Positions 1 through 64,000 of a DNA stretch of 64,000 bases are shown piece by piece. This DNA comes from an uncultured Cohaesibacter sp. (GTDB lineage Bacteria; Pseudomonadota; Alphaproteobacteria; Rhizobiales; Cohaesibacteraceae), in assembly GCF_963682185.1 (NCBI RefSeq), contig NZ_OY821667.1, forward strand, positions 2,740,501-2,804,500, given 5' to 3'. A model generated the notes under the pieces. It did not search any database. It saw only the letters and a list, made by a program, of their open reading frames with translations, and was not told the origin of the DNA. Position 1 is the first letter of the stretch. Every line of letters begins with the position of its first letter. Both the position numbers and the translations under genes were made by a program.

Positions 1-705
1 ATGTTCGAGGTTGGCCAGATCTTCCTTGGCGACAAGCCTGATGAACAATTCACCCATGCCACCGGCATTCGCCGTGGTGCGGTCCAGATTGTCGGCAATG
101 GCCGCCATTGGCGCGATCCGGCCAAGGCTGCTGACGTCTTTGACGTGCGGGCAGACGCTCTGGCCGTTCTGGAAGCCATGGGTATGGACAGCTCCAAGCT
201 GCAGATCGTGGCAGGTGGTCCGGACTGGTACCATCCGGGACGCTCCGGCAAGATCCAGCTCGGCCCGAAAGTGGTTCTCGGCACCTTTGGTGAATTGCAT
301 CCGAAGGTTCTCGATGAATTGAAGGTGGACGGTCCTGTCTGCGCCTTCGAAATCACCATCGAAGCGGCTCCGGAACCAAAAAAGAAGGCAGTCAAGTCCC
401 GTGCGGCTCTACAGCTTTCTGATCTGCAGCCACTCAGCCGCGACTTTGCCTTTGTCGTGGCTCATGAAGTGACCGCAGCAACGGTTCTCAAGGCCGCCGC
501 CAGCGCCGACAAGAAGCTGATCACCGACGTCAACCTGTTCGACGTTTATGAAGGGGAACATATGGAGCCGGGCAAGAAGTCCGTTGCCTTCGAAGTGACC
601 CTGCAGCCGAAAGACAAGACGCTGACAGATGAAGATCTCGAAGCGATCTCCAAGAAGATCGTCGCAGCTGTTGCCAAGGCAACCGGCGGCGAACTGCGCG
701 GCTGA
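1..705 (+). CDS. pheT: Phenylalanine--tRNA ligase beta subunit, C-terminal part (5' end cut by window)
   Basis: This is the last 234 residues of PheT, the large subunit of the alpha2-beta2 enzyme that charges tRNA-Phe in the cytoplasm. Family members are about 800 residues, so the gene begins outside the window; the ATG at base 1 is internal. The visible part includes the end of the B3/B4-side and catalytic-like core, followed from about residue 135 by the ferredoxin-fold anticodon-binding domain, with its typical SRDFAFVV and NLFDVYEG strands near residues 145-185. A hairpin follows the stop. The identification rests on whole-length resemblance and is firm. Confidence 0.95.
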   Translation: MFEVGQIFLGDKPDEQFTHATGIRRGAVQIVGNGRHWRDPAKAADVFDVRADALAVLEAMGMDSSKLQIVAGGPDWYHPGRSGKIQLGPKVVLGTFGELHPKVLDELKVDGPVCAFEITIEAAPEPKKKAVKSRAALQLSDLQPLSRDFAFVVAHEVTAATVLKAAASADKKLITDVNLFDVYEGEHMEPGKKSVAFEVTLQPKDKTLTDEDLEAISKKIVAAVAKATGGELRG

Positions 706-723
706 TCTGACGAAAGCATCCAT

Positions 724-758
724 AATCCCGCGACTCTTGAGGGCCGCGGGATTTCCTT
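724..758 (+). terminator. Hairpin terminator after pheT
   Basis: A perfect 9-bp inverted repeat (AATCCCGCG at 724-732 with CGCGGGATT at 745-753) sits 19 bp after the pheT stop. The T-tract after it is short and interrupted, so termination may be only partial. Confidence 0.5.
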
Positions 759-784
759 TGTCTGGCTTCTGAGGGGAGAGAGCC

Positions 785-1177
785 ATGCATGACATTGTTG
801 ATTCCTATGCCATGGGTGATTCGCCCGAACTGGCCGATGAGTTGTTGGCTCTGGTTCTTGAGGGCAAGAAAACCGCGTCTTGCGATTCACTGCAATTGAT
901 GCAGAAGGACAATATTTCCATGCCCAAGGTGGGAGATAAATATCTCCTGCTTGATGGACGCCAGAAGCCCGCTGCCGTGATTGAAACCGTTGATGTTACG
1001 ATCCGCCGCTTTGATGAGGTCGATGAGGCCTTTGCGCGCGCAGAAGGAGAGGGCGATCTCTCCTACGATTATTGGCGCCAGGGCCATAAGGAATATTTCA
1101 CCCGCAATGGCGGCTTTTCCGAAGACATGAAGCTGGTGTGCGAACGCTTCCGCCTGTGTGAAGTACTGGATCGCTAG
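785..1177 (+). CDS. ASCH domain protein
   Basis: A 130-residue protein of the ASCH fold, a PUA-related beta barrel thought to bind RNA or modified nucleotides. The family pattern is clear: LVLEGKKTASCDS near residues 24-36, the G-D-K-Y-LLLDG strand near 49-58, and the C-terminal YWRQGHKEYFTRNG segment near 96-109, typical of YqfB/ASCH proteins. The ATG is preceded by GAGGGGAGAG, a good ribosome binding site. It stands alone between pheT and a nucleotidyltransferase-like gene. Its substrate cannot be read from the sequence. Confidence 0.85.
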   Translation: MHDIVDSYAMGDSPELADELLALVLEGKKTASCDSLQLMQKDNISMPKVGDKYLLLDGRQKPAAVIETVDVTIRRFDEVDEAFARAEGEGDLSYDYWRQGHKEYFTRNGGFSEDMKLVCERFRLCEVLDR

Positions 1178-1305
1178 AAAACGCCAAACACCCTGACACG
1201 GCCCTTTAAATGGGTAAATATGTTCATATCTGCGTCTCCTCTTTGCTAAAGGCGAGAGAATCGAAGACCTTGGTCTTCTCTCTGGATGAAAAGATGGGGT
1301 GAGGC

Positions 1306-1968
1306 ATGGATAGCCCGTTTGTGGTGCGCAAAGGCAATGAGTCCGAAGCGTTGAATGAAGAGCAGAGACAGGCTCTGCTTGTGCGCTTCATCCGCGAAGA
1401 CAGCCAACTGATGGACATCCTTGAGGGGCTCCGCGCGCTGGATCTGCCCGATTGGCGGTTGGTCTCGGGGGCTCTCTATCAAACAGTGTGGAATCGCCTC
1501 ACAGGCCGACCACAGGGCCATGGTATCAAGGACTATGACGTTGCCTATTTTGATCCCTCGGACCGCTCCTGGGACGCCGAGGACGCTGTTATCAAACGGG
1601 TGGACGAGGCCTTGCCCGCGTGGAAAGGGCGCATTGAGGTGCGCAATCAGGCGCGGGTGCATTTGTGGTATCGCGAAAAATTCGGCGGGGCCTATCCCGA
1701 GCTGACGGGCACGGATGAAAGTCTTGAGAATTACATGTGCACCACCCATGCCGTCGCCGTACGGCTCGAGGCGGATGACACCCTCTCCGTGGCCGCTCCC
1801 TTTGGGCTTGCGGATATCTTCGCGCTGACAATCCGTCCTTGCCACAAGCTTGAAAGCAACAGAAAGCACTATGCTCAGAAGGCGAAACGCATGTCCCGCC
1901 TTTGGCCTGAACTGAAAATCCTGCATTGGGAAACTGGCGAACCGGTGCGCCCGGAACTGCTTGATTGA
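1306..1968 (+). CDS. Nucleotidyltransferase family protein (DUF925 type)
   Basis: A 220-residue protein resembling the DUF925/nucleotidyltransferase-like family. A GHGIKDYDVAYFD segment near residues 70-82 supplies the DxD-like acidic pair expected of the nucleotidyltransferase fold, and the middle of the protein carries the family's RVHLWY and TTHAVAVRL strands. The C-terminus (KAKRMSRLWPEL) is also conserved in this family. The ATG follows GGGGTGAGGC. The substrate is unknown; a role in RNA or small-molecule nucleotidylation is inference from fold only. Confidence 0.75.
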   Translation: MDSPFVVRKGNESEALNEEQRQALLVRFIREDSQLMDILEGLRALDLPDWRLVSGALYQTVWNRLTGRPQGHGIKDYDVAYFDPSDRSWDAEDAVIKRVDEALPAWKGRIEVRNQARVHLWYREKFGGAYPELTGTDESLENYMCTTHAVAVRLEADDTLSVAAPFGLADIFALTIRPCHKLESNRKHYAQKAKRMSRLWPELKILHWETGEPVRPELLD

Positions 1969-1999
1969 AGGCTCTCGGGCCTTCGACCGTTCGGCGGGT

Positions 2000-2236
2000 C
2001 TAGTGCCGCTGCATGGTTTCCCACATCTGGCTGGAACATTTGCTGATGGAGCAATTGCAGCAGCTGCTGCCGCATGGGGAGGTCTCCGTAGGAAGGGCAC
2101 GCACCCTTCCTCTGGCTTCAAGCATTTGCAACATGCCTTCAACAGCCTCCGGCGCCACGCCAAAATGTGTAGCAATATCGGATGTGTTGGCTCTTCCCCG
2201 CTCCCGGAGATAGCGATTGACGTCTGACAGAATCAT
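2000..2236 (-). CDS. feoC: FeoC-like ferrous iron transport regulator
   Basis: A 78-residue winged-helix protein. Residues 1-55 hold the helix-turn-helix (LSDVNRYLRERGRANTSDIA and following), and the C-terminal part carries a cysteine cluster (C-x3-C-C-x-C-x4-C), the iron-sulfur or metal-binding signature of FeoC. The ATG overlaps the feoB stop as ATGA, so the two are translationally coupled. FeoC is known in enterics to bind the FeoB N-domain and control its stability. Position as last gene of feoABC supports the call. Confidence 0.85.
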   Translation of the reverse strand: MILSDVNRYLRERGRANTSDIATHFGVAPEAVEGMLQMLEARGRVRALPTETSPCGSSCCNCSISKCSSQMWETMQRH

Positions 2237-4569
2237 AGCGAACTCCTTGCCAGTTTGCCGGGGCCTTGCGGGGTGTTGCGGCTGATAATATGCAACAGGG
2301 CGACGACGACCGCGATGACTGCGACCATTGAAATCATCCAGATGACGGAACTTTGCGGGTGGCGCGCGATGGTGCCCGCCTGATAGGCGAAGACGCTGGT
2401 GCAATAGCCCAGCATGGTCGTCCAGCCGATGCCGAACAGGGTCCATGTGCGTCCGACTTCACGGAACAGGGCACCAACGGCTGCCACGCATGGAACATAG
2501 AGCAGGATCAGGAGCAGATAGGCAAAGGCTCCTACCTTGCCGTCAAAGCGTGTGATCATTGCTGCGAAGGTGCTATTGTCAACGTCCAGCTCGGCCGCAG
2601 CGCTGTCCAGCGTGGAAACATCGCCAACGCTCATGCCTAGCGGATCCTCAAAGGCATTCGTCATATCGATAAGATTGGCTGGAATGGTTGCGAAAGCTTC
2701 TGCAATGCCGCCAAAGAAATCGAACTCTTCCTCTTCCGCTGCTGCGAGCTCTGCGTTGGTGGCGTCAATCTGGCTGTACAGCGAGTTGAGCGTGCCCACA
2801 ACGGCTTCCTTGGCAAACACACCAGTAAAGAGGCCGACGGTGGCGGGCCAGTTGGCTTCGGTAATCCCCAGAGGCTCAACCACAGGGGTTAGCGACTTGC
2901 CGATATTGGCCAACACGGAATGCTCGCTGTCATCATGACCAAAGCTGCCGTCCGTGCCCATGGAATTGAGAATGCTGAGCACGAAGACCACGGCGACGAT
3001 GACCTTGCCAGCACCAAGGATGAATTGTTTCACCCTGTCCCATGTGCGGATCAGCGCTGAAGACAGGCTCGGCAGCTGATAAGGGGGCAGCTCCATCAGG
3101 AATGGCAGTGCCTTGCCGCCAAACACAGCCTTCTTGAGCACAAGCCCGGTGAAGACGGCAAAGAGAATCCCGATGATGTAAAGCAGGAAGACAAGATTCT
3201 GTCCACCTGTCGGGAAAAAGGCCGCAGCGAACAGGGCATAGACCGGCAGACGTGCACCGCAGGACATGAAGGGAGCCATCAGCGCCGTGACGATACGGTC
3301 GCGCGGATTATCGAGCGTGCGCGAAGCCATGATGGCCGGCACGTTGCAGCCGAAACCGAGAAGCATCGGCACGAAGCTTTTTCCCGGTAGACCTACAGAA
3401 ATCATTGCGCGGTCAACCACAAAGGCCGCGCGCGCCATATAGCCGCTTTCTTCAAGAAAGGTGAGGAACAGAAACAGGAAGGCCACGACGGGCACAAAGG
3501 TGGCAACTGTCTGGATACCCACGCCGATCCCGTTTGGCAGCAGGGCAATGAGCCATTCCGGCATTCCCATGCTGGCCATCCAGTGCGCCGGACCGTCAAC
3601 AATCACGGTGCCCGCCAGAATATCGAAAAAGTCGATGAAGGCGCTTGCCAGATTGATGGTCAACAGGAACATGACATACATGATCAGCAGGAAGATAGGA
3701 ATGCCCAGAATACGGCTCAGGGCAATGCTGTCGATGCGCTCGGTCCAGGTGCGTGGTACCTGACGAATATGGCGAATGGCGCTATGGGCCAGCATATTGG
3801 CAAAGCCATAACGACCATCAGCGATCAGAAGATCGGCGTCTTCGTCATCCTGCTCTTGAATTTCGTGCAACGCTTGATCCAGCAGGGCTCTGGCTCCCGG
3901 ATCAAGAAAGGACAAGGCCTTGCCATCCCCACCAAGCGACTTGATAGCTAACCAGCGGGCATGCACGCCATTGGCCTTGGCCAGATCAGAGAATTTTCTT
4001 TCAAGACGTTCCAGAACCACTTCAAGGTCCGGACTATAATCGATGGCGACATCGCTGATGGTTTTTGCTTTTGCAGCTTGTTCGATCAGATCCTTGAGGC
4101 GCCCCTGATTGACACGATCCTTGCGATCCACCGCAATCACCGGAACCTTGAGCTGCTTGGAGAGAGTGTCCGCATCAATCTCGATGCCTTCCTTGCGTGC
4201 GAGGCCTGTTTTCGTCAAGGCGACGATCATCGGCACGCGCATGTCGAGCAATTGGGAGGTCAGGAAGAGATTGCGTTCCAGATTGGCAGCATCAACGATA
4301 TTGACGACAAGATCGGCTTCGCCATCTAGAATATAGTCCCGGGCGATGGCCTCATCCAGACCGCTTGAATAGGTGGTGTCGAGTGAGTAGGTGCCGGGCA
4401 GGTCGACGATGACGACTTCCTTCCCATTGTGGGTATAATGCCCTTCTTTCCGGTCAATCGTAACGCCGGGCCAGTTGCCCACGCGTTGGCGTGCGCCCGT
4501 CAGGGCGTTGAAGAGAGTGGTCTTGCCGCAGTTAGGATTCCCTGCAAAAGCGATCCGGATATCTGTCAT
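2233..4569 (-). CDS. feoB: Ferrous iron transporter FeoB
   Basis: A 778-residue polytopic inner-membrane GTPase that imports Fe(II). The N-terminal G domain has the P-loop GNPNCGKT at residues 10-17, the GNWPGVTIDRKEG switch and the DLPGTYSL G3 motif, followed by a helical guanine-dissociation-inhibitor-like domain. From about residue 285 there are two Gate repeats, including GFGCNVPAIMASR and the GVFAKEAVVGTL segment. Length and domain order match the family. It lies in the feoA-feoB-feoC operon on the minus strand and overlaps feoC by 4 bp. Confidence 0.97.
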   Translation of the reverse strand: MTDIRIAFAGNPNCGKTTLFNALTGARQRVGNWPGVTIDRKEGHYTHNGKEVVIVDLPGTYSLDTTYSSGLDEAIARDYILDGEADLVVNIVDAANLERNLFLTSQLLDMRVPMIVALTKTGLARKEGIEIDADTLSKQLKVPVIAVDRKDRVNQGRLKDLIEQAAKAKTISDVAIDYSPDLEVVLERLERKFSDLAKANGVHARWLAIKSLGGDGKALSFLDPGARALLDQALHEIQEQDDEDADLLIADGRYGFANMLAHSAIRHIRQVPRTWTERIDSIALSRILGIPIFLLIMYVMFLLTINLASAFIDFFDILAGTVIVDGPAHWMASMGMPEWLIALLPNGIGVGIQTVATFVPVVAFLFLFLTFLEESGYMARAAFVVDRAMISVGLPGKSFVPMLLGFGCNVPAIMASRTLDNPRDRIVTALMAPFMSCGARLPVYALFAAAFFPTGGQNLVFLLYIIGILFAVFTGLVLKKAVFGGKALPFLMELPPYQLPSLSSALIRTWDRVKQFILGAGKVIVAVVFVLSILNSMGTDGSFGHDDSEHSVLANIGKSLTPVVEPLGITEANWPATVGLFTGVFAKEAVVGTLNSLYSQIDATNAELAAAEEEEFDFFGGIAEAFATIPANLIDMTNAFEDPLGMSVGDVSTLDSAAAELDVDNSTFAAMITRFDGKVGAFAYLLLILLYVPCVAAVGALFREVGRTWTLFGIGWTTMLGYCTSVFAYQAGTIARHPQSSVIWMISMVAVIAVVVALLHIISRNTPQGPGKLARSSL

Positions 4570-4662
4570 AAGCGGTCTCTTGAATATAAAGGTATCGTTC
4601 GCTGCCCGATGATGGACAACGCTGGAAAGCGAACATTTTTTTAAGAAATGGAGGACTTGGGT

Positions 4663-4902
4663 TTAGCGGTCGTCGGTCTCGATCTGGACACCGATGGTGT
4701 CGGATTTGCGCAAGGACAGAGCACTGCCGCGCACTTTGATTTCGATTGGATCACCAAGAGGTGCAATGCGCATAACCGTGAATTCGGCTCCGCGGGTCAG
4801 GCCCATGGCCATCAATTGCTGTTTATACGCCCGGTTGGCTACATCCAGTTTGGCGATACGACCATGATCCCCGGTCGTGAGATCATTAAGAGTAGCAATC
4901 AT
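4663..4902 (-). CDS. feoA: FeoA SH3-like protein
   Basis: A 79-residue cytosolic SH3-fold protein. The family features are visible: MGLTRGAEFTVMRIAPLGDPIEIKV split over residues 33-57, then the LSLRKSD tail. FeoA is needed for FeoB-mediated Fe(II) uptake and is usually the first gene of the operon, as here; feoB starts 93 bp downstream. The upstream 250 bp are very AT-rich and should hold the promoter and an iron-responsive operator. Confidence 0.95.
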   Translation of the reverse strand: MIATLNDLTTGDHGRIAKLDVANRAYKQQLMAMGLTRGAEFTVMRIAPLGDPIEIKVRGSALSLRKSDTIGVQIETDDR

Positions 4903-5010
4903 CGACTGACTTCCATTTCTTCACTTGGATCGGACGGTCTGTCGGCTTCCCATCACGGCAGATGTTCGAACTGTTGAGAATGACTTGCAAATTCATCCTG
5001 CTAATTGGGC

Positions 5011-5024
5011 TCAATGTCAATTGA
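5011..5024. promoter_or_regulatory. Inverted repeat in the feo promoter region, possible operator
   Basis: TCAAT-GTCA-ATTGA forms a perfect 5-bp inverted repeat about 110 bp upstream of feoA, inside the AT-rich space shared with the downstream end of the lrp-like gene. It could be a binding site for an iron regulator (Irr, RirA or Fur in this group), but it does not match a strict consensus. Confidence 0.3.
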
Positions 5025-5157
5025 TTTGGATCAAAAAAGTAAAAAACTTGAAAAAATGATACAAATTATTTTGGATTCGATTGATAACGACTATTGATTT
5101 AAGTATATCAACTTATATTAGTTTTGATTTATTCTAAAGTAAGTCAGAAACAACTAC

Positions 5158-5670
5158 TTATCCATGTACGAGTTCTTCAAGATCGACGCCATGATATTGT
5201 TTGGTTTGGTCCAAAACAACATGACTTGCGATCTGCATCTTGCCACCCACCTGCACAAGCAGGTCTTCGGTCACGGCGTGATAGCGCTGGATGTCGGTGC
5301 AGACAAACCGCACCAGATAATCAAATGATCCGCTCATCTTGAGACATTCGACAACATCGGGCAGTTCGGCAATGGCCTTCTCGAATGTCGAGAAAATGGA
5401 GTGATCGTGATCGCGTATCGTTATCGTTGCGATCACGGTAACATGGCGGCACAGAGCCTCAAGGTTGATCAGGCCGAGATAGCCACTGATCAGGCCGATA
5501 TCTTCCAGCCGCTTGACGCGCTGCAGACAGGGGCTGGGTGACAGCCCCACGATCTCCGAGAGAGCCTTGTTTGTGATACGGGCGTTTTTCTGAAGCTCAT
5601 CCAGAATATGCAGATCAATTCGATCGAGCTTGGAGCTTTTGCGCGGCACGCTTTTTGATCCTTGTTTCAA
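5158..5670 (-). CDS. Lrp/AsnC family transcriptional regulator
   Basis: A 170-residue regulator with an N-terminal helix-turn-helix (LDRIDLHILDELQKNARIT at residues 15-33, then LSEIVGLSPSPCLQRVKRLE) and a C-terminal RAM/AsnC ligand-binding domain from about residue 75, including the GSFDYLVRF strand. Such proteins bind amino acids as octamers or dodecamers and control amino-acid transport or catabolism. It is divergent from the TRAP binding-protein gene across 284 bp, so it probably regulates that gene; this is inference from position. Confidence 0.9.
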   Translation of the reverse strand: MKQGSKSVPRKSSKLDRIDLHILDELQKNARITNKALSEIVGLSPSPCLQRVKRLEDIGLISGYLGLINLEALCRHVTVIATITIRDHDHSIFSTFEKAIAELPDVVECLKMSGSFDYLVRFVCTDIQRYHAVTEDLLVQVGGKMQIASHVVLDQTKQYHGVDLEELVHG

Positions 5671-5815
5671 ATGGAATACGAAACATTATTCCACAATAGC
5701 CTTACTAGTTACAGGAAATTGCGCGTTAATCAAACCAACTCAGTGCGATATTGCGGCGCACATTATCGGGTAATCCACTCATTTGTTCGAGATATAAACC
5801 AAAAGAGGATAACAA

Positions 5816-5835
5816 AAATACCTGTCCGGGTATTT
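5816..5835. promoter_or_regulatory. Hairpin/inverted repeat between lrp-like gene and TRAP binding protein
   Basis: AAATACC and GGTATTT form a perfect 7-bp inverted repeat with a 6-base spacer, about 120 bp upstream of the binding-protein start. It is a candidate regulator site or leader hairpin in the divergent intergenic region. Confidence 0.3.
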
Positions 5836-5954
5836 GTATGAGGAAATGAAATGGTTGGCGCTGACCAGATCTTGCGCTCGCCTTTGGGTCGTGCAAGCAT
5901 GCTTTACAAAATAATAATAGTTTCTCGTTCTTTTCACAGTCGGAGGATAATTTA

Positions 5955-7067
5955 ATGAGAAAAGGTGGATCACTGGATCGCCGTTCGGTTCTGACCGGGC
6001 TTGCGGTCGGTGGCGCAGCAACGTTGGCCAGCCCGGCCGTCGTCAAGGCCAGCGGGTCGATCGTCTGGAAAATGCCCATGTCCTGGCCCAAACAGTTGCC
6101 TGGGGTCGGCATCAATGGTGTGCGCTTTGCCGAGCGTGTTGGCAAGATGTCTGGCGGCCGCCTGAAGATCAAGGTGTTTGGCGCTGGCGAACTTGTGCCC
6201 CCCCTTGAGGTGTTCGATGCTGTTTCCAGTGGAGCCGCAGAGATCGGCCACGCCACCTCCTATTATTGGCAGGGCAAGGATCCGTCTTTCCATTTCTATA
6301 CCGGCGTTCCTTTCGGTCTCACTCAGATCGAGCATGCAGCATGGCTGCGCTTCGGTGGTGGTCAGGAGCTGTGGGAACGGGCCTACGATCCCTTCAACGT
6401 GATTCCCTTCTATGCCGGTGCGTCGGGCACGCAGGCTGGTGGCTGGTTCGCCAAGGAGCTCAAAAGCCTTGATGATCTGAAGGGTCTCAAGATGCGCATC
6501 GCCGGTCTTGGTGGCGAAGTCATGCGTCGTCTGGGCGTTTCAGTGATCATGCTGCCGGCAACGGATATTTTCACCTCTTTGCAAAACGGTACCATTGATG
6601 CGGCTGAATGGGTCGGTCCCTGGAACGATCTGGCCTTCGGTCTCTATAAGGTGGCTCCGCACTATTATATGCCGGCCTTCCATGAGCCCGGTGCTGGTCT
6701 CGAGATCATCGTCAACAAAGACAAGTTCATGGAACTGCCTGAGGATCTGAAGGCGATCGTCAAGGAGGCTGCTCAGTCTACAGCGCTCGAAACCATGGCA
6801 GATTACCAGTATCACAATGCGATGTCCTTGCGCCCGCTGCTGGCCAAGGAAGGCGTCCAGATGCACAAGGTTCCCGAGGACCTGATGATGGCCATGGCCA
6901 AGGAAACAAAGGGCGTGCTTGAAGAGGTTGCAGATAGCTCCCCGTTGGCCGGTGAGATTTATGACAGCTTCCTGAAATATCGCGATATCGCCAGCGAATA
7001 TATCATGAATGCCGAATGGGAAATCGTGCGCATGCGGGCGATGGCGATTGAAAAAGGCCTGATCTAG
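5955..7067 (+). CDS. TRAP transporter solute-binding protein, Tat-exported (TakP-like)
   Basis: A 370-residue periplasmic DctP-family protein. The N-terminus has a twin-arginine signal (LDRRSVLTG at residues 8-16, hydrophobic stretch, SPAVVKA). The mature part has the family ligand-binding core: GLKMRIAGLGGEVMRRLG near 178-195 and DIFTSLQNGTIDAAEWVGP near 205-223, which resembles alpha-keto-acid binders of the TakP/DctP7 type. Strong RBS (GGAGG, 9 bp before the ATG). No dctQ or dctM gene is adjacent, so it is an orphan here: upstream is an Lrp regulator, downstream lepA. Confidence 0.93.
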   Translation: MRKGGSLDRRSVLTGLAVGGAATLASPAVVKASGSIVWKMPMSWPKQLPGVGINGVRFAERVGKMSGGRLKIKVFGAGELVPPLEVFDAVSSGAAEIGHATSYYWQGKDPSFHFYTGVPFGLTQIEHAAWLRFGGGQELWERAYDPFNVIPFYAGASGTQAGGWFAKELKSLDDLKGLKMRIAGLGGEVMRRLGVSVIMLPATDIFTSLQNGTIDAAEWVGPWNDLAFGLYKVAPHYYMPAFHEPGAGLEIIVNKDKFMELPEDLKAIVKEAAQSTALETMADYQYHNAMSLRPLLAKEGVQMHKVPEDLMMAMAKETKGVLEEVADSSPLAGEIYDSFLKYRDIASEYIMNAEWEIVRMRAMAIEKGLI

Positions 7068-7108
7068 CTTTTTCACCTCGTCCAGACACGATTGGACCTG
7101 TAATTTTT

Positions 7109-7139
7109 AAAAACCCGGTCTTTTATGGCCGGGTTTTTG
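7109..7139 (+). terminator. Rho-independent terminator after TRAP binding protein
   Basis: AAACCCGG (7111-7118) pairs with CCGGGTTT around a loop of about 10 bases, followed by a T-run. It separates the binding-protein gene from lepA. Confidence 0.85.
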
Positions 7140-7228
7140 CATTTCTGACTGGATATTTTGCCCAAGCCATGACATAGGCATCAAAAAGCCTCTTCTCTCA
7201 TGGAAGAGCTAAGGGTATAAGCGCTGCC

Positions 7229-9034
7229 ATGACCAAACAAAGCTTCGACAAAATCCGCAACTTTTCCATTATCGCGCATATCGATCATGGAAAGTCCACG
7301 CTTGCCGACCGCCTGATCCAGTATACTGGAGGGCTCACAGAGCGCGAGATGCGCGAACAGGTGCTTGATAGCATGGAGATCGAGCAGGAACGCGGCATCA
7401 CGATCAAGGCGCAGACCGTTTCTCTGAAATATGAGGCGGACGATGGGGAGACCTATACGCTCAACCTGATGGATACGCCGGGCCATGTGGACTTTGCCTA
7501 TGAAGTCAGCCGGTCTCTGGCTGCCTGTGAGGGCTCGCTGCTGGTTGTTGACGCCTCTCAGGGGGTCGAAGCGCAGACGCTGGCCAACGTCTATCAGGCC
7601 ATCGACAATGATCACGAGATCGTGCCGGTTCTCAACAAGATCGACCTGCCTGCCGCTGAGCCGGAGCGGGTGCGCGCCCAGATCGAGGACGTGATCGGTA
7701 TTGATGCTTCGGAAGCCATTGAAGCCAGTGCCAAATCCGGCATCGGCATCAAGGAGACGCTGGAAGCCATCGTGAAGCGTCTTCCCGCGCCTGAAGGCGA
7801 CAAGGAAGCACCGCTGAAGGCTTTGCTGGTTGATAGTTATTATGACGTCTATCTGGGCGTCGTGGTTATCGTGCGTATCATCGACGGGGAGCTCAAGAAG
7901 GGCGACAAGATCCGGATGATGGGCACCGGAGCATCTTATGATATCGACCGCATCGGTATCTTCCGGCCCAAGATGACGGACGTGGCTGTTCTTGCGCCCG
8001 GCGAAGTCGGGTTCCTGATCGCGTCGATCAAGGAAGTGGCCGATACGCGCGTTGGTGATACCATAACCAATGTCAAACGCCCATGCGAGACGATGCTGCC
8101 TGGTTTCCGCCCTGCGCAGCCAGTGGTCTTCTGTGGCCTGTTCCCGGTTGATGCCAATGATTTTGAAGATCTGCGCGGCGCCATGGGCAAGCTACGGCTC
8201 AATGATGCAAGCTTCTCCTTCGAGATGGAAACATCCGCAGCACTCGGCTTCGGTTTCCGCTGTGGCTTCCTTGGCCTCTTGCATCTGGAAATCATTCAGG
8301 AGCGTCTTTCCCGCGAGTTCGATCTCGATCTTATCGCCACCGCCCCGAGCGTGGTCTATGAGATGGAGATGACCAATGATGAAATGATCACCCTGCACAA
8401 TCCGGCAGACATGCCTGATGTTGTCCGCATCAGGGAAATCCGTGAGCCATGGATCAAGGCCAATATCATGACGCCGGATGAATATCTGGGCGCCATTCTG
8501 AAGCTGTGTCAGGAACGGCGAGGCGTGCAGACCGACCTAAGCTATGTCGGCTCCCGTGCCATGGTGCAATATGATCTGCCGCTTAACGAAGTGGTGTTCG
8601 ACTTCTATGATCGCCTCAAATCCATCTCCAAGGGTTACGCCAGCTTTGACTATCAGCTTGCTGATTACCGCGCGGGTGATCTGGTGAAGATGTCGATTCT
8701 GGTCAATGACGAACCGGTGGATGCGCTTTCGGTGTTGGTGCACCGTTCACAAGCTGAGATCCGTGGCCGCTCCATGTGCGAGAAGCTCAAGGATCTTATC
8801 CCGCGCCACATGTTCAAGATCCCCATTCAGGCCGCCATCGGTGGCCGCGTCATTGCCCGTGAGACGATTTCCGCCATGCGCAAGGATGTGACGGCCAAAT
8901 GCTATGGGGGTGACGCCACCCGTAAGCGCAAGCTGTTGGAAAAGCAGAAAGCCGGTAAGAAGAAGATGCGCCAGTTCGGCAAGGTGGAGATTCCTCAGGA
9001 AGCCTTCATCGCTGCGCTCAAGATGGACAGCTGA
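7229..9034 (+). CDS. lepA: Elongation factor 4 (LepA)
   Basis: A 601-residue translational GTPase, the usual family length. The G domain begins with AHIDHGKST at residues 16-24 and continues with the [10 protein letters not shown] switch and the DTPGHVDF G3 motif near 81-88. The beta-barrel domain 2, EF-G-like domains and the LepA-specific C-terminal domain ([20 protein letters not shown] near 550-569) follow. LepA acts on ribosomes, back-translocating or aiding initiation and assembly under stress. A terminator follows 38 bp after the stop. Confidence 0.98.
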
Positions 9035-9071
9035 GCGGTGTCAGGCGTTTCTTTTTAAAATGCGAAGTTGG

Positions 9072-9101
9072 AAAAACGGACCCATCACGGTCCGTTTTTT
9101 A
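9072..9101 (+). terminator. Rho-independent terminator after lepA
   Basis: AAAACGGACC pairs with GGTCCGTTTT around a CATCAC loop and ends in a T-run; a textbook intrinsic terminator. Confidence 0.9.
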
Positions 9102-9181
9102 TTGTTCGATTGCTGAAATGGTGACTGAGGGGGGAACGAATCGAGGGAACAGGAAAGAAGGCAAGCGCCTGAAATCTGCTT

Positions 9182-10102
9182 TTACTGGGCTGCAAAACAG
9201 CTGGGGATATGGCTTCTTTTGGCGTCGTTCGAGCGGTCGATCGTGATCATGTTGCGCCCATTATTCTTGGATCGATAGAGCGCCTGATCGGCCCGTTTGA
9301 GTAGGGTATAGACATCATCCCCCTCCTGAAAGCGCGCAACACCAAAACTGGAGGTGACATGTATCCTGTTGCCCCCGTCGATAATGGTGGTCTGCTCGAT
9401 GATCTCGCGAATGCGATTGGCGGCACAGGCCGCTGCATAGAAGCTTTGGTCCTTTATAATCACGGCGAATTCTTCACCGCCCAGCCTGCCGATAAGATCG
9501 CTCTCTTCCTGAGCGATCCTGGCAACGGTCTTGAGCACCTGATCGCCCACATCATGGCCAAAGCGGTCATTGACCGATTTAAAGTGATCGATGTCGAACA
9601 TGATCCCTGATATGGGATAGCTGCCCCCTTGCTTTTCTATCCAGGCGTGGGCCTTTTCGAAAAAGGCCCGCCGGTTGAAAAGATTGGTGAGGGAATCGCG
9701 GTTTGCTAACTGCACCAGCTTCTTTTGAAGCATGATAACACGCTCAGCCACACGCAAACGGGCCAGAAGAATGTCTTCTTGAAGCGGTTTATGCAGAAAG
9801 TCGTCTGCGCCGCTATCCAGTGCCTCCACCAGTATTTCCGAATTGGTATATTCCGAAATGGCAACCACATACATCGCTTTGCGCTCGGCAGCCAGAATAC
9901 GGCAATTCCAGCTAATTTCCAGCCCGGACCCATCTTCAAGATTCAGAGAGACAATAACGACATCAATGTCCGGTGTTTCTTGCACAAATTGCCAGGCGCT
10001 CTGACCGGAATGAAAGGCAAATACGCTCTCCCGTCTCTGTTCGAGAATGGTGCGGATTGCATCGCGATCTTCATCATTGTCTTCAACCAATACGATTTTC
10101 AT
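9182..10102 (-). CDS. Response regulator with GGDEF domain (diguanylate cyclase)
   Basis: A 306-residue PleD-like protein: receiver domain at residues 1-120, GGDEF domain at about 140-290. The cyclase active site is intact (GRLGGEEFAVI near 206-216), as is the DIDHFKSVND metal/substrate motif, so c-di-GMP synthesis is expected. The inhibitory RxxD I-site is not present at the usual place (EESD instead). In the receiver the acidic pair E7/D8 is kept, but the aligned phosphoacceptor position is Ser52 (VVIVSLNLEDG) instead of Asp, so normal phosphorylation seems unlikely. Stands alone on the minus strand. Confidence 0.9.
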   Translation of the reverse strand: MKIVLVEDNDEDRDAIRTILEQRRESVFAFHSGQSAWQFVQETPDIDVVIVSLNLEDGSGLEISWNCRILAAERKAMYVVAISEYTNSEILVEALDSGADDFLHKPLQEDILLARLRVAERVIMLQKKLVQLANRDSLTNLFNRRAFFEKAHAWIEKQGGSYPISGIMFDIDHFKSVNDRFGHDVGDQVLKTVARIAQEESDLIGRLGGEEFAVIIKDQSFYAAACAANRIREIIEQTTIIDGGNRIHVTSSFGVARFQEGDDVYTLLKRADQALYRSKNNGRNMITIDRSNDAKRSHIPSCFAAQ

Positions 10103-10380
10103 CCAGTCCTTAGCGCCTTATTGCCATGTGTCCTCTTAAGGTCTCGCGGGATTTCGCCCGGAGAAATGCTTCTGCTTTCCAAGAACCCTAGCGGGAATTT
10201 TACAAGAAATTCTGAACAGGGCCACGGGAATGCCATGGATGGCATTTTAAACCCTAAGAAAATAAAGAAAATCTCGTAAATGCCTAATTCAATGAGGATT
10301 TTCGAACAAGAAGCGTAAGAAAACTTGGCGTTCAACCAAGACGGATTCAGGCTCTTAATGCACGTTTAAAGAGATGGCAG

Positions 10381-10962
10381 CTAGATGACCGGTTCTATTG
10401 TCTGAAGAAAGCGATCCGCCTCAACAAGGGCGCGATCTCTTTTGAAACGCAAGCGATGCAAGTCCCACTCCAAGGCGTCTATATCGCGGGCAAGACGTCT
10501 GAGGCTCTTGTGCTTTTTGTCGTCCTTTTTGGAAGCCCGCAACTCAACCCGCTCGGTCTTCAGCTGCGCCAACTCTCGCTCTTTCTCTGCAATTTCGGTT
10601 TCGGTTTCATGCAAGGCACTGCCGCGCAAATAGCCGCGCATAAATTCCGGTTCGCTGGCAGGAGGACAGATCTGATGGTAGGAATAGCCGTTCCGCCCGA
10701 CGGAAAAGCCGTTTGATGGTGTACAGTAGCTTTTCAGGCCCTTTTGGTAGCCGGCCTCATACTGTGTCTTGTCTGGTGCAATATCATATTTCGAGCAGGC
10801 TTCGATATGACCGGAAAAGCGGGTCGCATCGCGCCCGTCCATGGCGTCATTGGCTCCAACGGCACTCCAGTCGCCCGTCTGGCACTCCTCTTGAGACAGG
10901 CTTGCGCACCCAGCCAACAAGGGCAACAACAGAAGAAGGGCAGGTATGCTGCGCATGGTCAT
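10381..10962 (-). CDS. DUF2799 lipoprotein
   Basis: A secreted lipoprotein of about 193 residues. The N-terminus is a lipoprotein signal with the lipobox LLAGC, and the next residues fit the DUF2799 family: the CQTGDW...GANDAMDGR segment and EYEAGYQKGLKSYC-like repeat, then C-terminal heptads (about residues 120-190) that should form a coiled coil. The ATG at 10962 (MTMRSIP) is chosen over a TTG 24 bp upstream. The function of the family is unknown; location is the cell envelope. Confidence 0.8.
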   Translation of the reverse strand: MTMRSIPALLLLLPLLAGCASLSQEECQTGDWSAVGANDAMDGRDATRFSGHIEACSKYDIAPDKTQYEAGYQKGLKSYCTPSNGFSVGRNGYSYHQICPPASEPEFMRGYLRGSALHETETEIAEKERELAQLKTERVELRASKKDDKKHKSLRRLARDIDALEWDLHRLRFKRDRALVEADRFLQTIEPVI

Positions 10963-11108
10963 GTCTCGTCTTTTAAAACTCTTCAAGGCACGAAACCGAA
11001 AAAATGACTTGAATTTCAGATAGATCCAGCAATTGATGCTCTACTTGAAGCGCGCATGAGTCAAGTGCGAAAGAAATCTTTACGCGCTCTATATATGGTT
11101 AACAATTT

Positions 11109-12230
11109 ATGTATAGGATCGCAATCATGGAAACCTTCATGAGGCGGAGTTGCACAATGCGATTATATCGAGCAGCAAGTAAGAGGGACAAGGCGATTTT
11201 GGCGGTCAGGCGGAAGACGCCCTTTATGGCCAGATGGATCGGCCGCTTTGCCCTGTTGGCTGGCTGCCTTTCCTTGTCGATTGCCGTCGGCTCCATGGAT
11301 CAGGCCTTGGCGCAAACACCAGCCAAGGTGCTATTTGGCAAAGAGAAACTTCCAGCCAATTTGCAGGCTCGTGCCATTGGCTCCTATGCCAAGGGGTGTC
11401 AGGCCGGCGCTGTCGCCTTGCCCGTTGACGGACCCGCATGGCAGGCCATGCGCCTGTCGCGCAATCGCAACTGGGGGCAACCGGTTCTCATTGATTTTCT
11501 GGAGAAGCTGGCGGCCGATGCCAAGGCATATGACGGCTGGAATGGTCTTCTGGTGGGAGATATCGCCCAGCCCCGTGGTGGTCCCATGACATCGGGGCAC
11601 GCATCCCATCAGATCGGTCTGGATGCAGATATCTGGTTGCGCCCCATGCCTGCGGGCCGCTTCTCTAAAAAAGAGCGCGAATCTGTTTCGGCCATTTCCA
11701 TGCTCAAGAGCGGAACACGCACCGTCGATCCCAACAAATTCACCGCAGCCCATTTTCGCCTGATCAAGAGGGCTGCGTCTACGCCCGGGGTTGCACGCAT
11801 TTTCGTGCATCCTGGAATCAAGAAGGCTTTGTGCGACATGGCCGGAAGTGATCGCAGCTGGTTGCGACAGGTGCGCCCATGGTATGGCCACTATTATCAC
11901 TTCCATGTTCGGCTTTCTTGTCCTCCGGGTCAACCAGGATGTAAAAATCAGGCGCCACCGTCAGCGGGTGACGGCTGCGGCAAAGATCTGGCCTGGTGGC
12001 TGTCTGATGCGCCATGGACGCCGAAAAAGCCAGATCCGAAAAAGCCGGTAGTCAAGAAACGTGCCGTAACGCTGGCAGATCTACCCGATGCCTGTCGCGC
12101 TGTTCTGGCCGCTGCCCCGACACCGGGCGCAGTTGTCGCCTCATCCGAGGTTGGCAATGCGACCTATGTGCCCATAGAGGCAGACAGAACCCTGACGGTC
12201 TTGCCCAAGCCGCGACCGCTATATTATTAA
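11109..12230 (+). CDS. mepA: Penicillin-insensitive murein endopeptidase MepA
   Basis: An M74-family zinc peptidase that cuts D-Ala-meso-DAP crosslinks in the periplasm. The zinc ligands are visible in GHASHQIGLDAD (near residues 160-171) and in HYYHFHVRLSC (near 262-272), plus the conserved MTSGH start of the first motif. The first ATG gives 373 residues; a later Met at residue 40 begins a good Sec signal (MARWIGRFALLAG and onward), so the true start may be further in. A Pro/Lys-rich linker near 305-320 precedes a C-terminal tail. Confidence 0.93.
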   Translation: MYRIAIMETFMRRSCTMRLYRAASKRDKAILAVRRKTPFMARWIGRFALLAGCLSLSIAVGSMDQALAQTPAKVLFGKEKLPANLQARAIGSYAKGCQAGAVALPVDGPAWQAMRLSRNRNWGQPVLIDFLEKLAADAKAYDGWNGLLVGDIAQPRGGPMTSGHASHQIGLDADIWLRPMPAGRFSKKERESVSAISMLKSGTRTVDPNKFTAAHFRLIKRAASTPGVARIFVHPGIKKALCDMAGSDRSWLRQVRPWYGHYYHFHVRLSCPPGQPGCKNQAPPSAGDGCGKDLAWWLSDAPWTPKKPDPKKPVVKKRAVTLADLPDACRAVLAAAPTPGAVVASSEVGNATYVPIEADRTLTVLPKPRPLYY

Positions 12231-12297
12231 GATGAAGGGCTGCTTACGGCCTTGCTTACGCAGCCTTGCTCACAACAAATGTCCCGCGCCGATGGAG

Positions 12298-12939
12298 CTA
12301 TTGGCCGGGGCAGCTCACACCCGTGCCCCCAAGGCCGCAATAGCCGTTCGGATTTTTCGCCAGATATTGCTGGTGATAATCCTCGGCATAATAGAAGGGT
12401 CCACTGCGCTTGATCTCGCTGCTGATGGCGCCATACCCCTGCGTAGCCAACGCGTCCTGATAATCCTGTCGTGCATGTTCTGCGGCCATGAGCTGTTCGT
12501 CCGATGTGACATAAACAGCCGAGCGATATTGTGTGCCAATATCGTTGCCTTGACGCATCCCTTGTGTTGGGTCATGATTCTCCCAGAAATACCTGAGAAG
12601 GACTTCGAAAGGCAAAAGCTTGGGATCATAGACCACCAGAACAGTTTCGGCATGGCCGGTTCTGCCGCTGCACACTTCCTCATAGGTCGGGTTGGGCGTA
12701 TAGCCGCCGCTATAGCCAACTGCGGTCACGAAAACGCCTTCAAGCTGCCAGAACACACGTTCAGCCCCCCAGAAGCAGCCCATGCCGAACTGCACTTCTT
12801 CACAAGACGCAGGGAAGGGCGGCTGCAGCGGCCGACCAAGCACGAAGTGGGTTTGAGCTGTCTCAAGCGGCGTAGAGCGTCCGGGCAGGGCCTCATCTGG
12901 ATTGACCATTACCGCTTTCGCACGTTGAAATCCGAACAT
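12298..12939 (-). CDS. msrA: Peptide-methionine (S)-S-oxide reductase MsrA
   Basis: A 213-residue MsrA that reduces methionine S-sulfoxide in proteins. The catalytic cysteine lies in GMGCFWGAE (Cys55), followed by the family's [23 protein letters not shown] block, the [22 protein letters not shown] block split over about residues 130-150, and resolving cysteines near the C-terminus. The start at 12939 is fixed by AGGAGACGATC directly ahead of the ATG; an upstream in-frame codon at 12966 lacks an RBS. Convergent with mepA. Confidence 0.97.
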
Positions 12940-13057
12940 GATCGTCTCCTCTTGCTGATCACGCATAATAGCATGAACATTTCAGATAGGTCTGTTAAGG
13001 CTGAGGGGCAAGGTGGGCCTACGCGCCTTGACTTCTATCGGCTTGTAGGGCCACGCA

Positions 13058-13378
13058 CTAGATACGGATCACTTTCGGGCGCCGCTTCCGCCCCAGATAA
13101 ACAAAGAGCATGCCGATCACGCCCACGACCAGCCATGCCGGTGCCATCAGAATCCACTGCACAACAGGGTCCCAGATCAGCGGATGAACTGTGCGCTGGA
13201 TAAATGCCTGAGTCATGACGAGGCTATCCCGATTGATCTCGAACCAGGTATCTCCCAGTGATTTCATCACAATGGTATTGGCTGCGATCGAACGGACACC
13301 ATCGAGCACCAGCGCCAATAGAGACAGAGCACAGATCCAGAGTCCGATAAAGGAAAACAGAAAACGAATGACTCTCAA
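13058..13378 (-). CDS. Small membrane protein, unknown
   Basis: A 106-residue protein with two predicted membrane helices, residues about 5-27 and 73-94, and a basic C-terminus (GRKRRPKVIRI), so both ends are probably cytoplasmic. The start is TTG, preceded by GGAAAGG at a suitable distance. It resembles small conserved membrane proteins of Hyphomicrobiales but I do not recognise a named family. It lies between msrA and tRNA-Ser. Confidence 0.65.
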   Translation of the reverse strand: MRVIRFLFSFIGLWICALSLLALVLDGVRSIAANTIVMKSLGDTWFEINRDSLVMTQAFIQRTVHPLIWDPVVQWILMAPAWLVVGVIGMLFVYLGRKRRPKVIRI

Positions 13379-13742
13379 CGAACCAGCCTTTCCAAATCAT
13401 TGCCGTGACGGCCAGAGCGGCAGTCTGCCCTTAATGCAACATACTTTAGAGAATGAACGTATCAATATCACATTTGTTACAAATCGGTTTGAAGTTTTAT
13501 TTTAGAAATATCCGTAAAATTGACAAGTCTTGCCGTGATGGCCCTGTCTACTGAAGAACCACTTTTTAATGTTTCTTTCATTTTTTATTGGCGAGAAAGA
13601 GTGTCTTTATCCTTAAAAATCATCACGAAAACAGAATTTTAGCCACCTTTGCCAAGGAAGCTGTGTTTTCTGTCAACAGATTGAAGTTTAGTGGCTTGCG
13701 TTCGTGTTTTTTTTGGCTATAGTGCGCCCACACTTGAGGTAC
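13379..13742. other. Gene-free AT-rich stretch upstream of tRNA-Ser
   Basis: No coding sequence is supported. It should contain the tRNA promoter (a TATAGTGCG-like element lies about 20 bp upstream of the tRNA) and the promoter of the small membrane protein gene. Confidence 0.6.
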
Positions 13743-13832
13743 GGAGAGGTGGCCGAGTGGTCGAAGGCGCACGCCTGGAACGCGTGTAGGCGGGTAACCG
13801 TCTCCAGGGTTCGAATCCCTGTCTCTCCGCCA
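13743..13832 (+). tRNA. tRNA-Ser (anticodon GGA)
   Basis: A 90-nt tRNA with acceptor GGAGAGG pairing with the 3' TCTCTCC, discriminator G, encoded CCA, anticodon loop CTGGAAC (anticodon GGA), a long class II variable arm, and GGTTCGAATCC in the T arm. Its 3' end is the start of a direct repeat found again at 44612, so this tRNA is an island integration site. Confidence 0.97.
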
Positions 13833-14095
13833 TTTTTCAAGCATCGAATTGGATTTTATGCAGTAAATTCAATGGCTTGGTTCGAGATATCCCGCAAGAT
13901 TCCCCAAATTTGCTACACATTTTGCTACACAAACTTATGCAAAGGTCTATGGCCCTTTCCACGATTTTCTTCAGTTCTTCCATGTTGAGTGGAGCTGACT
14001 GAACGCTCAAATCTGCGATGGATGCATTCAAACCAAGTAGCTCGGCGCTGGTCGATTTACGCGAATTGCAACGAGCGATTTTGTGCCTGCTTCAC
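13820..14095 (+). repeat. Left copy of long direct repeat, contains tRNA-Ser 3' end (attL-like)
   Basis: This segment aligns without gaps to 44612-44874, except for a 13-base tandem duplication present only here. The first 15 bases (TGTCTCTCCGCCATT) are identical in both copies and include the tRNA 3' end. A later stretch around GGCCCTTTCCACGATTTTC is also identical. TTTGCTACACA occurs twice in a row at 13909-13919 and 13921-13931, like integrase arm sites. The far end matches the start of the SHMT-like fragment that continues only in the right copy. Confidence 0.85.
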
Positions 14096-14388
14096 TCAGG
14101 TCAGTTCCGGGCGGGGGCGGGCACTTGAGCCGTCGCATGTGATGCTGCATGGGGGAATCGCCCAATGCCTTGGCCCGAACCACAAAAAGCTTGGGGAATT
14201 TTTTAAGCCCGAGGAAAAGTCCGCCGCGCTGGAGCGCGCGTATCTTACCGCTTCCTGCAGGAGCAAATCCCCCAATTGCCTTGGGAAAATTCAAGGCGAC
14301 AGCCTCTCAAGTTAAAACATTAGCCGGCTATCGCCAGTTTTGCGTAGAGCCTGACGTGGCTCCTCTATCAAAATATGGCGCTAGTACA
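14096..14388. other. Gene-poor junction sequence inside the repeat-bounded island
   Basis: No gene is supported. Similarity to the right repeat ends near 14095 and unrelated sequence begins, so this is probably a deletion or recombination scar. Both strands have reading frames, but none has a recognisable protein pattern or RBS. Confidence 0.5.
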
Positions 14389-14757
14389 TTATGGCATTTG
14401 CTGCTGAACGGTTTGCTCAGAACTCTCACTTTGTTGATACCCGGGCCGGATATACCAGTAGAGCAGGACAAATATGCCTATAACGGTAAAAGCGAGCAGA
14501 AACCACCAGCCAGATCTGCCAACATCATGCAGACGGCGAATGCTAACCGCTAGCGAAGGGAGTGCTATTGCAAGAATTACAACGTTCGAGACAACCGCAA
14601 CGCCAGCATCACTCATTATTGCAGCATCAATGGTCGATGCGATTGCCGATAACAGCCAGGAAAAGAGAGCCCAATACCAGAACTCCGGACGTCCAGCTCG
14701 TCCCTCGAACGTGGTGTACTTCTTTAAGCAAGTGCTTACTGCTTCTACGAAATTCAT
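14389..14757 (-). CDS. DUF805 inner-membrane protein
   Basis: A 122-residue membrane protein of the DUF805 (YhaH-like) family. The N-terminal FEGRAGRPEFWYW motif at residues 17-29 and the SIRRLHDVGRSGWW motif at about 72-85 are the family signature, with three or four membrane helices between and after them. RBS GAGGG is 9 bp before the ATG. The family has no assigned function. It is the first intact gene after the tRNA-Ser junction. Confidence 0.9.
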   Translation of the reverse strand: MNFVEAVSTCLKKYTTFEGRAGRPEFWYWALFSWLLSAIASTIDAAIMSDAGVAVVSNVVILAIALPSLAVSIRRLHDVGRSGWWFLLAFTVIGIFVLLYWYIRPGYQQSESSEQTVQQQMP

Positions 14758-14851
14758 CTTTATACCCTCTTGCGCGGAAGGCGGGCGAGTGGCTACATCC
14801 CGCCTTTTCGGGCGAAGGGAGGCGGCACCCGTCTCGCGTTTCAGACCCGGA

Positions 14852-15133
14852 TCAGTTGAAGAGATCGAAAACCTTCTGATCGGGATTATCCTTGCATACC
14901 TCGATCACGTCCTGGACGTTCTTGACCATCTGGTCCGGATCGATGACGGTGTTGCCGGTGGCTTTGCTGAGATAGCCGTCGATCCAGAAAATTGTCGGCA
15001 TGATGCCGTCGGGGTCGTCCATGAACTCCTTGCAGGTGAGTTCGGTCATGTCCACATCCTGCCCGGCAGATGCGATGGTCGGCAGGGTCGCGAGACACGC
15101 CAACGCGGCCGCCGTGATCATAATGGTCTTCAT
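14852..15133 (-). CDS. HdeA/HdeB-family periplasmic acid-stress protein
   Basis: A 93-residue exported protein. The signal peptide (MKTIMITAAALACLATL, cleavage near ASA) is followed by a mature part with LTCKEFM and VIEVCKDNPDQ, two cysteines spaced as in HdeA/HdeB, acid-activated periplasmic chaperones. The start at 15133 is fixed by GGAGAAGAAC before the ATG. It is divergent from the kinase gene that follows. Confidence 0.8.
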   Translation of the reverse strand: MKTIMITAAALACLATLPTIASAGQDVDMTELTCKEFMDDPDGIMPTIFWIDGYLSKATGNTVIDPDQMVKNVQDVIEVCKDNPDQKVFDLFN

Positions 15134-15377
15134 GTTCTTCTCCAATTTGGACGGCACTGGCAAGAACGCTGGAAACCCCGCCCCAAGCCAGCACCTACTC
15201 GATGGCGGCAATGCCATCGACTCGTCGCGCACGACGCTAGGACAACAGGCACGCTGTTGTCTGTCCGGGAATTGGCGGACAAGATGATAAAATATATGAA
15301 CTATTTACAGGCGACTTCTTGTTGCCCGCCAGATTGTGTCCTATGAATGGCTCCGCAAAGATAGCGGGGCTGGTGGC

Positions 15378-17390
15378 ATGAAGTACGGGCTGAACTCGGA
15401 GCAAGAGGCAAGAGGGATTGAGGTCGCGCTTGTCAGTGTTATCCTTCTGTTCTGTGCTATTCTCTGGATGGTGTTCAGCACCACCGACAACAAGACCATC
15501 ATAGACCTTGAGGTCCGGGATGGCGTTGCAACCATTCCCGAAACCCCGCTCGATCACGGCGCGATCTTCGCCTTGAGCGGCCCTTGGCAGGTTTATTGGG
15601 GACATCTGTTCACGCCCGATGACCTTCAGCGCCCGGACGCCCCGGAACCAAGCGGGAGCCTGCGGTTGCCGTGGATCTGGCGTGGGCACAGCTTCGGTGA
15701 CGAGATCGCGGGCGGAACGGGGGCGGCCACGTTTCACCTCCGCCTCACCCCGCCTGCCAGCAATACAATGCTCACGCTTCGCCTGTTCGATCTCCGCCTT
15801 GCCTACAGGCTTTGGGCCAACGGGACTCTCGTTGCCGAAAGCGGCAAACCGGGGCTGGACGCCGCAAATGAACAGCCCGACCGGTCACTCGTCCTTGCTC
15901 CTTTGGAGACGACCGGGCAGCCGGTGGATCTTGTTCTTCAGATGTCCAACCACGGGTTTCGAGAAGGCGGCATCGGTGATCCGATCCTGCTCGCCAAGGC
16001 GGGCATCCTTCAGAATGCACGTGACCGGGTATGGATCTTCTCGGCCTTCTTCTGCGGAGTGCTCCTCGTCGCAGGGACCTATCACCTGTTGATCTATTTT
16101 CTGCGGCCCAGGGACATTTCATTTTTTTACTTCGGCATGTATTGCCTTTTGATTATCGGATATGCTGCCAATTCGAACTCGACTTACTGGCTTTCGCGGG
16201 CTATCGTTCCGGGGTGGATCAATCCGGTTGCGCTCGATGAACTGGCCCTTGTCTGCTATGTCATGTCGGGTGCGATCCTGTATCGCTTCTACAGGAGTCT
16301 TTTCCCGTCCGACTTCTCCAGACGCCTGCAAATGGTCTCCGATCTACGTATCGTCGTGTTCCTGTTGTCCGCGCTGGCGCTTCCGCCGGTCTGGCACTCC
16401 TGGCTGATCATGTTGCTGATGCTGGCCGGTTTACTCTTCACGACCTACTATCTGGTCCGGTTATTCGTCTGCATCGTCAAACGACAACCGGGCGCAATCC
16501 TTCTGTTCTCTGGCGCAGTCGTGTTGGCATTGACCAGCATTCACGACGTGCTTGTCCATACCGATGTCATCGAAGGCGAATATATGGTCCTGACGGGTCT
16601 GTTTGCGCTCGTCGTCTTTCAGTCGTCGGCGTTGGCTCTGCACTATGCGCAAAGTTTTCTGACGGTCGAATTGCTGTCAGAAGATCTTCACCACAATCTG
16701 GATGCGCTCAAAGCGGAAATGAACCGGCGGCGCGAACTCGAAGCGGAGGTCGTCTGGGTCAGCGAGGAAGAGCGCCGCCGTGTCAGCTACCAGATCCACG
16801 ACGGCCTGTGTCAGCAGCTCACCGCGGCGCGTCTGAGATACTCCATGTTGTCAAATGTTGCCGCCGTGAAGGACATCCCTGCGATGGTTGAACTGGGGCG
16901 GGTGCTGGCCGCCGCAACAGAGGATGCCTATGCCCTGTCGCGCGGGATGTGGCCAGTCGAACACGACTCGGCTCTGACCGGTCCAACCATTGAAGAGCTG
17001 GTTGACAGTGCGAGGCGGACGGGCGGCATCGAGATCAATCTCAGGCAGAACTGGCCCTGTGCAAGTTGTACCGGTGAGCACCTCAGTGTCTTTCACAGGA
17101 TCGCGCAAGAGGCGATTGCCAACGCTGTGCGACATGCTGGTGCGACGCGCGTCGATGTTTCGCTGGACTGTGAGGGCGGATTGACCAGACTGGAGGTCAA
17201 GGATGACGGTGCGGGCCTTCCTGCGGATCTGCCCTCTGCCGGGACAGGCGGTCTTGGTCTGCGAATTATGCGATATAGAGCCAGTGCCATTGGAGCGGAG
17301 TTTTCAATCGACGATGCGCCCGGCGGCGGAACAGTCGTCAGATGTCACGTCCAGTGCCATAACGGCACCTGTGCAGAGGGAGCGTCGTGA
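15378..17390 (+). CDS. Sensor histidine kinase, DISM-type extracellular domain and HisKA_3
   Basis: A 670-residue membrane kinase. An N-terminal helix (about residues 15-33) leads to a periplasmic beta-sandwich resembling 7TMR-DISM extracellular domains (about 40-210), then seven membrane helices (about 220-420), a short coiled coil, and a NarL-type kinase core. The phosphoacceptor is His474 in [11 protein letters not shown]; the ATPase domain has NAVRHAGA and DDGAGL, then [11 protein letters not shown] at 15378 is preferred to an upstream GTG. The stop overlaps the next start (TGATG), so kinase and regulator are a pair. Confidence 0.9.
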
Positions 17391-18016
17391 TGGAAGCGTC
17401 TATCGCCTGTACGGTTCTGCTGGTTGACGACCATCCAGCTGTACGGCAGGGGCTTGCCGCCCTTCTGGCATCGAAAGGTCTTCCGTCCCCCCTTCAGGCT
17501 TCGACATTCGAGGAGGCGCGGGCGATCGCTGATGACAATAAGGTTGACCTTGCCGTCATCGACCTCTCGCTTGAGAGTGGGGATGGGCTGGATCTCGTCC
17601 CCGATCTCGCTTGTCGTGGAGCGCGCGTGATCATCTATTCGATGTTTGAAGATGCCCGGACGATCAGGCGCTCGCTCCAATATTGGGTTCTCGGCTACGT
17701 CACCAAGCGCGACGACCCTGCCTGTCTTCTCGAAGCGGTGGACCATGTTTGCCGCGGTGAGCCCTACCTTTCTGTTCGGGCTGCCAACGCATTGAAAGAG
17801 GCAGACGGCGCCGAACAAGACAAGAAGCTCAGCGAGCGCGAGCAACAGGTCCTGTCGCTGATGGGGCGGGGGGAAAGCAACATCGGAATCGCGGCGGCGC
17901 TCGGCATCAGCGTGCGAACCGTCGAGACCTATTACGCCCGCATAAACGAGAAACTTGGTCTGTCGCTGAGTGTCCGGGAGCTAAGGAAATACGCGATTCG
18001 CCACGCTAACGAGTAG
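17390..18016 (+). CDS. LuxR/NarL-family response regulator
   Basis: A 208-residue two-component regulator. The receiver has the acidic pair D13/D14, phosphoacceptor D58 (VIDLSL) and Lys in YVTKRDD. The C-terminal helix-turn-helix (LSEREQQVLSLMGRGESNIG..., about residues 150-205) has the LuxR pattern with VRTVETYYARINEKL. Coupled to the upstream kinase, so it is its probable partner. Targets are unknown; the neighbouring HdeA-like and DUF805 genes are candidates. Confidence 0.93.
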   Translation: MEASIACTVLLVDDHPAVRQGLAALLASKGLPSPLQASTFEEARAIADDNKVDLAVIDLSLESGDGLDLVPDLACRGARVIIYSMFEDARTIRRSLQYWVLGYVTKRDDPACLLEAVDHVCRGEPYLSVRAANALKEADGAEQDKKLSEREQQVLSLMGRGESNIGIAAALGISVRTVETYYARINEKLGLSLSVRELRKYAIRHANE

Positions 18017-18699
18017 GCACCGCTTTGGGCTCTTACCGGCTATCTCGCAGTCTCGTGCGGTAGTGCCTAGCCGAGGCCTTCATAAGCGGAATGAACTACT
18101 CAATGTTTTGAACGTGTCCAGCAAGCCCGACAACGCTTGCTGGAGCCCTTGCGCGTTGCCGCTCATCTCCGATTACGATCCAATGCAATTGTCGGGATCG
18201 AAAAACGAGGTCCGCGGCGTCGAGAATGTTCCGGTTGTGTCGTCAGCCCCGTGTGCAATTCGGCATCGTGCAGCGCCATACGGTTTCAATGGGCCATTCT
18301 AGGTGCAAGCCATCGGGGCGGCTATCATCGCCCGGTGCGTAATACCATGCGACGCCAATCGTTCTGTTTTGGCGTGCTAGGGCGCGCAGGAAGCAAATTT
18401 CAGAACGTCACTGACATCACCGGCGTATTGATCGCGCATAACTCCCGCGTTTGCAGCTTGCCGCGATAATTGGTCTCGTCTCGCTCCATCACACGTTCTG
18501 CCTCTCTTTTGCTATAGTGCGGCAAATTGGCGCTTAGTCCGGAGAGCCTGTTTCGCTGGGATTCATTGTTGCTGCATCAACGAACGGCAACTCACGGAAT
18601 GCTGAAAGCAATCTCCGAGCGTCTCCTGTGGGGCGTCAGGGACAATGATGATCTTGCCCCAGTATCAGCATCCCGGTTGTCCCGATGATGCTTGAAGCG
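18017..18699. other. Gene-free stretch
   Basis: Several short frames occur but none has a recognisable protein pattern, and codon use is irregular. It may be remnant DNA between two cargo blocks. No repeat or hairpin stands out. Confidence 0.5.
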
Positions 18700-20208
18700 T
18701 CACGGTTCATCCTGTTTGACTTCCGGCTCCTTGTTGCGGGCATAGAAAGCCATCAAGGCAAAGAGCGAAGCCGTCAATATTGCGGTGCCCATAAGCGTAA
18801 GGGAGGCGCCATTTGAGAACGCCGCCTTTCCGATATCAACGACCGACTGGGCTAGCGGTGATGGCAACTGCCCAGCCGCAATGAGGGTTTGGTCAAGGCT
18901 GTCCGAAGCATTCGGCAGTAACTTGGCTTCCATTGGAGGAATGAAAGACTTCGTGTAAATGGACGAAACCAGACTGCCCAGAATTGCGACCCCCAACGTT
19001 CCTCCCAACTCGTAAGAGATCCCCTCCAGCGCGCCCGCCACACCCGCCTTTTCTTCTGGCGCGTTGATCATAATTGCTGTCGATGAGACAGACATCATGC
19101 CACCTAGCCCGAACCCGGCTATCGCCAGCATCGTGACTTGCCAGAAGATTGATACGCCAAGCCCTGTGAATGCATAGAGCAACATCCCGCAAGCTGCGAA
19201 AGCCAGGCCAAAGGCCAACACACGCTCAGTGCCGAACCGGAACAGAACTGAGGCAAAGACTGGCCCGGCGATCAACGACCCCGCGGCAATCGGCAAGACG
19301 AAGAGGCCGGCTTCCAGCGGCGTGAACGACCGCACAAGTTGCAGCTCTTGGCTCAACACATATTGTAGCCCGATCATCACGAAGCTGGCGAAGAGCGCTC
19401 CGGCCGTTCCTATGGAGAATCTCGCATTCAAAAACAGCGCAAAATCGATGAGAGGTGACGGCTGGGCTCTCTGGCGGACAAGGAACCATCGAAAGAAAGC
19501 AGTCCCAATTGCACAAGCGACCGCGACTTCGCCCCAGTGAATGTCAACCTTTAGAATTCCTTTCAGTGCGTAGAGCAAAGCAACCAGTGCGATGGTGAGA
19601 ACAAGAGACGTCACGGCGTCCCAATGACGCGCTCGGTTTCCCGGCAACTGCGGAATGAGGGAGAAGGTCAGAACGAGCGTGAGCAGAACGACCGGAACGT
19701 TGATAAGGAAAACAGCTCCCCACCAGAAATGCTCGATCAGGAAACCACCCAGTATTGGTCCCAAGGCTGCCGCGCCTGCCGAAACCGAGCCCCAGATACC
19801 AATGGCAATGGCCCGTTGTTGATCTTCGACAAATACAACACGAATGATCGAAATGGTGGCTGGCAACATCATCGCAGCGCCGAGAGCCAAAACAGCGCGG
19901 GCAGCAATCAGCAAGGTCGGATTGGGGGCAAACGCTGCGATTGTGGACGAGCCGCCAAACACCAAGAGTCCCGCCACGAACATCTTGCGATGGCCAATTC
20001 TGTCAGACAATGACCCAAAGCCTGGCAAGAGGCTCGCGAGAAGCAGCGAATAGGCATTGACCATCCAAAGCTTTTCGGACGTGGTTGCTTCGAGGTCGTG
20101 GGCCAGAACAGGCAACGCAACATTGAGGACCGTCATGTCGATCCCAATCAGGAATAGACCCGAAGAGACAATCACCAGAACCAGCCAAGGATTCTTCTCC
20201 GCGATCAT
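18700..20208 (-). CDS. MFS drug efflux transporter, DHA2 (14-TM) family
   Basis: A 502-residue inner-membrane proton antiporter. Family motifs are visible: DMTVLNVALPVLA (motif D1) near residues 24-36, GSLSDRIGHRKMF (motif A) near 65-77, and the motif C-like GSVSAGAAALGPILGG near 139-154. Fourteen helices are expected; it resembles SmvA/QacA/EmrB exporters of cationic or amphiphilic toxins. Its ATG overlaps the tetR stop as ATGA, so the two are co-transcribed and the pump is probably derepressed by its substrates. Confidence 0.93.
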   Translation of the reverse strand: MIAEKNPWLVLVIVSSGLFLIGIDMTVLNVALPVLAHDLEATTSEKLWMVNAYSLLLASLLPGFGSLSDRIGHRKMFVAGLLVFGGSSTIAAFAPNPTLLIAARAVLALGAAMMLPATISIIRVVFVEDQQRAIAIGIWGSVSAGAAALGPILGGFLIEHFWWGAVFLINVPVVLLTLVLTFSLIPQLPGNRARHWDAVTSLVLTIALVALLYALKGILKVDIHWGEVAVACAIGTAFFRWFLVRQRAQPSPLIDFALFLNARFSIGTAGALFASFVMIGLQYVLSQELQLVRSFTPLEAGLFVLPIAAGSLIAGPVFASVLFRFGTERVLAFGLAFAACGMLLYAFTGLGVSIFWQVTMLAIAGFGLGGMMSVSSTAIMINAPEEKAGVAGALEGISYELGGTLGVAILGSLVSSIYTKSFIPPMEAKLLPNASDSLDQTLIAAGQLPSPLAQSVVDIGKAAFSNGASLTLMGTAILTASLFALMAFYARNKEPEVKQDEP

Positions 20209-20747
20209 GGCCGTGTTCTCGTCATCGCAATCAGATGCTGCTCAAGTGCAAGCGTATCGCTTGGAGCAACGCCAAACATTTGACCCAACCAGACACCGTC
20301 AGCCGAGAAGCGTGCCGTTTCGAACTGAAGATCGGTCTCTCCGGCTTCAGAGACGCGCGATTGAAACCATCCCCCCCAGATACGCCGAAGTTCTGGATCG
20401 TTCAGCGTTGCCATCCACAATGGTCCCCACTGGTCCTCGGCCCCATCTTCGAAGACCGACCTGATATATGCTCGGGTAAAGCGGCCATACTCATCTGCAT
20501 CAACTGCCATCCGCCTTTCCAAGTCAGCCTCAAAGTCCCGCAGCATGTGTTGAAACACCGCATCAATCAGCGCCTTTTTATTGGGAAAGTGATGAAACAA
20601 ACCACCTTTTGTTACACCTGCCTCTGCTGCGACGACTTCTATGCTGACCGCGCCAAGGCCGTTTTCAAGTGCCAGGCGTCTGGCACTTTCTAGCAATTGC
20701 AGGCGAACCTGTTCGGGATTTTTCTTACGGCGGTGAGCGTTGGTCAT
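20205..20747 (-). CDS. TetR-family repressor
   Basis: A 180-residue regulator. The N-terminal helix-turn-helix (residues about 14-60: LLESARRLALENGLGAVSIE, then AGVTKGGLFHHFPNKKALIDAV) is canonical; the C-terminal part is a TetR_C-like ligand domain. It is the promoter-proximal gene of an operon with the MFS pump, and a palindrome lies just upstream, so autorepression is likely. Confidence 0.93.
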   Translation of the reverse strand: MTNAHRRKKNPEQVRLQLLESARRLALENGLGAVSIEVVAAEAGVTKGGLFHHFPNKKALIDAVFQHMLRDFEADLERRMAVDADEYGRFTRAYIRSVFEDGAEDQWGPLWMATLNDPELRRIWGGWFQSRVSEAGETDLQFETARFSADGVWLGQMFGVAPSDTLALEQHLIAMTRTRP

Positions 20748-20780
20748 TGGAAATCTCGTCGTTTGAGATGACAGAAAATA

Positions 20781-20804
20781 GAAACATACATACTGGTAGG
20801 TTTC
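20781..20804. promoter_or_regulatory. Candidate TetR operator
   Basis: A 24-bp imperfect palindrome begins GAAACATAC and ends GTAGGTTTC, 34 bp upstream of the tetR start. Eight of twelve positions match across the dyad. The alternating TAC/GTA half-sites are usual for TetR-family operators. Confidence 0.5.
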
Positions 20805-21058
20805 TTTTATGTCAATAACCTCCTTGTTCTGTTTTCCTTCAGCGCGACGCGGCGATAGGCGTCCTTTGAGCGGTTGGATGATGTGGTCTCGGTACGAACC
20901 CTATATCTCAATGCGAGGCCATAAATCTGCTTCAATCACAGTCTACCCAGCTCGTTGCGATGGCTTGCTCGAAATGAAGCATGAAGCGATACCGACTGCG
21001 AAACGGCTGGCCACGCGTTTGTGGCAATACGTCCATACATACAGGGTTGGAGAACAGC

Positions 21059-21616
21059 ATGGAACGAACACAAAAAGAGCGGATGTTGGCAGGTGAGCTA
21101 TATATGGCAAGTGACCCTGAACTAAGCCATGATCACTTGAATGCACAAGAGCTCTTGGCGCGCTTCAATGCAAGCGGTGCGACAGATGAAGTGGAGCGCA
21201 CAAGTCTGCTGGAGCAACTGTTCGGTTATTTTGGGGAGGCCTCGGTGGTCAAGCCGACTTTGCGGTGCGATTACGGTTACAACATTTCAATCGGAGCACG
21301 GACATTCGTAAACTACGATTGCACATTTCTCGATTGCAACACTATCACCATTGGTGAGGAAGTGCAGATTGCTCCTAGCGTGCAGATATATACGGCAACG
21401 CATCCTTTGAATGCGGCTGAAAGGCGCTCCGGAGCAGAATTTGCGTTGCCGGTGATGATCAGGGATGGGGTATGGCTTGGTGGTGGAACCATCGTCTGTC
21501 CAGGCGTAACCATCGGGTGCAACACAGTTGTGGGCGCCGGTAGTGTCGTGACTAAAGATCTCCCACCCAATGTGTTGGCTGCTGGTAGCCCAGCACGCAT
21601 TATCAGACACCTGTAG
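21059..21616 (+). CDS. Maltose/galactoside O-acetyltransferase family protein
   Basis: A 185-residue left-handed beta-helix acetyltransferase (Maa/NodL/LacA type) that uses acetyl-CoA to acetylate sugars. An N-terminal Mac domain (ERMLAGELYMASDPEL near residues 7-22) is followed by hexapeptide repeats; the catalytic His lies in IYTATHPL near 110-117, and the repeat coil ends with GAGSVVTKDLPPNVLAAGSPARII. The start at 21059 follows GGAGAACAGC. No sugar-pathway gene is adjacent, so the acceptor is unknown. Confidence 0.92.
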   Translation: MERTQKERMLAGELYMASDPELSHDHLNAQELLARFNASGATDEVERTSLLEQLFGYFGEASVVKPTLRCDYGYNISIGARTFVNYDCTFLDCNTITIGEEVQIAPSVQIYTATHPLNAAERRSGAEFALPVMIRDGVWLGGGTIVCPGVTIGCNTVVGAGSVVTKDLPPNVLAAGSPARIIRHL

Positions 21617-21902
21617 CGGCATAGTCTTCATGGTTTTGAATATGACTGCTTAGGTAAAGCGAAGCCCAAGCTTCTATTGGCATCACATTAGAACCACCTT
21701 TCTTGGAGACCTAGGCTATTTGAAAAGAGCGACGCTGATGATTTGCCTGAACCTTGCGCTCTACAAGGAACGGCGCGGAGGAAGCGCCGCCATTGCAGCA
21801 ATAGAAGGTGCCTCAGTTGCAAACTGAAAACCTAGGTGCGTGTTTTCGGCTGGCAGTGTGGACTGTGTTTGTGTTGGGCTGGAGGCGCGAGGAAAAACTC
21901 AA
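21617..21902. other. Short gene-free interval
   Basis: No gene recognised. It precedes the MBL-fold gene and may hold its promoter. Confidence 0.4.
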
Positions 21903-22721
21903 TTGACTAAAGTCACAATTTTGGGATGTGGAGCGACCTATGGCGTTCCACTGGTCGGAGGGGGATGGGGCCTGTGCGATCCAGCCAACCCTAAAAATGA
22001 AAGGACAAGGCCGTCTGTTCTGGTCGAGCAAAATGGCCGATCTCTCATGATCGACATCGGACCGGACTTTCGACTGCAATCCGTTCGGGCGCGGATAACC
22101 CCTGATACCATCATGATAACCCATGGCCATTGGGACCATATCGCCGGGATAGGTGAGCTTCCCTACTATTTGGAGGAGGTTCTAAAGCGCGATCTGGACA
22201 TTTACGCTGACAAAAAATGCATGTCGTTTATCCGAAGCATGTTTCCCTATCTGTTTTTTGACGAAGAACGAAAAGGGGCCACCAGCATCGTCGGCTTTGG
22301 AGACCACAAGCAATACCGGATATTTTGGCATTGCATCCGTGCTTACGAGCCTTTTGATGCCAACGGTATCGAGATTTTCCCGTTCTTGCAGCGCCACGGT
22401 AGTTTGGACAGTCTGGGAGTTCGGATTGCGGATTTCGTCTATAGCCCGGACGTAAAATCATTTCCGGAGCAGAGCTGGAAATATTTGGCTGATATCGGCA
22501 CTTGGATTCTGGATTGTGACTACTGGAAACCGTCGGATTCACATGGTGATCCTGAAACCGTTCTGAAACACATCTATCAGTTCAATCCGAAGCAGGTTTA
22601 CCTGACACACATGGACGAGAAGATGGACTATTCGGTTTTGAAATCCTGGTTTACGTACCGCGGATATGATCACGTCAGTCCCGCTTATGATGGCCTGAAA
22701 ATTGACCTTTGTGGCGATTGA
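21903..22721 (+). CDS. MBL-fold metallohydrolase (PhnP-like)
   Basis: A 272-residue metallo-beta-lactamase-fold hydrolase. The metal motif HGHWDH lies near residues 74-79, with further ligand candidates in ILDCDYW and VYLTHMDEKMDY near 201 and 236. The N-terminus (ILGCGATYGVP and the GLCDP cysteine segment) fits PhnP-type phosphodiesterases, which open cyclic phosphates in phosphonate use. No phn genes are nearby. The TTG start is chosen because GAGG lies about ten bases upstream and the recognisable fold begins there. Confidence 0.8.
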   Translation: MTKVTILGCGATYGVPLVGGGWGLCDPANPKNERTRPSVLVEQNGRSLMIDIGPDFRLQSVRARITPDTIMITHGHWDHIAGIGELPYYLEEVLKRDLDIYADKKCMSFIRSMFPYLFFDEERKGATSIVGFGDHKQYRIFWHCIRAYEPFDANGIEIFPFLQRHGSLDSLGVRIADFVYSPDVKSFPEQSWKYLADIGTWILDCDYWKPSDSHGDPETVLKHIYQFNPKQVYLTHMDEKMDYSVLKSWFTYRGYDHVSPAYDGLKIDLCGD

Positions 22722-22915
22722 AATTACGGCCTGCATCCGAGTTTGGCCTTCCGGCGACAGAATCTCATTGTCTCCGGCCAGGTAGCCGACGGGACCAACT
22801 TGAAGCTCTTGATCGCGCTTCGTCTAAACGGCTGCAATTGGGGAACAGGCCATTTTGAAGTCGCAATTCTGTTCGCGAATTAGGATGGTTGCAATTTCCA
22901 TCGGATTACGTCTGT

Positions 22916-23572
22916 ATGAAAAGTCTTTTCAAGTTCCTATCAATGGCCTTGGTGCTTTTGATTGTTGGCTGCGGGGGCTATTTTGCATTTGGCTTCGTTG
23001 ACGCCATTACAGCTGCTGACGATCAGAAAACACGGGCCGATTCAATTATTTCAGCTGGTCTTGGCGGTTCCTCCTTGGGAGAAGAGCGTTATCGTCAACT
23101 GCTAATGGTGCAGGACCCGCAGTTCGAGCATCACAGTGGGGTCGACATAACGACACCTGGTGCCGGCATCACGACGAGTTCCCAGTTATTGGCAAAGCGT
23201 TTAGGTTTTGAGAAATTCACTCCTGTTATCGGCAAAATCAGACAAACAGGATATGCAGTTGGATTAGAAAACCAGCTGAGCAAAGAGCAGATCATGGCGC
23301 TTTGGCTTGATACACTGGAAATGGGGCATGGACCTAATGGTTGGGTGACAGGCCTTCATCGGATGAGCGAAGCCTCATACGGTGCGCCTCCATCGGCAAT
23401 TCGCGACGATCAGTTTCTCTCTCTCCTTGCCGTTTTGATAGCTCCCGGACGGTAAAGGATTGTTTCAGAAGACAACGCTCTTACCAATCGAGTAGAACGT
23501 ATCCGGCGCCTGGTCCATGGTGAATGTGCTCCTATCGATAATTCTGATGACTGGCTAGATGGATGCAGATAG
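22916..23572 (+). pseudogene. GT51-like peptidoglycan transglycosylase, interrupted by an in-frame TAA
   Basis: The first reading segment (22916-23455, 179 residues) has an N-terminal membrane anchor and a GT51-like core with HHSGVD, TTSSQLLAKRL and ALWLDTLEMG. It ends at TAA 23453-23455 right after APGR. The same frame continues for 38 codons to TAG at 23570, with a convincing family tail (RVERIRRLVHGECAP and DDWLDGC), so one nonsense change appears to split the gene. The usual catalytic ED pair is QD here; this may be lineage-specific or a sign of decay. Confidence 0.65.
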
Positions 23573-23597
23573 TCATGCTTTATAATTCTATGAAAGA

Positions 23598-24014
23598 TTG
23601 CTTTGTCTGCCCACCGGTCACGTCGTCATTGGAAATGCTGCAACTCGCACAAATGGCCGGAATGGGGAAGCCCACTTCTGGGAAATGGCACCCATTGAAG
23701 GCCCGGTATGGGCCGCGTTTACCAGTAGGATTGAATACAGGACGATCATTCGGATCATTGAAGAGCAGATTTCAACTTCAAAGGGATTCTCAAATGCGGT
23801 GACAGTAGGGATGTCGAACGTGGTCTCCTCATTGAGCAAAGCAGCTGATATCGTACCCTTGAGTGATGAGGAACTTTTAGGGGTTCTTCAGTTTCGATTG
23901 TTTTCAGCAAAACAAGCAAAGAGGCGGGGCAAGTGGTTTATTGGCCGCCTATACAATCGATTTTCCGGAGAGCAATCCGATTATATCCCTCTATCCGGAT
24001 CTCATCTCAAGTAG
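23598..24014 (+). CDS. Hypothetical protein, possibly degraded
   Basis: An open frame of 138 codons starting at TTG. I recognise no family. It lacks a clear RBS, and it follows the broken transglycosylase by 25 bp, so it may be a remnant. Residues 45-100 have amphipathic character (RIIRIIEEQISTSKGF) and the C-terminus is basic. Confidence 0.35.
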   Translation: MLCLPTGHVVIGNAATRTNGRNGEAHFWEMAPIEGPVWAAFTSRIEYRTIIRIIEEQISTSKGFSNAVTVGMSNVVSSLSKAADIVPLSDEELLGVLQFRLFSAKQAKRRGKWFIGRLYNRFSGEQSDYIPLSGSHLK

Positions 24015-24583
24015 GTCTTGAAGCATACGACCATCAGCCCTCCCGCTGACGTCACTTCCTCGGCCAAATGCCATCTCAGGATCGATGTCGCTCAGGACGC
24101 ATATAACGTTCTGGAGCATATTGTCACTGACAAGGTTGCTTCATTTTAAAGCGACTAAATGAGCGACCAGTGCTGCGTCTTGTGCGAACGGCTGCTTTTG
24201 GGAAGCACGCCAGAGCCCCTCCTGATCAATCGAATGCTACGATTTTGGCAAGAAAACTGAAAGTGGCACCTTTTTTGCGACCATTTTGACTGATCATGCT
24301 GTGCACCAGAATGGATCGAACCCGTAGAGAACGCGTCAGTTTCTCGCTGCATGCGCACGCAACGGAACGGCTGTTGCGATCTGGTGCGCGGACGACGGGG
24401 CAGCGCCATACCCTGCGCTCAGAGCTTTCTGTGCCTGAAGGATGTCGCCAGATCGCCGGTGGTTATGACAAGCCCACAGCGCCGTCGCTGCTTCCAGTAG
24501 GACATTCCACGATAGCGGGCGCAAGCCTTAGGGCCCCGGCTTTAGCCGGGGCGATCTATTTTCTCGTCTGGTTAAAATGGTGC
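24015..24583. other. Gene-free stretch before gntK
   Basis: No gene is supported. It includes the hairpin at 24533-24552 and a copy of a short dispersed motif (GAACGGCTGCTTTTGGGAAG at about 24185). Confidence 0.5.
24533..24552. terminator. Strong GC hairpin downstream of gntK
   Basis: GCCCCGGC and GCCGGGGC form a perfect 8-bp stem with a TTTA loop, 31 bp after the gntK stop on the minus strand. A T-rich tail (GATCTATTTT) is on the plus-strand side only, so its direction is uncertain. Confidence 0.5.
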
Positions 24584-25126
24584 CTAAGAGCGCGCGGTCA
24601 AGTAGGTCTCAATTTGAGATACGATGTTTGCAATGCTTTGATCGATTGAAACGACAATGGCGTTTTCATCGCTCTGGGGCTGTTCCAAGGTAGCCAACTG
24701 GCTCTCGAGGAGGCTTGGTGGCATGTAATGATCCTTGCGGGCAGACAAGCGTTCAAACAACAACTCCTTGCTGCCATGCAAGTGAACATAGAGCACCGGA
24801 CGATCAATGTGCTCTGACAAATAGCGACGATAGCTACGTTTTAAAGCAGAGCAGCCGCAAACGCTGCTACCTGTGTCCGTTGATTTTTCATTGATCGCCT
24901 TGGAGAGAATTTTAAACCAGGGCCAGCGATCCTCGTCCTGCAAGGCAACGCCGTTTGACATCTTTTCGACATTGGCCTTTGGATGATAGTCGTCCGCATC
25001 CAGAAATGGCAAACCATGTCTCTCAGCCAGTGCTTCCCCGACCGATGACTTGCCGCATCCACATACGCCCATGACGATGATCACCGGCAGAGAACTAGAC
25101 TGAGACTGTGATGCCGCCGTCAACAT
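24584..25126 (-). CDS. gntK: Gluconokinase
   Basis: A 180-residue cytosolic kinase that phosphorylates D-gluconate to 6-phosphogluconate. The P-loop GVCGCGKSS is at residues 20-28; the family DADDYHPKANVEKMSNG segment follows at about 43-59, then the CSALKRSYR Walker-B/lid region and HYMPPSLLESQ near 133-143. It overlaps idnO by 32 bp and shares its promoter, so the two are coupled. Confidence 0.95.
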   Translation of the reverse strand: MLTAASQSQSSSLPVIIVMGVCGCGKSSVGEALAERHGLPFLDADDYHPKANVEKMSNGVALQDEDRWPWFKILSKAINEKSTDTGSSVCGCSALKRSYRRYLSEHIDRPVLYVHLHGSKELLFERLSARKDHYMPPSLLESQLATLEQPQSDENAIVVSIDQSIANIVSQIETYLTARS

Positions 25127-25865
25127 AGAGAATATGTCCGTTTACGAAGGAAGAGCCCTCAGAGCTCAGGAAAATGCAGGCGCCAACCAGCTCGGAAACA
25201 TCACCCCAGCGGCCAGCCGGTGTGCGGTTGCTCAGCCAGTTGGTGAAGTCCTCATCGGCGACAAGAGCAGACGTGAGTTCGGTTTTAAAATAGCCAGGAG
25301 CCAAGCCGTTGATCTGCAAGCCGTGACGCGCCCAGTCTGTAGCCATACCCTTGGTCAGGTTGGCGACTGCGCCTTTTGAGCCGGTGTAAGGGGCAATGGA
25401 TGGGCGTGCCAATGCGGTCTGTACCGAGCAGATATTGACAATCTTGCCCTTGCCGCGTTTGATCATATGCTGGGCAACTGCCTTGCTGACGTAAAAGACA
25501 GAATTGACATTCAGTTTCATCAGGAAATCGAATTTGTCGGCAGGGAACTCTTCCAGCGGCGCGCGATATTGCATGCCAGCGTTATTGACCAGAATATCAA
25601 TGGAACCGACTTCCTTTTCGAATGCGTCGATCTTGCTGGCAACGGTCTCCGGGTTTGTAACGTCAAAAGGCAGTTTGTGGACGGTAGCTCCGATGAAGGC
25701 GAGCTTGCTGGCTGCATTTTCCACCCGGTCAGGATCGATATCGTTGATGATTACTTCTGCTCCGGCTTCAGCCAATCCCTTTGCCAATTCAAAACCAATG
25801 CCTTGACCGGATCCGGTAACAAGGGCGCGTTTGCCTTTTAGTCCGAAAAGACTGTCTATTTTCAC
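25095..25865 (-). CDS. idnO: Gluconate 5-dehydrogenase (5-ketogluconate reductase), SDR family
   Basis: A 256-residue short-chain dehydrogenase that interconverts 5-keto-D-gluconate and D-gluconate. It has the TGSGQGIG cofactor motif near residues 17-24, NNAG at about 93-96, and YTGSK as the catalytic Tyr/Lys (normally YxxxK). The GTG start follows GGAAAGGAAACAGCC. The gene is first in the idnO-gntK operon and divergent from idnD across a palindromic operator. Pathway context makes the substrate assignment strong. Confidence 0.92.
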   Translation of the reverse strand: MKIDSLFGLKGKRALVTGSGQGIGFELAKGLAEAGAEVIINDIDPDRVENAASKLAFIGATVHKLPFDVTNPETVASKIDAFEKEVGSIDILVNNAGMQYRAPLEEFPADKFDFLMKLNVNSVFYVSKAVAQHMIKRGKGKIVNICSVQTALARPSIAPYTGSKGAVANLTKGMATDWARHGLQINGLAPGYFKTELTSALVADEDFTNWLSNRTPAGRWGDVSELVGACIFLSSEGSSFVNGHILYVDGGITVSV

Positions 25866-25917
25866 GGCTGTTTCCTTTCCTCGTTTGAAACTTCAAGAAT
25901 TACCTTGACGAATTTTT

Positions 25918-25931
25918 TGTTATCGATAACA
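25918..25931. promoter_or_regulatory. GntR/IdnR-type operator between idnO and idnD
   Basis: TGTTATCGATAACA is a perfect 14-bp palindrome in the divergent intergenic region, close to the enteric gluconate-repressor operator (TGTTACC-GATAACA type). A near-identical copy lies upstream of gnd. The LacI-family gene at 28772 is the obvious ligand-responsive regulator. Confidence 0.85.
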
Positions 25932-26006
25932 TTCTTCAGCAAAAGGGTGATGTCAAGTCTAAAGTGATGTGATCCAGGTGAATTCTTGAAACGTGGGAGA
26001 ACGGAA

Positions 26007-27038
26007 ATGAAATCGATTGTTTGTCATGGGCCACGAGACCTTCGGGTCGAGGAAACCGAGCTGCCGAGCTTGGGAGTAGGAGATGTCCTGATCGGTATTG
26101 AGGCTGGCGGGATCTGTGGCTCTGATCTGCATTACTATCACGACGGCGGTTTTGGAGCGGTCAAAATCCAGCATCCAATGGTGTTGGGGCATGAGGTGTC
26201 TGGTCGCATTCTGGAAGTGGGGCAGGGCGTATCCAATGTGGCAGTTGGCGATCTGGTTGCGGTTAACCCAAGCGTGCCTTGCGGTAAATGCGAATATTGC
26301 AAGAAGGCTATGTATAACCACTGCCTCGACATGCGTTTTTATGGTAGTGCCATGCGCGTGCCTCATGTGCATGGAGCCTTCAGTCAAAAACTGGTCGCCA
26401 AGGGCAGTCAGTGCTTTGCGTTTGCTTCTGGAACCAAGGCGTCATTCGCTGCGTTTTCTGAGCCGTTTTCTGTTGCATTACATGCAGTTGGAAGGTTGGG
26501 GCCTCTCATCGGAAAACGCGTTCTGGTAACGGGAGCAGGTCCGATTGGCGCGCTTGTTGTGGTGGCTGCCAAGCTTCATGGGGCGCTTGAGGTTGTCGCC
26601 ACTGACATCGTTGACGAGGCTCTTGAACGTGTCATTCAGCTTGGTGCAAACAAGGCGATAAACGTTGGGCGCAGCGGGAATCCTTTGGCTGTTTATGGTG
26701 AGAACAAGGGCTACTTCGACGCTGTGGTTGAGTGTTCGGGGAGCCAGCCTGCAATCCTCTCTGCCTTGGATGTTGTGCGCCCCAAAGGGCGGATTGTGCA
26801 GCTTGCACTTGGTGGTGATATCACGATTCCACAAAATGCAATCGTCACCAAAGAAATCGAACTGTGCGGTTCATTCCGCTTCTACGAAGACTTTGCTTGG
26901 GCGGTGGAATTGATTGGATCTGGTCGTGTCGACCTGTCTCCATTGCTCACGCAATCCTTCCCTCTGGAAGATGTGGTGGAGGCGTTCGAACTTGCTTCTG
27001 ATCGCAAGAAGGCAATGAAGGTGCAGATTCAGTTCTAG
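26007..27038 (+). CDS. idnD: L-idonate 5-dehydrogenase
   Basis: A 343-residue zinc-dependent medium-chain dehydrogenase, the same length as E. coli IdnD, oxidising L-idonate to 5-ketogluconate. Catalytic zinc ligands are in GGICGSDLHYYHDGGFG and GHEVSG; the structural-zinc cysteines are in CGKCEYCKKAMYNHC (about residues 94-108). The Rossmann motif VTGAGPIGAL is near 172-181. ATG at 26007 follows GGGAGAACGGAA. Divergent from idnO-gntK, so all three are co-regulated. Confidence 0.93.
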   Translation: MKSIVCHGPRDLRVEETELPSLGVGDVLIGIEAGGICGSDLHYYHDGGFGAVKIQHPMVLGHEVSGRILEVGQGVSNVAVGDLVAVNPSVPCGKCEYCKKAMYNHCLDMRFYGSAMRVPHVHGAFSQKLVAKGSQCFAFASGTKASFAAFSEPFSVALHAVGRLGPLIGKRVLVTGAGPIGALVVVAAKLHGALEVVATDIVDEALERVIQLGANKAINVGRSGNPLAVYGENKGYFDAVVECSGSQPAILSALDVVRPKGRIVQLALGGDITIPQNAIVTKEIELCGSFRFYEDFAWAVELIGSGRVDLSPLLTQSFPLEDVVEAFELASDRKKAMKVQIQF

Positions 27039-27090
27039 CGTCTAGGTGGCATAAAAATCGCTTATGCCAACAAATATTTTTACGATATTA

Positions 27091-27104
27091 TGATATCGAT
27101 AACA
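27091..27104. promoter_or_regulatory. GntR/IdnR-type operator upstream of gnd
   Basis: TGATATCGATAACA matches 13 of 14 positions of the idnO/idnD operator and lies 49 bp upstream of the gnd start. It ties gnd into the same regulon. Confidence 0.75.
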
Positions 27105-27152
27105 TTCATGCACGCTAATCTGTCTAAAACGGCAGCAATTTGGAGAAGTTCC

Positions 27153-28580
27153 ATGGAACAACGGAAAATTGGCATCATTGGGTTGGGCGTTATGGGGCAG
27201 AACCTGGCTTTGAATATCGCGGAAAAGGGGTTTGGGGTTTCGGCCTTCGATCCTTGGGAAAAGGCCCGTACGGCTTTCGGCGCTTCGCTGGAGAAAGAAA
27301 CCGAAGCCGAGCTGTCATCGCGTATCGTGGTTGCTGAGTCGCTGGACAGCTTTTTGAACGGTTTACCTTCCCCGAGGGTGATTTTGTTGATGGTCAAAGC
27401 TGGGGAGCCGGTTGATGAGTTGATCAGGCAGTTGAAATCGACTCTGGTCAGTGGCGACGTTGTCATTGACGGGGGTAACTCCCACTATGAAGATACGGTC
27501 CGCAGGCAGGTTGAACTCCAGAAAATGGGAGCGCACTATATCGGCCTTGGAGTGTCTGGTGGCTACGAAGGGGCACGCCATGGCCCGTCCATGATGGCTG
27601 GCGGCGATCCTGCGGCTTATGCCCTCATGAAGCCGGTTTTCGAGAGCATTGCAGCCAGCTTTGACGGTGTCTCCTGTTGCGCACATGTAGGATTGGGCGG
27701 TGCAGGGCATTTTGTCAAAATGGTGCACAATGGTATCGAATATGCCATCATGCAAATTGTGGCCGAGGCCTACATGGTGATGCGCGATGTGTATCATCTG
27801 GATACCACATGGTGTAGCAGAGTCTTTGCCGATTGGAATGAAGGCCCGTTTAGCTCTTACCTGATGGAAATCGCCAGCACGGTTTTGAAGCAGCCAGATG
27901 ATTTGAATAAGAGTGGCAGTCTGGTTGAGGCAATTCTGGATGTTGCCGAGCAAAAGGGCACCGGGCGTTGGAGCGTTGAGGCTGCGCTCAAATATGGCAT
28001 GCCGGCAACAACCATAAGTGAGGCGGTCTTTGCACGGGCCATGGCCTCTCAAAAAAGTCAGCGCGTCAAGGCGTCAAAAATCCTGCCCGGGCCTGATAGC
28101 AAAACTGCAGTTGTAGAAAGCATGTCTCTCAAGGCATTGCGAGATGCTGTCTATGCTTCTGTTATTGTGGCTTATGCCCAAGGGTTTGCCCTGATACGGG
28201 AAGCGACAGAACAGGAAGAATGGGGTGTTCGGTTGTCCGAAGTTGCCAAGGTCTGGCGCAGTGGTTGCATTGTGCGATCCAAGTTGCTTGATACGATTGT
28301 TACGACCTTCGAGGCCGAGCCGGATTTGATAAACCTGCTTCTTTCCGATTTCTTTGTTGGGCTGCTCGCAGACTATCAGGAAAACTGGCGTAAAAACTCA
28401 CGGCTCTGCGCAGAACATGCCGTCGCAACGCCGGTCATGTCGGCTGCGTTGACCTATTATGACGGATACCGGACAGAACGCTCATCTGCCAATTTGCTGC
28501 AGGGGTTGCGCGATTGTTTTGGCGCGCACACCTATCGTCGAACTGACTGTGACGGGATATTCCATACAGAATGGAAATAG
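27153..28580 (+). CDS. gnd: 6-phosphogluconate dehydrogenase, decarboxylating
   Basis: A 475-residue dimeric-type enzyme (long form) converting 6-phosphogluconate to ribulose 5-phosphate and CO2. The NADP motif GLGVMGQNLALNIAEKG is at residues 10-26; the substrate motif GVSGGYEGARHGPSMMAGG (127-145) and the catalytic KMVHNGIEYAIMQ segment (near 183-195) are intact. ATG at 27153 follows TGGAGAAG and lies beyond the operator. It completes the idonate to pentose phosphate route. Confidence 0.96.
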   Translation: MEQRKIGIIGLGVMGQNLALNIAEKGFGVSAFDPWEKARTAFGASLEKETEAELSSRIVVAESLDSFLNGLPSPRVILLMVKAGEPVDELIRQLKSTLVSGDVVIDGGNSHYEDTVRRQVELQKMGAHYIGLGVSGGYEGARHGPSMMAGGDPAAYALMKPVFESIAASFDGVSCCAHVGLGGAGHFVKMVHNGIEYAIMQIVAEAYMVMRDVYHLDTTWCSRVFADWNEGPFSSYLMEIASTVLKQPDDLNKSGSLVEAILDVAEQKGTGRWSVEAALKYGMPATTISEAVFARAMASQKSQRVKASKILPGPDSKTAVVESMSLKALRDAVYASVIVAYAQGFALIREATEQEEWGVRLSEVAKVWRSGCIVRSKLLDTIVTTFEAEPDLINLLLSDFFVGLLADYQENWRKNSRLCAEHAVATPVMSAALTYYDGYRTERSSANLLQGLRDCFGAHTYRRTDCDGIFHTEWK

Positions 28581-28631
28581 TCTTCGTCTTGCTCTGAAAA
28601 GTGCAAACTGTAAGGTAAAGCAAAGTGACAC

Positions 28632-28657
28632 GGCGCCGCCTCGGTGAAGGCGGCGCC
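28632..28657 (+). terminator. GC-rich hairpin after gnd
   Basis: GGCGCCGCC and GGCGGCGCC form a perfect 9-bp stem around TCGGTGAA, 51 bp after gnd. There is no T-run, so it may act as a mRNA-stabilising or factor-dependent terminator. Confidence 0.5.
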
Positions 28658-28771
28658 ATGCTATTTCGCGCAGCTACCCTAAAATTACTTGATTAGAAGC
28701 TGTCCTGAAGAATATTGATATCTTCAAACGACCAATTGAAAAGCGACCTCATGAACAGAACGAGCGCCTGA

Positions 28772-29821
28772 ATGAAGCAACCCACCCCGATTCCAAAAGT
28801 GACGATGCGGGATGTGGCCGCTGCTGCCGGTTGCTCGACCATGACTGTGTCACGCGCTTTGCAAAAAGATGGCCGTGTCAGCGAGAAAACGCGGAAAAAA
28901 ATTCTCAAGACTGTTAAGGAGCTTGGCTATGTGCCAGACATGACTGCGGGGAGTTTGTCTTCGCAGCGATCTGGTTTCATTGCCCTTCTGCTTCCCTCCC
29001 TGAATAACCAGCATTTGGCAGAAATGGTGCATGCCTTGACTGACGAGTTGGGCAAGGAAGATCTGCAGTTGCTGATAGGGCATACGGACTATCTTTCCAG
29101 CAAGGAAGAGACCCTGATTGAAATGATGATGAGACGCCGCCCCGAGGCTCTTGTCATCTGCTATGACGGGCATACAGATCAAGCGATGAAGCTCCTCAAG
29201 ACGGTGGCTGTTCCGGTGATCGAGTTGTGGGAGGATCCTGAAAATCCCATACAGCACACGGTAGGCTTTTCGAATTTCAAGGCTGCCTACGACATGACCG
29301 AAGCGCTCGTGCAAAGAGGCTATAGGAAGATTGGCTTTCTGGGCGAGGCGATGGATGCCGGAACCCGTGCGGGAGCCCGTCGAAGAGGCTATCAGGCGGC
29401 GATGAAAAAGGCCGGGCTGGATGACAATCGAGTTATTCAACATGATATCATGCCAATCAGTATGGAAGGCGCCAAGCAGGCTACAGAAGTTTTGCTGGAT
29501 CAGTATCCCGAAATTGATTGTATCTTTTGTGTTTCAGATCCTGCGGCTTTTGGCGCGCTCAGCTTGCTGCAAGAAAGGGGCATCGCTGTACCCGGCGATA
29601 TAGGCCTTTGTGGTTTTGGCAATTTTGAGATTTCTCGCTTCACGCACCCCCCCATTAGCACGGTCGGGGTTGATGCTGCCATGGTTGGTAAAAAAGCTGC
29701 CGAGCTTATCTTGCGCCTGCGCAATGGCAATGACGCAGAGCAGGGAACGCAAGACCTGTCGGAGCATCTTCGTCTAAGGCCGGAATTGATGTTCCGCCGC
29801 TCGGTTAAGAATTCTGCTTGA
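28772..29821 (+). CDS. LacI-family gluconate/idonate regulator (GntR/IdnR type)
   Basis: A 349-residue repressor. The helix-turn-helix (VTMRDVAAAAGCSTMTVSRAL, about residues 10-30) and hinge are standard; the periplasmic-binding-like core follows from about residue 65 and resembles GntR/IdnR, whose effector is gluconate, 5-ketogluconate or 6-phosphogluconate. It sits next to gnd, and the two palindromes at 25918 and 27091 fit its expected operator. RBS is weak. Confidence 0.9.
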   Translation: MKQPTPIPKVTMRDVAAAAGCSTMTVSRALQKDGRVSEKTRKKILKTVKELGYVPDMTAGSLSSQRSGFIALLLPSLNNQHLAEMVHALTDELGKEDLQLLIGHTDYLSSKEETLIEMMMRRRPEALVICYDGHTDQAMKLLKTVAVPVIELWEDPENPIQHTVGFSNFKAAYDMTEALVQRGYRKIGFLGEAMDAGTRAGARRRGYQAAMKKAGLDDNRVIQHDIMPISMEGAKQATEVLLDQYPEIDCIFCVSDPAAFGALSLLQERGIAVPGDIGLCGFGNFEISRFTHPPISTVGVDAAMVGKKAAELILRLRNGNDAEQGTQDLSEHLRLRPELMFRRSVKNSA

Positions 29822-29879
29822 GGCTCTCGTTGGGAGACCCGTGCGGTTGCTATTAAGCGCCCGCACGAGAGGATCAAGG

Positions 29880-30647
29880 TCAGACCAGCATTTTAGACAG
29901 CGGCGTGAGTTCATGGCCTTCATGGGCGATGAGAGTGCGGATGTTTCGCGCCAGCGTAACGGATCCGGGGGTGTCGCCATGAACAAGAATAGTGTGGATG
30001 GGCGTTGAAAGCCTTTTGCCATTGATACTGGTAATGGAGCCGTCGTTGAGAAACTGCCTTACGCGCTCCGTGACCGCTTCAGGTTCCTTGATCACCGCAC
30101 CAGGCAAGCCCCGTTTGACGAGAATCCCATTGTCGTCATAGGCACGGTCTGCAAGAAACACATTGGCTGTCTTGAAGCCTTTCTTTTCTGCGGCTTTGGA
30201 GAATTCGGTATTCGCCAGGCAAAGAAGGATAAGATTTTTATCGAAGGAATAGACGGCATTGACCAGCATTTCAGCCAGTTCCCTGTCGACAAACGCCATA
30301 TTGCCCAACGCGCCATGAAAATTCATGTGCGTCATCTTGTGGCCTGCTGCGGTGGCAATGCCATAGAGTGCGCCCAACTGATAAATGACATGCTTTTCCA
30401 ACTCGGCAAGGTCCATATGCATTGGGTGACGTCCAAAGCCCAACCGATCCGGAAAGCCCACATGAGCACCGATGTCGGCTTTGCTTGCCTTTGCGGCCCG
30501 GACCGTCTGATCCATGATAACGGCATCGCCGGCATGGTAACCACAAGCGATGTTGGCTGAGGTGACAATCTTGAGCAAAGCCTTGTCATCTCCAAGCTTG
30601 TAGGGGCCAAACCCTTCTCCAAGGTCCGAGTTCAAATCGATCTTCAT
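29880..30647 (-). CDS. pxpA: 5-oxoprolinase subunit PxpA (LamB/YcsF family)
   Basis: A 255-residue protein of the LamB/YcsF family, the A subunit of the bacterial ATP-dependent 5-oxoprolinase that opens pyroglutamate to glutamate. Family motifs are clear: DLNSDLGEGFGPY at residues 4-16, ANIACGYHAGD near 32-42, and GAHVGFPDRLGFGRH near 60-74. It is the last gene of the operon, 63 bp after the atypical biotinyl-domain gene. Confidence 0.95.
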   Translation of the reverse strand: MKIDLNSDLGEGFGPYKLGDDKALLKIVTSANIACGYHAGDAVIMDQTVRAAKASKADIGAHVGFPDRLGFGRHPMHMDLAELEKHVIYQLGALYGIATAAGHKMTHMNFHGALGNMAFVDRELAEMLVNAVYSFDKNLILLCLANTEFSKAAEKKGFKTANVFLADRAYDDNGILVKRGLPGAVIKEPEAVTERVRQFLNDGSITSINGKRLSTPIHTILVHGDTPGSVTLARNIRTLIAHEGHELTPLSKMLV

Positions 30648-30710
30648 CGGAATATCCTTTATTTTTTCGCAGTGGGGTGGCTCAAGGGCCTGTGTGGCCA
30701 GGAAGCACGC

Positions 30711-31139
30711 CTAAATCTTTTTCACGATTGATATCAAAGCCGTTCCATAACCGACCCGCATGTTTGGCTCGGCAAGAAGGTGCGAGATCACGCCATTACA
30801 GGGAGAAACGAGAGGCGCCAGCAAAGGCCCACTGAGCAAATAGCCAATGGGGTCGCCCTTGCGCACGCTCTGGCCAACCTTGATGTCTGAGTTGGGGCGG
30901 CAGGGATGATGCGGTAGAAACTGGGCTGCCAGTGGAGCCACGACTTCTATAATGTTGTGTGCTTCCGCTAAGCCTTGGGGAGCATTTCTGCTAGCCTCAG
31001 CCTCCTGAGTGAGGACGACCCGAACATGTACATTTCCTTCATGAAGGTTCAACTCATGCACATGCGCGTCTTTTGCAAGCGCAATGATTTTCCGGATATC
31101 ATCCTCAGAAATGGCCTTAGCAGAAACAGGTTTTGTCAT
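30711..31139 (-). CDS. BCCP-like biotinyl-domain protein lacking the biotinylated lysine
   Basis: A 142-residue protein with the layout of acetyl-CoA carboxylase carrier proteins: an N-terminal helix region, a linker, and a biotinyl/lipoyl beta-barrel from about residue 70 (GQSVRKGDPIGYLL and later GVISHLLAEPNMRVGYGTALISI). Where the family has EAMKLM the sequence reads LSGPLLAPL, so no modifiable lysine is present. ATGA overlap with pxpC. A second, normal BCCP is encoded at the head of the operon, so this copy may be structural or regulatory. Confidence 0.8.
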   Translation of the reverse strand: MTKPVSAKAISEDDIRKIIALAKDAHVHELNLHEGNVHVRVVLTQEAEASRNAPQGLAEAHNIIEVVAPLAAQFLPHHPCRPNSDIKVGQSVRKGDPIGYLLSGPLLAPLVSPCNGVISHLLAEPNMRVGYGTALISIVKKI

Positions 31140-32137
31140 TTCAACAGGTCCCGGTAGGCTTTAGAGAGCGCACGCACCTTATCTATGAATTTATCCATTT
31201 CCCTATAGGCCGCCAGAGCCTCTTCGTAGGAGGTCTTTTGGAAGCAGATCTGATTGCCGATGCGAGTCTGGGCAAGGCGCCACATGTCTGCATCGATGAC
31301 GGTTCCGATTTTGGGATAGCCACCAGATGTTTGGGAATCTGCAGTCTGGATGATTGGTGACCCTCCAGAGGGAATCTGAATGACACCGGGTACGATGCCA
31401 TGCGAGCGCATTTCCAGTTTTTCGGTCATCGCGAGGTTGGGACCTGCCAATCTATAACCTGCTCTGCTGCTTTGCGGTGTAATTTGCCACGGTGCCGTAA
31501 CAAGAGCATCCAGAGATGCCTTATCAAAATAGTCATGCTCGGCAGCGGGAAGATAGCGTAGCATTGTTATTGCCTCATTCGTGCCTGCAGAGGCATGCGA
31601 AGGTTGCGGCAGGGCAAGGGCCGGAGCGATGGCTCCGAACCCACCCGGCGCAATAGGCGGGAACGGGTCTGCTTCCGGCAGAGACTTGATCACATCGCCA
31701 TTTTGCAGCATGCGTCCGTTGAGGCCGCCAAATGCGCAGCGCAGGTAAGTGCTGCGAGATCCCAGGACTTCAGGAACGTCAATGCCACCAGCCAGATGGA
31801 CATAGGCGAAGGAGCCGGAGTTGAGTTTGCTCAGGGAAAGGGTCTGTCCCTTTTCCGCATGAAAGGCCCAATTGGGATTAATTTGTTTGCCGTCCAGCTC
31901 GATGGCGCAATCTGCGCCGGTAACAGCGATGTTGACACTCGAGAGGATCTCGAACTTGATCGGAAAAAGAGTTACTTCGATCGCCGCAGCTGTTTTGGCA
32001 TTCCCCAGAAGCGCATTCCCCATCTGAAGGGCAAGACGATCCATTGCGCCGCCAATACTGACACCATGGCGGTAATTTTCATCGCGCCCGAGATCCTGAA
32101 TGGTCGACAATCCAATGGTATAGAAAATTTTGATCAT
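31136..32137 (-). CDS. pxpC: 5-oxoprolinase subunit PxpC (KipA / carboxyltransferase-like)
   Basis: A 333-residue member of the biotin-dependent carboxyltransferase-like family (AHS2/KipA), the C subunit of 5-oxoprolinase. The N-terminal GLSTIQDLGRDENYRHGVS segment (residues 8-26) and the GGAMDRLALQMGNALLGN segment are family hallmarks, as is SGGYPKIGTVIDAD near 270-283. Overlaps pxpB and the carrier-like gene by 4 bp each. Confidence 0.95.
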   Translation of the reverse strand: MIKIFYTIGLSTIQDLGRDENYRHGVSIGGAMDRLALQMGNALLGNAKTAAAIEVTLFPIKFEILSSVNIAVTGADCAIELDGKQINPNWAFHAEKGQTLSLSKLNSGSFAYVHLAGGIDVPEVLGSRSTYLRCAFGGLNGRMLQNGDVIKSLPEADPFPPIAPGGFGAIAPALALPQPSHASAGTNEAITMLRYLPAAEHDYFDKASLDALVTAPWQITPQSSRAGYRLAGPNLAMTEKLEMRSHGIVPGVIQIPSGGSPIIQTADSQTSGGYPKIGTVIDADMWRLAQTRIGNQICFQKTSYEEALAAYREMDKFIDKVRALSKAYRDLLK

Positions 32138-32820
32138 GGGATGATCCTTTCAACTCTGAAACGGACGGTGTCACCGGGGGATAGAAGGGTCGGACTTTCC
32201 TTGCGAGGGAAGAAAAATTCCACATCTGTGTGCCCCAGAGTATGCCAGCCACTGGCACCGGGAGATGCGGATACAGCGGTTTGCATGCCGCCGATAGAAA
32301 CGGATCCGGCAGGAATGCTCAGCACGGGCACTTCGCGCCGGGGAACCCAGATGCGTTCGTCTGTGATGCCCAGATAACCCAACCCCGGATGGGCGCCCAG
32401 TGCAAAAACTGAATAGTCGCGGTTTGCATGCACGGCTACCAGCTCATCGACGGACATATTGGTCAACTTGGCCGCGTCATGAAGATGCGGTCCAAGCTCT
32501 CCGCCATAGATGACGGGGATTTCGATGAGCTTACCTTCGATTTTCCAATCTGTGGCTTTTTCCCAGGCTGCGATCAGGCGGTTCCGGATTTCGGAGGGGT
32601 CTTCGCATGGGGACCTGAAGGTGAGCATCAGGTTCGTCATGCCCGGAATGGCTTCCTTGATATTGTCCCAGCCCTGAACTTCGTTGGCCAGTGCCCAAAT
32701 GCGCTTTTGAGTGGGGAGCTCGAAGGCCCCTGGCGCCTCAAACAGCATAGCGGTGGTGCCCAGGAGGCTGATGTTGGCTTGGTCTTTCGACTTGCTGAAA
32801 GCAGAGAAGCGTATGCTCAT
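32134..32820 (-). CDS. pxpB: 5-oxoprolinase subunit PxpB (KipI)
   Basis: A 228-residue AHS1/KipI-family protein, the B subunit of 5-oxoprolinase. The conserved GGELGPHLHDAAKLTNMS region (about residues 116-133) and GAHPGLGYLG (about 152-161) are visible, as is the C-terminal PRKESPTLLSPGDTVRF. In Bacillus the KipI/KipA pair also touches a sporulation kinase; here the operon clearly points to oxoprolinase. Four-base overlaps on both sides. Confidence 0.95.
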   Translation of the reverse strand: MSIRFSAFSKSKDQANISLLGTTAMLFEAPGAFELPTQKRIWALANEVQGWDNIKEAIPGMTNLMLTFRSPCEDPSEIRNRLIAAWEKATDWKIEGKLIEIPVIYGGELGPHLHDAAKLTNMSVDELVAVHANRDYSVFALGAHPGLGYLGITDERIWVPRREVPVLSIPAGSVSIGGMQTAVSASPGASGWHTLGHTDVEFFFPRKESPTLLSPGDTVRFRVERIIP

Positions 32821-34163
32821 GTTTCAATTGACCTGTTCTGGATAAAGTGAATGTCCACAGCGCCTCTTTGAACCGCAGGATCTTTCACCAGGGCCAAAAG
32901 AAGCGGAAGATTGGTTTTCACGCCTTCAATCGTGATCTCGCCAAGGGCCATTTCCATCCGGGCAAGGGCCTGGTCTCGGTCAGACCCGTAGGTGATGACT
33001 TTTGCGATGAGGGAATCGTAATAGGGAGGCACGGTGTGGCCGGTGTGAATATGGGTATCTATGCGCAGCCAGTTGTAATCCGGGATTTGCCATAGAGAAA
33101 TTGTCCCGGGACAGGGCGCAAATGTTTCCGGATCCTCGGCGTTCAAGCGGCACTCGATGGCATGCCCTTGCACTGGATCCTTTTTCTGTTTGAGCCGCAG
33201 GGTCTCGCCTTGCGCCACACGGATTTGCTCCTTAACCAGGTCAAGGCCCGAGGTTAGCTCGGTGACGGGATGTTCGACCTGAAGGCGCGTGTTCATTTCA
33301 ACAAAGAAAAAGCCGCCATCCTCATAAAGGAATTCGAACGTTCCAACACCTCTGTAGCCGATGCGCTGGCAGGCCGCGACGCACAGATTACCTATCTCAG
33401 CGATCTGGCTGCGGGCGATATCCACGGCGGGCGATTCTTCGATCACCTTCTGGTTCCTGCGCTGCAAGGAACAGTCCCTGTCGCCGACCCAGAAGGCGTT
33501 GCCATGGCTATCGCACAACACCTGAATCTCCACATGCCTTGGCTTTTGCAGGTAGCGCTCCATGTAAAGGGCCGGATTACCAAACGCGCTGCGTGCTTCT
33601 TCTCGGGTCACCGTAATCGCTGCGTCCAGAGCGTTTGGATCAGTCACAACGCGCATGCCTCGTCCCCCGCCTCCGGACACCGCCTTGACCATGACCGGAT
33701 AACCAATTTCTGCAGCCATGGAGCGAATTTGGCCCGGATCTTCCGGCAATCTGCCCTCAGAACCCGGAATGCACGGAATACCGGCTTCGATCATGGATTG
33801 TTTTGCCTTGATCTTGTCACCCATCGTGCTGATGGCGCTCGGTGAGGGGCCGATGAAAACAAATCCCGCCTCTTCCACTTGTCGTGCAAAGTCCGCACTT
33901 TCCGACAGAAAACCGTATCCCGGATGGATGGCATCTGCTTTGCAGCTCTCTGCGGCGAAGAGCAACGCAGGGATATTGAGATAGCTTTTCGCGGCCGAGG
34001 CCGGGCCAATGCTAATTGCTTCATCCGCCATCTTTACATAGGCCGCGTCAGCATCTGCAGTGGAGTGCACAACAGCGGCGGAAATTCCCATCGATTGACA
34101 GGCCTTGATGATGCGAACCGCGATTTCACCTCTGTTTGCAATGAGTATGCGCTTGAACATCAT
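32817..34163 (-). CDS. accC: Biotin carboxylase
   Basis: A 448-residue ATP-grasp biotin carboxylase. N-terminal ILIANRGEIAVRII (residues 5-18), HPGYGFLSE near 79-87, the glycine-rich KAVSGGGGRGMRVV lid near 160-173, and the catalytic EMNTRLQVEHPVTE near 286-299 are intact. It overlaps accB and pxpB by 4 bp each. A household accBC is normally elsewhere, so this pair is likely dedicated to the oxoprolinase operon; whether it carboxylates acetyl-CoA or another substrate is open. Confidence 0.95.
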   Translation of the reverse strand: MMFKRILIANRGEIAVRIIKACQSMGISAAVVHSTADADAAYVKMADEAISIGPASAAKSYLNIPALLFAAESCKADAIHPGYGFLSESADFARQVEEAGFVFIGPSPSAISTMGDKIKAKQSMIEAGIPCIPGSEGRLPEDPGQIRSMAAEIGYPVMVKAVSGGGGRGMRVVTDPNALDAAITVTREEARSAFGNPALYMERYLQKPRHVEIQVLCDSHGNAFWVGDRDCSLQRRNQKVIEESPAVDIARSQIAEIGNLCVAACQRIGYRGVGTFEFLYEDGGFFFVEMNTRLQVEHPVTELTSGLDLVKEQIRVAQGETLRLKQKKDPVQGHAIECRLNAEDPETFAPCPGTISLWQIPDYNWLRIDTHIHTGHTVPPYYDSLIAKVITYGSDRDQALARMEMALGEITIEGVKTNLPLLLALVKDPAVQRGAVDIHFIQNRSIET

Positions 34164-34612
34164 TCCGGCCTCAGAGCGAAAAGAGGTTGATTTGCAACGA
34201 TATCGGCTTCGTCTTGAACAAGAATTTGGGTGATCGTGCCGTCATGAGGGGCGACTATTGGATGGAGCAGTTTCATCGACTCAACCATGCCAAGCGTATC
34301 GCCTTCAGAGACTTGTGCTGAAAGCTCAACAAAAGCAGGCGCGTCAGGCGAGGCGGTGGCATGAAAAAGGCCATACAAGGGAGACTGGATGACTATATCG
34401 GATTCCGAATGCGCATGGAGGGGAAAGCGTTCGGTATCCGGGTCATGATGGAGGTCAACTGAAGCTGATTTTGATGAGCTTTCGACAGGTGCATCTGCCG
34501 TTCGGTCCATGGTGATTTTCAGGCGGAAATCATCCTGGTTTACCTCTAGCTCGGCGACGCGCGGGTCTGACGCCACGTCAATCAGGCATTTCAGTCGATC
34601 CAGATTAATCAT
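34160..34612 (-). CDS. accB: Biotin carboxyl carrier protein
   Basis: A 150-residue BCCP. An N-terminal helical part and a long flexible linker (about residues 35-70) precede the biotinyl domain, with the biotin-accepting lysine in ESMKLLHP near residue 112. It is the partner of the AccC encoded next, overlapping as ATGA. It contrasts with the lysine-less homologue at the other end of the operon. Confidence 0.95.
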   Translation of the reverse strand: MINLDRLKCLIDVASDPRVAELEVNQDDFRLKITMDRTADAPVESSSKSASVDLHHDPDTERFPLHAHSESDIVIQSPLYGLFHATASPDAPAFVELSAQVSEGDTLGMVESMKLLHPIVAPHDGTITQILVQDEADIVANQPLFALRPE

Positions 34613-34648
34613 CAGTCTTCTTTCTCGTATGGCCTTTTTCGGGGAGGA

Positions 34649-35323
34649 TTAGCTTTCGAACTCGCAGCCTTTGCCGAGGGCTCTTTTGTCCATTCCCACT
34701 GCCTCCAGAAGATTTACACCTTCTTTGAGGTCTTTCATCAATTTGGCTTCGGCGTCATCTCTTTCGCGAGATTCCTTTGCTACCCACTTGGCATCTGCCG
34801 GACGCACAACAACGAGCCCGTCGTCGTCGCCAACGATGATGTCACCCGGGTTGATGATTTCTCCGCCGAAAGATACAGGACGGTTTACATAGCCGAGGGT
34901 TTCCTTGACAGTGCCTTTGATGCACAGGCCAGGGCTGAAAACAGAGAAGCCATTGTTGTTGAGGGCTGGCCCGTCGCGCACACCGCTGTCCGTTACGAGA
35001 CCTGCGATACCGCGAGCCTGACACCATGTGCCCAGTACCTCGCCGAAGCAGCCTTGTTCGCTGGAACCGTCAGTTGCAAATACCAACACATCCCCTGGTT
35101 TCGCGATGCTGATCGCAAGCTGGAGCATCATGTTGTCGCCTGGGTGGGATTTGATGGTAATAGCCGGACCGCAAACGGTCATGCCATTGTAGATCGGTTT
35201 GATCTTTGAGGACAAAGCACCCTTGCGCCCCTGAGCTTCATGCAAAGTTGCGGGAGTGAACTGAGAAATTGCCTCAATGTCTGCGGCATCAGGGCGTTTG
35301 ATATTCTTAATCACATGGACCAT
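34649..35323 (-). CDS. RraA-family aldolase/decarboxylase (HMG/CHA aldolase type)
   Basis: A 224-residue protein of the RraA/dimethylmenaquinone-methyltransferase-like family. The metal and substrate motif is visible in GEVLGTWCQARGIAGLVTDSGVRD, split over about residues 95-118. Members are class II aldolases that cleave 4-hydroxy-4-methyl-2-oxoglutarate or 4-carboxy-4-hydroxy-2-oxoadipate, also decarboxylating oxaloacetate; shorter relatives inhibit RNase E. The start at 35323 follows GGAAAGGACG. It is the first gene of the pxp operon, so a 2-oxo-acid substrate is plausible. Confidence 0.85.
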   Translation of the reverse strand: MVHVIKNIKRPDAADIEAISQFTPATLHEAQGRKGALSSKIKPIYNGMTVCGPAITIKSHPGDNMMLQLAISIAKPGDVLVFATDGSSEQGCFGEVLGTWCQARGIAGLVTDSGVRDGPALNNNGFSVFSPGLCIKGTVKETLGYVNRPVSFGGEIINPGDIIVGDDDGLVVVRPADAKWVAKESRERDDAEAKLMKDLKEGVNLLEAVGMDKRALGKGCEFES

Positions 35324-35428
35324 TTGGACGTCCTTTCCTTTTAGAAATCTTGCGGAAAGGGTAGGTCCAAACATCACCCCACGACCAACATTAATAGAAA
35401 ATGGGGTGATCAATTCGCCTTATGGAAG

Positions 35429-36367
35429 CTATTGGGGAGGGCGTACTCCCGGCCATTGATTGGAGGCGATCAGCTCGCGAACTAGTTTGAACAGGATGTC
35501 GTGAACAGCCATGGCCGGCTCAGAGAGGGGAATGGAATCCGACACGCAAATCGAAATGGAAGCCTCGATTTTTGGCTCTTTGAGCGGCAGCAGGATCAGC
35601 TGTTTGAAGTCGGACATGCGACTGGCGGCTGACCAAGGCAGAATGGTTGATCCCATGCCTTCTGAAATCGCCATGCCTAGTGTTTCCATGGATTCGATTT
35701 CGGCAACAATGTTGGGTGTTACCTGTACCTTCTCGAAGGCGTTATCAACGAGAGCACGCAACAGATGGATCTTGCTAGGCAGCAAGAGAGGGATATTTTC
35801 AATCGACTTGAACGAGATCTCCGTTGCGCCGTCTTTGGCATTCAGGAGCGAACGATGTGAGATCAGGAACAGCTCTTCTACGGCCACCTGCTGAAAATTG
35901 ACGCCCCTCATCATGCCCGGATCGTAGATGAGGGCAAGATCCATGCGCCCATTCATGACCAATTCACTGAAGATGCTGCCAAAGTTATCATTGATGTGCA
36001 GTGTAATCTCGGGATACTTGCGCTTCACTTCCTTGAGCAGAGACAGGGAAAGCGTTGATGTCGTGCTGTAGGGAGCCAGACCGACAGAAACGCTACCAGA
36101 AATAATCTTGGCCGCAGCGCAAACATCAGCGCTCATGAAATCCATCTGCTTCAAGATGATTTGTGCATGCCGATAAAGGGCATTTCCGGCTTCGGTTGGG
36201 GTCACTCCATGCCGGCTACGGATAACAAGTTGCTGTTTGAAATGCGCTTCAAGGCCTATCAAATGCTGGCTGAGTGCGGGCTGAGCAATGTTCAGAGCAT
36301 CGGCCGCGCGAGTCAGGCTGCCTTTGTCGATAATCTTGATGAAATAGCTCAACCTTTTGGTGTCCAT
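35429..36367 (-). CDS. LysR-family regulator (Nac-like)
   Basis: A 312-residue LysR protein: winged helix at residues 1-60 (LSYFIKIIDKGSLTRAADAL, AQPALSQHLIGLE) and a two-lobed effector domain. The sequence resembles the Nac/nitrogen-assimilation branch. It lies between the pxp operon and the divergent SDR-TRAP operon, so it probably controls one or both. Confidence 0.92.
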   Translation of the reverse strand: MDTKRLSYFIKIIDKGSLTRAADALNIAQPALSQHLIGLEAHFKQQLVIRSRHGVTPTEAGNALYRHAQIILKQMDFMSADVCAAAKIISGSVSVGLAPYSTTSTLSLSLLKEVKRKYPEITLHINDNFGSIFSELVMNGRMDLALIYDPGMMRGVNFQQVAVEELFLISHRSLLNAKDGATEISFKSIENIPLLLPSKIHLLRALVDNAFEKVQVTPNIVAEIESMETLGMAISEGMGSTILPWSAASRMSDFKQLILLPLKEPKIEASISICVSDSIPLSEPAMAVHDILFKLVRELIASNQWPGVRPPQ

Positions 36368-36385
36368 TGATTACCTTTCTGGCGG

Positions 36386-36400
36386 TGTATGCAACTTACA
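36386..36400. promoter_or_regulatory. LysR-type T-N11-A box
   Basis: TGTATGCAACTTACA is a 15-bp interrupted dyad (TGTA...TACA) fitting the LysR T-N11-A rule, 19 bp upstream of the lysR start and about 190 bp from the divergent SDR gene. It is a candidate binding site. Confidence 0.45.
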
Positions 36401-36590
36401 ATAAAGAGAAGCTTATACTCACCGACGCAGGGCTTGAAGTTAGTCAATCTGCCGAATTGCAGCAAGCATACACGGCTTGTTCGGAAATGAAATATATCCG
36501 AATCTTTTATAGGTAGAATGAAATACTCTTTTTCACATGATGCCCCCCGAATTACGATCTCAAAAAACACTAGTTTTATACGAGGTCATA

Positions 36591-37337
36591 ATGGCATTTT
36601 CAGATTACAAGGTGGCACTGGTTACCGGAGCGTCGGGTGGTATTGGTGGGGCTATTGCCGAGCGTTTTGCAAAAGAGGGTTTGACTGTACATGCGGTCGG
36701 CCGCAACAAAGAAAAGCTCGATGAACTGGCTGACCGCTGCGGCTGTGTTGCTCATGCAATCGATATTGCTGATACCGAAGCCTATCGTGACCTTGTTGCG
36801 TCTCTGGGTGTTGATGTCATGGTCAATAACGCCGGTATCGACCACAAAGGGTCCATCCATACTCTTAGTGTAGATCAGATTGATGCCCAGGTTGATATCA
36901 ACTTCAGAGCCGTGCTCCATGGTATTTCTGCTGCGCTTCCAGGTATGATCGAACGAGACCGTGGCCACATCATCAATACCACGTCGATTGCGGCGGCCTA
37001 TTCATTTCCCAGCAACACGATCTATCACGCCACCAAAGCCGGTGTGCGCGCTTTGACGAACAACCTTCGTCACGATGTCTATGGAAAACGCATCCGTGTG
37101 ACAGAGCTTTGCCCTGCGCGTGTTGCAACAGAAATATTCGGAAAGGTGCACGGCAATCCTGAGCAGACCCAAAAGGACTTCGTTGATGGATATGAAATTT
37201 TGCAGCCGAAGGACATCTCGGATGCAGTTGCCAATGCCGTTGATGCGCCATCCCATGTGAACGTCAGCTATATCGAAGTGTTTTCGACTTTTCAGGTTGA
37301 AGGAGGCCTGAGATTCGAACGTTACACCGCCAAGTGA
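36591..37337 (+). CDS. SDR-family oxidoreductase
   Basis: A 248-residue classical short-chain dehydrogenase resembling YdfG (3-hydroxy acid/serine dehydrogenase). It has TGASGGIG near residues 12-19, NNAG near 81-84, the catalytic Ser in TTSIAA and YHATK (Tyr/Lys). ATG at 36591 follows GAGGTCATA. It is first in the operon with the TRAP transporter; oxidation of a beta-hydroxy acid or amino acid is a reasonable guess. Confidence 0.9.
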   Translation: MAFSDYKVALVTGASGGIGGAIAERFAKEGLTVHAVGRNKEKLDELADRCGCVAHAIDIADTEAYRDLVASLGVDVMVNNAGIDHKGSIHTLSVDQIDAQVDINFRAVLHGISAALPGMIERDRGHIINTTSIAAAYSFPSNTIYHATKAGVRALTNNLRHDVYGKRIRVTELCPARVATEIFGKVHGNPEQTQKDFVDGYEILQPKDISDAVANAVDAPSHVNVSYIEVFSTFQVEGGLRFERYTAK

Positions 37338-37402
37338 AGCGGATTGATCTCGGGATAATTGTGTTCCGGGATCCTGGAGGAAAGCAAGCAGGAGGAGTTA
37401 TA

Positions 37403-38458
37403 ATGACGGGAAATAAAACCGCAACCAATCACCAAAAATTCGAGGGAAAAAATATGCTCAAGGCATTTAGAAATATTGCATACGGTGCGGTCGCCATTCT
37501 GGCAGTCACCGCGTTTAATCCGGTTTCGACATCACATGCCGCAACTTTTGACTTATCAGAGGTGATGCCAGAATCCAACTTTGGCACGCAGAATGTCAAG
37601 AAATTTGCCGACGCTGTCAAAAAAGCAACTGACGGGCGTGTCGACATTCAGGTTCATGCCGGTGGAGCGCTTGGTTTCAAGGGGCCTGAGCATCTGCGCG
37701 CTGTGCGTGATGGTCTTGTTCCTATGGCCGATGTCCTGGGAAGCCAGCAGATCGGCGATCAGCCGCTGTTTGGTCTGGAAAACGTTCCGTTCTTGGTATC
37801 GTCCATGGAAGACCTTCATGTGCTACATAAATTCTGGCGCCCGGAAATCGAGAAAGTTGCTGAAAAGTACAATCAGAAATTTCTGTTCTATGTGCCATCT
37901 CCGAAGCAGTACATGTATCTGAAAATAAAAGCAGATTCTGTTGACCAGCTTCAGGGTATCAAAATTCGTGGCGCTGACAAGACCACTGTTGATACCATGA
38001 AATCAATTGGTATGGCTGGTGTTCAGATTCCTTGGGGTGAATTAATCCCGGCGCTCGCTTCCGGCCGTGTTGATGGTGTTGCTACATCAGCGACTTCCGG
38101 CGTGGATGGTAAATTCTGGGAGTTCCTCGAGTATATCTACCCATCCAATCATACCTGGGGCAGCAACATTGTATCCATCAATCTGGATGCATGGAATTCC
38201 ATTTCCAAGGAAGATCAAGAGACCGTTCAGGAAATCGCAGTTGCTCTTGAGCCGACATTTTGGGATGTGGCTCGCGATAAAGATATGCAGAGCGTTTCAA
38301 CCATGCAGAAGCATGGAATGGAGCTTGTAACGATTTCTCCGGAAATGTTTGCAGAAATGCAGGCGAAAGCGAAAGTTCTGTTGGACGAATATCTCGAGCG
38401 GGTTCCTTCTGCAAAGCCGATTGTAGATGCCTATCTTGCTGAGCTCGGGAGAGACTAA
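37403..38458 (+). CDS. dctP: TRAP transporter solute-binding protein DctP
   Basis: A 351-residue periplasmic binding protein. A Sec signal (from Met18: LKAFRNIAYGAVAILAV and cleavage near SHA-A) is followed by the DctP fold; the signature region is GIKIRGADKTTVDTMKSIGM near residues 191-210, with the conserved Arg contacting the carboxylate ligand, and LASGRVDGVATSATSG near 221-236. AGGAGG is 7 bp before this ATG; another start at 37454, immediately before the signal, is possible. Followed by dctQ after 2 bp. Confidence 0.93.
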   Translation: MTGNKTATNHQKFEGKNMLKAFRNIAYGAVAILAVTAFNPVSTSHAATFDLSEVMPESNFGTQNVKKFADAVKKATDGRVDIQVHAGGALGFKGPEHLRAVRDGLVPMADVLGSQQIGDQPLFGLENVPFLVSSMEDLHVLHKFWRPEIEKVAEKYNQKFLFYVPSPKQYMYLKIKADSVDQLQGIKIRGADKTTVDTMKSIGMAGVQIPWGELIPALASGRVDGVATSATSGVDGKFWEFLEYIYPSNHTWGSNIVSINLDAWNSISKEDQETVQEIAVALEPTFWDVARDKDMQSVSTMQKHGMELVTISPEMFAEMQAKAKVLLDEYLERVPSAKPIVDAYLAELGRD

Positions 38459-38460
38459 GA

Positions 38461-39066
38461 ATGTCTGCACCGGAAACTTTCTCAAGTGAGACAAAGATTC
38501 CGGGAATATTCACCTTCTATGTGCGGGTCGTTCATTGGCTCGCCATAGTTGGTGGGGTTCTCGCCACACTATGTCTTGTCATTCTAACGTTTCTCGTTTT
38601 CACGGAAGTTCTGCTCTCTGCCTGGACAAAGATGTTTCCGGCTATGCACGCGGACATCCCTGTTGCCTGGGAATATAGTGGGTATCTGATGGGCGCGGCC
38701 TTCATGTTGGGGTCTTCTATTACCATGCGCGCCGGAGGACATGTGCGCGTTACGGCACTCATCGGAACTCTGACGCCAAAGGTCCGGCATATCGTTGAAT
38801 GTTTTACAACAACGGTTGGTATGCTGTTCTCTGCTTTTCTTTCCTACGCGCTCATAGCTGCTGCATTCAGATCATTCCAGGATGGCAATGTTTCCTTTGC
38901 CAGCTATACACCACTCTGGATTCCTCAAACTGCTATTGCGGTTGGCGCCCTATTCCTGACGTTGGCACTCATCGAACGCCTCATCCGTTGCCTCTTTGGT
39001 CTGGAACTCGAAATCCATGGTCTCAAGGTGGTTTCGTCGCACGATCTTGATATCACGAAGGACTGA
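38461..39066 (+). CDS. dctQ: TRAP transporter small permease DctQ
   Basis: A 201-residue membrane protein with four predicted helices, the usual DctQ layout, with the family PVAWEYSGYLMGAAFMLGSS pattern split over residues 61-82 and GGHVRV just after. It joins DctM as the membrane part of a sodium-driven importer for organic acids. It starts 2 bp after the dctP stop. Confidence 0.92.
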   Translation: MSAPETFSSETKIPGIFTFYVRVVHWLAIVGGVLATLCLVILTFLVFTEVLLSAWTKMFPAMHADIPVAWEYSGYLMGAAFMLGSSITMRAGGHVRVTALIGTLTPKVRHIVECFTTTVGMLFSAFLSYALIAAAFRSFQDGNVSFASYTPLWIPQTAIAVGALFLTLALIERLIRCLFGLELEIHGLKVVSSHDLDITKD

Positions 39067-39070
39067 TCAC

Positions 39071-40375
39071 ATGAGTGTAATCATAACAACATTGCTTCTT
39101 GCTCTACTGGTCGTTCTTGGCTCAGGAATATGGGTTGGCCTTTCCCTAATGGGAACCGGGGTGACTGTAATCTCTCTGTTCCGCGATATTCCGATCGACA
39201 AACTGCTCCCCCAATATGTCTTCAATATTCTGACAACGAGTGAATTGGTCGCTTTGCCCCTGTTCGTCATTATGGGCGAATTTCTCTTTCGCACGAAATT
39301 GTCCCGCTCTCTCTTCAACGGTCTAGCGCCCTGGATGGGCTTGCTTCCTGGAAGATTGCTGCATGTAAACATCGTTGGATGCTCAATTTTTGCCGCCATT
39401 TCAGGCTCTTCTGCGGCGACCACTCAGGTTGTCGGGCGTATCTCCCTGACGGAATTGCTGCGCCGCGGTTATTCTCGCGACATTGCCATCGGTAGTCTCG
39501 CTGGGGCCGGCACGCTGGGCTTCCTTATTCCTCCCAGCACTGTGATGATCATCTATGGTGTGTTGGCTGAAGAATCCGTTTTGAAGCTGTTCACCGCAGG
39601 GTTCCTGCCCGGTATGTTGCTCGCGCTGTTGTTCATGGCTGTGATCATGATTAGAACTGCCATCAATAAGGATGCAATTCCGGAAGCTGAAAAACGCCTG
39701 CGTCATGTGTCTATGGCCGAAAGGATCTATGCACTGAAGGAATTGGCCCCGGCGCTGTTTCTTATCCTAGTTGTTTTGGGGTCGATGTACGGCGGTCTGG
39801 CCACGCCTTCCGAAGCGGCAGCCGTCGGTGTTTTTGGTGCAATTTTTGTTGCTGCCCTTCAGGGTGGTTTGAGTGTGAAAGCTGTCCGCGATGTTGCGCT
39901 AAGCTCCATGCAGACTTGTAGCATGATTGGCCTGATCATCGTTGGCGCGACCATCTTGGGCAATGTCACATCATTCCTGGGCATTCCAAACTTTATGGCC
40001 AGCTTCGTGTCGGAGCTTCAGCTTTCTCCTTTCATGCTGATTTTTGTCCTGACATGCGTCTATCTGGTGCTCGGTTGCTTTCTTGAGGGCTTCTCCATGA
40101 TTGTGACCACGCTACCGGTTGTTTTGCCTTTGGTAACAGCTGCTGGGTTCGATAAGGTTTGGTTTGGCGTTTTCCTCGTGATCGTCGTCGAGCTTGCTCA
40201 GATTACTCCACCGGTTGGGTTTAATCTCTTTATTATTCAAGGGGTTACTGGGGATGGTATCGGCTATATCACCCGGGTTACCTTGCCATTCGTTGCCTTG
40301 ATGCTGGCCTTTATCGCCTTTCTCGCCATCTTCCCTGATTTTGTCATGTGGCTGCCCGCAGTCCTGTATGGCTGA
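39071..40375 (+). CDS. dctM: TRAP transporter large permease DctM
   Basis: A 434-residue permease of the DctM family with about 12 helices. Hallmarks are GFLFRTKLSRSLFNG-like cytoplasmic loop, AAISGSSAATTQVVGRI near residues 108-124, IPPSTVMIIYGVLAEES near 156-172 and ITPPVGFNLF near 376-385, the segments around the sodium sites. ATG at 39071 is 5 bp after dctQ. Confidence 0.95.
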   Translation: MSVIITTLLLALLVVLGSGIWVGLSLMGTGVTVISLFRDIPIDKLLPQYVFNILTTSELVALPLFVIMGEFLFRTKLSRSLFNGLAPWMGLLPGRLLHVNIVGCSIFAAISGSSAATTQVVGRISLTELLRRGYSRDIAIGSLAGAGTLGFLIPPSTVMIIYGVLAEESVLKLFTAGFLPGMLLALLFMAVIMIRTAINKDAIPEAEKRLRHVSMAERIYALKELAPALFLILVVLGSMYGGLATPSEAAAVGVFGAIFVAALQGGLSVKAVRDVALSSMQTCSMIGLIIVGATILGNVTSFLGIPNFMASFVSELQLSPFMLIFVLTCVYLVLGCFLEGFSMIVTTLPVVLPLVTAAGFDKVWFGVFLVIVVELAQITPPVGFNLFIIQGVTGDGIGYITRVTLPFVALMLAFIAFLAIFPDFVMWLPAVLYG

Positions 40376-40403
40376 TTGGAACTTTAAGTAATCGGAGGAC
40401 ATC

Positions 40404-41612
40404 ATGTCTGAACTTAAGCTCGCTGCGCGCATCCAGCGCATAAAACCCTCCCCCAGCACGGCCGCCGCAGATCGTGCCCGTCAGCTGCGTGAAGAGGGGC
40501 GCGATATCGTCAACCTGACTGTTGGAGAGCCGGATTTCGACACCCCCCAGTCGATCAAGGAAGCCGCTTGTGCTGCTATCATGGCAGGGGAAACAAAATA
40601 TACCGCAGTTCCCGGCACTGTGCCGCTGCGCAAAGCTATTGCGGCCCGTATGAAGCAGCGTACAGGGGTGGACTATGGTCTGGACCAGATCACTGTCAGC
40701 AATGGTGGCAAACAGGTAATCTTCAACACGTTGATGGCGACCGTTGGCAAGGGTGATGATGTGCTTATTCCGGCACCATTCTGGGTTTCCTATCCGGATA
40801 TGGTATTGGCTTGCGGTGGCAATCCGATCATCATTCCGTGCGTTGAGGAGGATGGTTTCAAGCTGACGGCTGAAGCTCTTGAAGCCGCGATTACGCCCAA
40901 CACACGCTGGCTCATTCTGAACTCACCGAGCAATCCGACCGGTGCGGTTTACACGGCAGAAGACCTTAAGACGGTAACCGACGTCCTGATGCGTCATCCG
41001 CAGGTATGGCTTCTGACCGATGATATCTATGACGAGATCGTCTTCACCGACGCTAGCATTGCCAGCCCGGTTTCTGTTGAGCCAGGCCTTATCGATCGCA
41101 CCTTCCTGATCAATGGCGTGTCCAAGACCTATGCCATGACTGGCTGGCGTATCGGTTACGGTGTTGGTCCTGCCCCGCTTGTCAAGGCCATCAACACGTT
41201 GCAGTCGCAGATGGCTTCCTGTGCGTCATCCGTAAGTCAGGCAGCCGCAGTGGCCGCACTGACCGGTGATCAGAAGGAAGTGGGCGAATGGCTAAAGGTT
41301 TATCGGAAACGGTGCGAACTGGCTGTTGAGCTTCTCAATACCGCTCCCGGCCTTAGCTGCCGCAGCTCTGATGGGGCATTCTACGTATATCCAAACTGTG
41401 CCGGAGTTATCGGGAAGAAAACGCCTGAAGGTCAGGTAATCAAGGACGATGGAGACTTCGTGCTTTACCTGCTGGAGAGCGAAGGCGTCGCTGTTATCGC
41501 AGGAACTGCATACGGCTTGTCACCTTACTTCCGGATCTCCGTTGCCACCAGTGAGGACGTGATCCGTGACGGTTGCGAGAGAATTATCAAGGCATGTAGC
41601 GCGCTGTCCTAG
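40404..41612 (+). CDS. Class I pyridoxal-phosphate aminotransferase (aspartate aminotransferase-like)
   Basis: A 402-residue fold-type I aminotransferase. VGEPDFDTP near residues 40-48, NSPSNPTGAVY near 173-183, and the PLP lysine in GVSKTYAMTGWRIGYG near 235-250 are intact, and the C-terminal Arg for the alpha-carboxylate is in YFRISVATS. It resembles AatA-type broad aspartate/prephenate aminotransferases. Last gene of the SDR-TRAP operon, ended by a terminator. It would convert an imported amino acid to a 2-oxo acid. Confidence 0.92.
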   Translation: MSELKLAARIQRIKPSPSTAAADRARQLREEGRDIVNLTVGEPDFDTPQSIKEAACAAIMAGETKYTAVPGTVPLRKAIAARMKQRTGVDYGLDQITVSNGGKQVIFNTLMATVGKGDDVLIPAPFWVSYPDMVLACGGNPIIIPCVEEDGFKLTAEALEAAITPNTRWLILNSPSNPTGAVYTAEDLKTVTDVLMRHPQVWLLTDDIYDEIVFTDASIASPVSVEPGLIDRTFLINGVSKTYAMTGWRIGYGVGPAPLVKAINTLQSQMASCASSVSQAAAVAALTGDQKEVGEWLKVYRKRCELAVELLNTAPGLSCRSSDGAFYVYPNCAGVIGKKTPEGQVIKDDGDFVLYLLESEGVAVIAGTAYGLSPYFRISVATSEDVIRDGCERIIKACSALS

Positions 41613-41630
41613 GAGATAGCCACCTTGCAA

Positions 41631-41678
41631 ATGGAGCCAGTTTAGCAGCCCTATTCTAGTCGCTGGCTCCATTTTTTC
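41631..41678 (+). terminator. Terminator after aminotransferase gene
   Basis: ATGGAGCCAG (41631-41640) and CTGGCTCCAT (41663-41672) form a perfect 10-bp stem followed by a T-run. Confidence 0.8.
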
Positions 41679-41811
41679 TCGCAAGATATTTCATATCTCA
41701 GACACCCCTTCCTTTGACCATGAGCTGTAACGGTAGGTTAGGTCAAGGAACTGCTGTTTAGGCTGTGACCTTTAAAGAGAAGGGAAATCCTGGGCTCAGG
41801 AGGAACAAAAC

Positions 41812-42759
41812 ATGGAAAAACCGCATATTTTGCAAATTGGTCCCTATCCGGACTGGGACATGGAGCGACTGGAACAGCGATTTGTCATGCACCGCTATTT
41901 CGAAGCGGAAGACAAAGCCGCATTTCTGTCCGAATGTGCGCCGCAAATCAGAGGCATTGCAACACGCGGTGAGCTCGGGGCCGATATGAGCTTGATTGAG
42001 GCTTTGCCTAATCTTGAGATCATTTCGGTTTATGGTGTGGGCTATGATGCCGTTGATCTGAAGGCAGCCGAAGCTGCCGGTGTTCGCGTCACCAATACCC
42101 CGGATGTGCTGACAAAGGATGTGGCCGATCTTGGAATGGCCATGATGCTTGCTGCTTCACGAGGTGTTATCGGAGCTGAAGAGTGGGTGCGCACTGGCAA
42201 CTGGAAAAACAAGGGGCTCTATCCATTAAAGAGCAGGGTCTTTGGAAAGAAAGTTGGCGTTCTGGGGTTGGGACGCATCGGCTATGAGGTTGCGCGTCGC
42301 TGTGCTGCTTTCGACATGGAAATCCATTATAGCGACCTTGAAGAGCGTGACTTTGCCAAAGACTGGAGCTTTGTGGCTAACCCGGTTGAGTTGGCCGAGA
42401 AAGTCGACTTTCTCTTTGTGACCCTTACGGGTGGCCCGGCAACCAAGGGTATTGTGGGCAAGGAAGTCATCGAAGCCCTCGGACCGGAAGGCATGTTGAT
42501 CAACATCTCCCGTGCATCGAATATTGATGAAGCGGCTCTGCTGGATGCTCTGGAGAGCAAAACTCTTGGCTTTGCTTGTCTGGACGTGTTTGACGGTGAG
42601 CCTGATGTTGATCCGCGGTTTATTGCGCTGGATAATGTCTTGCTGCAACCGCATCACGCCAGCGGCACAATTGAAACCCGCAAAGCGATGGGTAAGCTTG
42701 TTTATGACAACCTTGCCGCCCAGTTTGACAAGAAACCTCTGCCAACTCCGGTTCTTTGA
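41812..42759 (+). CDS. D-2-hydroxyacid dehydrogenase (glyoxylate/hydroxypyruvate reductase-like)
   Basis: A 315-residue NAD(P)-dependent D-2-hydroxyacid dehydrogenase. The Rossmann motif GVLGLGRIGYEVARR is near residues 148-162; the catalytic Arg (NISRAS), Glu (FDGEPDVDP) and His (LQPHHASG) are all present. It resembles GhrB/HPR2 enzymes acting on glyoxylate and hydroxypyruvate. It has its own upstream space after a terminator, so it may be separately transcribed. Confidence 0.92.
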   Translation: MEKPHILQIGPYPDWDMERLEQRFVMHRYFEAEDKAAFLSECAPQIRGIATRGELGADMSLIEALPNLEIISVYGVGYDAVDLKAAEAAGVRVTNTPDVLTKDVADLGMAMMLAASRGVIGAEEWVRTGNWKNKGLYPLKSRVFGKKVGVLGLGRIGYEVARRCAAFDMEIHYSDLEERDFAKDWSFVANPVELAEKVDFLFVTLTGGPATKGIVGKEVIEALGPEGMLINISRASNIDEAALLDALESKTLGFACLDVFDGEPDVDPRFIALDNVLLQPHHASGTIETRKAMGKLVYDNLAAQFDKKPLPTPVL

Positions 42760-42797
42760 GGTTGTTGCTGAAAACACTTCCCTGAGTTAAAGGCAAC

Positions 42798-42830
42798 AAA
42801 GCCCCGGCCTAATATGGTCCGGGGCTTTTC
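42798..42830. terminator. Bidirectional terminator between D-2HDH and dehydrogenase gene
   Basis: AAAGCCCCGG and CCGGGGCTTT pair around an 11-base loop, with T-rich flanks. It lies between convergent genes. Confidence 0.85.
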
Positions 42831-43004
42831 TATATCTGCTCTTCTCCCGGTTGCCAGTGCATTTGTGGCAAATCGCCCGCACAAAAGAGGTCTGCTCCAA
42901 AATGTGGTGAAAGAAATTGGGGAGGAGAGGGAAGAATGAGAATAAAAATCGGAGGCCGGAATTTCTCTTCGGTCTCCGATCTGCTTCACCACTTCATCAA
43001 TAAA

Positions 43005-44420
43005 TCAGATGCCGCTGGACTTGTAGGCATTGGCGACTGTTTCGATTGCCAACACATAGGCAGCGGTGCGCAAGTCATCGACGCCTTTACGGTCCTGATA
43101 GACAGACAGCATGCGGCCAAAGGCCTTGCGCATCATTTCCTCGAGGCCCGAGCGCACGAGGTCAATTTCTTCACTTCCGCGAACAAAGGCTTTCCATTGC
43201 TCTTCCGGAATCTTAACGCCTGTCATGGATTCGAGCATTTCGGCGATCTGGCGGTTCTGGGATTCTTGCCGCTGATGGTCGAGAAGCCCCAACCGCATAT
43301 GGCCCAGATTCTTGATCCACTCAAAATAGCTGACCGTAACGCCGCCGGAGTTGACATAGATGTCAGGCAGAATGACAACACCGCGCTCTTTGAGAATCTT
43401 GTCTGCATCATAGGTGGTCGGGCCATTGGCCGCTTCCACGATGACTGGAGCCTTGATGTGAGGGGCATTCTCCGAAGTGAGGACATTCTCCATAGCTGCA
43501 GGCAAAAGGATGTCGCATTCCTTTTCCAACAGGCTCTGACCGTGCTCGATATAGTCGGCATCAGGGAAACCGTGCACTCCTCCGGTGCGGCTCATGTGGG
43601 CACGGACTTCATCGACAGGAAGCCCTTGTTCACGATAGATTGCTCCGTCCCGCTCAATAATACCCTGAATGATACAACCGTCTTCTTCTGAAAGGAACTT
43701 TGCTGCATGGTAGCCCACATTACCCAATCCCTGAATAATGATGCGTTTGCCTTTCAATTCGGGCGTCAGGCCTGATTTTTTCAGATTTGGCCAAGAGCGG
43801 AAGAACTCTTGAACGGCGTATTGGGTGCCGCGCCCGGTTGCCTCAATGCGTCCTTCAATGCCACCAGAGCTTAGGGGTTTACCAGTCACGCATGCCGCAG
43901 CGTTGATGTCCAACCGATTGAGCCGTTGGTACTCATCTGCAATCCATGCCATTTCCACTTCACTAGTACCCATATCGGGAGCAGGAACGTTTTGGCTGGG
44001 ACCGATCAGATTTCGTTTGGCTAATTCCTGTGTGAAGCGTCGAGTGATACGCTCCAGTTCGTGCGGTTCCCAGTCGTTGCGATTGATCTGCAAAGCGCCT
44101 TTGGAGCCGCTAAATGGGATGCCGATCAGGGCGCACTTGTAGGTCATCAGAGCAGCCAGGCCTTCAACCTCATCTTGATCAACGTTCATTGCATATCGAA
44201 TGCCGCCTTTGGCCGGATGCTGATGCTCGCTGTGAACGGAACGCCAGCCCGTAAAGCTGTATACACGCCCACGGAGTCTGACACCGAAGCGGATTGTTAC
44301 GGTCAGGTTGCAGGACTTGATGCGCTCTTTGATGCCATCTTCCAAGTGGCACAAAGAGGATGAATGATCGAATAGCTTGTCGACACTGTGTAGTATCGAG
44401 TTCTCAGAAATATTGGGCAC
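43005..44420 (-). CDS. Glu/Leu/Phe/Val family amino-acid dehydrogenase
   Basis: A 471-residue NAD(P)-dependent dehydrogenase. The N-terminal ELFV dimerisation domain has HPAKGGIRY near residues 68-76 and the catalytic lysine in PFSGSKGAL (family PFGGGKGG); the Rossmann motif is IIQGLGNVGYHAAKFL near 222-237. It is a glutamate dehydrogenase relative. The GTG start follows GGGAGGAAAAACC. It converges on the D-2-hydroxyacid dehydrogenase gene and could return the amino group of 5-oxoproline-derived glutamate to ammonia and 2-oxoglutarate. Confidence 0.92.
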   Translation of the reverse strand: MPNISENSILHSVDKLFDHSSSLCHLEDGIKERIKSCNLTVTIRFGVRLRGRVYSFTGWRSVHSEHQHPAKGGIRYAMNVDQDEVEGLAALMTYKCALIGIPFSGSKGALQINRNDWEPHELERITRRFTQELAKRNLIGPSQNVPAPDMGTSEVEMAWIADEYQRLNRLDINAAACVTGKPLSSGGIEGRIEATGRGTQYAVQEFFRSWPNLKKSGLTPELKGKRIIIQGLGNVGYHAAKFLSEEDGCIIQGIIERDGAIYREQGLPVDEVRAHMSRTGGVHGFPDADYIEHGQSLLEKECDILLPAAMENVLTSENAPHIKAPVIVEAANGPTTYDADKILKERGVVILPDIYVNSGGVTVSYFEWIKNLGHMRLGLLDHQRQESQNRQIAEMLESMTGVKIPEEQWKAFVRGSEEIDLVRSGLEEMMRKAFGRMLSVYQDRKGVDDLRTAAYVLAIETVANAYKSSGI

Positions 44421-44611
44421 GGTTTTTCCTCCCGAGCTCCGGGATTGGAGATTATATTGCTTGTCGATCGGCTTTACCGCATGCGAATATTGGCTAATGG
44501 CAAGTAGAAAAGCTGATGCATGCAAAGCATAATACTGGCGGAAAATGGGCTCCAAGACTGTTTAGTTATGGTGCCAACCGGATTTATGATGTGAGGAGAA
44601 TAGAGAGCGTT

Positions 44612-44874
44612 TGTCTCTCCGCCATTACCTAAACGATAAATTGAAATTTATATCGTAAATTCAATCGCTTGATGCGCACGTTCCCGCAAGCTCCCCAAAT
44701 TTTCTACACAAACCTATGCAAAGGTCTATGGCCCTTTCCACGATTTTCTTCAATTCTTTCATGTTGAGTGGAGCTGACCAAACGCTCCACCCCGTAAAGG
44801 AAGCAATCAAACCAAGTGGCTCGGTTCTGGTCGATTTGCACGAATTGCAATATCCGATTTTACGCCTGCTTCAC
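44612..44874 (+). repeat. Right copy of long direct repeat with tRNA-Ser 3' end (attR-like)
   Basis: It repeats 13820-14095, lacking one 13-base unit. The first 15 bases are the tRNA-Ser 3' end (TGTCTCTCCGCCATT) with no tRNA body before it, as expected for a displaced attachment site. It leads into the SHMT-like fragment, whose start is shared with the left copy. Confidence 0.85.
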
Positions 44875-45552
44875 AGGGCGATTGCTGATGAGGTTGGCGC
44901 CAGAGTTATGTTCGATGCAGCTCATCAATGCGGGATAATTGCTGGAAAGGCATGGCATAATCCCCTTGAGCAAGGGGCGCATTTCATGACCATGAGCACC
45001 TATAAATGCATTGGTGGGCCAGCCGATGTATTGATCGTAACCAACGATGCAGACATTGCCGAAATACTCGATACCATAGCTTTTCCCGGTATGACGGCTA
45101 ACTTTGATGCTGCGAAATCAGCCGCATTGGCTGTTACCATGCTGGATTGGCGCGATTTCGGAGAGCTCTATGTGACCGAGATGATTGCTATGGCAAAAGC
45201 TCTGGCGGATCACCTCGACCGGAAAGGTGTGCCTGTCTTTAAAGGATTGGGTGGCTCCACAGCTTCGCATCAGTTTGCAGTTCTTGCGGAGCCTTATGGG
45301 GGGGCAGGCCACTACCAAAAGTTTGCGCAAGGCTGGTTTTTTGCTTGCGGGATTGGGCTTCCTGTTGCTCCCGTACCTAGAGACATGAATGGCTTGCGCA
45401 TGGGAACGCCAGAACTTGTCAGATGGGGGATGTCGGCTACAGACGCTGAACAGCTGGCGTCACTGATTGTCTCCGGTCTGAATGGTGAGGATGTTGCAAA
45501 CGAAGTCGCCGTGTGGAGAAAAACCTTCTCAACGATGTGCATTGTTTACTAA
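44785..45552 (+). pseudogene. 5'-truncated serine hydroxymethyltransferase-like gene
   Basis: The frame from about 44860 gives a good SHMT/fold-type I PLP enzyme core: RAIADEVGARVMFDAAHQCG (Asp and His stacking on PLP), then MSTYKCIGGPADV with the PLP lysine, and the GLGGSTASHQFAV domain. It lacks the N-terminal third, including the substrate loop, and the C-terminus ends early. The visible 5' end is the repeat itself (KPSGSVLVDLHELQYP fits the missing SHMT strand). It is probably inactive and marks the left end of an island. Confidence 0.7.
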
Positions 45553-46057
45553 GTAAAGGATCAATTCATGTGCCTTACTTTTTCGACATGTCAGATCGCC
45601 GCCAATCAATCACCGGGCCCACAAAAATGCTGCACTTCGTTCGAATGGCTGCAATGGGAAGGTCGCTTTGAGGCTCATGACAATTGTCGAATGTCGTGTT
45701 AAGGCCGCTCTCGGCTTTATAAAAGCGTTTCCAATTGTAGGTGCGTAGTACATACTCTGTCTTCGAAGCGCCAGTTGCAAGGCTTCTGTTGACATGTGAG
45801 CTATAATGAAACGCACCAGCGCATTTTCGGGTTTTTACGAATAGAGATGTAGAGCAGAACTCGGCCTAATCTTCGCTCTCTTTAATAAAGTAACTACAAC
45901 TTACCTAAATGTGCCGTTGTCAAATCAAAGTTATCTGTCTCATGGGTGCTAATCTTGGGTGGATATTTTGGTGAGAAGCCAACAGCGGACACCTGCTGTT
46001 CTTGGTGCGGTTGATTGAAAATTGGTCATGCTTCTGCAAACTTCTGCGAAACGATCC
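45553..46057. other. Gene-free stretch
   Basis: No gene is supported. It carries one copy of the short dispersed motif (CGAATGGCTGCAATGGGAAG near 45642). Confidence 0.5.
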
Positions 46058-46345
46058 CTATTGGCATTCATCGACGACAACAAGCTGCCTTTCTGATGCG
46101 CCGCGCGCATAAGATATCGCCTCCTGATATTCCTTTGAATGATAGCAAGCCTCTGCCGCAGCAATGCTTTCAAAGCGCACAACGACATTGCGGGGCCAGG
46201 CTTTCCCTTCCAGCTGGACGCAGGCCCCACCTCTCGCTAAAAAGACGCCCCCATGGCTTAAAATAGCAGGCCCAGCACGTTTTGAATATTCAGCGAATGC
46301 AACGAGATCAGAAACAGAGATGTTGGCAATCCAAAGAGCAGACAT
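46058..46345 (-). CDS. DUF1330 family protein
   Basis: A 95-residue dimeric ferredoxin-like (alpha-beta barrel) protein of DUF1330. Family pattern: a beta strand (LWIANISVSD), YSKRAGPAILSHGGVFLARGG near residues 20-40, VVRFESIAAAEACYHSKEYQEA near 55-76, and a C-terminal strand. The function is unknown. It lies just downstream of the TAXI transporter operon on the same strand. Confidence 0.9.
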   Translation of the reverse strand: MSALWIANISVSDLVAFAEYSKRAGPAILSHGGVFLARGGACVQLEGKAWPRNVVVRFESIAAAEACYHSKEYQEAISYARGASERQLVVVDECQ

Positions 46346-46414
46346 ATAAAATCCTTCCTTAAATCTGGATGCAAAAGGTGGCTCGGCGTTTGCCGCCGAG
46401 CCTTGCGCTCAGGC

Positions 46415-48355
46415 TCATGGGGCAAAGCCATCAGCGCCCTTGGGAGGATTGCTAAACAAACCGCTGGAGGCCATTCCTGGGGCTAGTTTTGCTACAAGCA
46501 CAAGTAAGATGACAATGCCCCATCCCGCGACCATACCTGCGTACCAATAGATGGATTCTGCCGGAGCAATGACTGCAGTCAGACCAGCCAACCCGATCAG
46601 TATTCTGGATGGCAAGGCCAACGGACGAACACACCATCCGCCGAAAGCCACTGCCCACAATGCGGTTGCCCCAAACAAGCTAGCTGCACTGACGGCAATT
46701 GTGCCATAGCTTCCTTGTGCCAGAACGCCCGTGTCAAAGACAAAGCCAAAGGGGACGAAGAAGGCCACCAGAGACAGTCCAAAAGCGGCAAATCCCGTTT
46801 TCACAGCAGGTGCTTTGCCCACCGCGGCAGCAGCAAAGGATGCAAGAGCCACAGGTGGCGTCACCATAGACAGCACACAATAGTAGAAGATGAAAAAGTG
46901 CGCAGCCAGCGGCTCAATACCAAGCTTCTGGATTGCTGGCACGAACAACACCGCTCCGATGATATAGGCAGCAACAGTGGGCAGCCCCATGCCCATGATA
47001 ATGCACCCGACCATTGCCAACGCTAGAGAGGCGTAAATCGAGCCTTCAGCAAGGCTGACCAGAGACCCTGCGAACTTCAAAGCCAGATTGGACTGTACAG
47101 CAACGGCGATGACGATACCAATTGCAGCAATTGGTACAGCCACTTCGGCGGCCTGTTTGGGCGCGTTCCTTAGGGCATCAGAGAGCTCTGAGCGCCCAAT
47201 CCATGTCGAGCGGCGGAAAAACGGAACCACCAGAGAGGCAAGAGATGCTCCAACGGCTGCGTAAGCGGCCGAATAGCCAGAAACCAGCATGACCACCAGA
47301 AGGATGGGAGGCAAAATCAAGTGCAAACGAGGCAGAATTGGAGCAGTCGCATTGACTTCCTCTTCCGTTAACGCGCGAATACCTTCGCGACGAGCGCCCA
47401 GATCAACCACAAGGAGTAGCGAGAAGTAGAAAGCGAGCGCAGGAATCAGTCCCGCAAGCGCAAGGCTTGGATAGGGCATCCCGAGCATCTCAGCCATGAC
47501 GAAGGCCGCAACCCCCATCACAGGAGGCATCAGTTGACCGCCAGTAGATGCAATTGCTTCCACGCCCGCTGCCCGGTAGTCGGGAAAGCCGGTTCGTTTC
47601 ATCAAGGGGATGGTAAAGACGCCGGTAGAGACAACATTTGCTACTGCGCTTCCCGAGATCGACCCCATGAGGCTTGACCCAAGAATCGCGGCTTTTGCGG
47701 TTCCTCCAGTTGCTCGCCCTGCAACACGAACGGCTAGATCGATAAATAGCTGCCCGCCGCCAACTGCGCTGTAGAATGCGCCAAACAGAATGAAATAGAA
47801 AATGAAGCTGACCGATGTCGATGTCGTAATTCCCAGAACGCCAGCTGTCGTCATCGAAACGATCTCAATGGCTTCATCCATCATAAAGCCGCGGAAACCA
47901 AGCCAACCAGGCAGATATCCGCCAAAGAGCGCATAGAGAATAAAGGCACCAAGAACGTAGACCAGTATCATGCCCACGGCACGCCGTGCCCCTTCCAGCA
48001 AAAGAAGAACAAGGGCAGATCCCGCAATGATGTCGAGTGTGAAGATAGGAGAAACATTCTCCATTCGGGTCGTCAGCCTATCATATTCCAGAAGATAATA
48101 GGCGCTCACCCCAAGTGTAGCCAGCAAGACAAGACTGTCAATTGCAATCCGGACCCAGCGGGGAAGCCGTTCTGCTTCGAGCGGCTTATAAAGAAACAGA
48201 AGCAGAAGGGCAAAAGACAGGTGAAGTGGGCGCGAGAAAAGCGGCTGTTGCGGGTTGTAAAGAACCCAAACCTGAAAGGCCACAAAGAACAGGCCAATCA
48301 AAAACGCCACTTTCTGCGTGATGCCCTTACTGCTATCAGCTGCGACAGCGGACAT
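46415..48355 (-). CDS. TRAP transporter fused permease, TAXI type (4TM-12TM)
   Basis: A 646-residue membrane protein in which the small and large TRAP permeases are fused, typical of TAXI-TRAP systems. GSSLMGSISGSAVANVVSTG near residues 220-239, FAVMAEMLGMPYP and the later GLPTVAAYIIGA and TPPVALASFAAAA segments are the DctM-type signature. RBS GGAGG ahead of the ATG at 48355. The binding-protein gene is upstream (88 bp). Confidence 0.94.
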   Translation of the reverse strand: MSAVAADSSKGITQKVAFLIGLFFVAFQVWVLYNPQQPLFSRPLHLSFALLLLFLYKPLEAERLPRWVRIAIDSLVLLATLGVSAYYLLEYDRLTTRMENVSPIFTLDIIAGSALVLLLLEGARRAVGMILVYVLGAFILYALFGGYLPGWLGFRGFMMDEAIEIVSMTTAGVLGITTSTSVSFIFYFILFGAFYSAVGGGQLFIDLAVRVAGRATGGTAKAAILGSSLMGSISGSAVANVVSTGVFTIPLMKRTGFPDYRAAGVEAIASTGGQLMPPVMGVAAFVMAEMLGMPYPSLALAGLIPALAFYFSLLLVVDLGARREGIRALTEEEVNATAPILPRLHLILPPILLVVMLVSGYSAAYAAVGASLASLVVPFFRRSTWIGRSELSDALRNAPKQAAEVAVPIAAIGIVIAVAVQSNLALKFAGSLVSLAEGSIYASLALAMVGCIIMGMGLPTVAAYIIGAVLFVPAIQKLGIEPLAAHFFIFYYCVLSMVTPPVALASFAAAAVGKAPAVKTGFAAFGLSLVAFFVPFGFVFDTGVLAQGSYGTIAVSAASLFGATALWAVAFGGWCVRPLALPSRILIGLAGLTAVIAPAESIYWYAGMVAGWGIVILLVLVAKLAPGMASSGLFSNPPKGADGFAP

Positions 48356-48443
48356 GATTTCCTCCGAAACAAAATGCAAGGATTGTGATCAGACGCCAGT
48401 GCGTACCTCATTATGAACTGGCATCTGACCCTTTCTGCGGGGC

Positions 48444-49442
48444 TTATTTCATTAAGCCGATTTCTCGGTAGTAGCGTTCCGCACCGGGATGAAGGGGAAT
48501 ACCTGTGTTTTCTGGAAGCCAAGCCTTGGAAGGATCAAAGTTTTTCCATGCGCCATGGGACTCCTTCAACAGGTCTGCATTTTCGATCAGAGTTTTGGTA
48601 ATTTTGTAGGCCATATCGTCGCTCAATGACGCATTTGCAATGAGCTCGGTCCCGATATTGGCCCCGATCGTTGGACCATTCTGTCCACCGAACCAGGGGC
48701 CAAAACTTCCAACCTTCAAACCATGGCCCATGATGTATTTTTGGGTGTCTGCAGGCAAATCCAGGAATTGAACATCGGCCGTCAAGGAAACTTCCGTAAT
48801 CGTCGGGTGCCCCTTCAGAATTGTGTCGAAATAGATATCCGCCTTGCCATTGCGCATTTCGTCAGCGATTTGACCGGCGCCGACTTGAATAACATCTCCG
48901 CCATTCTCTTTGATCTTATCAACATTCGTGCCCAATGAATCAAAGACCATGTAGGCAATAGGAACCGCGCTTGAGCCAACCGGTTTCATGAGCACTCGTA
49001 CGGGTTTTCCTGATGAAAACATCTCTTTTATGTCGGAAGTGCCTGCTTCTTCGAGAAAGGCCTTGCGAGCAATCGCACCGACATAGACATCGTTCAGACC
49101 ACCAACAAGCGAGCGAATGTCAGGAGCTTTCTTGCCGCCATAGACTTCCGAACCCTCATAGGCCCAAATCGCACTCGCCACATTCGAAAGAGCGATGTCT
49201 GCCTTACCTGCCTGAACCACCATAGGGTTCGCAACGCCTCCGCCTCTGGCAATCACTTCAATTTCGGTGCCATCCAGAGATTCGATCATTTGCTCCAATG
49301 TCGCAGCAAATACGTACCATGCCGACCCCTCTCGCATCGCGCCAATTCGAAGCTCTGTTGCCGAAACGGATGAACACCCGACCCCGACAAACGCGATGGC
49401 TGCAATCGTTGATTGAGTCAACTTTGAAAACTTTCCGAACAT
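48444..49442 (-). CDS. TAXI-family TRAP solute-binding protein
   Basis: A 332-residue periplasmic protein. Signal peptide (from MFGKFSKLTQSTIAAI, cleavage near SVSA), then ELRIGAMREGSAWYV and the conserved GGGVANPMVVQAGKADIALSN block of TAXI proteins. The ATG at 49442 has GGGAGG upstream, which settles the start. It is followed by the fused permease gene. Ligands of this class include glutamate and related acids; the adjacent aldolase gene suggests a 2-oxo or sugar acid. Confidence 0.93.
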   Translation of the reverse strand: MFGKFSKLTQSTIAAIAFVGVGCSSVSATELRIGAMREGSAWYVFAATLEQMIESLDGTEIEVIARGGGVANPMVVQAGKADIALSNVASAIWAYEGSEVYGGKKAPDIRSLVGGLNDVYVGAIARKAFLEEAGTSDIKEMFSSGKPVRVLMKPVGSSAVPIAYMVFDSLGTNVDKIKENGGDVIQVGAGQIADEMRNGKADIYFDTILKGHPTITEVSLTADVQFLDLPADTQKYIMGHGLKVGSFGPWFGGQNGPTIGANIGTELIANASLSDDMAYKITKTLIENADLLKESHGAWKNFDPSKAWLPENTGIPLHPGAERYYREIGLMK

Positions 49443-49497
49443 TTTCGATTCCTCCCAGAATAGATGACCCCCATGACTAGCATGGGGGCAATTTTCT

Positions 49498-50448
49498 TCA
49501 ACGCGCTGCAAGCAGTTTTGGATCGACCGGGTCGATGCCGGAGGCTTTAAGCGCTGCAAAGATTTCTTCTTCAGCTGCTTTGCCAAGTGGCTTAAGTGGC
49601 TCGCGCACAGTCGCGTGATCAAGGACACCACGGCCCATCAGCGCGATTTTCAACGCAACTGTTCCTTCCATATGAGACCCACGGTGATAAACCGTACGAG
49701 TGATTGGCATCATCTGTTCAAACACTTTGCGTGCAGCAGGATAATCCTGAGCCTTGCCTGCTTTGATCAGTTTCACAAGCAACTCAGGAGCGACATTGCC
49801 GTATCCTACAAGCAATCCGTCGACATCAAACATGGTTGGCAGCAACCACTCGTCGTGACAGCTAAGAACCTGAAGATCAGGATTGGCTTCTTTAAGAGCA
49901 GGAATCTCAACATACCAACGCTTCATATTGCGGACGCCATTCTTGGTCGCAACGACGCCTTTCTGAGCCGCGATTTCCAATTGGGTATCAAGATCGTAGT
50001 TTGCCTTGGTAACATCTGGATACTGGAACAGAATGCACTGGAGGCCGGAGTTTTCCCAGATTGCCTTATAACGATCCTGTGGCGCTCCTTTCTGGAAGCC
50101 AAAGCGAAGCCAGCCGTGGTTCGGATAGACAAGTGCGCCTGTAGCGCCTGCTTCCTTGCACTTTTTCGCCTCTTTAGCAGCCACTTGCGTGCCTTCTCCC
50201 ACGATACCAGTAATGATCGGGATTGCCCCATCCACAGCATCGGCATAAAGGCTGATCATTTCGAGACGCTCTTCTTCGCTCAGAAATGTACCTTCACCAG
50301 CGTGTCCCAGAATGACAAGGCTTTTCACACCTTCGATTGATGCCAACCATTTGGCGACGCGACGGTTTGCCTCAATGTCCAGAGAACCATCCTTGTTGAA
50401 TGCAGTAACCGGGGCCGGGTTGAGGCCTCTTAGATCCATCGGTTGCAT
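49498..50448 (-). CDS. DHDPS/NAL-family aldolase
   Basis: A 316-residue class I aldolase-like TIM barrel (dihydrodipicolinate synthase/N-acetylneuraminate lyase superfamily). The Schiff-base lysine is in GVVATKNGV near residue 167, with the Tyr in ILFQYPDV near 136-143 and GHAGEGTFLSEEER near 48-61. It is probably catabolic, because it sits with the transporter and is not a usual dapA locus. The operator upstream links it to the LacI gene. Confidence 0.9.
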   Translation of the reverse strand: MQPMDLRGLNPAPVTAFNKDGSLDIEANRRVAKWLASIEGVKSLVILGHAGEGTFLSEEERLEMISLYADAVDGAIPIITGIVGEGTQVAAKEAKKCKEAGATGALVYPNHGWLRFGFQKGAPQDRYKAIWENSGLQCILFQYPDVTKANYDLDTQLEIAAQKGVVATKNGVRNMKRWYVEIPALKEANPDLQVLSCHDEWLLPTMFDVDGLLVGYGNVAPELLVKLIKAGKAQDYPAARKVFEQMMPITRTVYHRGSHMEGTVALKIALMGRGVLDHATVREPLKPLGKAAEEEIFAALKASGIDPVDPKLLAAR

Positions 50449-50489
50449 TTCTGTCTCCTCTCAAAATGTTGTAAATATGGGAACGATAC

Positions 50490-50503
50490 TGGGAACGTTC
50501 CCA
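50490..50503. promoter_or_regulatory. LacI-type operator between aldolase and regulator genes
   Basis: TGGGAACGTTCCCA is a perfect 14-bp palindrome 42 bp upstream of the aldolase start and 78 bp from the lacI start. A half-site copy (TGGGAACG) lies 12 bp to its left at 50478. The central CG and length fit LacI-family operators. Confidence 0.8.
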
Positions 50504-50580
50504 TTTATGCTTGCAATTGTCAAGACCATGATGATAAGAATTTGATATCGACATTTTCCGTCTTGAGTCAGAGGTCTCCA

Positions 50581-51630
50581 GTGGCGAAGAAATCTCATCC
50601 CAGTCCCCGCTCTTCCCGCGTCACCATTTTGGATGTCGCACTTGCAGCTGGTGTATCCAAGTCCAGCGTTTCTAGGCTCCTTGATGAGCGTCTACCGCGT
50701 TCTAATAGCGAAGCCGCTCAAAAAGTTCGCAGGATTGCCAAGGAACTTGGGTATGTGAGGGATGTTTCGGCTGCCAACTTGCGTCGTGGTAGCACGAGCA
50801 TGATTGGGCTTATCGTGCCGCGCCTCACAGATACAGTGATGGCAATGCTCTATGAAGCTCTTCAGAGAGCGGCTGCGAAATCGAGCAAGCTGGTTATCGT
50901 CGCAACCACAGATGAAACGATTGAGGCGGAGCGAAGAGCTGCCGACAGCTTGATCGGCAAGGGGGTGGATGCGCTGATTTTGGCGACAGCACGGAATGAT
51001 GATCCATTCATCAAAGAGCTGGACGAACGCGGTGTAAAATATGTTCTGGCCCTCAGAACGGATCGGACAAGCCTCTCCTCGATCGGCAACGATGAACTTG
51101 GAGGGTATCTTGCCACACGACACCTGATAGACCTGAACCACTCACGAATTGGCATCATCGCAGGTCCATCTTATGCCTCTACAGCCTGCGAGCGAACAAA
51201 AGGATACCGCAAAGCCATGGCTGAAGCGGGCCTCGAAATCGATGAAACCTTGGTTGTTGAGTCCACATTCGGCATTGAATCGGGGCGCGATGCTGCAAAT
51301 CAACTGATGTCCAGCCCGCTCCCCCCCACTGCAATTTTTGCAGTCAACGACAACATCGCGATCGGAGCATTTGCCGCCATCCACTCGCTTGGCCTGTCGG
51401 TTCCCGATGATGTTTCGCTTGTGGGATACAATGACATTCCCATCGTTTCCCACCTCTACACACCAATGACGTCCGTTCACGTGCCTTTCGACCAGATCGC
51501 GACTTCAGCCCTCGACCTGCTAGAGACAGAAGACGTCCCGGAGAATCAACGGATACAGGTCGCCATGCCGTCATTGATCCCTCGCAGTTCGAGTACTGCT
51601 ATTCCCTCTCAGGCGAAGAAAACCAAATAG
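50581..51630 (+). CDS. LacI-family regulator of the TAXI/aldolase operon
   Basis: A 349-residue LacI repressor. Helix-turn-helix VTILDVALAAGVSKSSVSRLL at about residues 14-34, hinge SAANLRRG, then a periplasmic-binding-like ligand domain. The GTG start follows AGAGGTCTCCA. Divergent from the aldolase-transporter operon with a shared palindrome, so it should be a local repressor responding to the imported substrate. Confidence 0.92.
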   Translation: MAKKSHPSPRSSRVTILDVALAAGVSKSSVSRLLDERLPRSNSEAAQKVRRIAKELGYVRDVSAANLRRGSTSMIGLIVPRLTDTVMAMLYEALQRAAAKSSKLVIVATTDETIEAERRAADSLIGKGVDALILATARNDDPFIKELDERGVKYVLALRTDRTSLSSIGNDELGGYLATRHLIDLNHSRIGIIAGPSYASTACERTKGYRKAMAEAGLEIDETLVVESTFGIESGRDAANQLMSSPLPPTAIFAVNDNIAIGAFAAIHSLGLSVPDDVSLVGYNDIPIVSHLYTPMTSVHVPFDQIATSALDLLETEDVPENQRIQVAMPSLIPRSSSTAIPSQAKKTK

Positions 51631-51862
51631 CTGCCCTTTGGGTGATACTGCACGTTCTTATGTTTTTTAAGCTGCCGCTTCATTGAAGACGAAAGGGTCA
51701 AGCCGCTCGATTTCTGGCCATGCTGCGCTTCCTACGAACGTCAGCAATGGGAAGTCTCTTCACGGATTTGTCGTTTCGCGAATGGCCGCAAGGAGCCGCT
51801 TCTTCCATGGGCCGCAATGAAAACTAGCCAAGAATGTGCCAATCGGAGCTTTGCAGATCTAT

Positions 51863-52207
51863 CTATGAATAGACGCCTGATTGGACCGACAGCAAATAGG
51901 CAAGAACTCTGTCAGATTTGCGCTCGGCAACCAAATCAAACGCAGTTTTTCCGGCCCAACCAGGAATTGGTTGATGTTTAAACCAAAGAGCCGCGTGTTG
52001 ATCAGACCCCGTCATTTCGGCTGCTATCGTGAGAATGTGCATTAATGGCCGAACTGCTTCATTCAGTTTTCGTAAGCCGGATTGCCTATAAAATGAATGT
52101 CGATCTAAACCGGTCAACAGAGCCAATTCTGTCTGATTGATTCCAAGTCTCTTGGCGAATGCTCGTGCAGATATGATCTGATTGTTGCTATCGAAGTGCG
52201 TGGACAT
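51863..52207 (-). CDS. Xre/MbcA/ParS-type antitoxin-like protein (DUF2384 domain)
   Basis: A 114-residue protein with an N-terminal helical DNA-binding part (ISARAFAKRLGINQTELALL and following) and a C-terminal toxin-binding domain, seen in ALWFKHQPIPGWAGKTAFDLV near residues 73-93. Such antitoxins normally pair with a RES-domain toxin that degrades NAD. No RES protein is encoded next to it. It is the last gene of the minus-strand array. Confidence 0.75.
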   Translation of the reverse strand: MSTHFDSNNQIISARAFAKRLGINQTELALLTGLDRHSFYRQSGLRKLNEAVRPLMHILTIAAEMTGSDQHAALWFKHQPIPGWAGKTAFDLVAERKSDRVLAYLLSVQSGVYS

Positions 52208-52430
52208 GGTTGGGTAGTCTTTCTGCAAAGCAGGCCTTTGAAGTTCATTCGCGATAAGCCAATTCTGTGACCATCTTTCGAGCAACTCAAGCCTCTTGAC
52301 GCCCAAGGTTTGCCGAAAGCAATCATCTTGTGACAGATGGTTACCCAAATAGCTTCAGTCAGGGCAATGCTCCTCTTTCGCGGGGCTGGTTTGAGCAAAC
52401 TGCGACTTTTCACTACAGACATCGCCTCCT

Positions 52431-52988
52431 TCACCGGTCAACCAACCTGTCCATCTTGCAGTCGAAGGCTTCACTGATGTCATCCGGGATTCCGTCAGAG
52501 AAGAAGGCCTTCTGCGTTGAGGTTCGCTTTTGTGGTTTCTCGAAGAGGTAGAAGGACATGCCATCTGCTGCATATGGGTTGCTTGGTTTCAATATCTGCC
52601 CGTCTTCTAGAATTGTGCACTGGGTGAAATATTCCACCACCAGCATGCTGCAGGTTTCGGTCACGGTTGGAACGTAGTTGATGATCGGCAGCTGGTCGTA
52701 GTCTTCGTCGTCTTCGTCTTCGTCGCATTCATAGTAAAAGTAATCATTGCTGAGCCGGGTTCCTGTTGCCGTTTCAAAAGCGACAAGGAGCTGCTGGAGA
52801 CGCCGATCTTCTTCTTCCGATAGTTCTGAGCTGAAATCGTAGTAGCCTTTGATCTTGCCTCCTTCTTCTCTTGTGGTTGCGATGATGCCCGCGACTTCGT
52901 CAGGCTGAAGCTCTTTGCAATGGAGTGGGCCTTCAACGAAATTCTGAACGCAGATGGATGATCCAAAGCTGATGAAAAGGTCTTTCAT
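52431..52988 (-). CDS. Acidic hypothetical protein
   Basis: A 185-residue protein I do not recognise. It is strongly acidic, with a run of Asp/Glu (ECDEDEDDEDYD near residues 88-99), which suggests a nucleic-acid mimic or a protein that binds basic partners. The start at 52988 follows AGGAGACACTTTAAT, a good RBS. It lies between the PemK-like paralogues and the Xre/ParS-like protein on the same strand. Confidence 0.75.
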   Translation of the reverse strand: MKDLFISFGSSICVQNFVEGPLHCKELQPDEVAGIIATTREEGGKIKGYYDFSSELSEEEDRRLQQLLVAFETATGTRLSNDYFYYECDEDEDDEDYDQLPIINYVPTVTETCSMLVVEYFTQCTILEDGQILKPSNPYAADGMSFYLFEKPQKRTSTQKAFFSDGIPDDISEAFDCKMDRLVDR

Positions 52989-53249
52989 ATTAAAGTGTCT
53001 CCTGAATAAGGAAAACTGAATGGAGTGCGGCTGGCGAACGGATCGATTGGTAGAACACGGCAGGCCATTCAATGGGTGAACAATGTTGGTGCAAGCTGTT
53101 GTTGTCTCAGTCACGGCGACAGTTTGACGCCGTGACCGATGCGTGATCCTCAGGCTCGATTTCGATGAGTGTTTTGAGATGCGGAAACAATATCGGTAGA
53201 AGCGAAACTGAAGCGTCGGTGTTTCCTGTCTATGCAGGAAGGCGAATTC

Positions 53250-53918
53250 TCAACCGAGCCAGGAGCGAAGATGAGAGGGCTCATCAAGTTCCGTTGTTGC
53301 TGTTTTGGTAAGGCTGATGGATGGCAGGGTCGGCTTTTTGGGGGAGCGGTCCTTTCGGCCCTTTTCGAAATAGCGGACTGCCGCCATGTCGATATTGGCC
53401 TGAACACGAGCGCGGATGGCACTGAAACGCAATCTGTCAGGACCGATCAGACGCCCGATGACAGGGGAGGCTGATCTGCATTTCTTGAATCCGTTATGCT
53501 CGAGAGAAACGGTAATTCGGACATTGCTGTCAAAGACCGTTGGTGAGTTGAGGCCGGCTGCGGCCATGGCAATCGGATTGGTAATGTCTGTTTGAAGGGA
53601 TGAGCTGGATTTGTTCTCGAGCCTTGATCCGCAGACAAGGGTGACAAAGCGCATCCCGCCGATGTTGCGGATATCATGGATGAGACAAGGGCGTGGTTCA
53701 GGAGCGTTTTGCTTTCGTTTCTCAGCGATCGGGAAGGGGAAGAGAATGACATCGCCCCATTTGAGTTTGTCTTTCCAGTCTTGCCGGGGGTGGGCGATGT
53801 GATGATCTTGATTGACCTTGATGAGCATGGGCTTTTGCGTCCTTACGTTAGAGGCTTGTTTGGCGCCTGTCTTTTCCTCTTCCTTTGTTTTGAGGGATCG
53901 GATCGTGCGCGGCGTCAT
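53250..53918 (-). CDS. PemK/MazF-like unknown protein, paralogue B
   Basis: About 222 residues. The middle shares a pattern with the gene upstream: WGDVILFPFPI near the first third (as in PemK/MazF GDIV-F-P strands), PCLIHDI, then a central AAGL and the motif SPVIGRL toward the C-terminus. The N-terminal 35 residues (KTKEEEKTGAKQ) and the C-terminal tail (about 40 residues) are charged and differ. The start is uncertain (53918, or 53828 inside). No toxin active site can be confirmed by eye. Confidence 0.6.
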   Translation of the reverse strand: MTPRTIRSLKTKEEEKTGAKQASNVRTQKPMLIKVNQDHHIAHPRQDWKDKLKWGDVILFPFPIAEKRKQNAPEPRPCLIHDIRNIGGMRFVTLVCGSRLENKSSSSLQTDITNPIAMAAAGLNSPTVFDSNVRITVSLEHNGFKKCRSASPVIGRLIGPDRLRFSAIRARVQANIDMAAVRYFEKGRKDRSPKKPTLPSISLTKTATTELDEPSHLRSWLG

Positions 53919-54028
53919 CAAGGCTGCCGTGATCGATCTCGAATCCCTCTATTGCGCATTGTTTCCAACTCTTCCTTCTCCTGATGTCTGGCTCACCATT
54001 GGCAGCGAGCCAGAAGGTGGTCTTCGGA

Positions 54029-54565
54029 TCACCGGGCAGAGATGGCATCCCATGCAGCCTGTTGCCGCTCGAGATCATTCTCCGACATCAGAGCTTTTGG
54101 GCCTCTTTCTCCTGGAGGCGTCAACTGATGACGAGCCTCGTGAAGCAGAAGGCGATCGGCCTCAATGCGTTGAGGGCTTCGACTATATTGCATGCGATGA
54201 AGCCCCTTGTTTGGTAGCCTGCCGATCACGGGCGAGGCAATTGAAGGCAGCCTGGAATCATCATGAGGGATGAGAACCGTTCGGGTTAAATTGACCGAGA
54301 AGGTGATTGGTTGTGAAAGGCCTGCCATTTGCAGGTCCATCTTTTCGGTGATCTGGATTTCTGAGGCGTTCGATGATGTCGGATCGACATCACGACCGAT
54401 GCCCATAAGCAGCAGGGTTTCAGAATCGAATTGTGCGATTTCGATCACGACGAAGGCGTTGTGGAGGATTGGAGTTTCCGGTGGGTAGGCTGGAAACTGG
54501 ACGATATCTCCGGGTTTGAGATCCTTGAGCCAATTGTCGGGGGATGGATTGATGGCATGGGTCAT
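54029..54565 (-). CDS. PemK/MazF-like unknown protein, paralogue A
   Basis: A 178-residue protein. LKPGDIVQFPAYPP near residues 15-28 and AFVVIEI resemble the first strands of the PemK/MazF/CcdB barrel, followed by AGLSQPITF and the motif SPVIGRL near 124-130, which recurs in the gene downstream. The C-terminal 40 residues look helical. RBS AAGGAAGTC before the ATG. It is separated from the recombinase genes by a strong terminator, so it probably has its own promoter. Confidence 0.65.
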   Translation of the reverse strand: MTHAINPSPDNWLKDLKPGDIVQFPAYPPETPILHNAFVVIEIAQFDSETLLLMGIGRDVDPTSSNASEIQITEKMDLQMAGLSQPITFSVNLTRTVLIPHDDSRLPSIASPVIGRLPNKGLHRMQYSRSPQRIEADRLLLHEARHQLTPPGERGPKALMSENDLERQQAAWDAISAR

Positions 54566-54689
54566 GTTTATGACTTCCTTCTAAAAGTGAAAACAGACGC
54601 CTTTTGCTCTTCTGAAAGGTTTGAAGGTTCAGATCGGCGCGGCGACATCCCGGCTGTCGCGCCAATCAGAACTGTTTTCTTTCTAACAA

Positions 54690-54725
54690 AAAACACCCCT
54701 TTCACGTCAGGAAAGGGGTGTTTTG
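54690..54725. terminator. Strong terminator after the recombinase pair
   Basis: AAACACCCCTTTC (54691-54703) and its complement GAAAGGGGTGTTT (54711-54723) form a 13-bp stem with loop ACGTCAG. A/T tracts on both sides allow termination in either direction. Confidence 0.85.
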
Positions 54726-54764
54726 TCTCACGAGAGATGATCGGCTTGGAGATGGACAAACGAT

Positions 54765-56240
54765 CTATTTGTCGGTTTCGGTGTCTTCATCCTCGTCCGG
54801 TGATGACAAGATTTTTGCCACCAATTGGTCCATCAGGGACTGGGATTCCTTGAAGAGAGTATCCTGCAAGGCATCAGCCTGATAGGCCAGTCTGGTTTTG
54901 ACGTCACGTTGGGCACAAAGCGCCATTGCCATGGCAACGCCTTTTGCGCCACGTTTGCCAAGTTCGGTATGTGCCATGGTCCGTGCGATGTGAGCGCCGG
55001 TTCCGAAATGCTCCCGCCAGATCTTGGATGGTCGCTTTTTGACATACATTTCGCCCAAGAAGTCATGAAACACTGGGGCTTTTGCTTCGATCAGCCTCTG
55101 TCTTTCTTGATTGAGCCATCCCGTTCCGACTTCAGGGTTGACCTCGTGAAATACCAGGGCATCAAAGAATCTGTCGAGTTTTGGATGCAATGGCGCCCTG
55201 ATCGATTGGCCCGTTTTGTTGGTGGCTACATTGATTTTATATCGGCCTGTTTCGGCGTCATAGGTGATGTCTTCTCCCCACCGCAATAACCCGTCTGTTA
55301 TGCGCAGTGGTATAAAGAGCCAAAGTGCGATGACGGCTGCCTGATTGCGCAACTTGTTCTTTGTCTTTCGATGTGTGGCAGTTGTGCTGTCCTTGAGGAG
55401 TTGGCAAGCAAGTCGGTAGATATCCTTGTAAGATGGCATTCGTTCATATCGGCCGAATTTCAGGGGGCTTTCTGCTGCTGCATCACTTTCGAGTTTGTTG
55501 ATATGCTTGTTTAAGTCGGCCAGAATCTGAGGGCTGACACCCAGCTCTTTTCCAAACTGGCGTAATCGCATTGTTGCGGTTTGCAACGTACGGGCACGGC
55601 ACCTCTGATTTTGATAGGTGGCTTCTTCTGCAGACGGAGCCCGATCTTTTTTTGTCTGTTCAAGAATGCGCACACCTGCGGCATCGATGACGACCGGAAC
55701 GCCTGCTGTTTTGAGGGTCCAGACATACTCGTTGATGACATCTTGCATATTTTCCAGCAGGCTTGCTGAAAATGCTTTGCCGCCAGAAGGGCGATGGCCA
55801 TTTCGCAACTGCGCCCATATTTGCTGCCAAGGGACGGGCCATTCCGAGACAGGACAGCGATATTTGGCTGGCTTTCTCTCTGCCTTTTCTTGCGGCTTTT
55901 TATGGGCATTGTTGTATGTGAACGTCTTTTCGGTGATCGCTGCCTGCAGGGCTGGACCGACAACCGGATGACCCGGAAACAGGATGTTGAACGTCGATCG
56001 TAAGGCAATCAGGGTATTCGGCGGCTCGTGCTTTGCCGAATAATCTAAAAAGTCCTGTTTGGTTGGAGCGTTTATGCCATGGAGATGAGTGTAACGCAAA
56101 AACTTGGCCAATCGCTTTTTGTGTCCATCGTCCAACTGACCGAATGTTGGCATGGCCTCATAAGGAGCGAGCAACTCGTCATTGGATGGGGTGTTTGCTG
56201 CTTCTATGTTCAATTTGTCTTTCTTGTTACCATTATTCAT
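54765..56240 (-). CDS. Large tyrosine-recombinase-like protein, 491 aa
   Basis: A recombinase-fold protein. The C-terminal third keeps the order of catalytic boxes: Arg313 in PLRITDGL, His417 and Arg420 in GAHIARTMAH, and a candidate nucleophile Tyr453 in TRLAYQAD; the second His (LGH of typical enzymes) is replaced (LCAQ). The N-terminal 290 residues are long and basic, with a SAM-like region near 75-110. It ends acidic (DEDEDTETDK). Its ATG overlaps the upstream recombinase gene by 8 bp. It may be an active or an accessory recombinase. Confidence 0.8.
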   Translation of the reverse strand: MNNGNKKDKLNIEAANTPSNDELLAPYEAMPTFGQLDDGHKKRLAKFLRYTHLHGINAPTKQDFLDYSAKHEPPNTLIALRSTFNILFPGHPVVGPALQAAITEKTFTYNNAHKKPQEKAERKPAKYRCPVSEWPVPWQQIWAQLRNGHRPSGGKAFSASLLENMQDVINEYVWTLKTAGVPVVIDAAGVRILEQTKKDRAPSAEEATYQNQRCRARTLQTATMRLRQFGKELGVSPQILADLNKHINKLESDAAAESPLKFGRYERMPSYKDIYRLACQLLKDSTTATHRKTKNKLRNQAAVIALWLFIPLRITDGLLRWGEDITYDAETGRYKINVATNKTGQSIRAPLHPKLDRFFDALVFHEVNPEVGTGWLNQERQRLIEAKAPVFHDFLGEMYVKKRPSKIWREHFGTGAHIARTMAHTELGKRGAKGVAMAMALCAQRDVKTRLAYQADALQDTLFKESQSLMDQLVAKILSSPDEDEDTETDK

Positions 56241-58065
56241 CGATCATCTCCGCAATCAGTTCTTGGCCGACTTGCATCTGTTCCACTTCCTTGATCCATG
56301 CGTAATAGGTCAAAACCGTATTGACCGTATCGCCGAGGCGCGTCGCAATGACCACGATCTTTTCGGGATGTGCGCGAAGCAAGAGTGAGGCCTGCCCATG
56401 GCGCATTTGTTGAGGTGTCATGGGCAAGTTGAGGACCGTGCGCGTGTAAGTCGAATAACGTTCGCTAAAATAGGTCTCATTCATTGGCTTTGTGGCACTT
56501 TCCGGGGCTGGAAAGAAATACGGGTTGTTGGCCGCGTGCTGATACAAGGGCCTGATGGTTTCAAGATACCAGTCCAAGACTCCCAGATAGTCTTGGTTGC
56601 CTGGGTGTATCTCAACCTTGATGCCCTTTTTGTTTTTGACGGTGCCCGGCGGGATCCTAAGCTTGATGGGATCTTTCTTGCTCTTGGGCATCATGATATG
56701 TGCATCAGTGCCATGGAGAGTCAGGCCCATGGCATTTTCGCAGCGGATCGGTGCTCCGCCAATTTCGATGGCGCAAAAGGCCGCACAGGTGCCGATCCAG
56801 CGGTATTTCACCAGTTCCATCTTCGTCAATGCACGCCCTTGTGCACTGGCTACGGATTCCATTTCCATGGCTGCATCCCGAAAGGCAAAAGGCGAGTTCA
56901 AGAAGCGCTTTGTGAGGGGGGTGGATTCAAACAAATTTTCACAAAACTGCTTATTGGCTTCGGCCATTTCATCTTCGGCATCTTTGCCTTCAATCAGGAT
57001 GGAATTGTTTTTGAGCGCCTGGGTGAGCGCCGCAAGGGCTGTCGGGTCAGCGTCAAGGGCATGGAGGACCCGTTTGTATTTGGACAGATATTTCCGAACC
57101 GTCCGAGGTTTTAGTTTGCGGACATCATGGTCTGGCAACTGACAGCGGGCAACCATCAGATTCCGGACCTCAGTAATCACATCGCCGCGGACGAAAATAA
57201 GATCCCAACGCTGACTGATGTCAGTTTCGGGATGCGCATCGAGGTACGTGCGCGTGATGGAGTTCATCGTCGAGTTGAAGAGGGTTTGCGTTTCGGGGCT
57301 GCGATTGGCATAGGTCTTTGAAACAGGATCGAAATCCTCATCAGCCAAGACCGCATAGATCGCGTCAATGTCTTCCTGCCAATGTGGCGGGATCGGCTCT
57401 TGCTGCTGACGCAAACGGCGGGCTGAAAAGCCAATGCTGCTCAGAGGCAGATGGGGGTGAGCAAAATCATATTCGCGGAGCTTGTCAAGAAACGCCATGG
57501 CACGGCGATAGGAATCCCGTATGCGCGTTGGGCAGACAAGATACAAGCTGTTGGCGATGTCCTTGGTGATGTCCTGTGGTTGGATATCTACAGATCGCAT
57601 GAAATCAGCAAGGCTTCTTACCGCAACAAAATTGGTTTTGCGATAAGGATCAAAATCCGGGATGTCCGGTGCGTGGCAATCAAGCGCATCGAGCAAATGA
57701 TACCAACCATCTTGCTGGGCCCGTGCCTCTTCAAGGGCTTTATAGACGCCCAGGAATTCCTTGAGGGCTGCCTGGAGGCGACGGCGAAATTGTAGGTAGG
57801 CTTTTTCGGTAGTCCACCAGCTTGGATCAAAACCGTCGAGTGGGAAGGTGACCTCGATAAGATCCAAGGAGGCGGGGATGGTTGACAAGGGCTCGTTCAG
57901 AATGTCGCCAACCCGCTTGATCGAAGATACATAACGCTTCCTGCTCTCGTCGCTGAGATCTGTTCGCTTCTCGACATGAGCGAGCAGATCCTCAAATGTT
58001 TTGGGTTTGGGTTGATGCTCCTCAGATGCCGGTATTGGTGCCGGGGGGTCGAATAAGTTATTCAA
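56233..58065 (-). CDS. Very large tyrosine-recombinase-like protein, ~610 aa
   Basis: A protein of about 610 residues (TTG start preceded by AAAGG; a longer GTG start at 58140 cannot be excluded). Box I Arg is in GGAPIRCENA (about residue 441), box II in TPQQMRHGQASLLL (about 551-564) with the usual first His replaced by Gln, box III LGD instead of LGH, and the Tyr in VLTYYAWI near 587. The N-terminal half is long and holds helical DNA-binding-like segments. Overlap of 8 bp with the next gene implies the two act together. Confidence 0.8.
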   Translation of the reverse strand: MNNLFDPPAPIPASEEHQPKPKTFEDLLAHVEKRTDLSDESRKRYVSSIKRVGDILNEPLSTIPASLDLIEVTFPLDGFDPSWWTTEKAYLQFRRRLQAALKEFLGVYKALEEARAQQDGWYHLLDALDCHAPDIPDFDPYRKTNFVAVRSLADFMRSVDIQPQDITKDIANSLYLVCPTRIRDSYRRAMAFLDKLREYDFAHPHLPLSSIGFSARRLRQQQEPIPPHWQEDIDAIYAVLADEDFDPVSKTYANRSPETQTLFNSTMNSITRTYLDAHPETDISQRWDLIFVRGDVITEVRNLMVARCQLPDHDVRKLKPRTVRKYLSKYKRVLHALDADPTALAALTQALKNNSILIEGKDAEDEMAEANKQFCENLFESTPLTKRFLNSPFAFRDAAMEMESVASAQGRALTKMELVKYRWIGTCAAFCAIEIGGAPIRCENAMGLTLHGTDAHIMMPKSKKDPIKLRIPPGTVKNKKGIKVEIHPGNQDYLGVLDWYLETIRPLYQHAANNPYFFPAPESATKPMNETYFSERYSTYTRTVLNLPMTPQQMRHGQASLLLRAHPEKIVVIATRLGDTVNTVLTYYAWIKEVEQMQVGQELIAEMIDE

Positions 58066-58242
58066 TTTGCTAACCTTTCTTTGGTTTGAGTGTGGTCGTT
58101 CAAATGCACTTCCGGTCGCCAAAGTGCATGCAGGACACACACACCACTGAATTTTCCGGACCCGATAATCGGTGGGTGTATGTATCCCGGGCGTGTCTCG
58201 GTCGTCCGGTCGAAAATGCGAATTTTGCTGTGTCCGATGTAT

Positions 58243-58779
58243 TCATTGCGCATCTCCATCGATTACTTGTGGCAACGAGAAGATGCCGACAGCAGTCGTT
58301 GGTGCAGGGTCAGCAGATGGAACCTGTGATGGGGATGGCACGACACCTGATTTGGACAGGTGTCGATATTTCGGTTGGGGCTTGTTGCTCTGCCAGGCAA
58401 TCACATCAGCTCTACGCCAACGTTTCCGATTCCGCGCGTTGGGGCGCTTTCCAAACGAAAGATCGATTGGCGCGGGAAAGTCTGGACTATAATTGGGTGA
58501 GGAAGGATTGACCCAGCGATAGATGATCGATGGATCTGTCCTACCCATATCTTGGGCCACCTGACTTGCTGTCAAGAGAGGCTTTGTCAACTCTTCCCAA
58601 TGTTTTGCAGACTGGTCGGCAGCAAGTCCGAGGGCCTCAAAGACGACGGACCAGCGGGTGCCGTTGGCGCGCAACACGATGCCTGCGTCCTGTAGGACTT
58701 CTTTGAGGCTCCGTGCCGGCACACCGAAAAAGGCGATCAGGTCTTTGCGGTTGATGTAACTGTCTTTGCATTTTGTCAT
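58243..58779 (-). CDS. AlpA-like DNA-binding protein
   Basis: A 178-residue protein. A first helical domain at about residues 6-60 (INRKDLIAFFGVPARSLKEVL) may be a helix-turn-helix, and a second (LLTASQVAQDMGRTDPSIIYRWV, about 67-90) matches AlpA/MerR-like excisionase domains, with RRADVIAWQS after it. The C-terminal 40 residues are Pro/Ser-rich. It precedes the recombinase pair on the same strand, so it probably serves as directionality factor or regulator. Confidence 0.7.
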   Translation of the reverse strand: MTKCKDSYINRKDLIAFFGVPARSLKEVLQDAGIVLRANGTRWSVVFEALGLAADQSAKHWEELTKPLLTASQVAQDMGRTDPSIIYRWVNPSSPNYSPDFPAPIDLSFGKRPNARNRKRWRRADVIAWQSNKPQPKYRHLSKSGVVPSPSQVPSADPAPTTAVGIFSLPQVIDGDAQ

Positions 58780-59010
58780 ATAAAGGGAACTGGAAAAATT
58801 TTCCGAGAAACCAAAATAAAAATGCAACTTTTTAGAAATTATTTTACAAGTAATTGTATTTGTTTATGAAATTTATTGTCTGAAGTATGTGAGATGATAG
58901 CAGCAGGGGCAAACAGTTTGGCCCGGCGACAGTGAAGCAATCGCCGGGCTGGTTGTTTATGCAAGATGCGGAGGCACGGGATACATGATAAGGGTTGCCA
59001 GGCGTTGCCT

Positions 59011-59559
59011 CTAAGCCAGTGACGTTGGTTTGTTTATTACATATACACGTCGCCAACCCATCATCTCTTCTACGATTGGAATGCCGGCGTGACACCCGCG
59101 CATGAACCTGTAGTAATATTGCGCACGCAAAAAAGCCAAGAGCGGGGCGCTGCCCGGATTAAGATTTTTGCGATCAAAAAAACGACGCAGCTTTGCAAGC
59201 GTGTGATAGCCCCGACAATCTGGAAAGCCATCAGGATGTCTATTTGCTGCGGCCAACGACAGGCCGACCAAGGGCACTTTGCGTTGGCTATCTGGATTTT
59301 TCGACCTGATGCTATCCCCAATGCATATATGAGGGATTGGATCGTCAAGGACGATGTCGCAGGGGGCAAGGCCTGTGAGATCACCTGCTCTGCAGCCAGT
59401 TTCGAGCATCATCAGCAAAAAATCGCGTGAGGTGTCGTCGAGGCCATCAAAGGCATTAGGAGCAAGCCAGTCAGACTTGATCCGTGCGATATCGGAGACC
59501 AACTCAGCAAAGTTGGGTTCATTTCGGAATTGTTCGGTTTTGATGATCGATTTTATCAT
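59011..59559 (-). CDS. Truncated tyrosine recombinase / integrase-like protein
   Basis: A 182-residue protein. The box I pattern is good (LETGCRAGDLTGLAPCDI near residues 52-69, with the catalytic Arg), and KVPLVGLSLAAANRHPDGF follows as in phage integrases. The C-terminal catalytic half is missing or degraded: no H-x-x-R or nucleophilic Tyr motif can be placed. ATG at 59559 follows GGAGATTGTG. It may be a decaying integrase of the same element. Confidence 0.6.
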   Translation of the reverse strand: MIKSIIKTEQFRNEPNFAELVSDIARIKSDWLAPNAFDGLDDTSRDFLLMMLETGCRAGDLTGLAPCDIVLDDPIPHICIGDSIRSKNPDSQRKVPLVGLSLAAANRHPDGFPDCRGYHTLAKLRRFFDRKNLNPGSAPLLAFLRAQYYYRFMRGCHAGIPIVEEMMGWRRVYVINKPTSLA

Positions 59560-60296
59560 CACAATCTCCATCATTGGTTTCACAAGACAGGAGGATGCCT
59601 CTGCAAAAAGCAGCAGGCGATCGCTCCCTGAAAGCAAATAGGGCGATCAAGGACGAACGAAAAACGCAAATTGCGCCATAGTTTTAAGTAAATGTACGTA
59701 TATTGACGGTGGGATCGGCCAAGATAATTGAGGATGCTGCGTACTTTTTCTTATGGTCATCTATAGTGATGGCAAAAAAATCAATAAATTTGGCACATTC
59801 GTTTGGGCCTCATCGTAATCCGACCTATTTTCGCTGGTTAAGCTGTTTTCATCAGATCCTGACCGCTTTGTTCGTGTCCGCATCGAGCCTTTGCTCCAAT
59901 CAGGACACGGTTGGGCGGATTGATCTGTGATTTACATTGTTACAGTTTCAGTTGTTGGATGAGCGGGACGGGATCATCCATAATATCTGTTCCGCACTCC
60001 TTTACCGGAAATCGCTGAATTCTGCGGTTCTTTTCCCCATTTTCTCCTTGCGACCGAAAAAAGCACGGGTCCGTTTGGGTTTGTATCGCAATCGCCGTAG
60101 TTCCTTGATGTGGGCCGGTGTGTGATCGCTGGCCGTGATCGCAATCCCGCGATCGGAGATCGGATCCCGGCGTTATGGTACCGCAATGCTCAACAATTGA
60201 GTTCGAGAGAGTGCCAATCCATGGCAGGCATGCTCATTGCCACCCATGGATGCTGTCTAATGCTGTCCTGCAGATGCTTCGCATGGATGGTCTGAC
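59560..60296. other. Gene-free stretch between divergent element genes
   Basis: No gene is supported. It is AT-rich up to about 59700 and then of mixed composition, and should contain the promoters of the leftward integrase fragment and the rightward genes. It is also the most likely place for an origin, attachment or control region of the element. Confidence 0.45.
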
Positions 60297-60569
60297 ATGA
60301 CGTTATCCTGCGACATGGATCCCAAATGCGGATCTGCCGATCTCCATAAAGCAGCAAAAAGCCAGCCCAAAAGCGAAACGGCGGTTTATCTGGCACGCCT
60401 GTATGCCGCTCGTGACAAGGCAGCCGTGTTGATTTCAGATGGCGAAGAATGGGTATTGCCCCATTTTGAAAGGATCCTTGCTGAGATCGAAAAGCTTGAA
60501 GAAAAGCAGAAGCGACTGGATCTTGCCCTTGAAATCGCCCGCAAGGCCAAGCAACCGCGGGCAGATTGA
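60297..60569 (+). CDS. Small coiled-coil hypothetical protein
   Basis: A 90-residue protein. Residues 28-85 are strongly helical with heptads (YLARLYAARDKAAVLIS, then FERILAEIEKLEEKQKRLDLA), so a coiled coil is likely. No family recognised. RBS is weak, so the start is uncertain. It is first of two plus-strand genes. Confidence 0.5.
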   Translation: MTLSCDMDPKCGSADLHKAAKSQPKSETAVYLARLYAARDKAAVLISDGEEWVLPHFERILAEIEKLEEKQKRLDLALEIARKAKQPRAD

Positions 60570-60753
60570 TGCGCTCGACGTAATCGACACATCCTCTCTT
60601 GCAAGAAAATGCGATCACTTTTTCTGGTTCGCTGAAATCCGCCCTAAGTCCCATTCAAGGCTCTTGGACAAGGATTGTGATCTGAACCAATCGTTCCTTT
60701 GGCCTCATTGCGAAAAAACCAATGATCGGTGTGTGCCGAGGAACAGGATCAAT

Positions 60754-61707
60754 ATGAGCGATCAGAATGAGATTTTCGGGAAATACAATGATGTGTCGGT
60801 GTTGACGCGACATGTCGATGACGCACTTTTACAGCTGTCAGACACATTCGACACAGTGGAGTTTGTCTCAGCTCTTACCGCTGCAGGACAAAGAGGTGCC
60901 GATGATGAAAAAGTGCATCAACGCGTTTTGCAGCAATGCAAGCGGGACGGTAAGATCAGGGCTGGAGCCAAAAAGGGAAAGTGGCAAAAAGCCACTGGCA
61001 TCAAGACGGAAAGACCCGAGTTCCTGAAGACACTTGTCTTGGGCTTTTCCGTCGCTGTGTGTCTTTTAATCTGGGGAGCTCAGATCGCAATCAATGTGCG
61101 GTTTGCCTGGGAGGTGGCGGGCGCTGATCCGTTCTTCCAATGGACCATGGTGACAATCATGGCGGCTCTGGATCTAGGTCGCCCCTTGTTTATGGCCAAA
61201 GGCATGCATGTCCTCTCAAGGCGCCTGCGTCGTGAGGCTACGCTTTATTTCACGATTGGCTTTACGCTGGCGTCGGTGTCATTTTTGTGTTCGAGCTCGA
61301 TGTTGTCCGCGTCATTTGCGCAGGGGCAACTGATCAATATCCGGATAGATAAAAAACAGGAGGCAATCGAGAGGCTGGTGGTTGATGCAAGGGAGTTTCG
61401 CCTGAGAGCGATTGCTTTGCGGGCGGAGGCAGACGAAGAGTGTGCGCATGGAGGGTGCGGCCCCAAAGCCAGAAAGCTGCAAAAAGACGCCGAGGCGAAT
61501 GAATTACAGGCAAAAGACGCCCAAGATCAGCTCGACCAAATGTCAAAGCAGGTAGAAAGGCCTCCGGAAATGATCGCAGGTCTGGTGCATGCCTTCGAAA
61601 ATATGCATCTTTATGGTGATGATCATAAAATGCGGCTGCCCTATCTGCTGGCTTTTGTCATCGAATTGGCCGCGCTCTTCGGCCCCGGCCTGCTTTTGAG
61701 GCGATAA
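60754..61707 (+). CDS. Membrane protein with basic N-terminal domain and coiled coil
   Basis: A 317-residue unknown. Residues 1-85 form a soluble domain resembling a winged helix (FVSALTAAGQ... KVHQRVLQQCKRDGKIRAGAKKGKWQKA), then membrane segments at about 93-112, 125-145, 160-185, a long charged helical stretch at about 190-275 with two cysteines (EECAHGGCGP), and a last membrane helix at about 292-312. RBS GAGGAACAGG before the ATG. The layout suggests a sensor or a membrane anchor linked to the recombinase element. Function unknown. Confidence 0.75.
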   Translation: MSDQNEIFGKYNDVSVLTRHVDDALLQLSDTFDTVEFVSALTAAGQRGADDEKVHQRVLQQCKRDGKIRAGAKKGKWQKATGIKTERPEFLKTLVLGFSVAVCLLIWGAQIAINVRFAWEVAGADPFFQWTMVTIMAALDLGRPLFMAKGMHVLSRRLRREATLYFTIGFTLASVSFLCSSSMLSASFAQGQLINIRIDKKQEAIERLVVDAREFRLRAIALRAEADEECAHGGCGPKARKLQKDAEANELQAKDAQDQLDQMSKQVERPPEMIAGLVHAFENMHLYGDDHKMRLPYLLAFVIELAALFGPGLLLRR

Positions 61708-63658
<1,951 letters not shown>

Positions 63659-63670
63659 CAAAGGCAAACG

Positions 63671-63702
63671 GATCCGGCTCTCCCGTGATGAGCCGGATCT
63701 TT
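63671..63702 (+). terminator. Terminator after the aldo/keto reductase
   Basis: GATCCGGCTC and GAGCCGGATC form a 10-bp stem with a 9-base loop and a short T-run. Confidence 0.75.
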
Positions 63703-63737
63703 GCTCTCACTGTCAGATGACGGGAAAGGAAACAACA

Positions 63738-64000
63738 ATGACCCGCAAAGCCAGCACAGATATTACCGCGATGAGCAGCAGACGCAGCTTCCTGAAAGCC
63801 GCAGCCTCCATCGGCCTTTCGATCCCCTTCCTTGTGGAGAATGCGTGCGCCCAGCAGGCCGGCCAGGGGAGCAAAATTCTTGTCGCCTACTATTCTCGAA
63901 CCGGCAACACGCGCACCGTCGCAGAACAGGTTCAACAGCTCACCGGCGCAGACATCTTCGAGCTGAAGACGGTTCATTCCTATCCAGCCGAAAATCGCGC
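63738..64000 (+). CDS. Flavodoxin family protein with Tat signal (3' end cut by window)
   Basis: Only the first 87 residues are visible. A twin-arginine signal (SSRRSFLKAAASIG at residues 13-26, hydrophobic part, then ACAQQ) precedes the FMN phosphate-binding loop ILVAYYSRTGNTRTVAEQV near residues 47-65, the signature of flavodoxin-like proteins. It is probably a periplasmic flavoprotein. It follows the aldo/keto reductase gene. Confidence 0.85.
   Translation, partial: MTRKASTDITAMSSRRSFLKAAASIGLSIPFLVENACAQQAGQGSKILVAYYSRTGNTRTVAEQVQQLTGADIFELKTVHSYPAENR

What the first reader, a model, noticed from the sequence alone, without database searches (positions are those of the whole stretch)
53250..58779. 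Two giant tyrosine-recombinase-like proteins, an AlpA factor and paired PemK-like proteins in one minus-strand array
Two recombinase-fold proteins (about 610 and 491 aa, overlapping by 8 bp) follow an AlpA-like protein, then a strong terminator and two tandem paralogues with a PemK/MazF-like pattern. Recombinase pairs of this size and divergence are unlike ordinary phage integrases or the three-gene RIT sets. This may be an undescribed mobile or defence-like module.
Basis: inference. Interest (0 to 1): 0.78.

Follow-up and report, generated by a model that had tools for sequence, protein, structure and literature searches.

The report
AlpA-plus-two-recombinase mobile-element module
Next to two small toxin-like genes sits a three-gene set, one DNA-binding protein and two large DNA-cutting recombinases, that recurs as a unit in many marine alphaproteobacteria, appears to spread between species, and probably drives a group of mobile genetic elements for which I found no description.

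Summary
On the minus strand lie an AlpA/excisionase-like protein (Alp), two tyrosine recombinases (RecA 610 aa, RecB 491 aa, 8-bp overlap), a terminator and two PemK-like paralogues; 'giant' overstates it. Found by searching with RecA, the trio recurs as a unit: RecB follows in 56 of 59 loci, Alp precedes in 47 of 59, and RecA and RecB similarities correlate at r = 0.97. Catalytic residues are conserved, though the window's RecA has Gln for one His. Trio DNA is more similar than rpoB in 16 of 21 genome pairs; 85 of 96 pairs of trio-sharing loci share neither flank. Best reading: the recombination module of an integrative element, with AlpA-type control of a two-recombinase machine. The PemK-like genes are recurrent neighbours (16 of 59 loci), not core. 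Defence is not supported. GMT was tested and not met; GInt, SE and RIT differ in gene content, but their sequences were not compared. No right end, empty site, circle or structure was obtained. New variant of the multi-recombinase mobile-element kind.

The parts
58780..58817 (-). leader of alp: ATTTTGG 38 bp before the ATG, then a palindrome GGAAAATTTTTCC; edge of the DNA conserved between distant trio copies (candidate left end of the element and/or operator/promoter)
   Evidence: [AT]TTTT[GT] at -46..-30 in 10 of 12 loci against 8 of 564 background windows
58243..58779 (-). alp: AlpA/excisionase-like DNA-binding protein (178 aa from the ATG)
56233..58065 (-). 'RecA' (not the repair protein RecA): tyrosine recombinase, 610 aa; R441, K477, Q552 (usually H), R555, Y588
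54765..56240 (-). 'RecB': second, distantly paralogous tyrosine recombinase, 491 aa; R313, K342, H417, R420, Y453
54690..54724 (-). intrinsic terminator between the trio and the PemK-like genes
54029..54565 (-). PemK/MazF-like paralogue A (178 aa), lacks the RP motif; recurrent neighbour, candidate cargo
53250..53921 (-). PemK/MazF-like paralogue B (223 aa), keeps the RP motif; recurrent neighbour, candidate cargo
51807..62549 (.). accessory island that carries this copy; most of it is 92-94 % identical in three other Cohaesibacter genomes; right border is the end of an insertion sequence remnant

Best explanation
Alp-RecA-RecB is the recombination module of an integrative mobile element of Alphaproteobacteria. 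Alp, an AlpA/excisionase-type protein, probably binds the palindromic leader, switches the operon on and sets the direction of recombination. RecA and RecB, two divergent but both apparently catalytic tyrosine recombinases, probably act together as a heteromer on the element's ends to excise and integrate it. The left end probably lies just upstream of alp, and cargo is mostly carried behind the recB stop codon. In the window the cargo is a PemK-like pair, a plausible stabiliser. Shown: gene content, linkage, co-inheritance, conserved catalytic residues, horizontal spread, and edges of conservation at alp and at recB. Inferred: activity, heteromer, roles of Alp and of the PemK-like pair, and that these edges are recombination sites.
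For: Linkage found by searching with RecA alone: RecB on the same strand within 400 bp in 56 of 59 loci (1 more at a contig edge, 2 misses); Alp upstream on the same strand within 4 kb in 47 of 59 (1 edge, 6 elsewhere in the locus, 5 not found); in a named set of 38 (10 of them the same contigs as the first set) 37 plus 1 edge and 33 plus 3 edges. Pairwise similarity RecA-RecB r 0.970 (n 49), RecA-Alp 0.920 (n 34), RecB-Alp 0.927 (n 33), 0 of 2000 permutations each. Catalytic residues. Trio more similar than rpoB in 16 of 21 pairs; among the window and its three nearest copies 91-95 % against 81-85 %. 85 of 96 trio-sharing pairs (28 loci) share neither flank. Edges near alp and the recB stop. 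Six of the 96 pairs share the DNA behind recB but not before alp (four of the six involve L233), two the reverse; one pair, L149/L150, shares the trio plus about 29 kb behind it. Alp resembles phage excisionases.
Against: No right end (attR), target repeat, circular form or empty site was found. Abrupt edges could partly reflect conserved coding sequence next to fast-changing spacers, and the ATTTTGG leader could be only a promoter. The window's RecA has Gln for the motif-II His, one of 5 of 53, and the near relative L023 has no alp, so this lineage may be impaired. Genes upstream of alp are also shared in the window's lineage, so this copy probably moved lately as part of a larger island. In 5 of 21 pairs the trio is less similar than rpoB. 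Of 96 pairs, 3 share both flanks and 2 the left one. In 4 of 6 Rhodobacteraceae loci with a PemK-like gene (L003, L165, L166, L167) it lies before alp, not behind recB, which does not fit cargo only behind recB.
Confidence: 0.62

Rival explanations
1. It is a divergent alphaproteobacterial branch of the GInt/SE type: recombinase operon at the left end, cargo behind it, movement without an empty site.
For: Cargo beginning at the stop codon of the last operon gene is the layout reported for GInts (PMC5385486); post-segregational killing cargo is also reported there; some trio loci have a third RecA-like protein close by (for example L146, L154, L156, L157, L170).
Against: Two recombinases, both with catalytic residues, instead of two plus one lacking them; small HTH gene first, not last. 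PMC10214605 reports no ginC-ginD or tfp-srap homologues in Alphaproteobacteria (passages).
Confidence: 0.2
2. A passive fossil: the trio is a former recombination module now carried by larger islands and plasmids, no longer able to move itself in the window.
For: Gln at the motif-II His in the window's lineage; no alp in L023; island bordered by an insertion sequence remnant; upstream genes are shared too.
Against: Both reading frames are intact, and the motif-II His is conserved in 48 of 53 RecA members.
Confidence: 0.13
3. A defence or abortive-infection module built on PemK-like effectors with recombinases.
For: A PemK-like gene or pair follows recB in 10 of 11 Cohaesibacter loci.
Against: No PADLOC support; no PemK-like gene in the fetched stretch of 43 of 59 trio loci.
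Confidence: 0.05

Closest known systems
GInt (genomic island with three integrases, ginABCD; PMC5385486, part 1 of 6 of the text and passages read)
   Same: Recombinase operon with a small putative DNA-binding gene; cargo reported to start at the stop codon of the operon's last gene; toxin-type cargo.
   Different: Two recombinases, not three; neither family lacks the catalytic residues; small gene is first and AlpA-like; host Alphaproteobacteria, where PMC10214605 reports no ginC-ginD. Sequences not compared.
SE (strand-biased circularizing integrative element, intA-tfp-intB-srap; PMC10214605, part 1 of 10 and passages read)
   Same: Two catalytic tyrosine recombinases plus a small auxiliary gene in one set at the left end.
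   Different: No Tfp-like third protein; auxiliary gene first; no proven inverted repeats or 6-bp spacer; SE reported only in Gammaproteobacteria. Sequences not compared.
GMT (Gamma-Mobile-Trio; paper not held, roles of GmtX and GmtZ recalled; model NF040693 and four loci examined, one of them under the model's cut-off)
   Same: Three-gene mobile-island module with recombinase-type proteins.
   Different: NF040693 (GmtY) is not among the matches of 53 RecA or 50 RecB at E <= 0.1; RecA and RecB models find nothing in the four GMT loci at E <= 10; order Y-Z-X with 438-533, 756-1011 and 201-255 aa (Z and X named by position); profile comparison gives 65 columns at 24 % probability for RecA-GmtY and 1 % or less for the other eight pairs.
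RIT (recombinase in trio; PMC3414803, passages read)
   Same: Overlapping recombinase genes (8 bp here; 4-8 bp there), a compact unit of a few kb, alpha- and betaproteobacterial hosts.
   Different: Two recombinases plus an AlpA-like gene instead of three recombinases. Sequences not compared.
Tn554-type transposons (PMC3414803, passages read)
   Same: Two dissimilar tyrosine recombinases plus a third protein.
   Different: Here the small gene comes first and is AlpA-like (Tn554 gene order recalled); sequences not compared.

Membership tests
tyrosine recombinase superfamily | catalytic R, K, H-x-x-R and Y in both proteins | tested here: met
   one search counts; the window's RecA has Q for H, RecB is complete; residue roles recalled
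tyrosine recombinase superfamily | sequence match to a known recombinase family | tested here: met
   RecA: 30 of 53 members match NCBIfam NF001399 at E <= 0.1; best of any recombinase model 2.9e-8. RecB mainly through RecA; 2 of 50 match Phage_int_SAM_1 and 2 of 50 XerC
AlpA/excisionase family | AlpA or HTH_17 domain | tested here: met
   family: HTH_17 19 of 35, Phage_AlpA 3 of 35; the window copy has no such Pfam match and is placed by PHROG excisionase E 9.5e-5
PemK/MazF toxins | PF02452 match | tested here: inconclusive
   4 of 24 members, best 1.6e-4; neither window copy
PemK/MazF toxins | adjacent antitoxin gene | not tested
   no antitoxin was searched for beside the pair
GMT | match to recomb_GmtY (NF040693) | tested here: not met
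   the model's weak hits in G000 lie elsewhere
GMT | gene order GmtY-GmtZ-GmtX | tested here: not met
GInt | three integrase-like proteins plus GinD in the order ABCD | tested here: not met
   two recombinases, small gene first
GInt | flanking 10-17 nt direct imperfect repeats | tested here: inconclusive
   no exact repeat of 8 bp or more near the two edges of L154/L156; right end unknown elsewhere
GInt | sequence homology to Gin proteins | not tested
   no Gin sequence was at hand
SE | intA-tfp-intB-srap with non-catalytic Tfp | tested here: not met
SE | 13-19 bp terminal inverted repeats with 6-bp spacer | tested here: inconclusive
   a 16-bp inverted repeat stands beside alp and recB in L144 and L145, similar in L148; against shuffles only L144 exceeds, by one point; L150 and L167 exceed with repeats elsewhere
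RIT | three adjacent overlapping tyrosine recombinase genes | tested here: not met
Tn554 type | homology to TnpA/TnpB/TnpC | not tested
   no Tn554 sequence was compared

The most novel reading that the evidence does not exclude
The trio by itself is a complete transposition machine, a class of tyrosine-recombinase element not yet described: an AlpA-type director plus an obligate pair of divergent recombinases acting on sites immediately outside alp and at the recB stop codon, so that the element can move as a bare unit of about 4.2-4.7 kb or pick up and exchange cargo at the recB end. It would be the alphaproteobacterial counterpart of the GInt/SE islands.
Probability: 0.3. Interest if true: 0.7.

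Novelty: new variant of a known kind. Interest (0 to 1): 0.55.

Why it matters
Islands driven by several tyrosine recombinases carry resistance, virulence or defence genes elsewhere (GInt and SE by their abstracts, GMT by a citing passage), but PMC10214605 reports no GInt or SE blocks in Alphaproteobacteria. A module whose RecA matches 42 of 394 sampled genomes of one family (E <= 1e-10, fragments included) and that Pfam and NCBIfam do not name would help delimit islands in marine bacteria. It also gives a simple two-recombinase system in which to ask why some elements need more than one tyrosine recombinase.

Tried and rejected
Rejected: GMT membership; defence system; phage origin (viral contigs: 72 pattern matches, none a relative; phage records: 5 Listeria phage records, generic integrase match over 28 % of the query). 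The repeated 84 bp at the window island's right border first looked like an element end; it is the end of an insertion sequence found in many places (IS3-like by my reading), and that IS end is not found in the window at up to 3 mismatches.

Led nowhere: right end and empty sites; one search found only one genome in the genus asked for, so it could show nothing. In one search only L144 of the loci with an inverted repeat beside both alp and recB was above its shuffles, by one point; L145 had the same repeat but was not; L150 and L167 exceeded theirs with repeats elsewhere. A shared denitrification-type gene end (named by eye) behind three trio loci looked like a common target, but the left sides differ, so it may be cargo. 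Structure prediction never ran, so no fold search was made. One search was wrong because some rpoB loci were in the other orientation; one search replaces it. Genome G1074 was left out of the rpoB comparison because no rpoB match was found. L222, identical to L221 over 17.7 kb, and incomplete or edge loci were left out. Seven of 60 RecA reference stretches, weaker or doubtful, were left out of alignment A3.
Full report
WHERE. The window lies in a 5.39-Mb single-contig genome whose genus-mates include Cohaesibacter intestini and Cohaesibacter sp. ES.047, judged from contig lengths. I use 'RecA' and 'RecB' for the two recombinases of the finding; they are not the repair proteins of those names.

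THE GENES. All five genes and the terminator are present as described. RecA has only weak single-sequence matches to Xer-type recombinases and phage integrases, and RecB has no recombinase match. Family alignments settle both. The catalytic residues stand in nearly all members, RecA relatives match tyrosine recombinase models with E down to 2.9e-8, and the RecB profile aligns to the RecA profile over 408 columns with E 3.5e-10. The motif-II His is Gln in 5 of 53 members, the window's RecA included, so this lineage may be weakened. Residue roles are recalled; the counts are from the call. Alp has two helix-turn-helix regions by eye in the alignment, and the second resembles AlpA and phage excisionases.

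LINKAGE. I searched with RecA only and then asked what lies beside it. In 59 loci (window, 8 plasmid loci, 10 other Cohaesibacter loci, and 40 stretches fetched for the 59 places listed), RecB follows on the same strand within 400 bp in 56, with 1 more at a contig edge and 2 misses (L009, L182). Alp precedes on the same strand within 4 kb in 47, with 1 at an edge, 6 elsewhere in the locus and 5 not found. Pairwise similarities of RecA, RecB and Alp correlate at 0.92-0.97, as expected if the three travel together.

DISTRIBUTION. RecA matches occur in 8 of 20 genomes of the window's family, over full length in 5 and partial or weak in 3; in 42 of 394 genomes of the family of G705, which I take as Rhodobacteraceae from the named contigs; and in 11 of 385 alphaproteobacterial genomes, the ten besides the window's own being weak. 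RecB matches occur in 3 of 398 Pseudomonadota genomes, the window's own included. Eighteen plasmid records match RecA, six over at least 80 % of its length, 16 of the 18 typed non-mobilizable. The named hosts are almost all Rhodobacteraceae-type; one contig is labelled an Alteromonadaceae metagenome bin, L223. Viral contigs and phage records gave nothing beyond a generic integrase match.

MOVEMENT. Among 21 genome pairs the trio DNA is more similar than rpoB in 16. Among the window and its three nearest copies it is 91-95 % against 81-85 %; the five exceptions are G004-G016 and the four pairs with the more distant G1041 copy. In 96 pairs of loci (from 28 loci, so not independent) that align over at least 60 % of the trio, 85 share neither flank within 1.5 kb, 6 share only the side behind recB, 2 only the side before alp, 3 both. 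Two plasmids of one Limimaricola strain (L002, L003) share the trio, 84 % identical over 4.2 kb, and some separate pieces further upstream, but not the DNA around the trio as a block. This is the pattern of a mobile unit, though conserved coding DNA beside fast-changing spacers sharpens such edges.

EDGES. In one clade conservation starts within about 25 bp of GGAACCATCTCCTGC just before alp; in L144 and L145 the same motif stands inverted at the recB stop, and L144/L145 conservation ends about 35 bp behind it. Against shuffles this repeat is at best barely above chance and it is not seen in other clades. In the window's clade the leader begins with ATTTTGG or a near match about 40 bp before the alp ATG; [AT]TTTT[GT] is found there in 10 of 12 loci against 8 of 564 background windows, and an ATTTTGG also stands at the left edge of the distant pair L154/L156. 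It may be the end of the element, a promoter, or both. Behind recB, homology stops within about 40 bp of the stop codon in most of the pairs listed that share no cargo. One pair, L149/L150, shares a further 29 kb behind the trio. In Cohaesibacter L023 the similarity to the window stops in the last codons of recB (54788), where a different PemK-like gene follows. I read this as cargo exchange behind recB.

THE WINDOW COPY. It sits in an island, about 51.8-62.5 kb, most of which is 92-94 % identical in G009, G011 and G016. The native left flank reaches about 51.63 kb and the native right flank starts at about 62.56 kb behind an insertion sequence remnant. Because genes upstream of alp are shared too, the latest move of this copy was probably as part of a larger island.

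THE PEMK-LIKE PAIR. PemK-like genes stand near the trio in 16 of 59 loci: 10 of 11 Cohaesibacter loci (the exception, L037, has only about 1 kb of sequence behind recB) and 6 loci of the nearest Rhodobacteraceae clade. In Cohaesibacter they lie behind recB; in the 6 Rhodobacteraceae loci 2 lie behind recB (L163, L164) and 4 before alp (L003, L165, L166, L167), which speaks against a strict rule of cargo behind recB. Copy B keeps the RP motif of PemK/MazF toxins and copy A does not (role of the motif recalled). Between L033 and L036 the PemK-like region is 91 % identical while the recombinases belong to different branches, so the pair changes partners. A stabilising toxin-type cargo is the simplest idea; it is untested.

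COMPARISON. GMT was tested and not met. GInt, SE and RIT differ in number and order of genes, and their sequences were not compared. PMC10214605 (part 1 and passages) states that tfp/srap and ginC-ginD were not found in Alphaproteobacteria. PMC5385486 (part 1 and passages) describes cargo starting at the stop codon of the last operon gene, the feature most like this one. PMC3414803 (passages) covers RIT and Tn554 relatives. PMC12595487 and PMC12016528 (passages) describe other islands with integrases or AlpA, not this trio. I found no description of this trio in searches of the held library, which lacks most subscription papers; the GMT paper itself was not held.

VERDICT. A real, conserved, horizontally spreading recombination module, best explained as the core of an integrative element of the multi-recombinase kind, with a new gene set. 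Activity, ends and mechanism remain to be shown.

Noticed in passing
window 13743-14095 and 44612-44874: A tRNA-Ser gene is followed by a 276-bp stretch repeated in direct orientation (78 %) at 44.6 kb, as if a 31-kb island were inserted at the tRNA; genome G010 has one such repeat about 8 kb from its counterpart of the window's right flank.
   Followed up: partly
window 62466-62549: End of an insertion sequence (IS3-like by my reading), with many copies in the genus, forms the right border of the island.
   Followed up: yes
window 59011-59637: A 208-aa piece of another tyrosine integrase lies upstream of alp and is conserved in the same island in three other genomes.
   Followed up: no
window 51863-52348: Xre/MbcA/ParS-type antitoxin gene whose toxin I did not look for; DNA matching this part of the query is in 10 of 20 family genomes, the window's own included.
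   Followed up: no
L146, L152, L154, L156, L157, L162, L170, L236 (L243 and L247 are the same contigs as L152 and L146): A further weak RecA-like recombinase match lies within a few kb of the trio, before alp or behind recB; its role is unknown.
   Followed up: no
L033, L034, L035, L037: In a second Cohaesibacter lineage alp lies behind recB on the opposite strand.
   Followed up: no
L033 13091-16169 and L036 13524-16582: PemK-like region 91 % identical although the neighbouring recombinases belong to different branches.
   Followed up: partly
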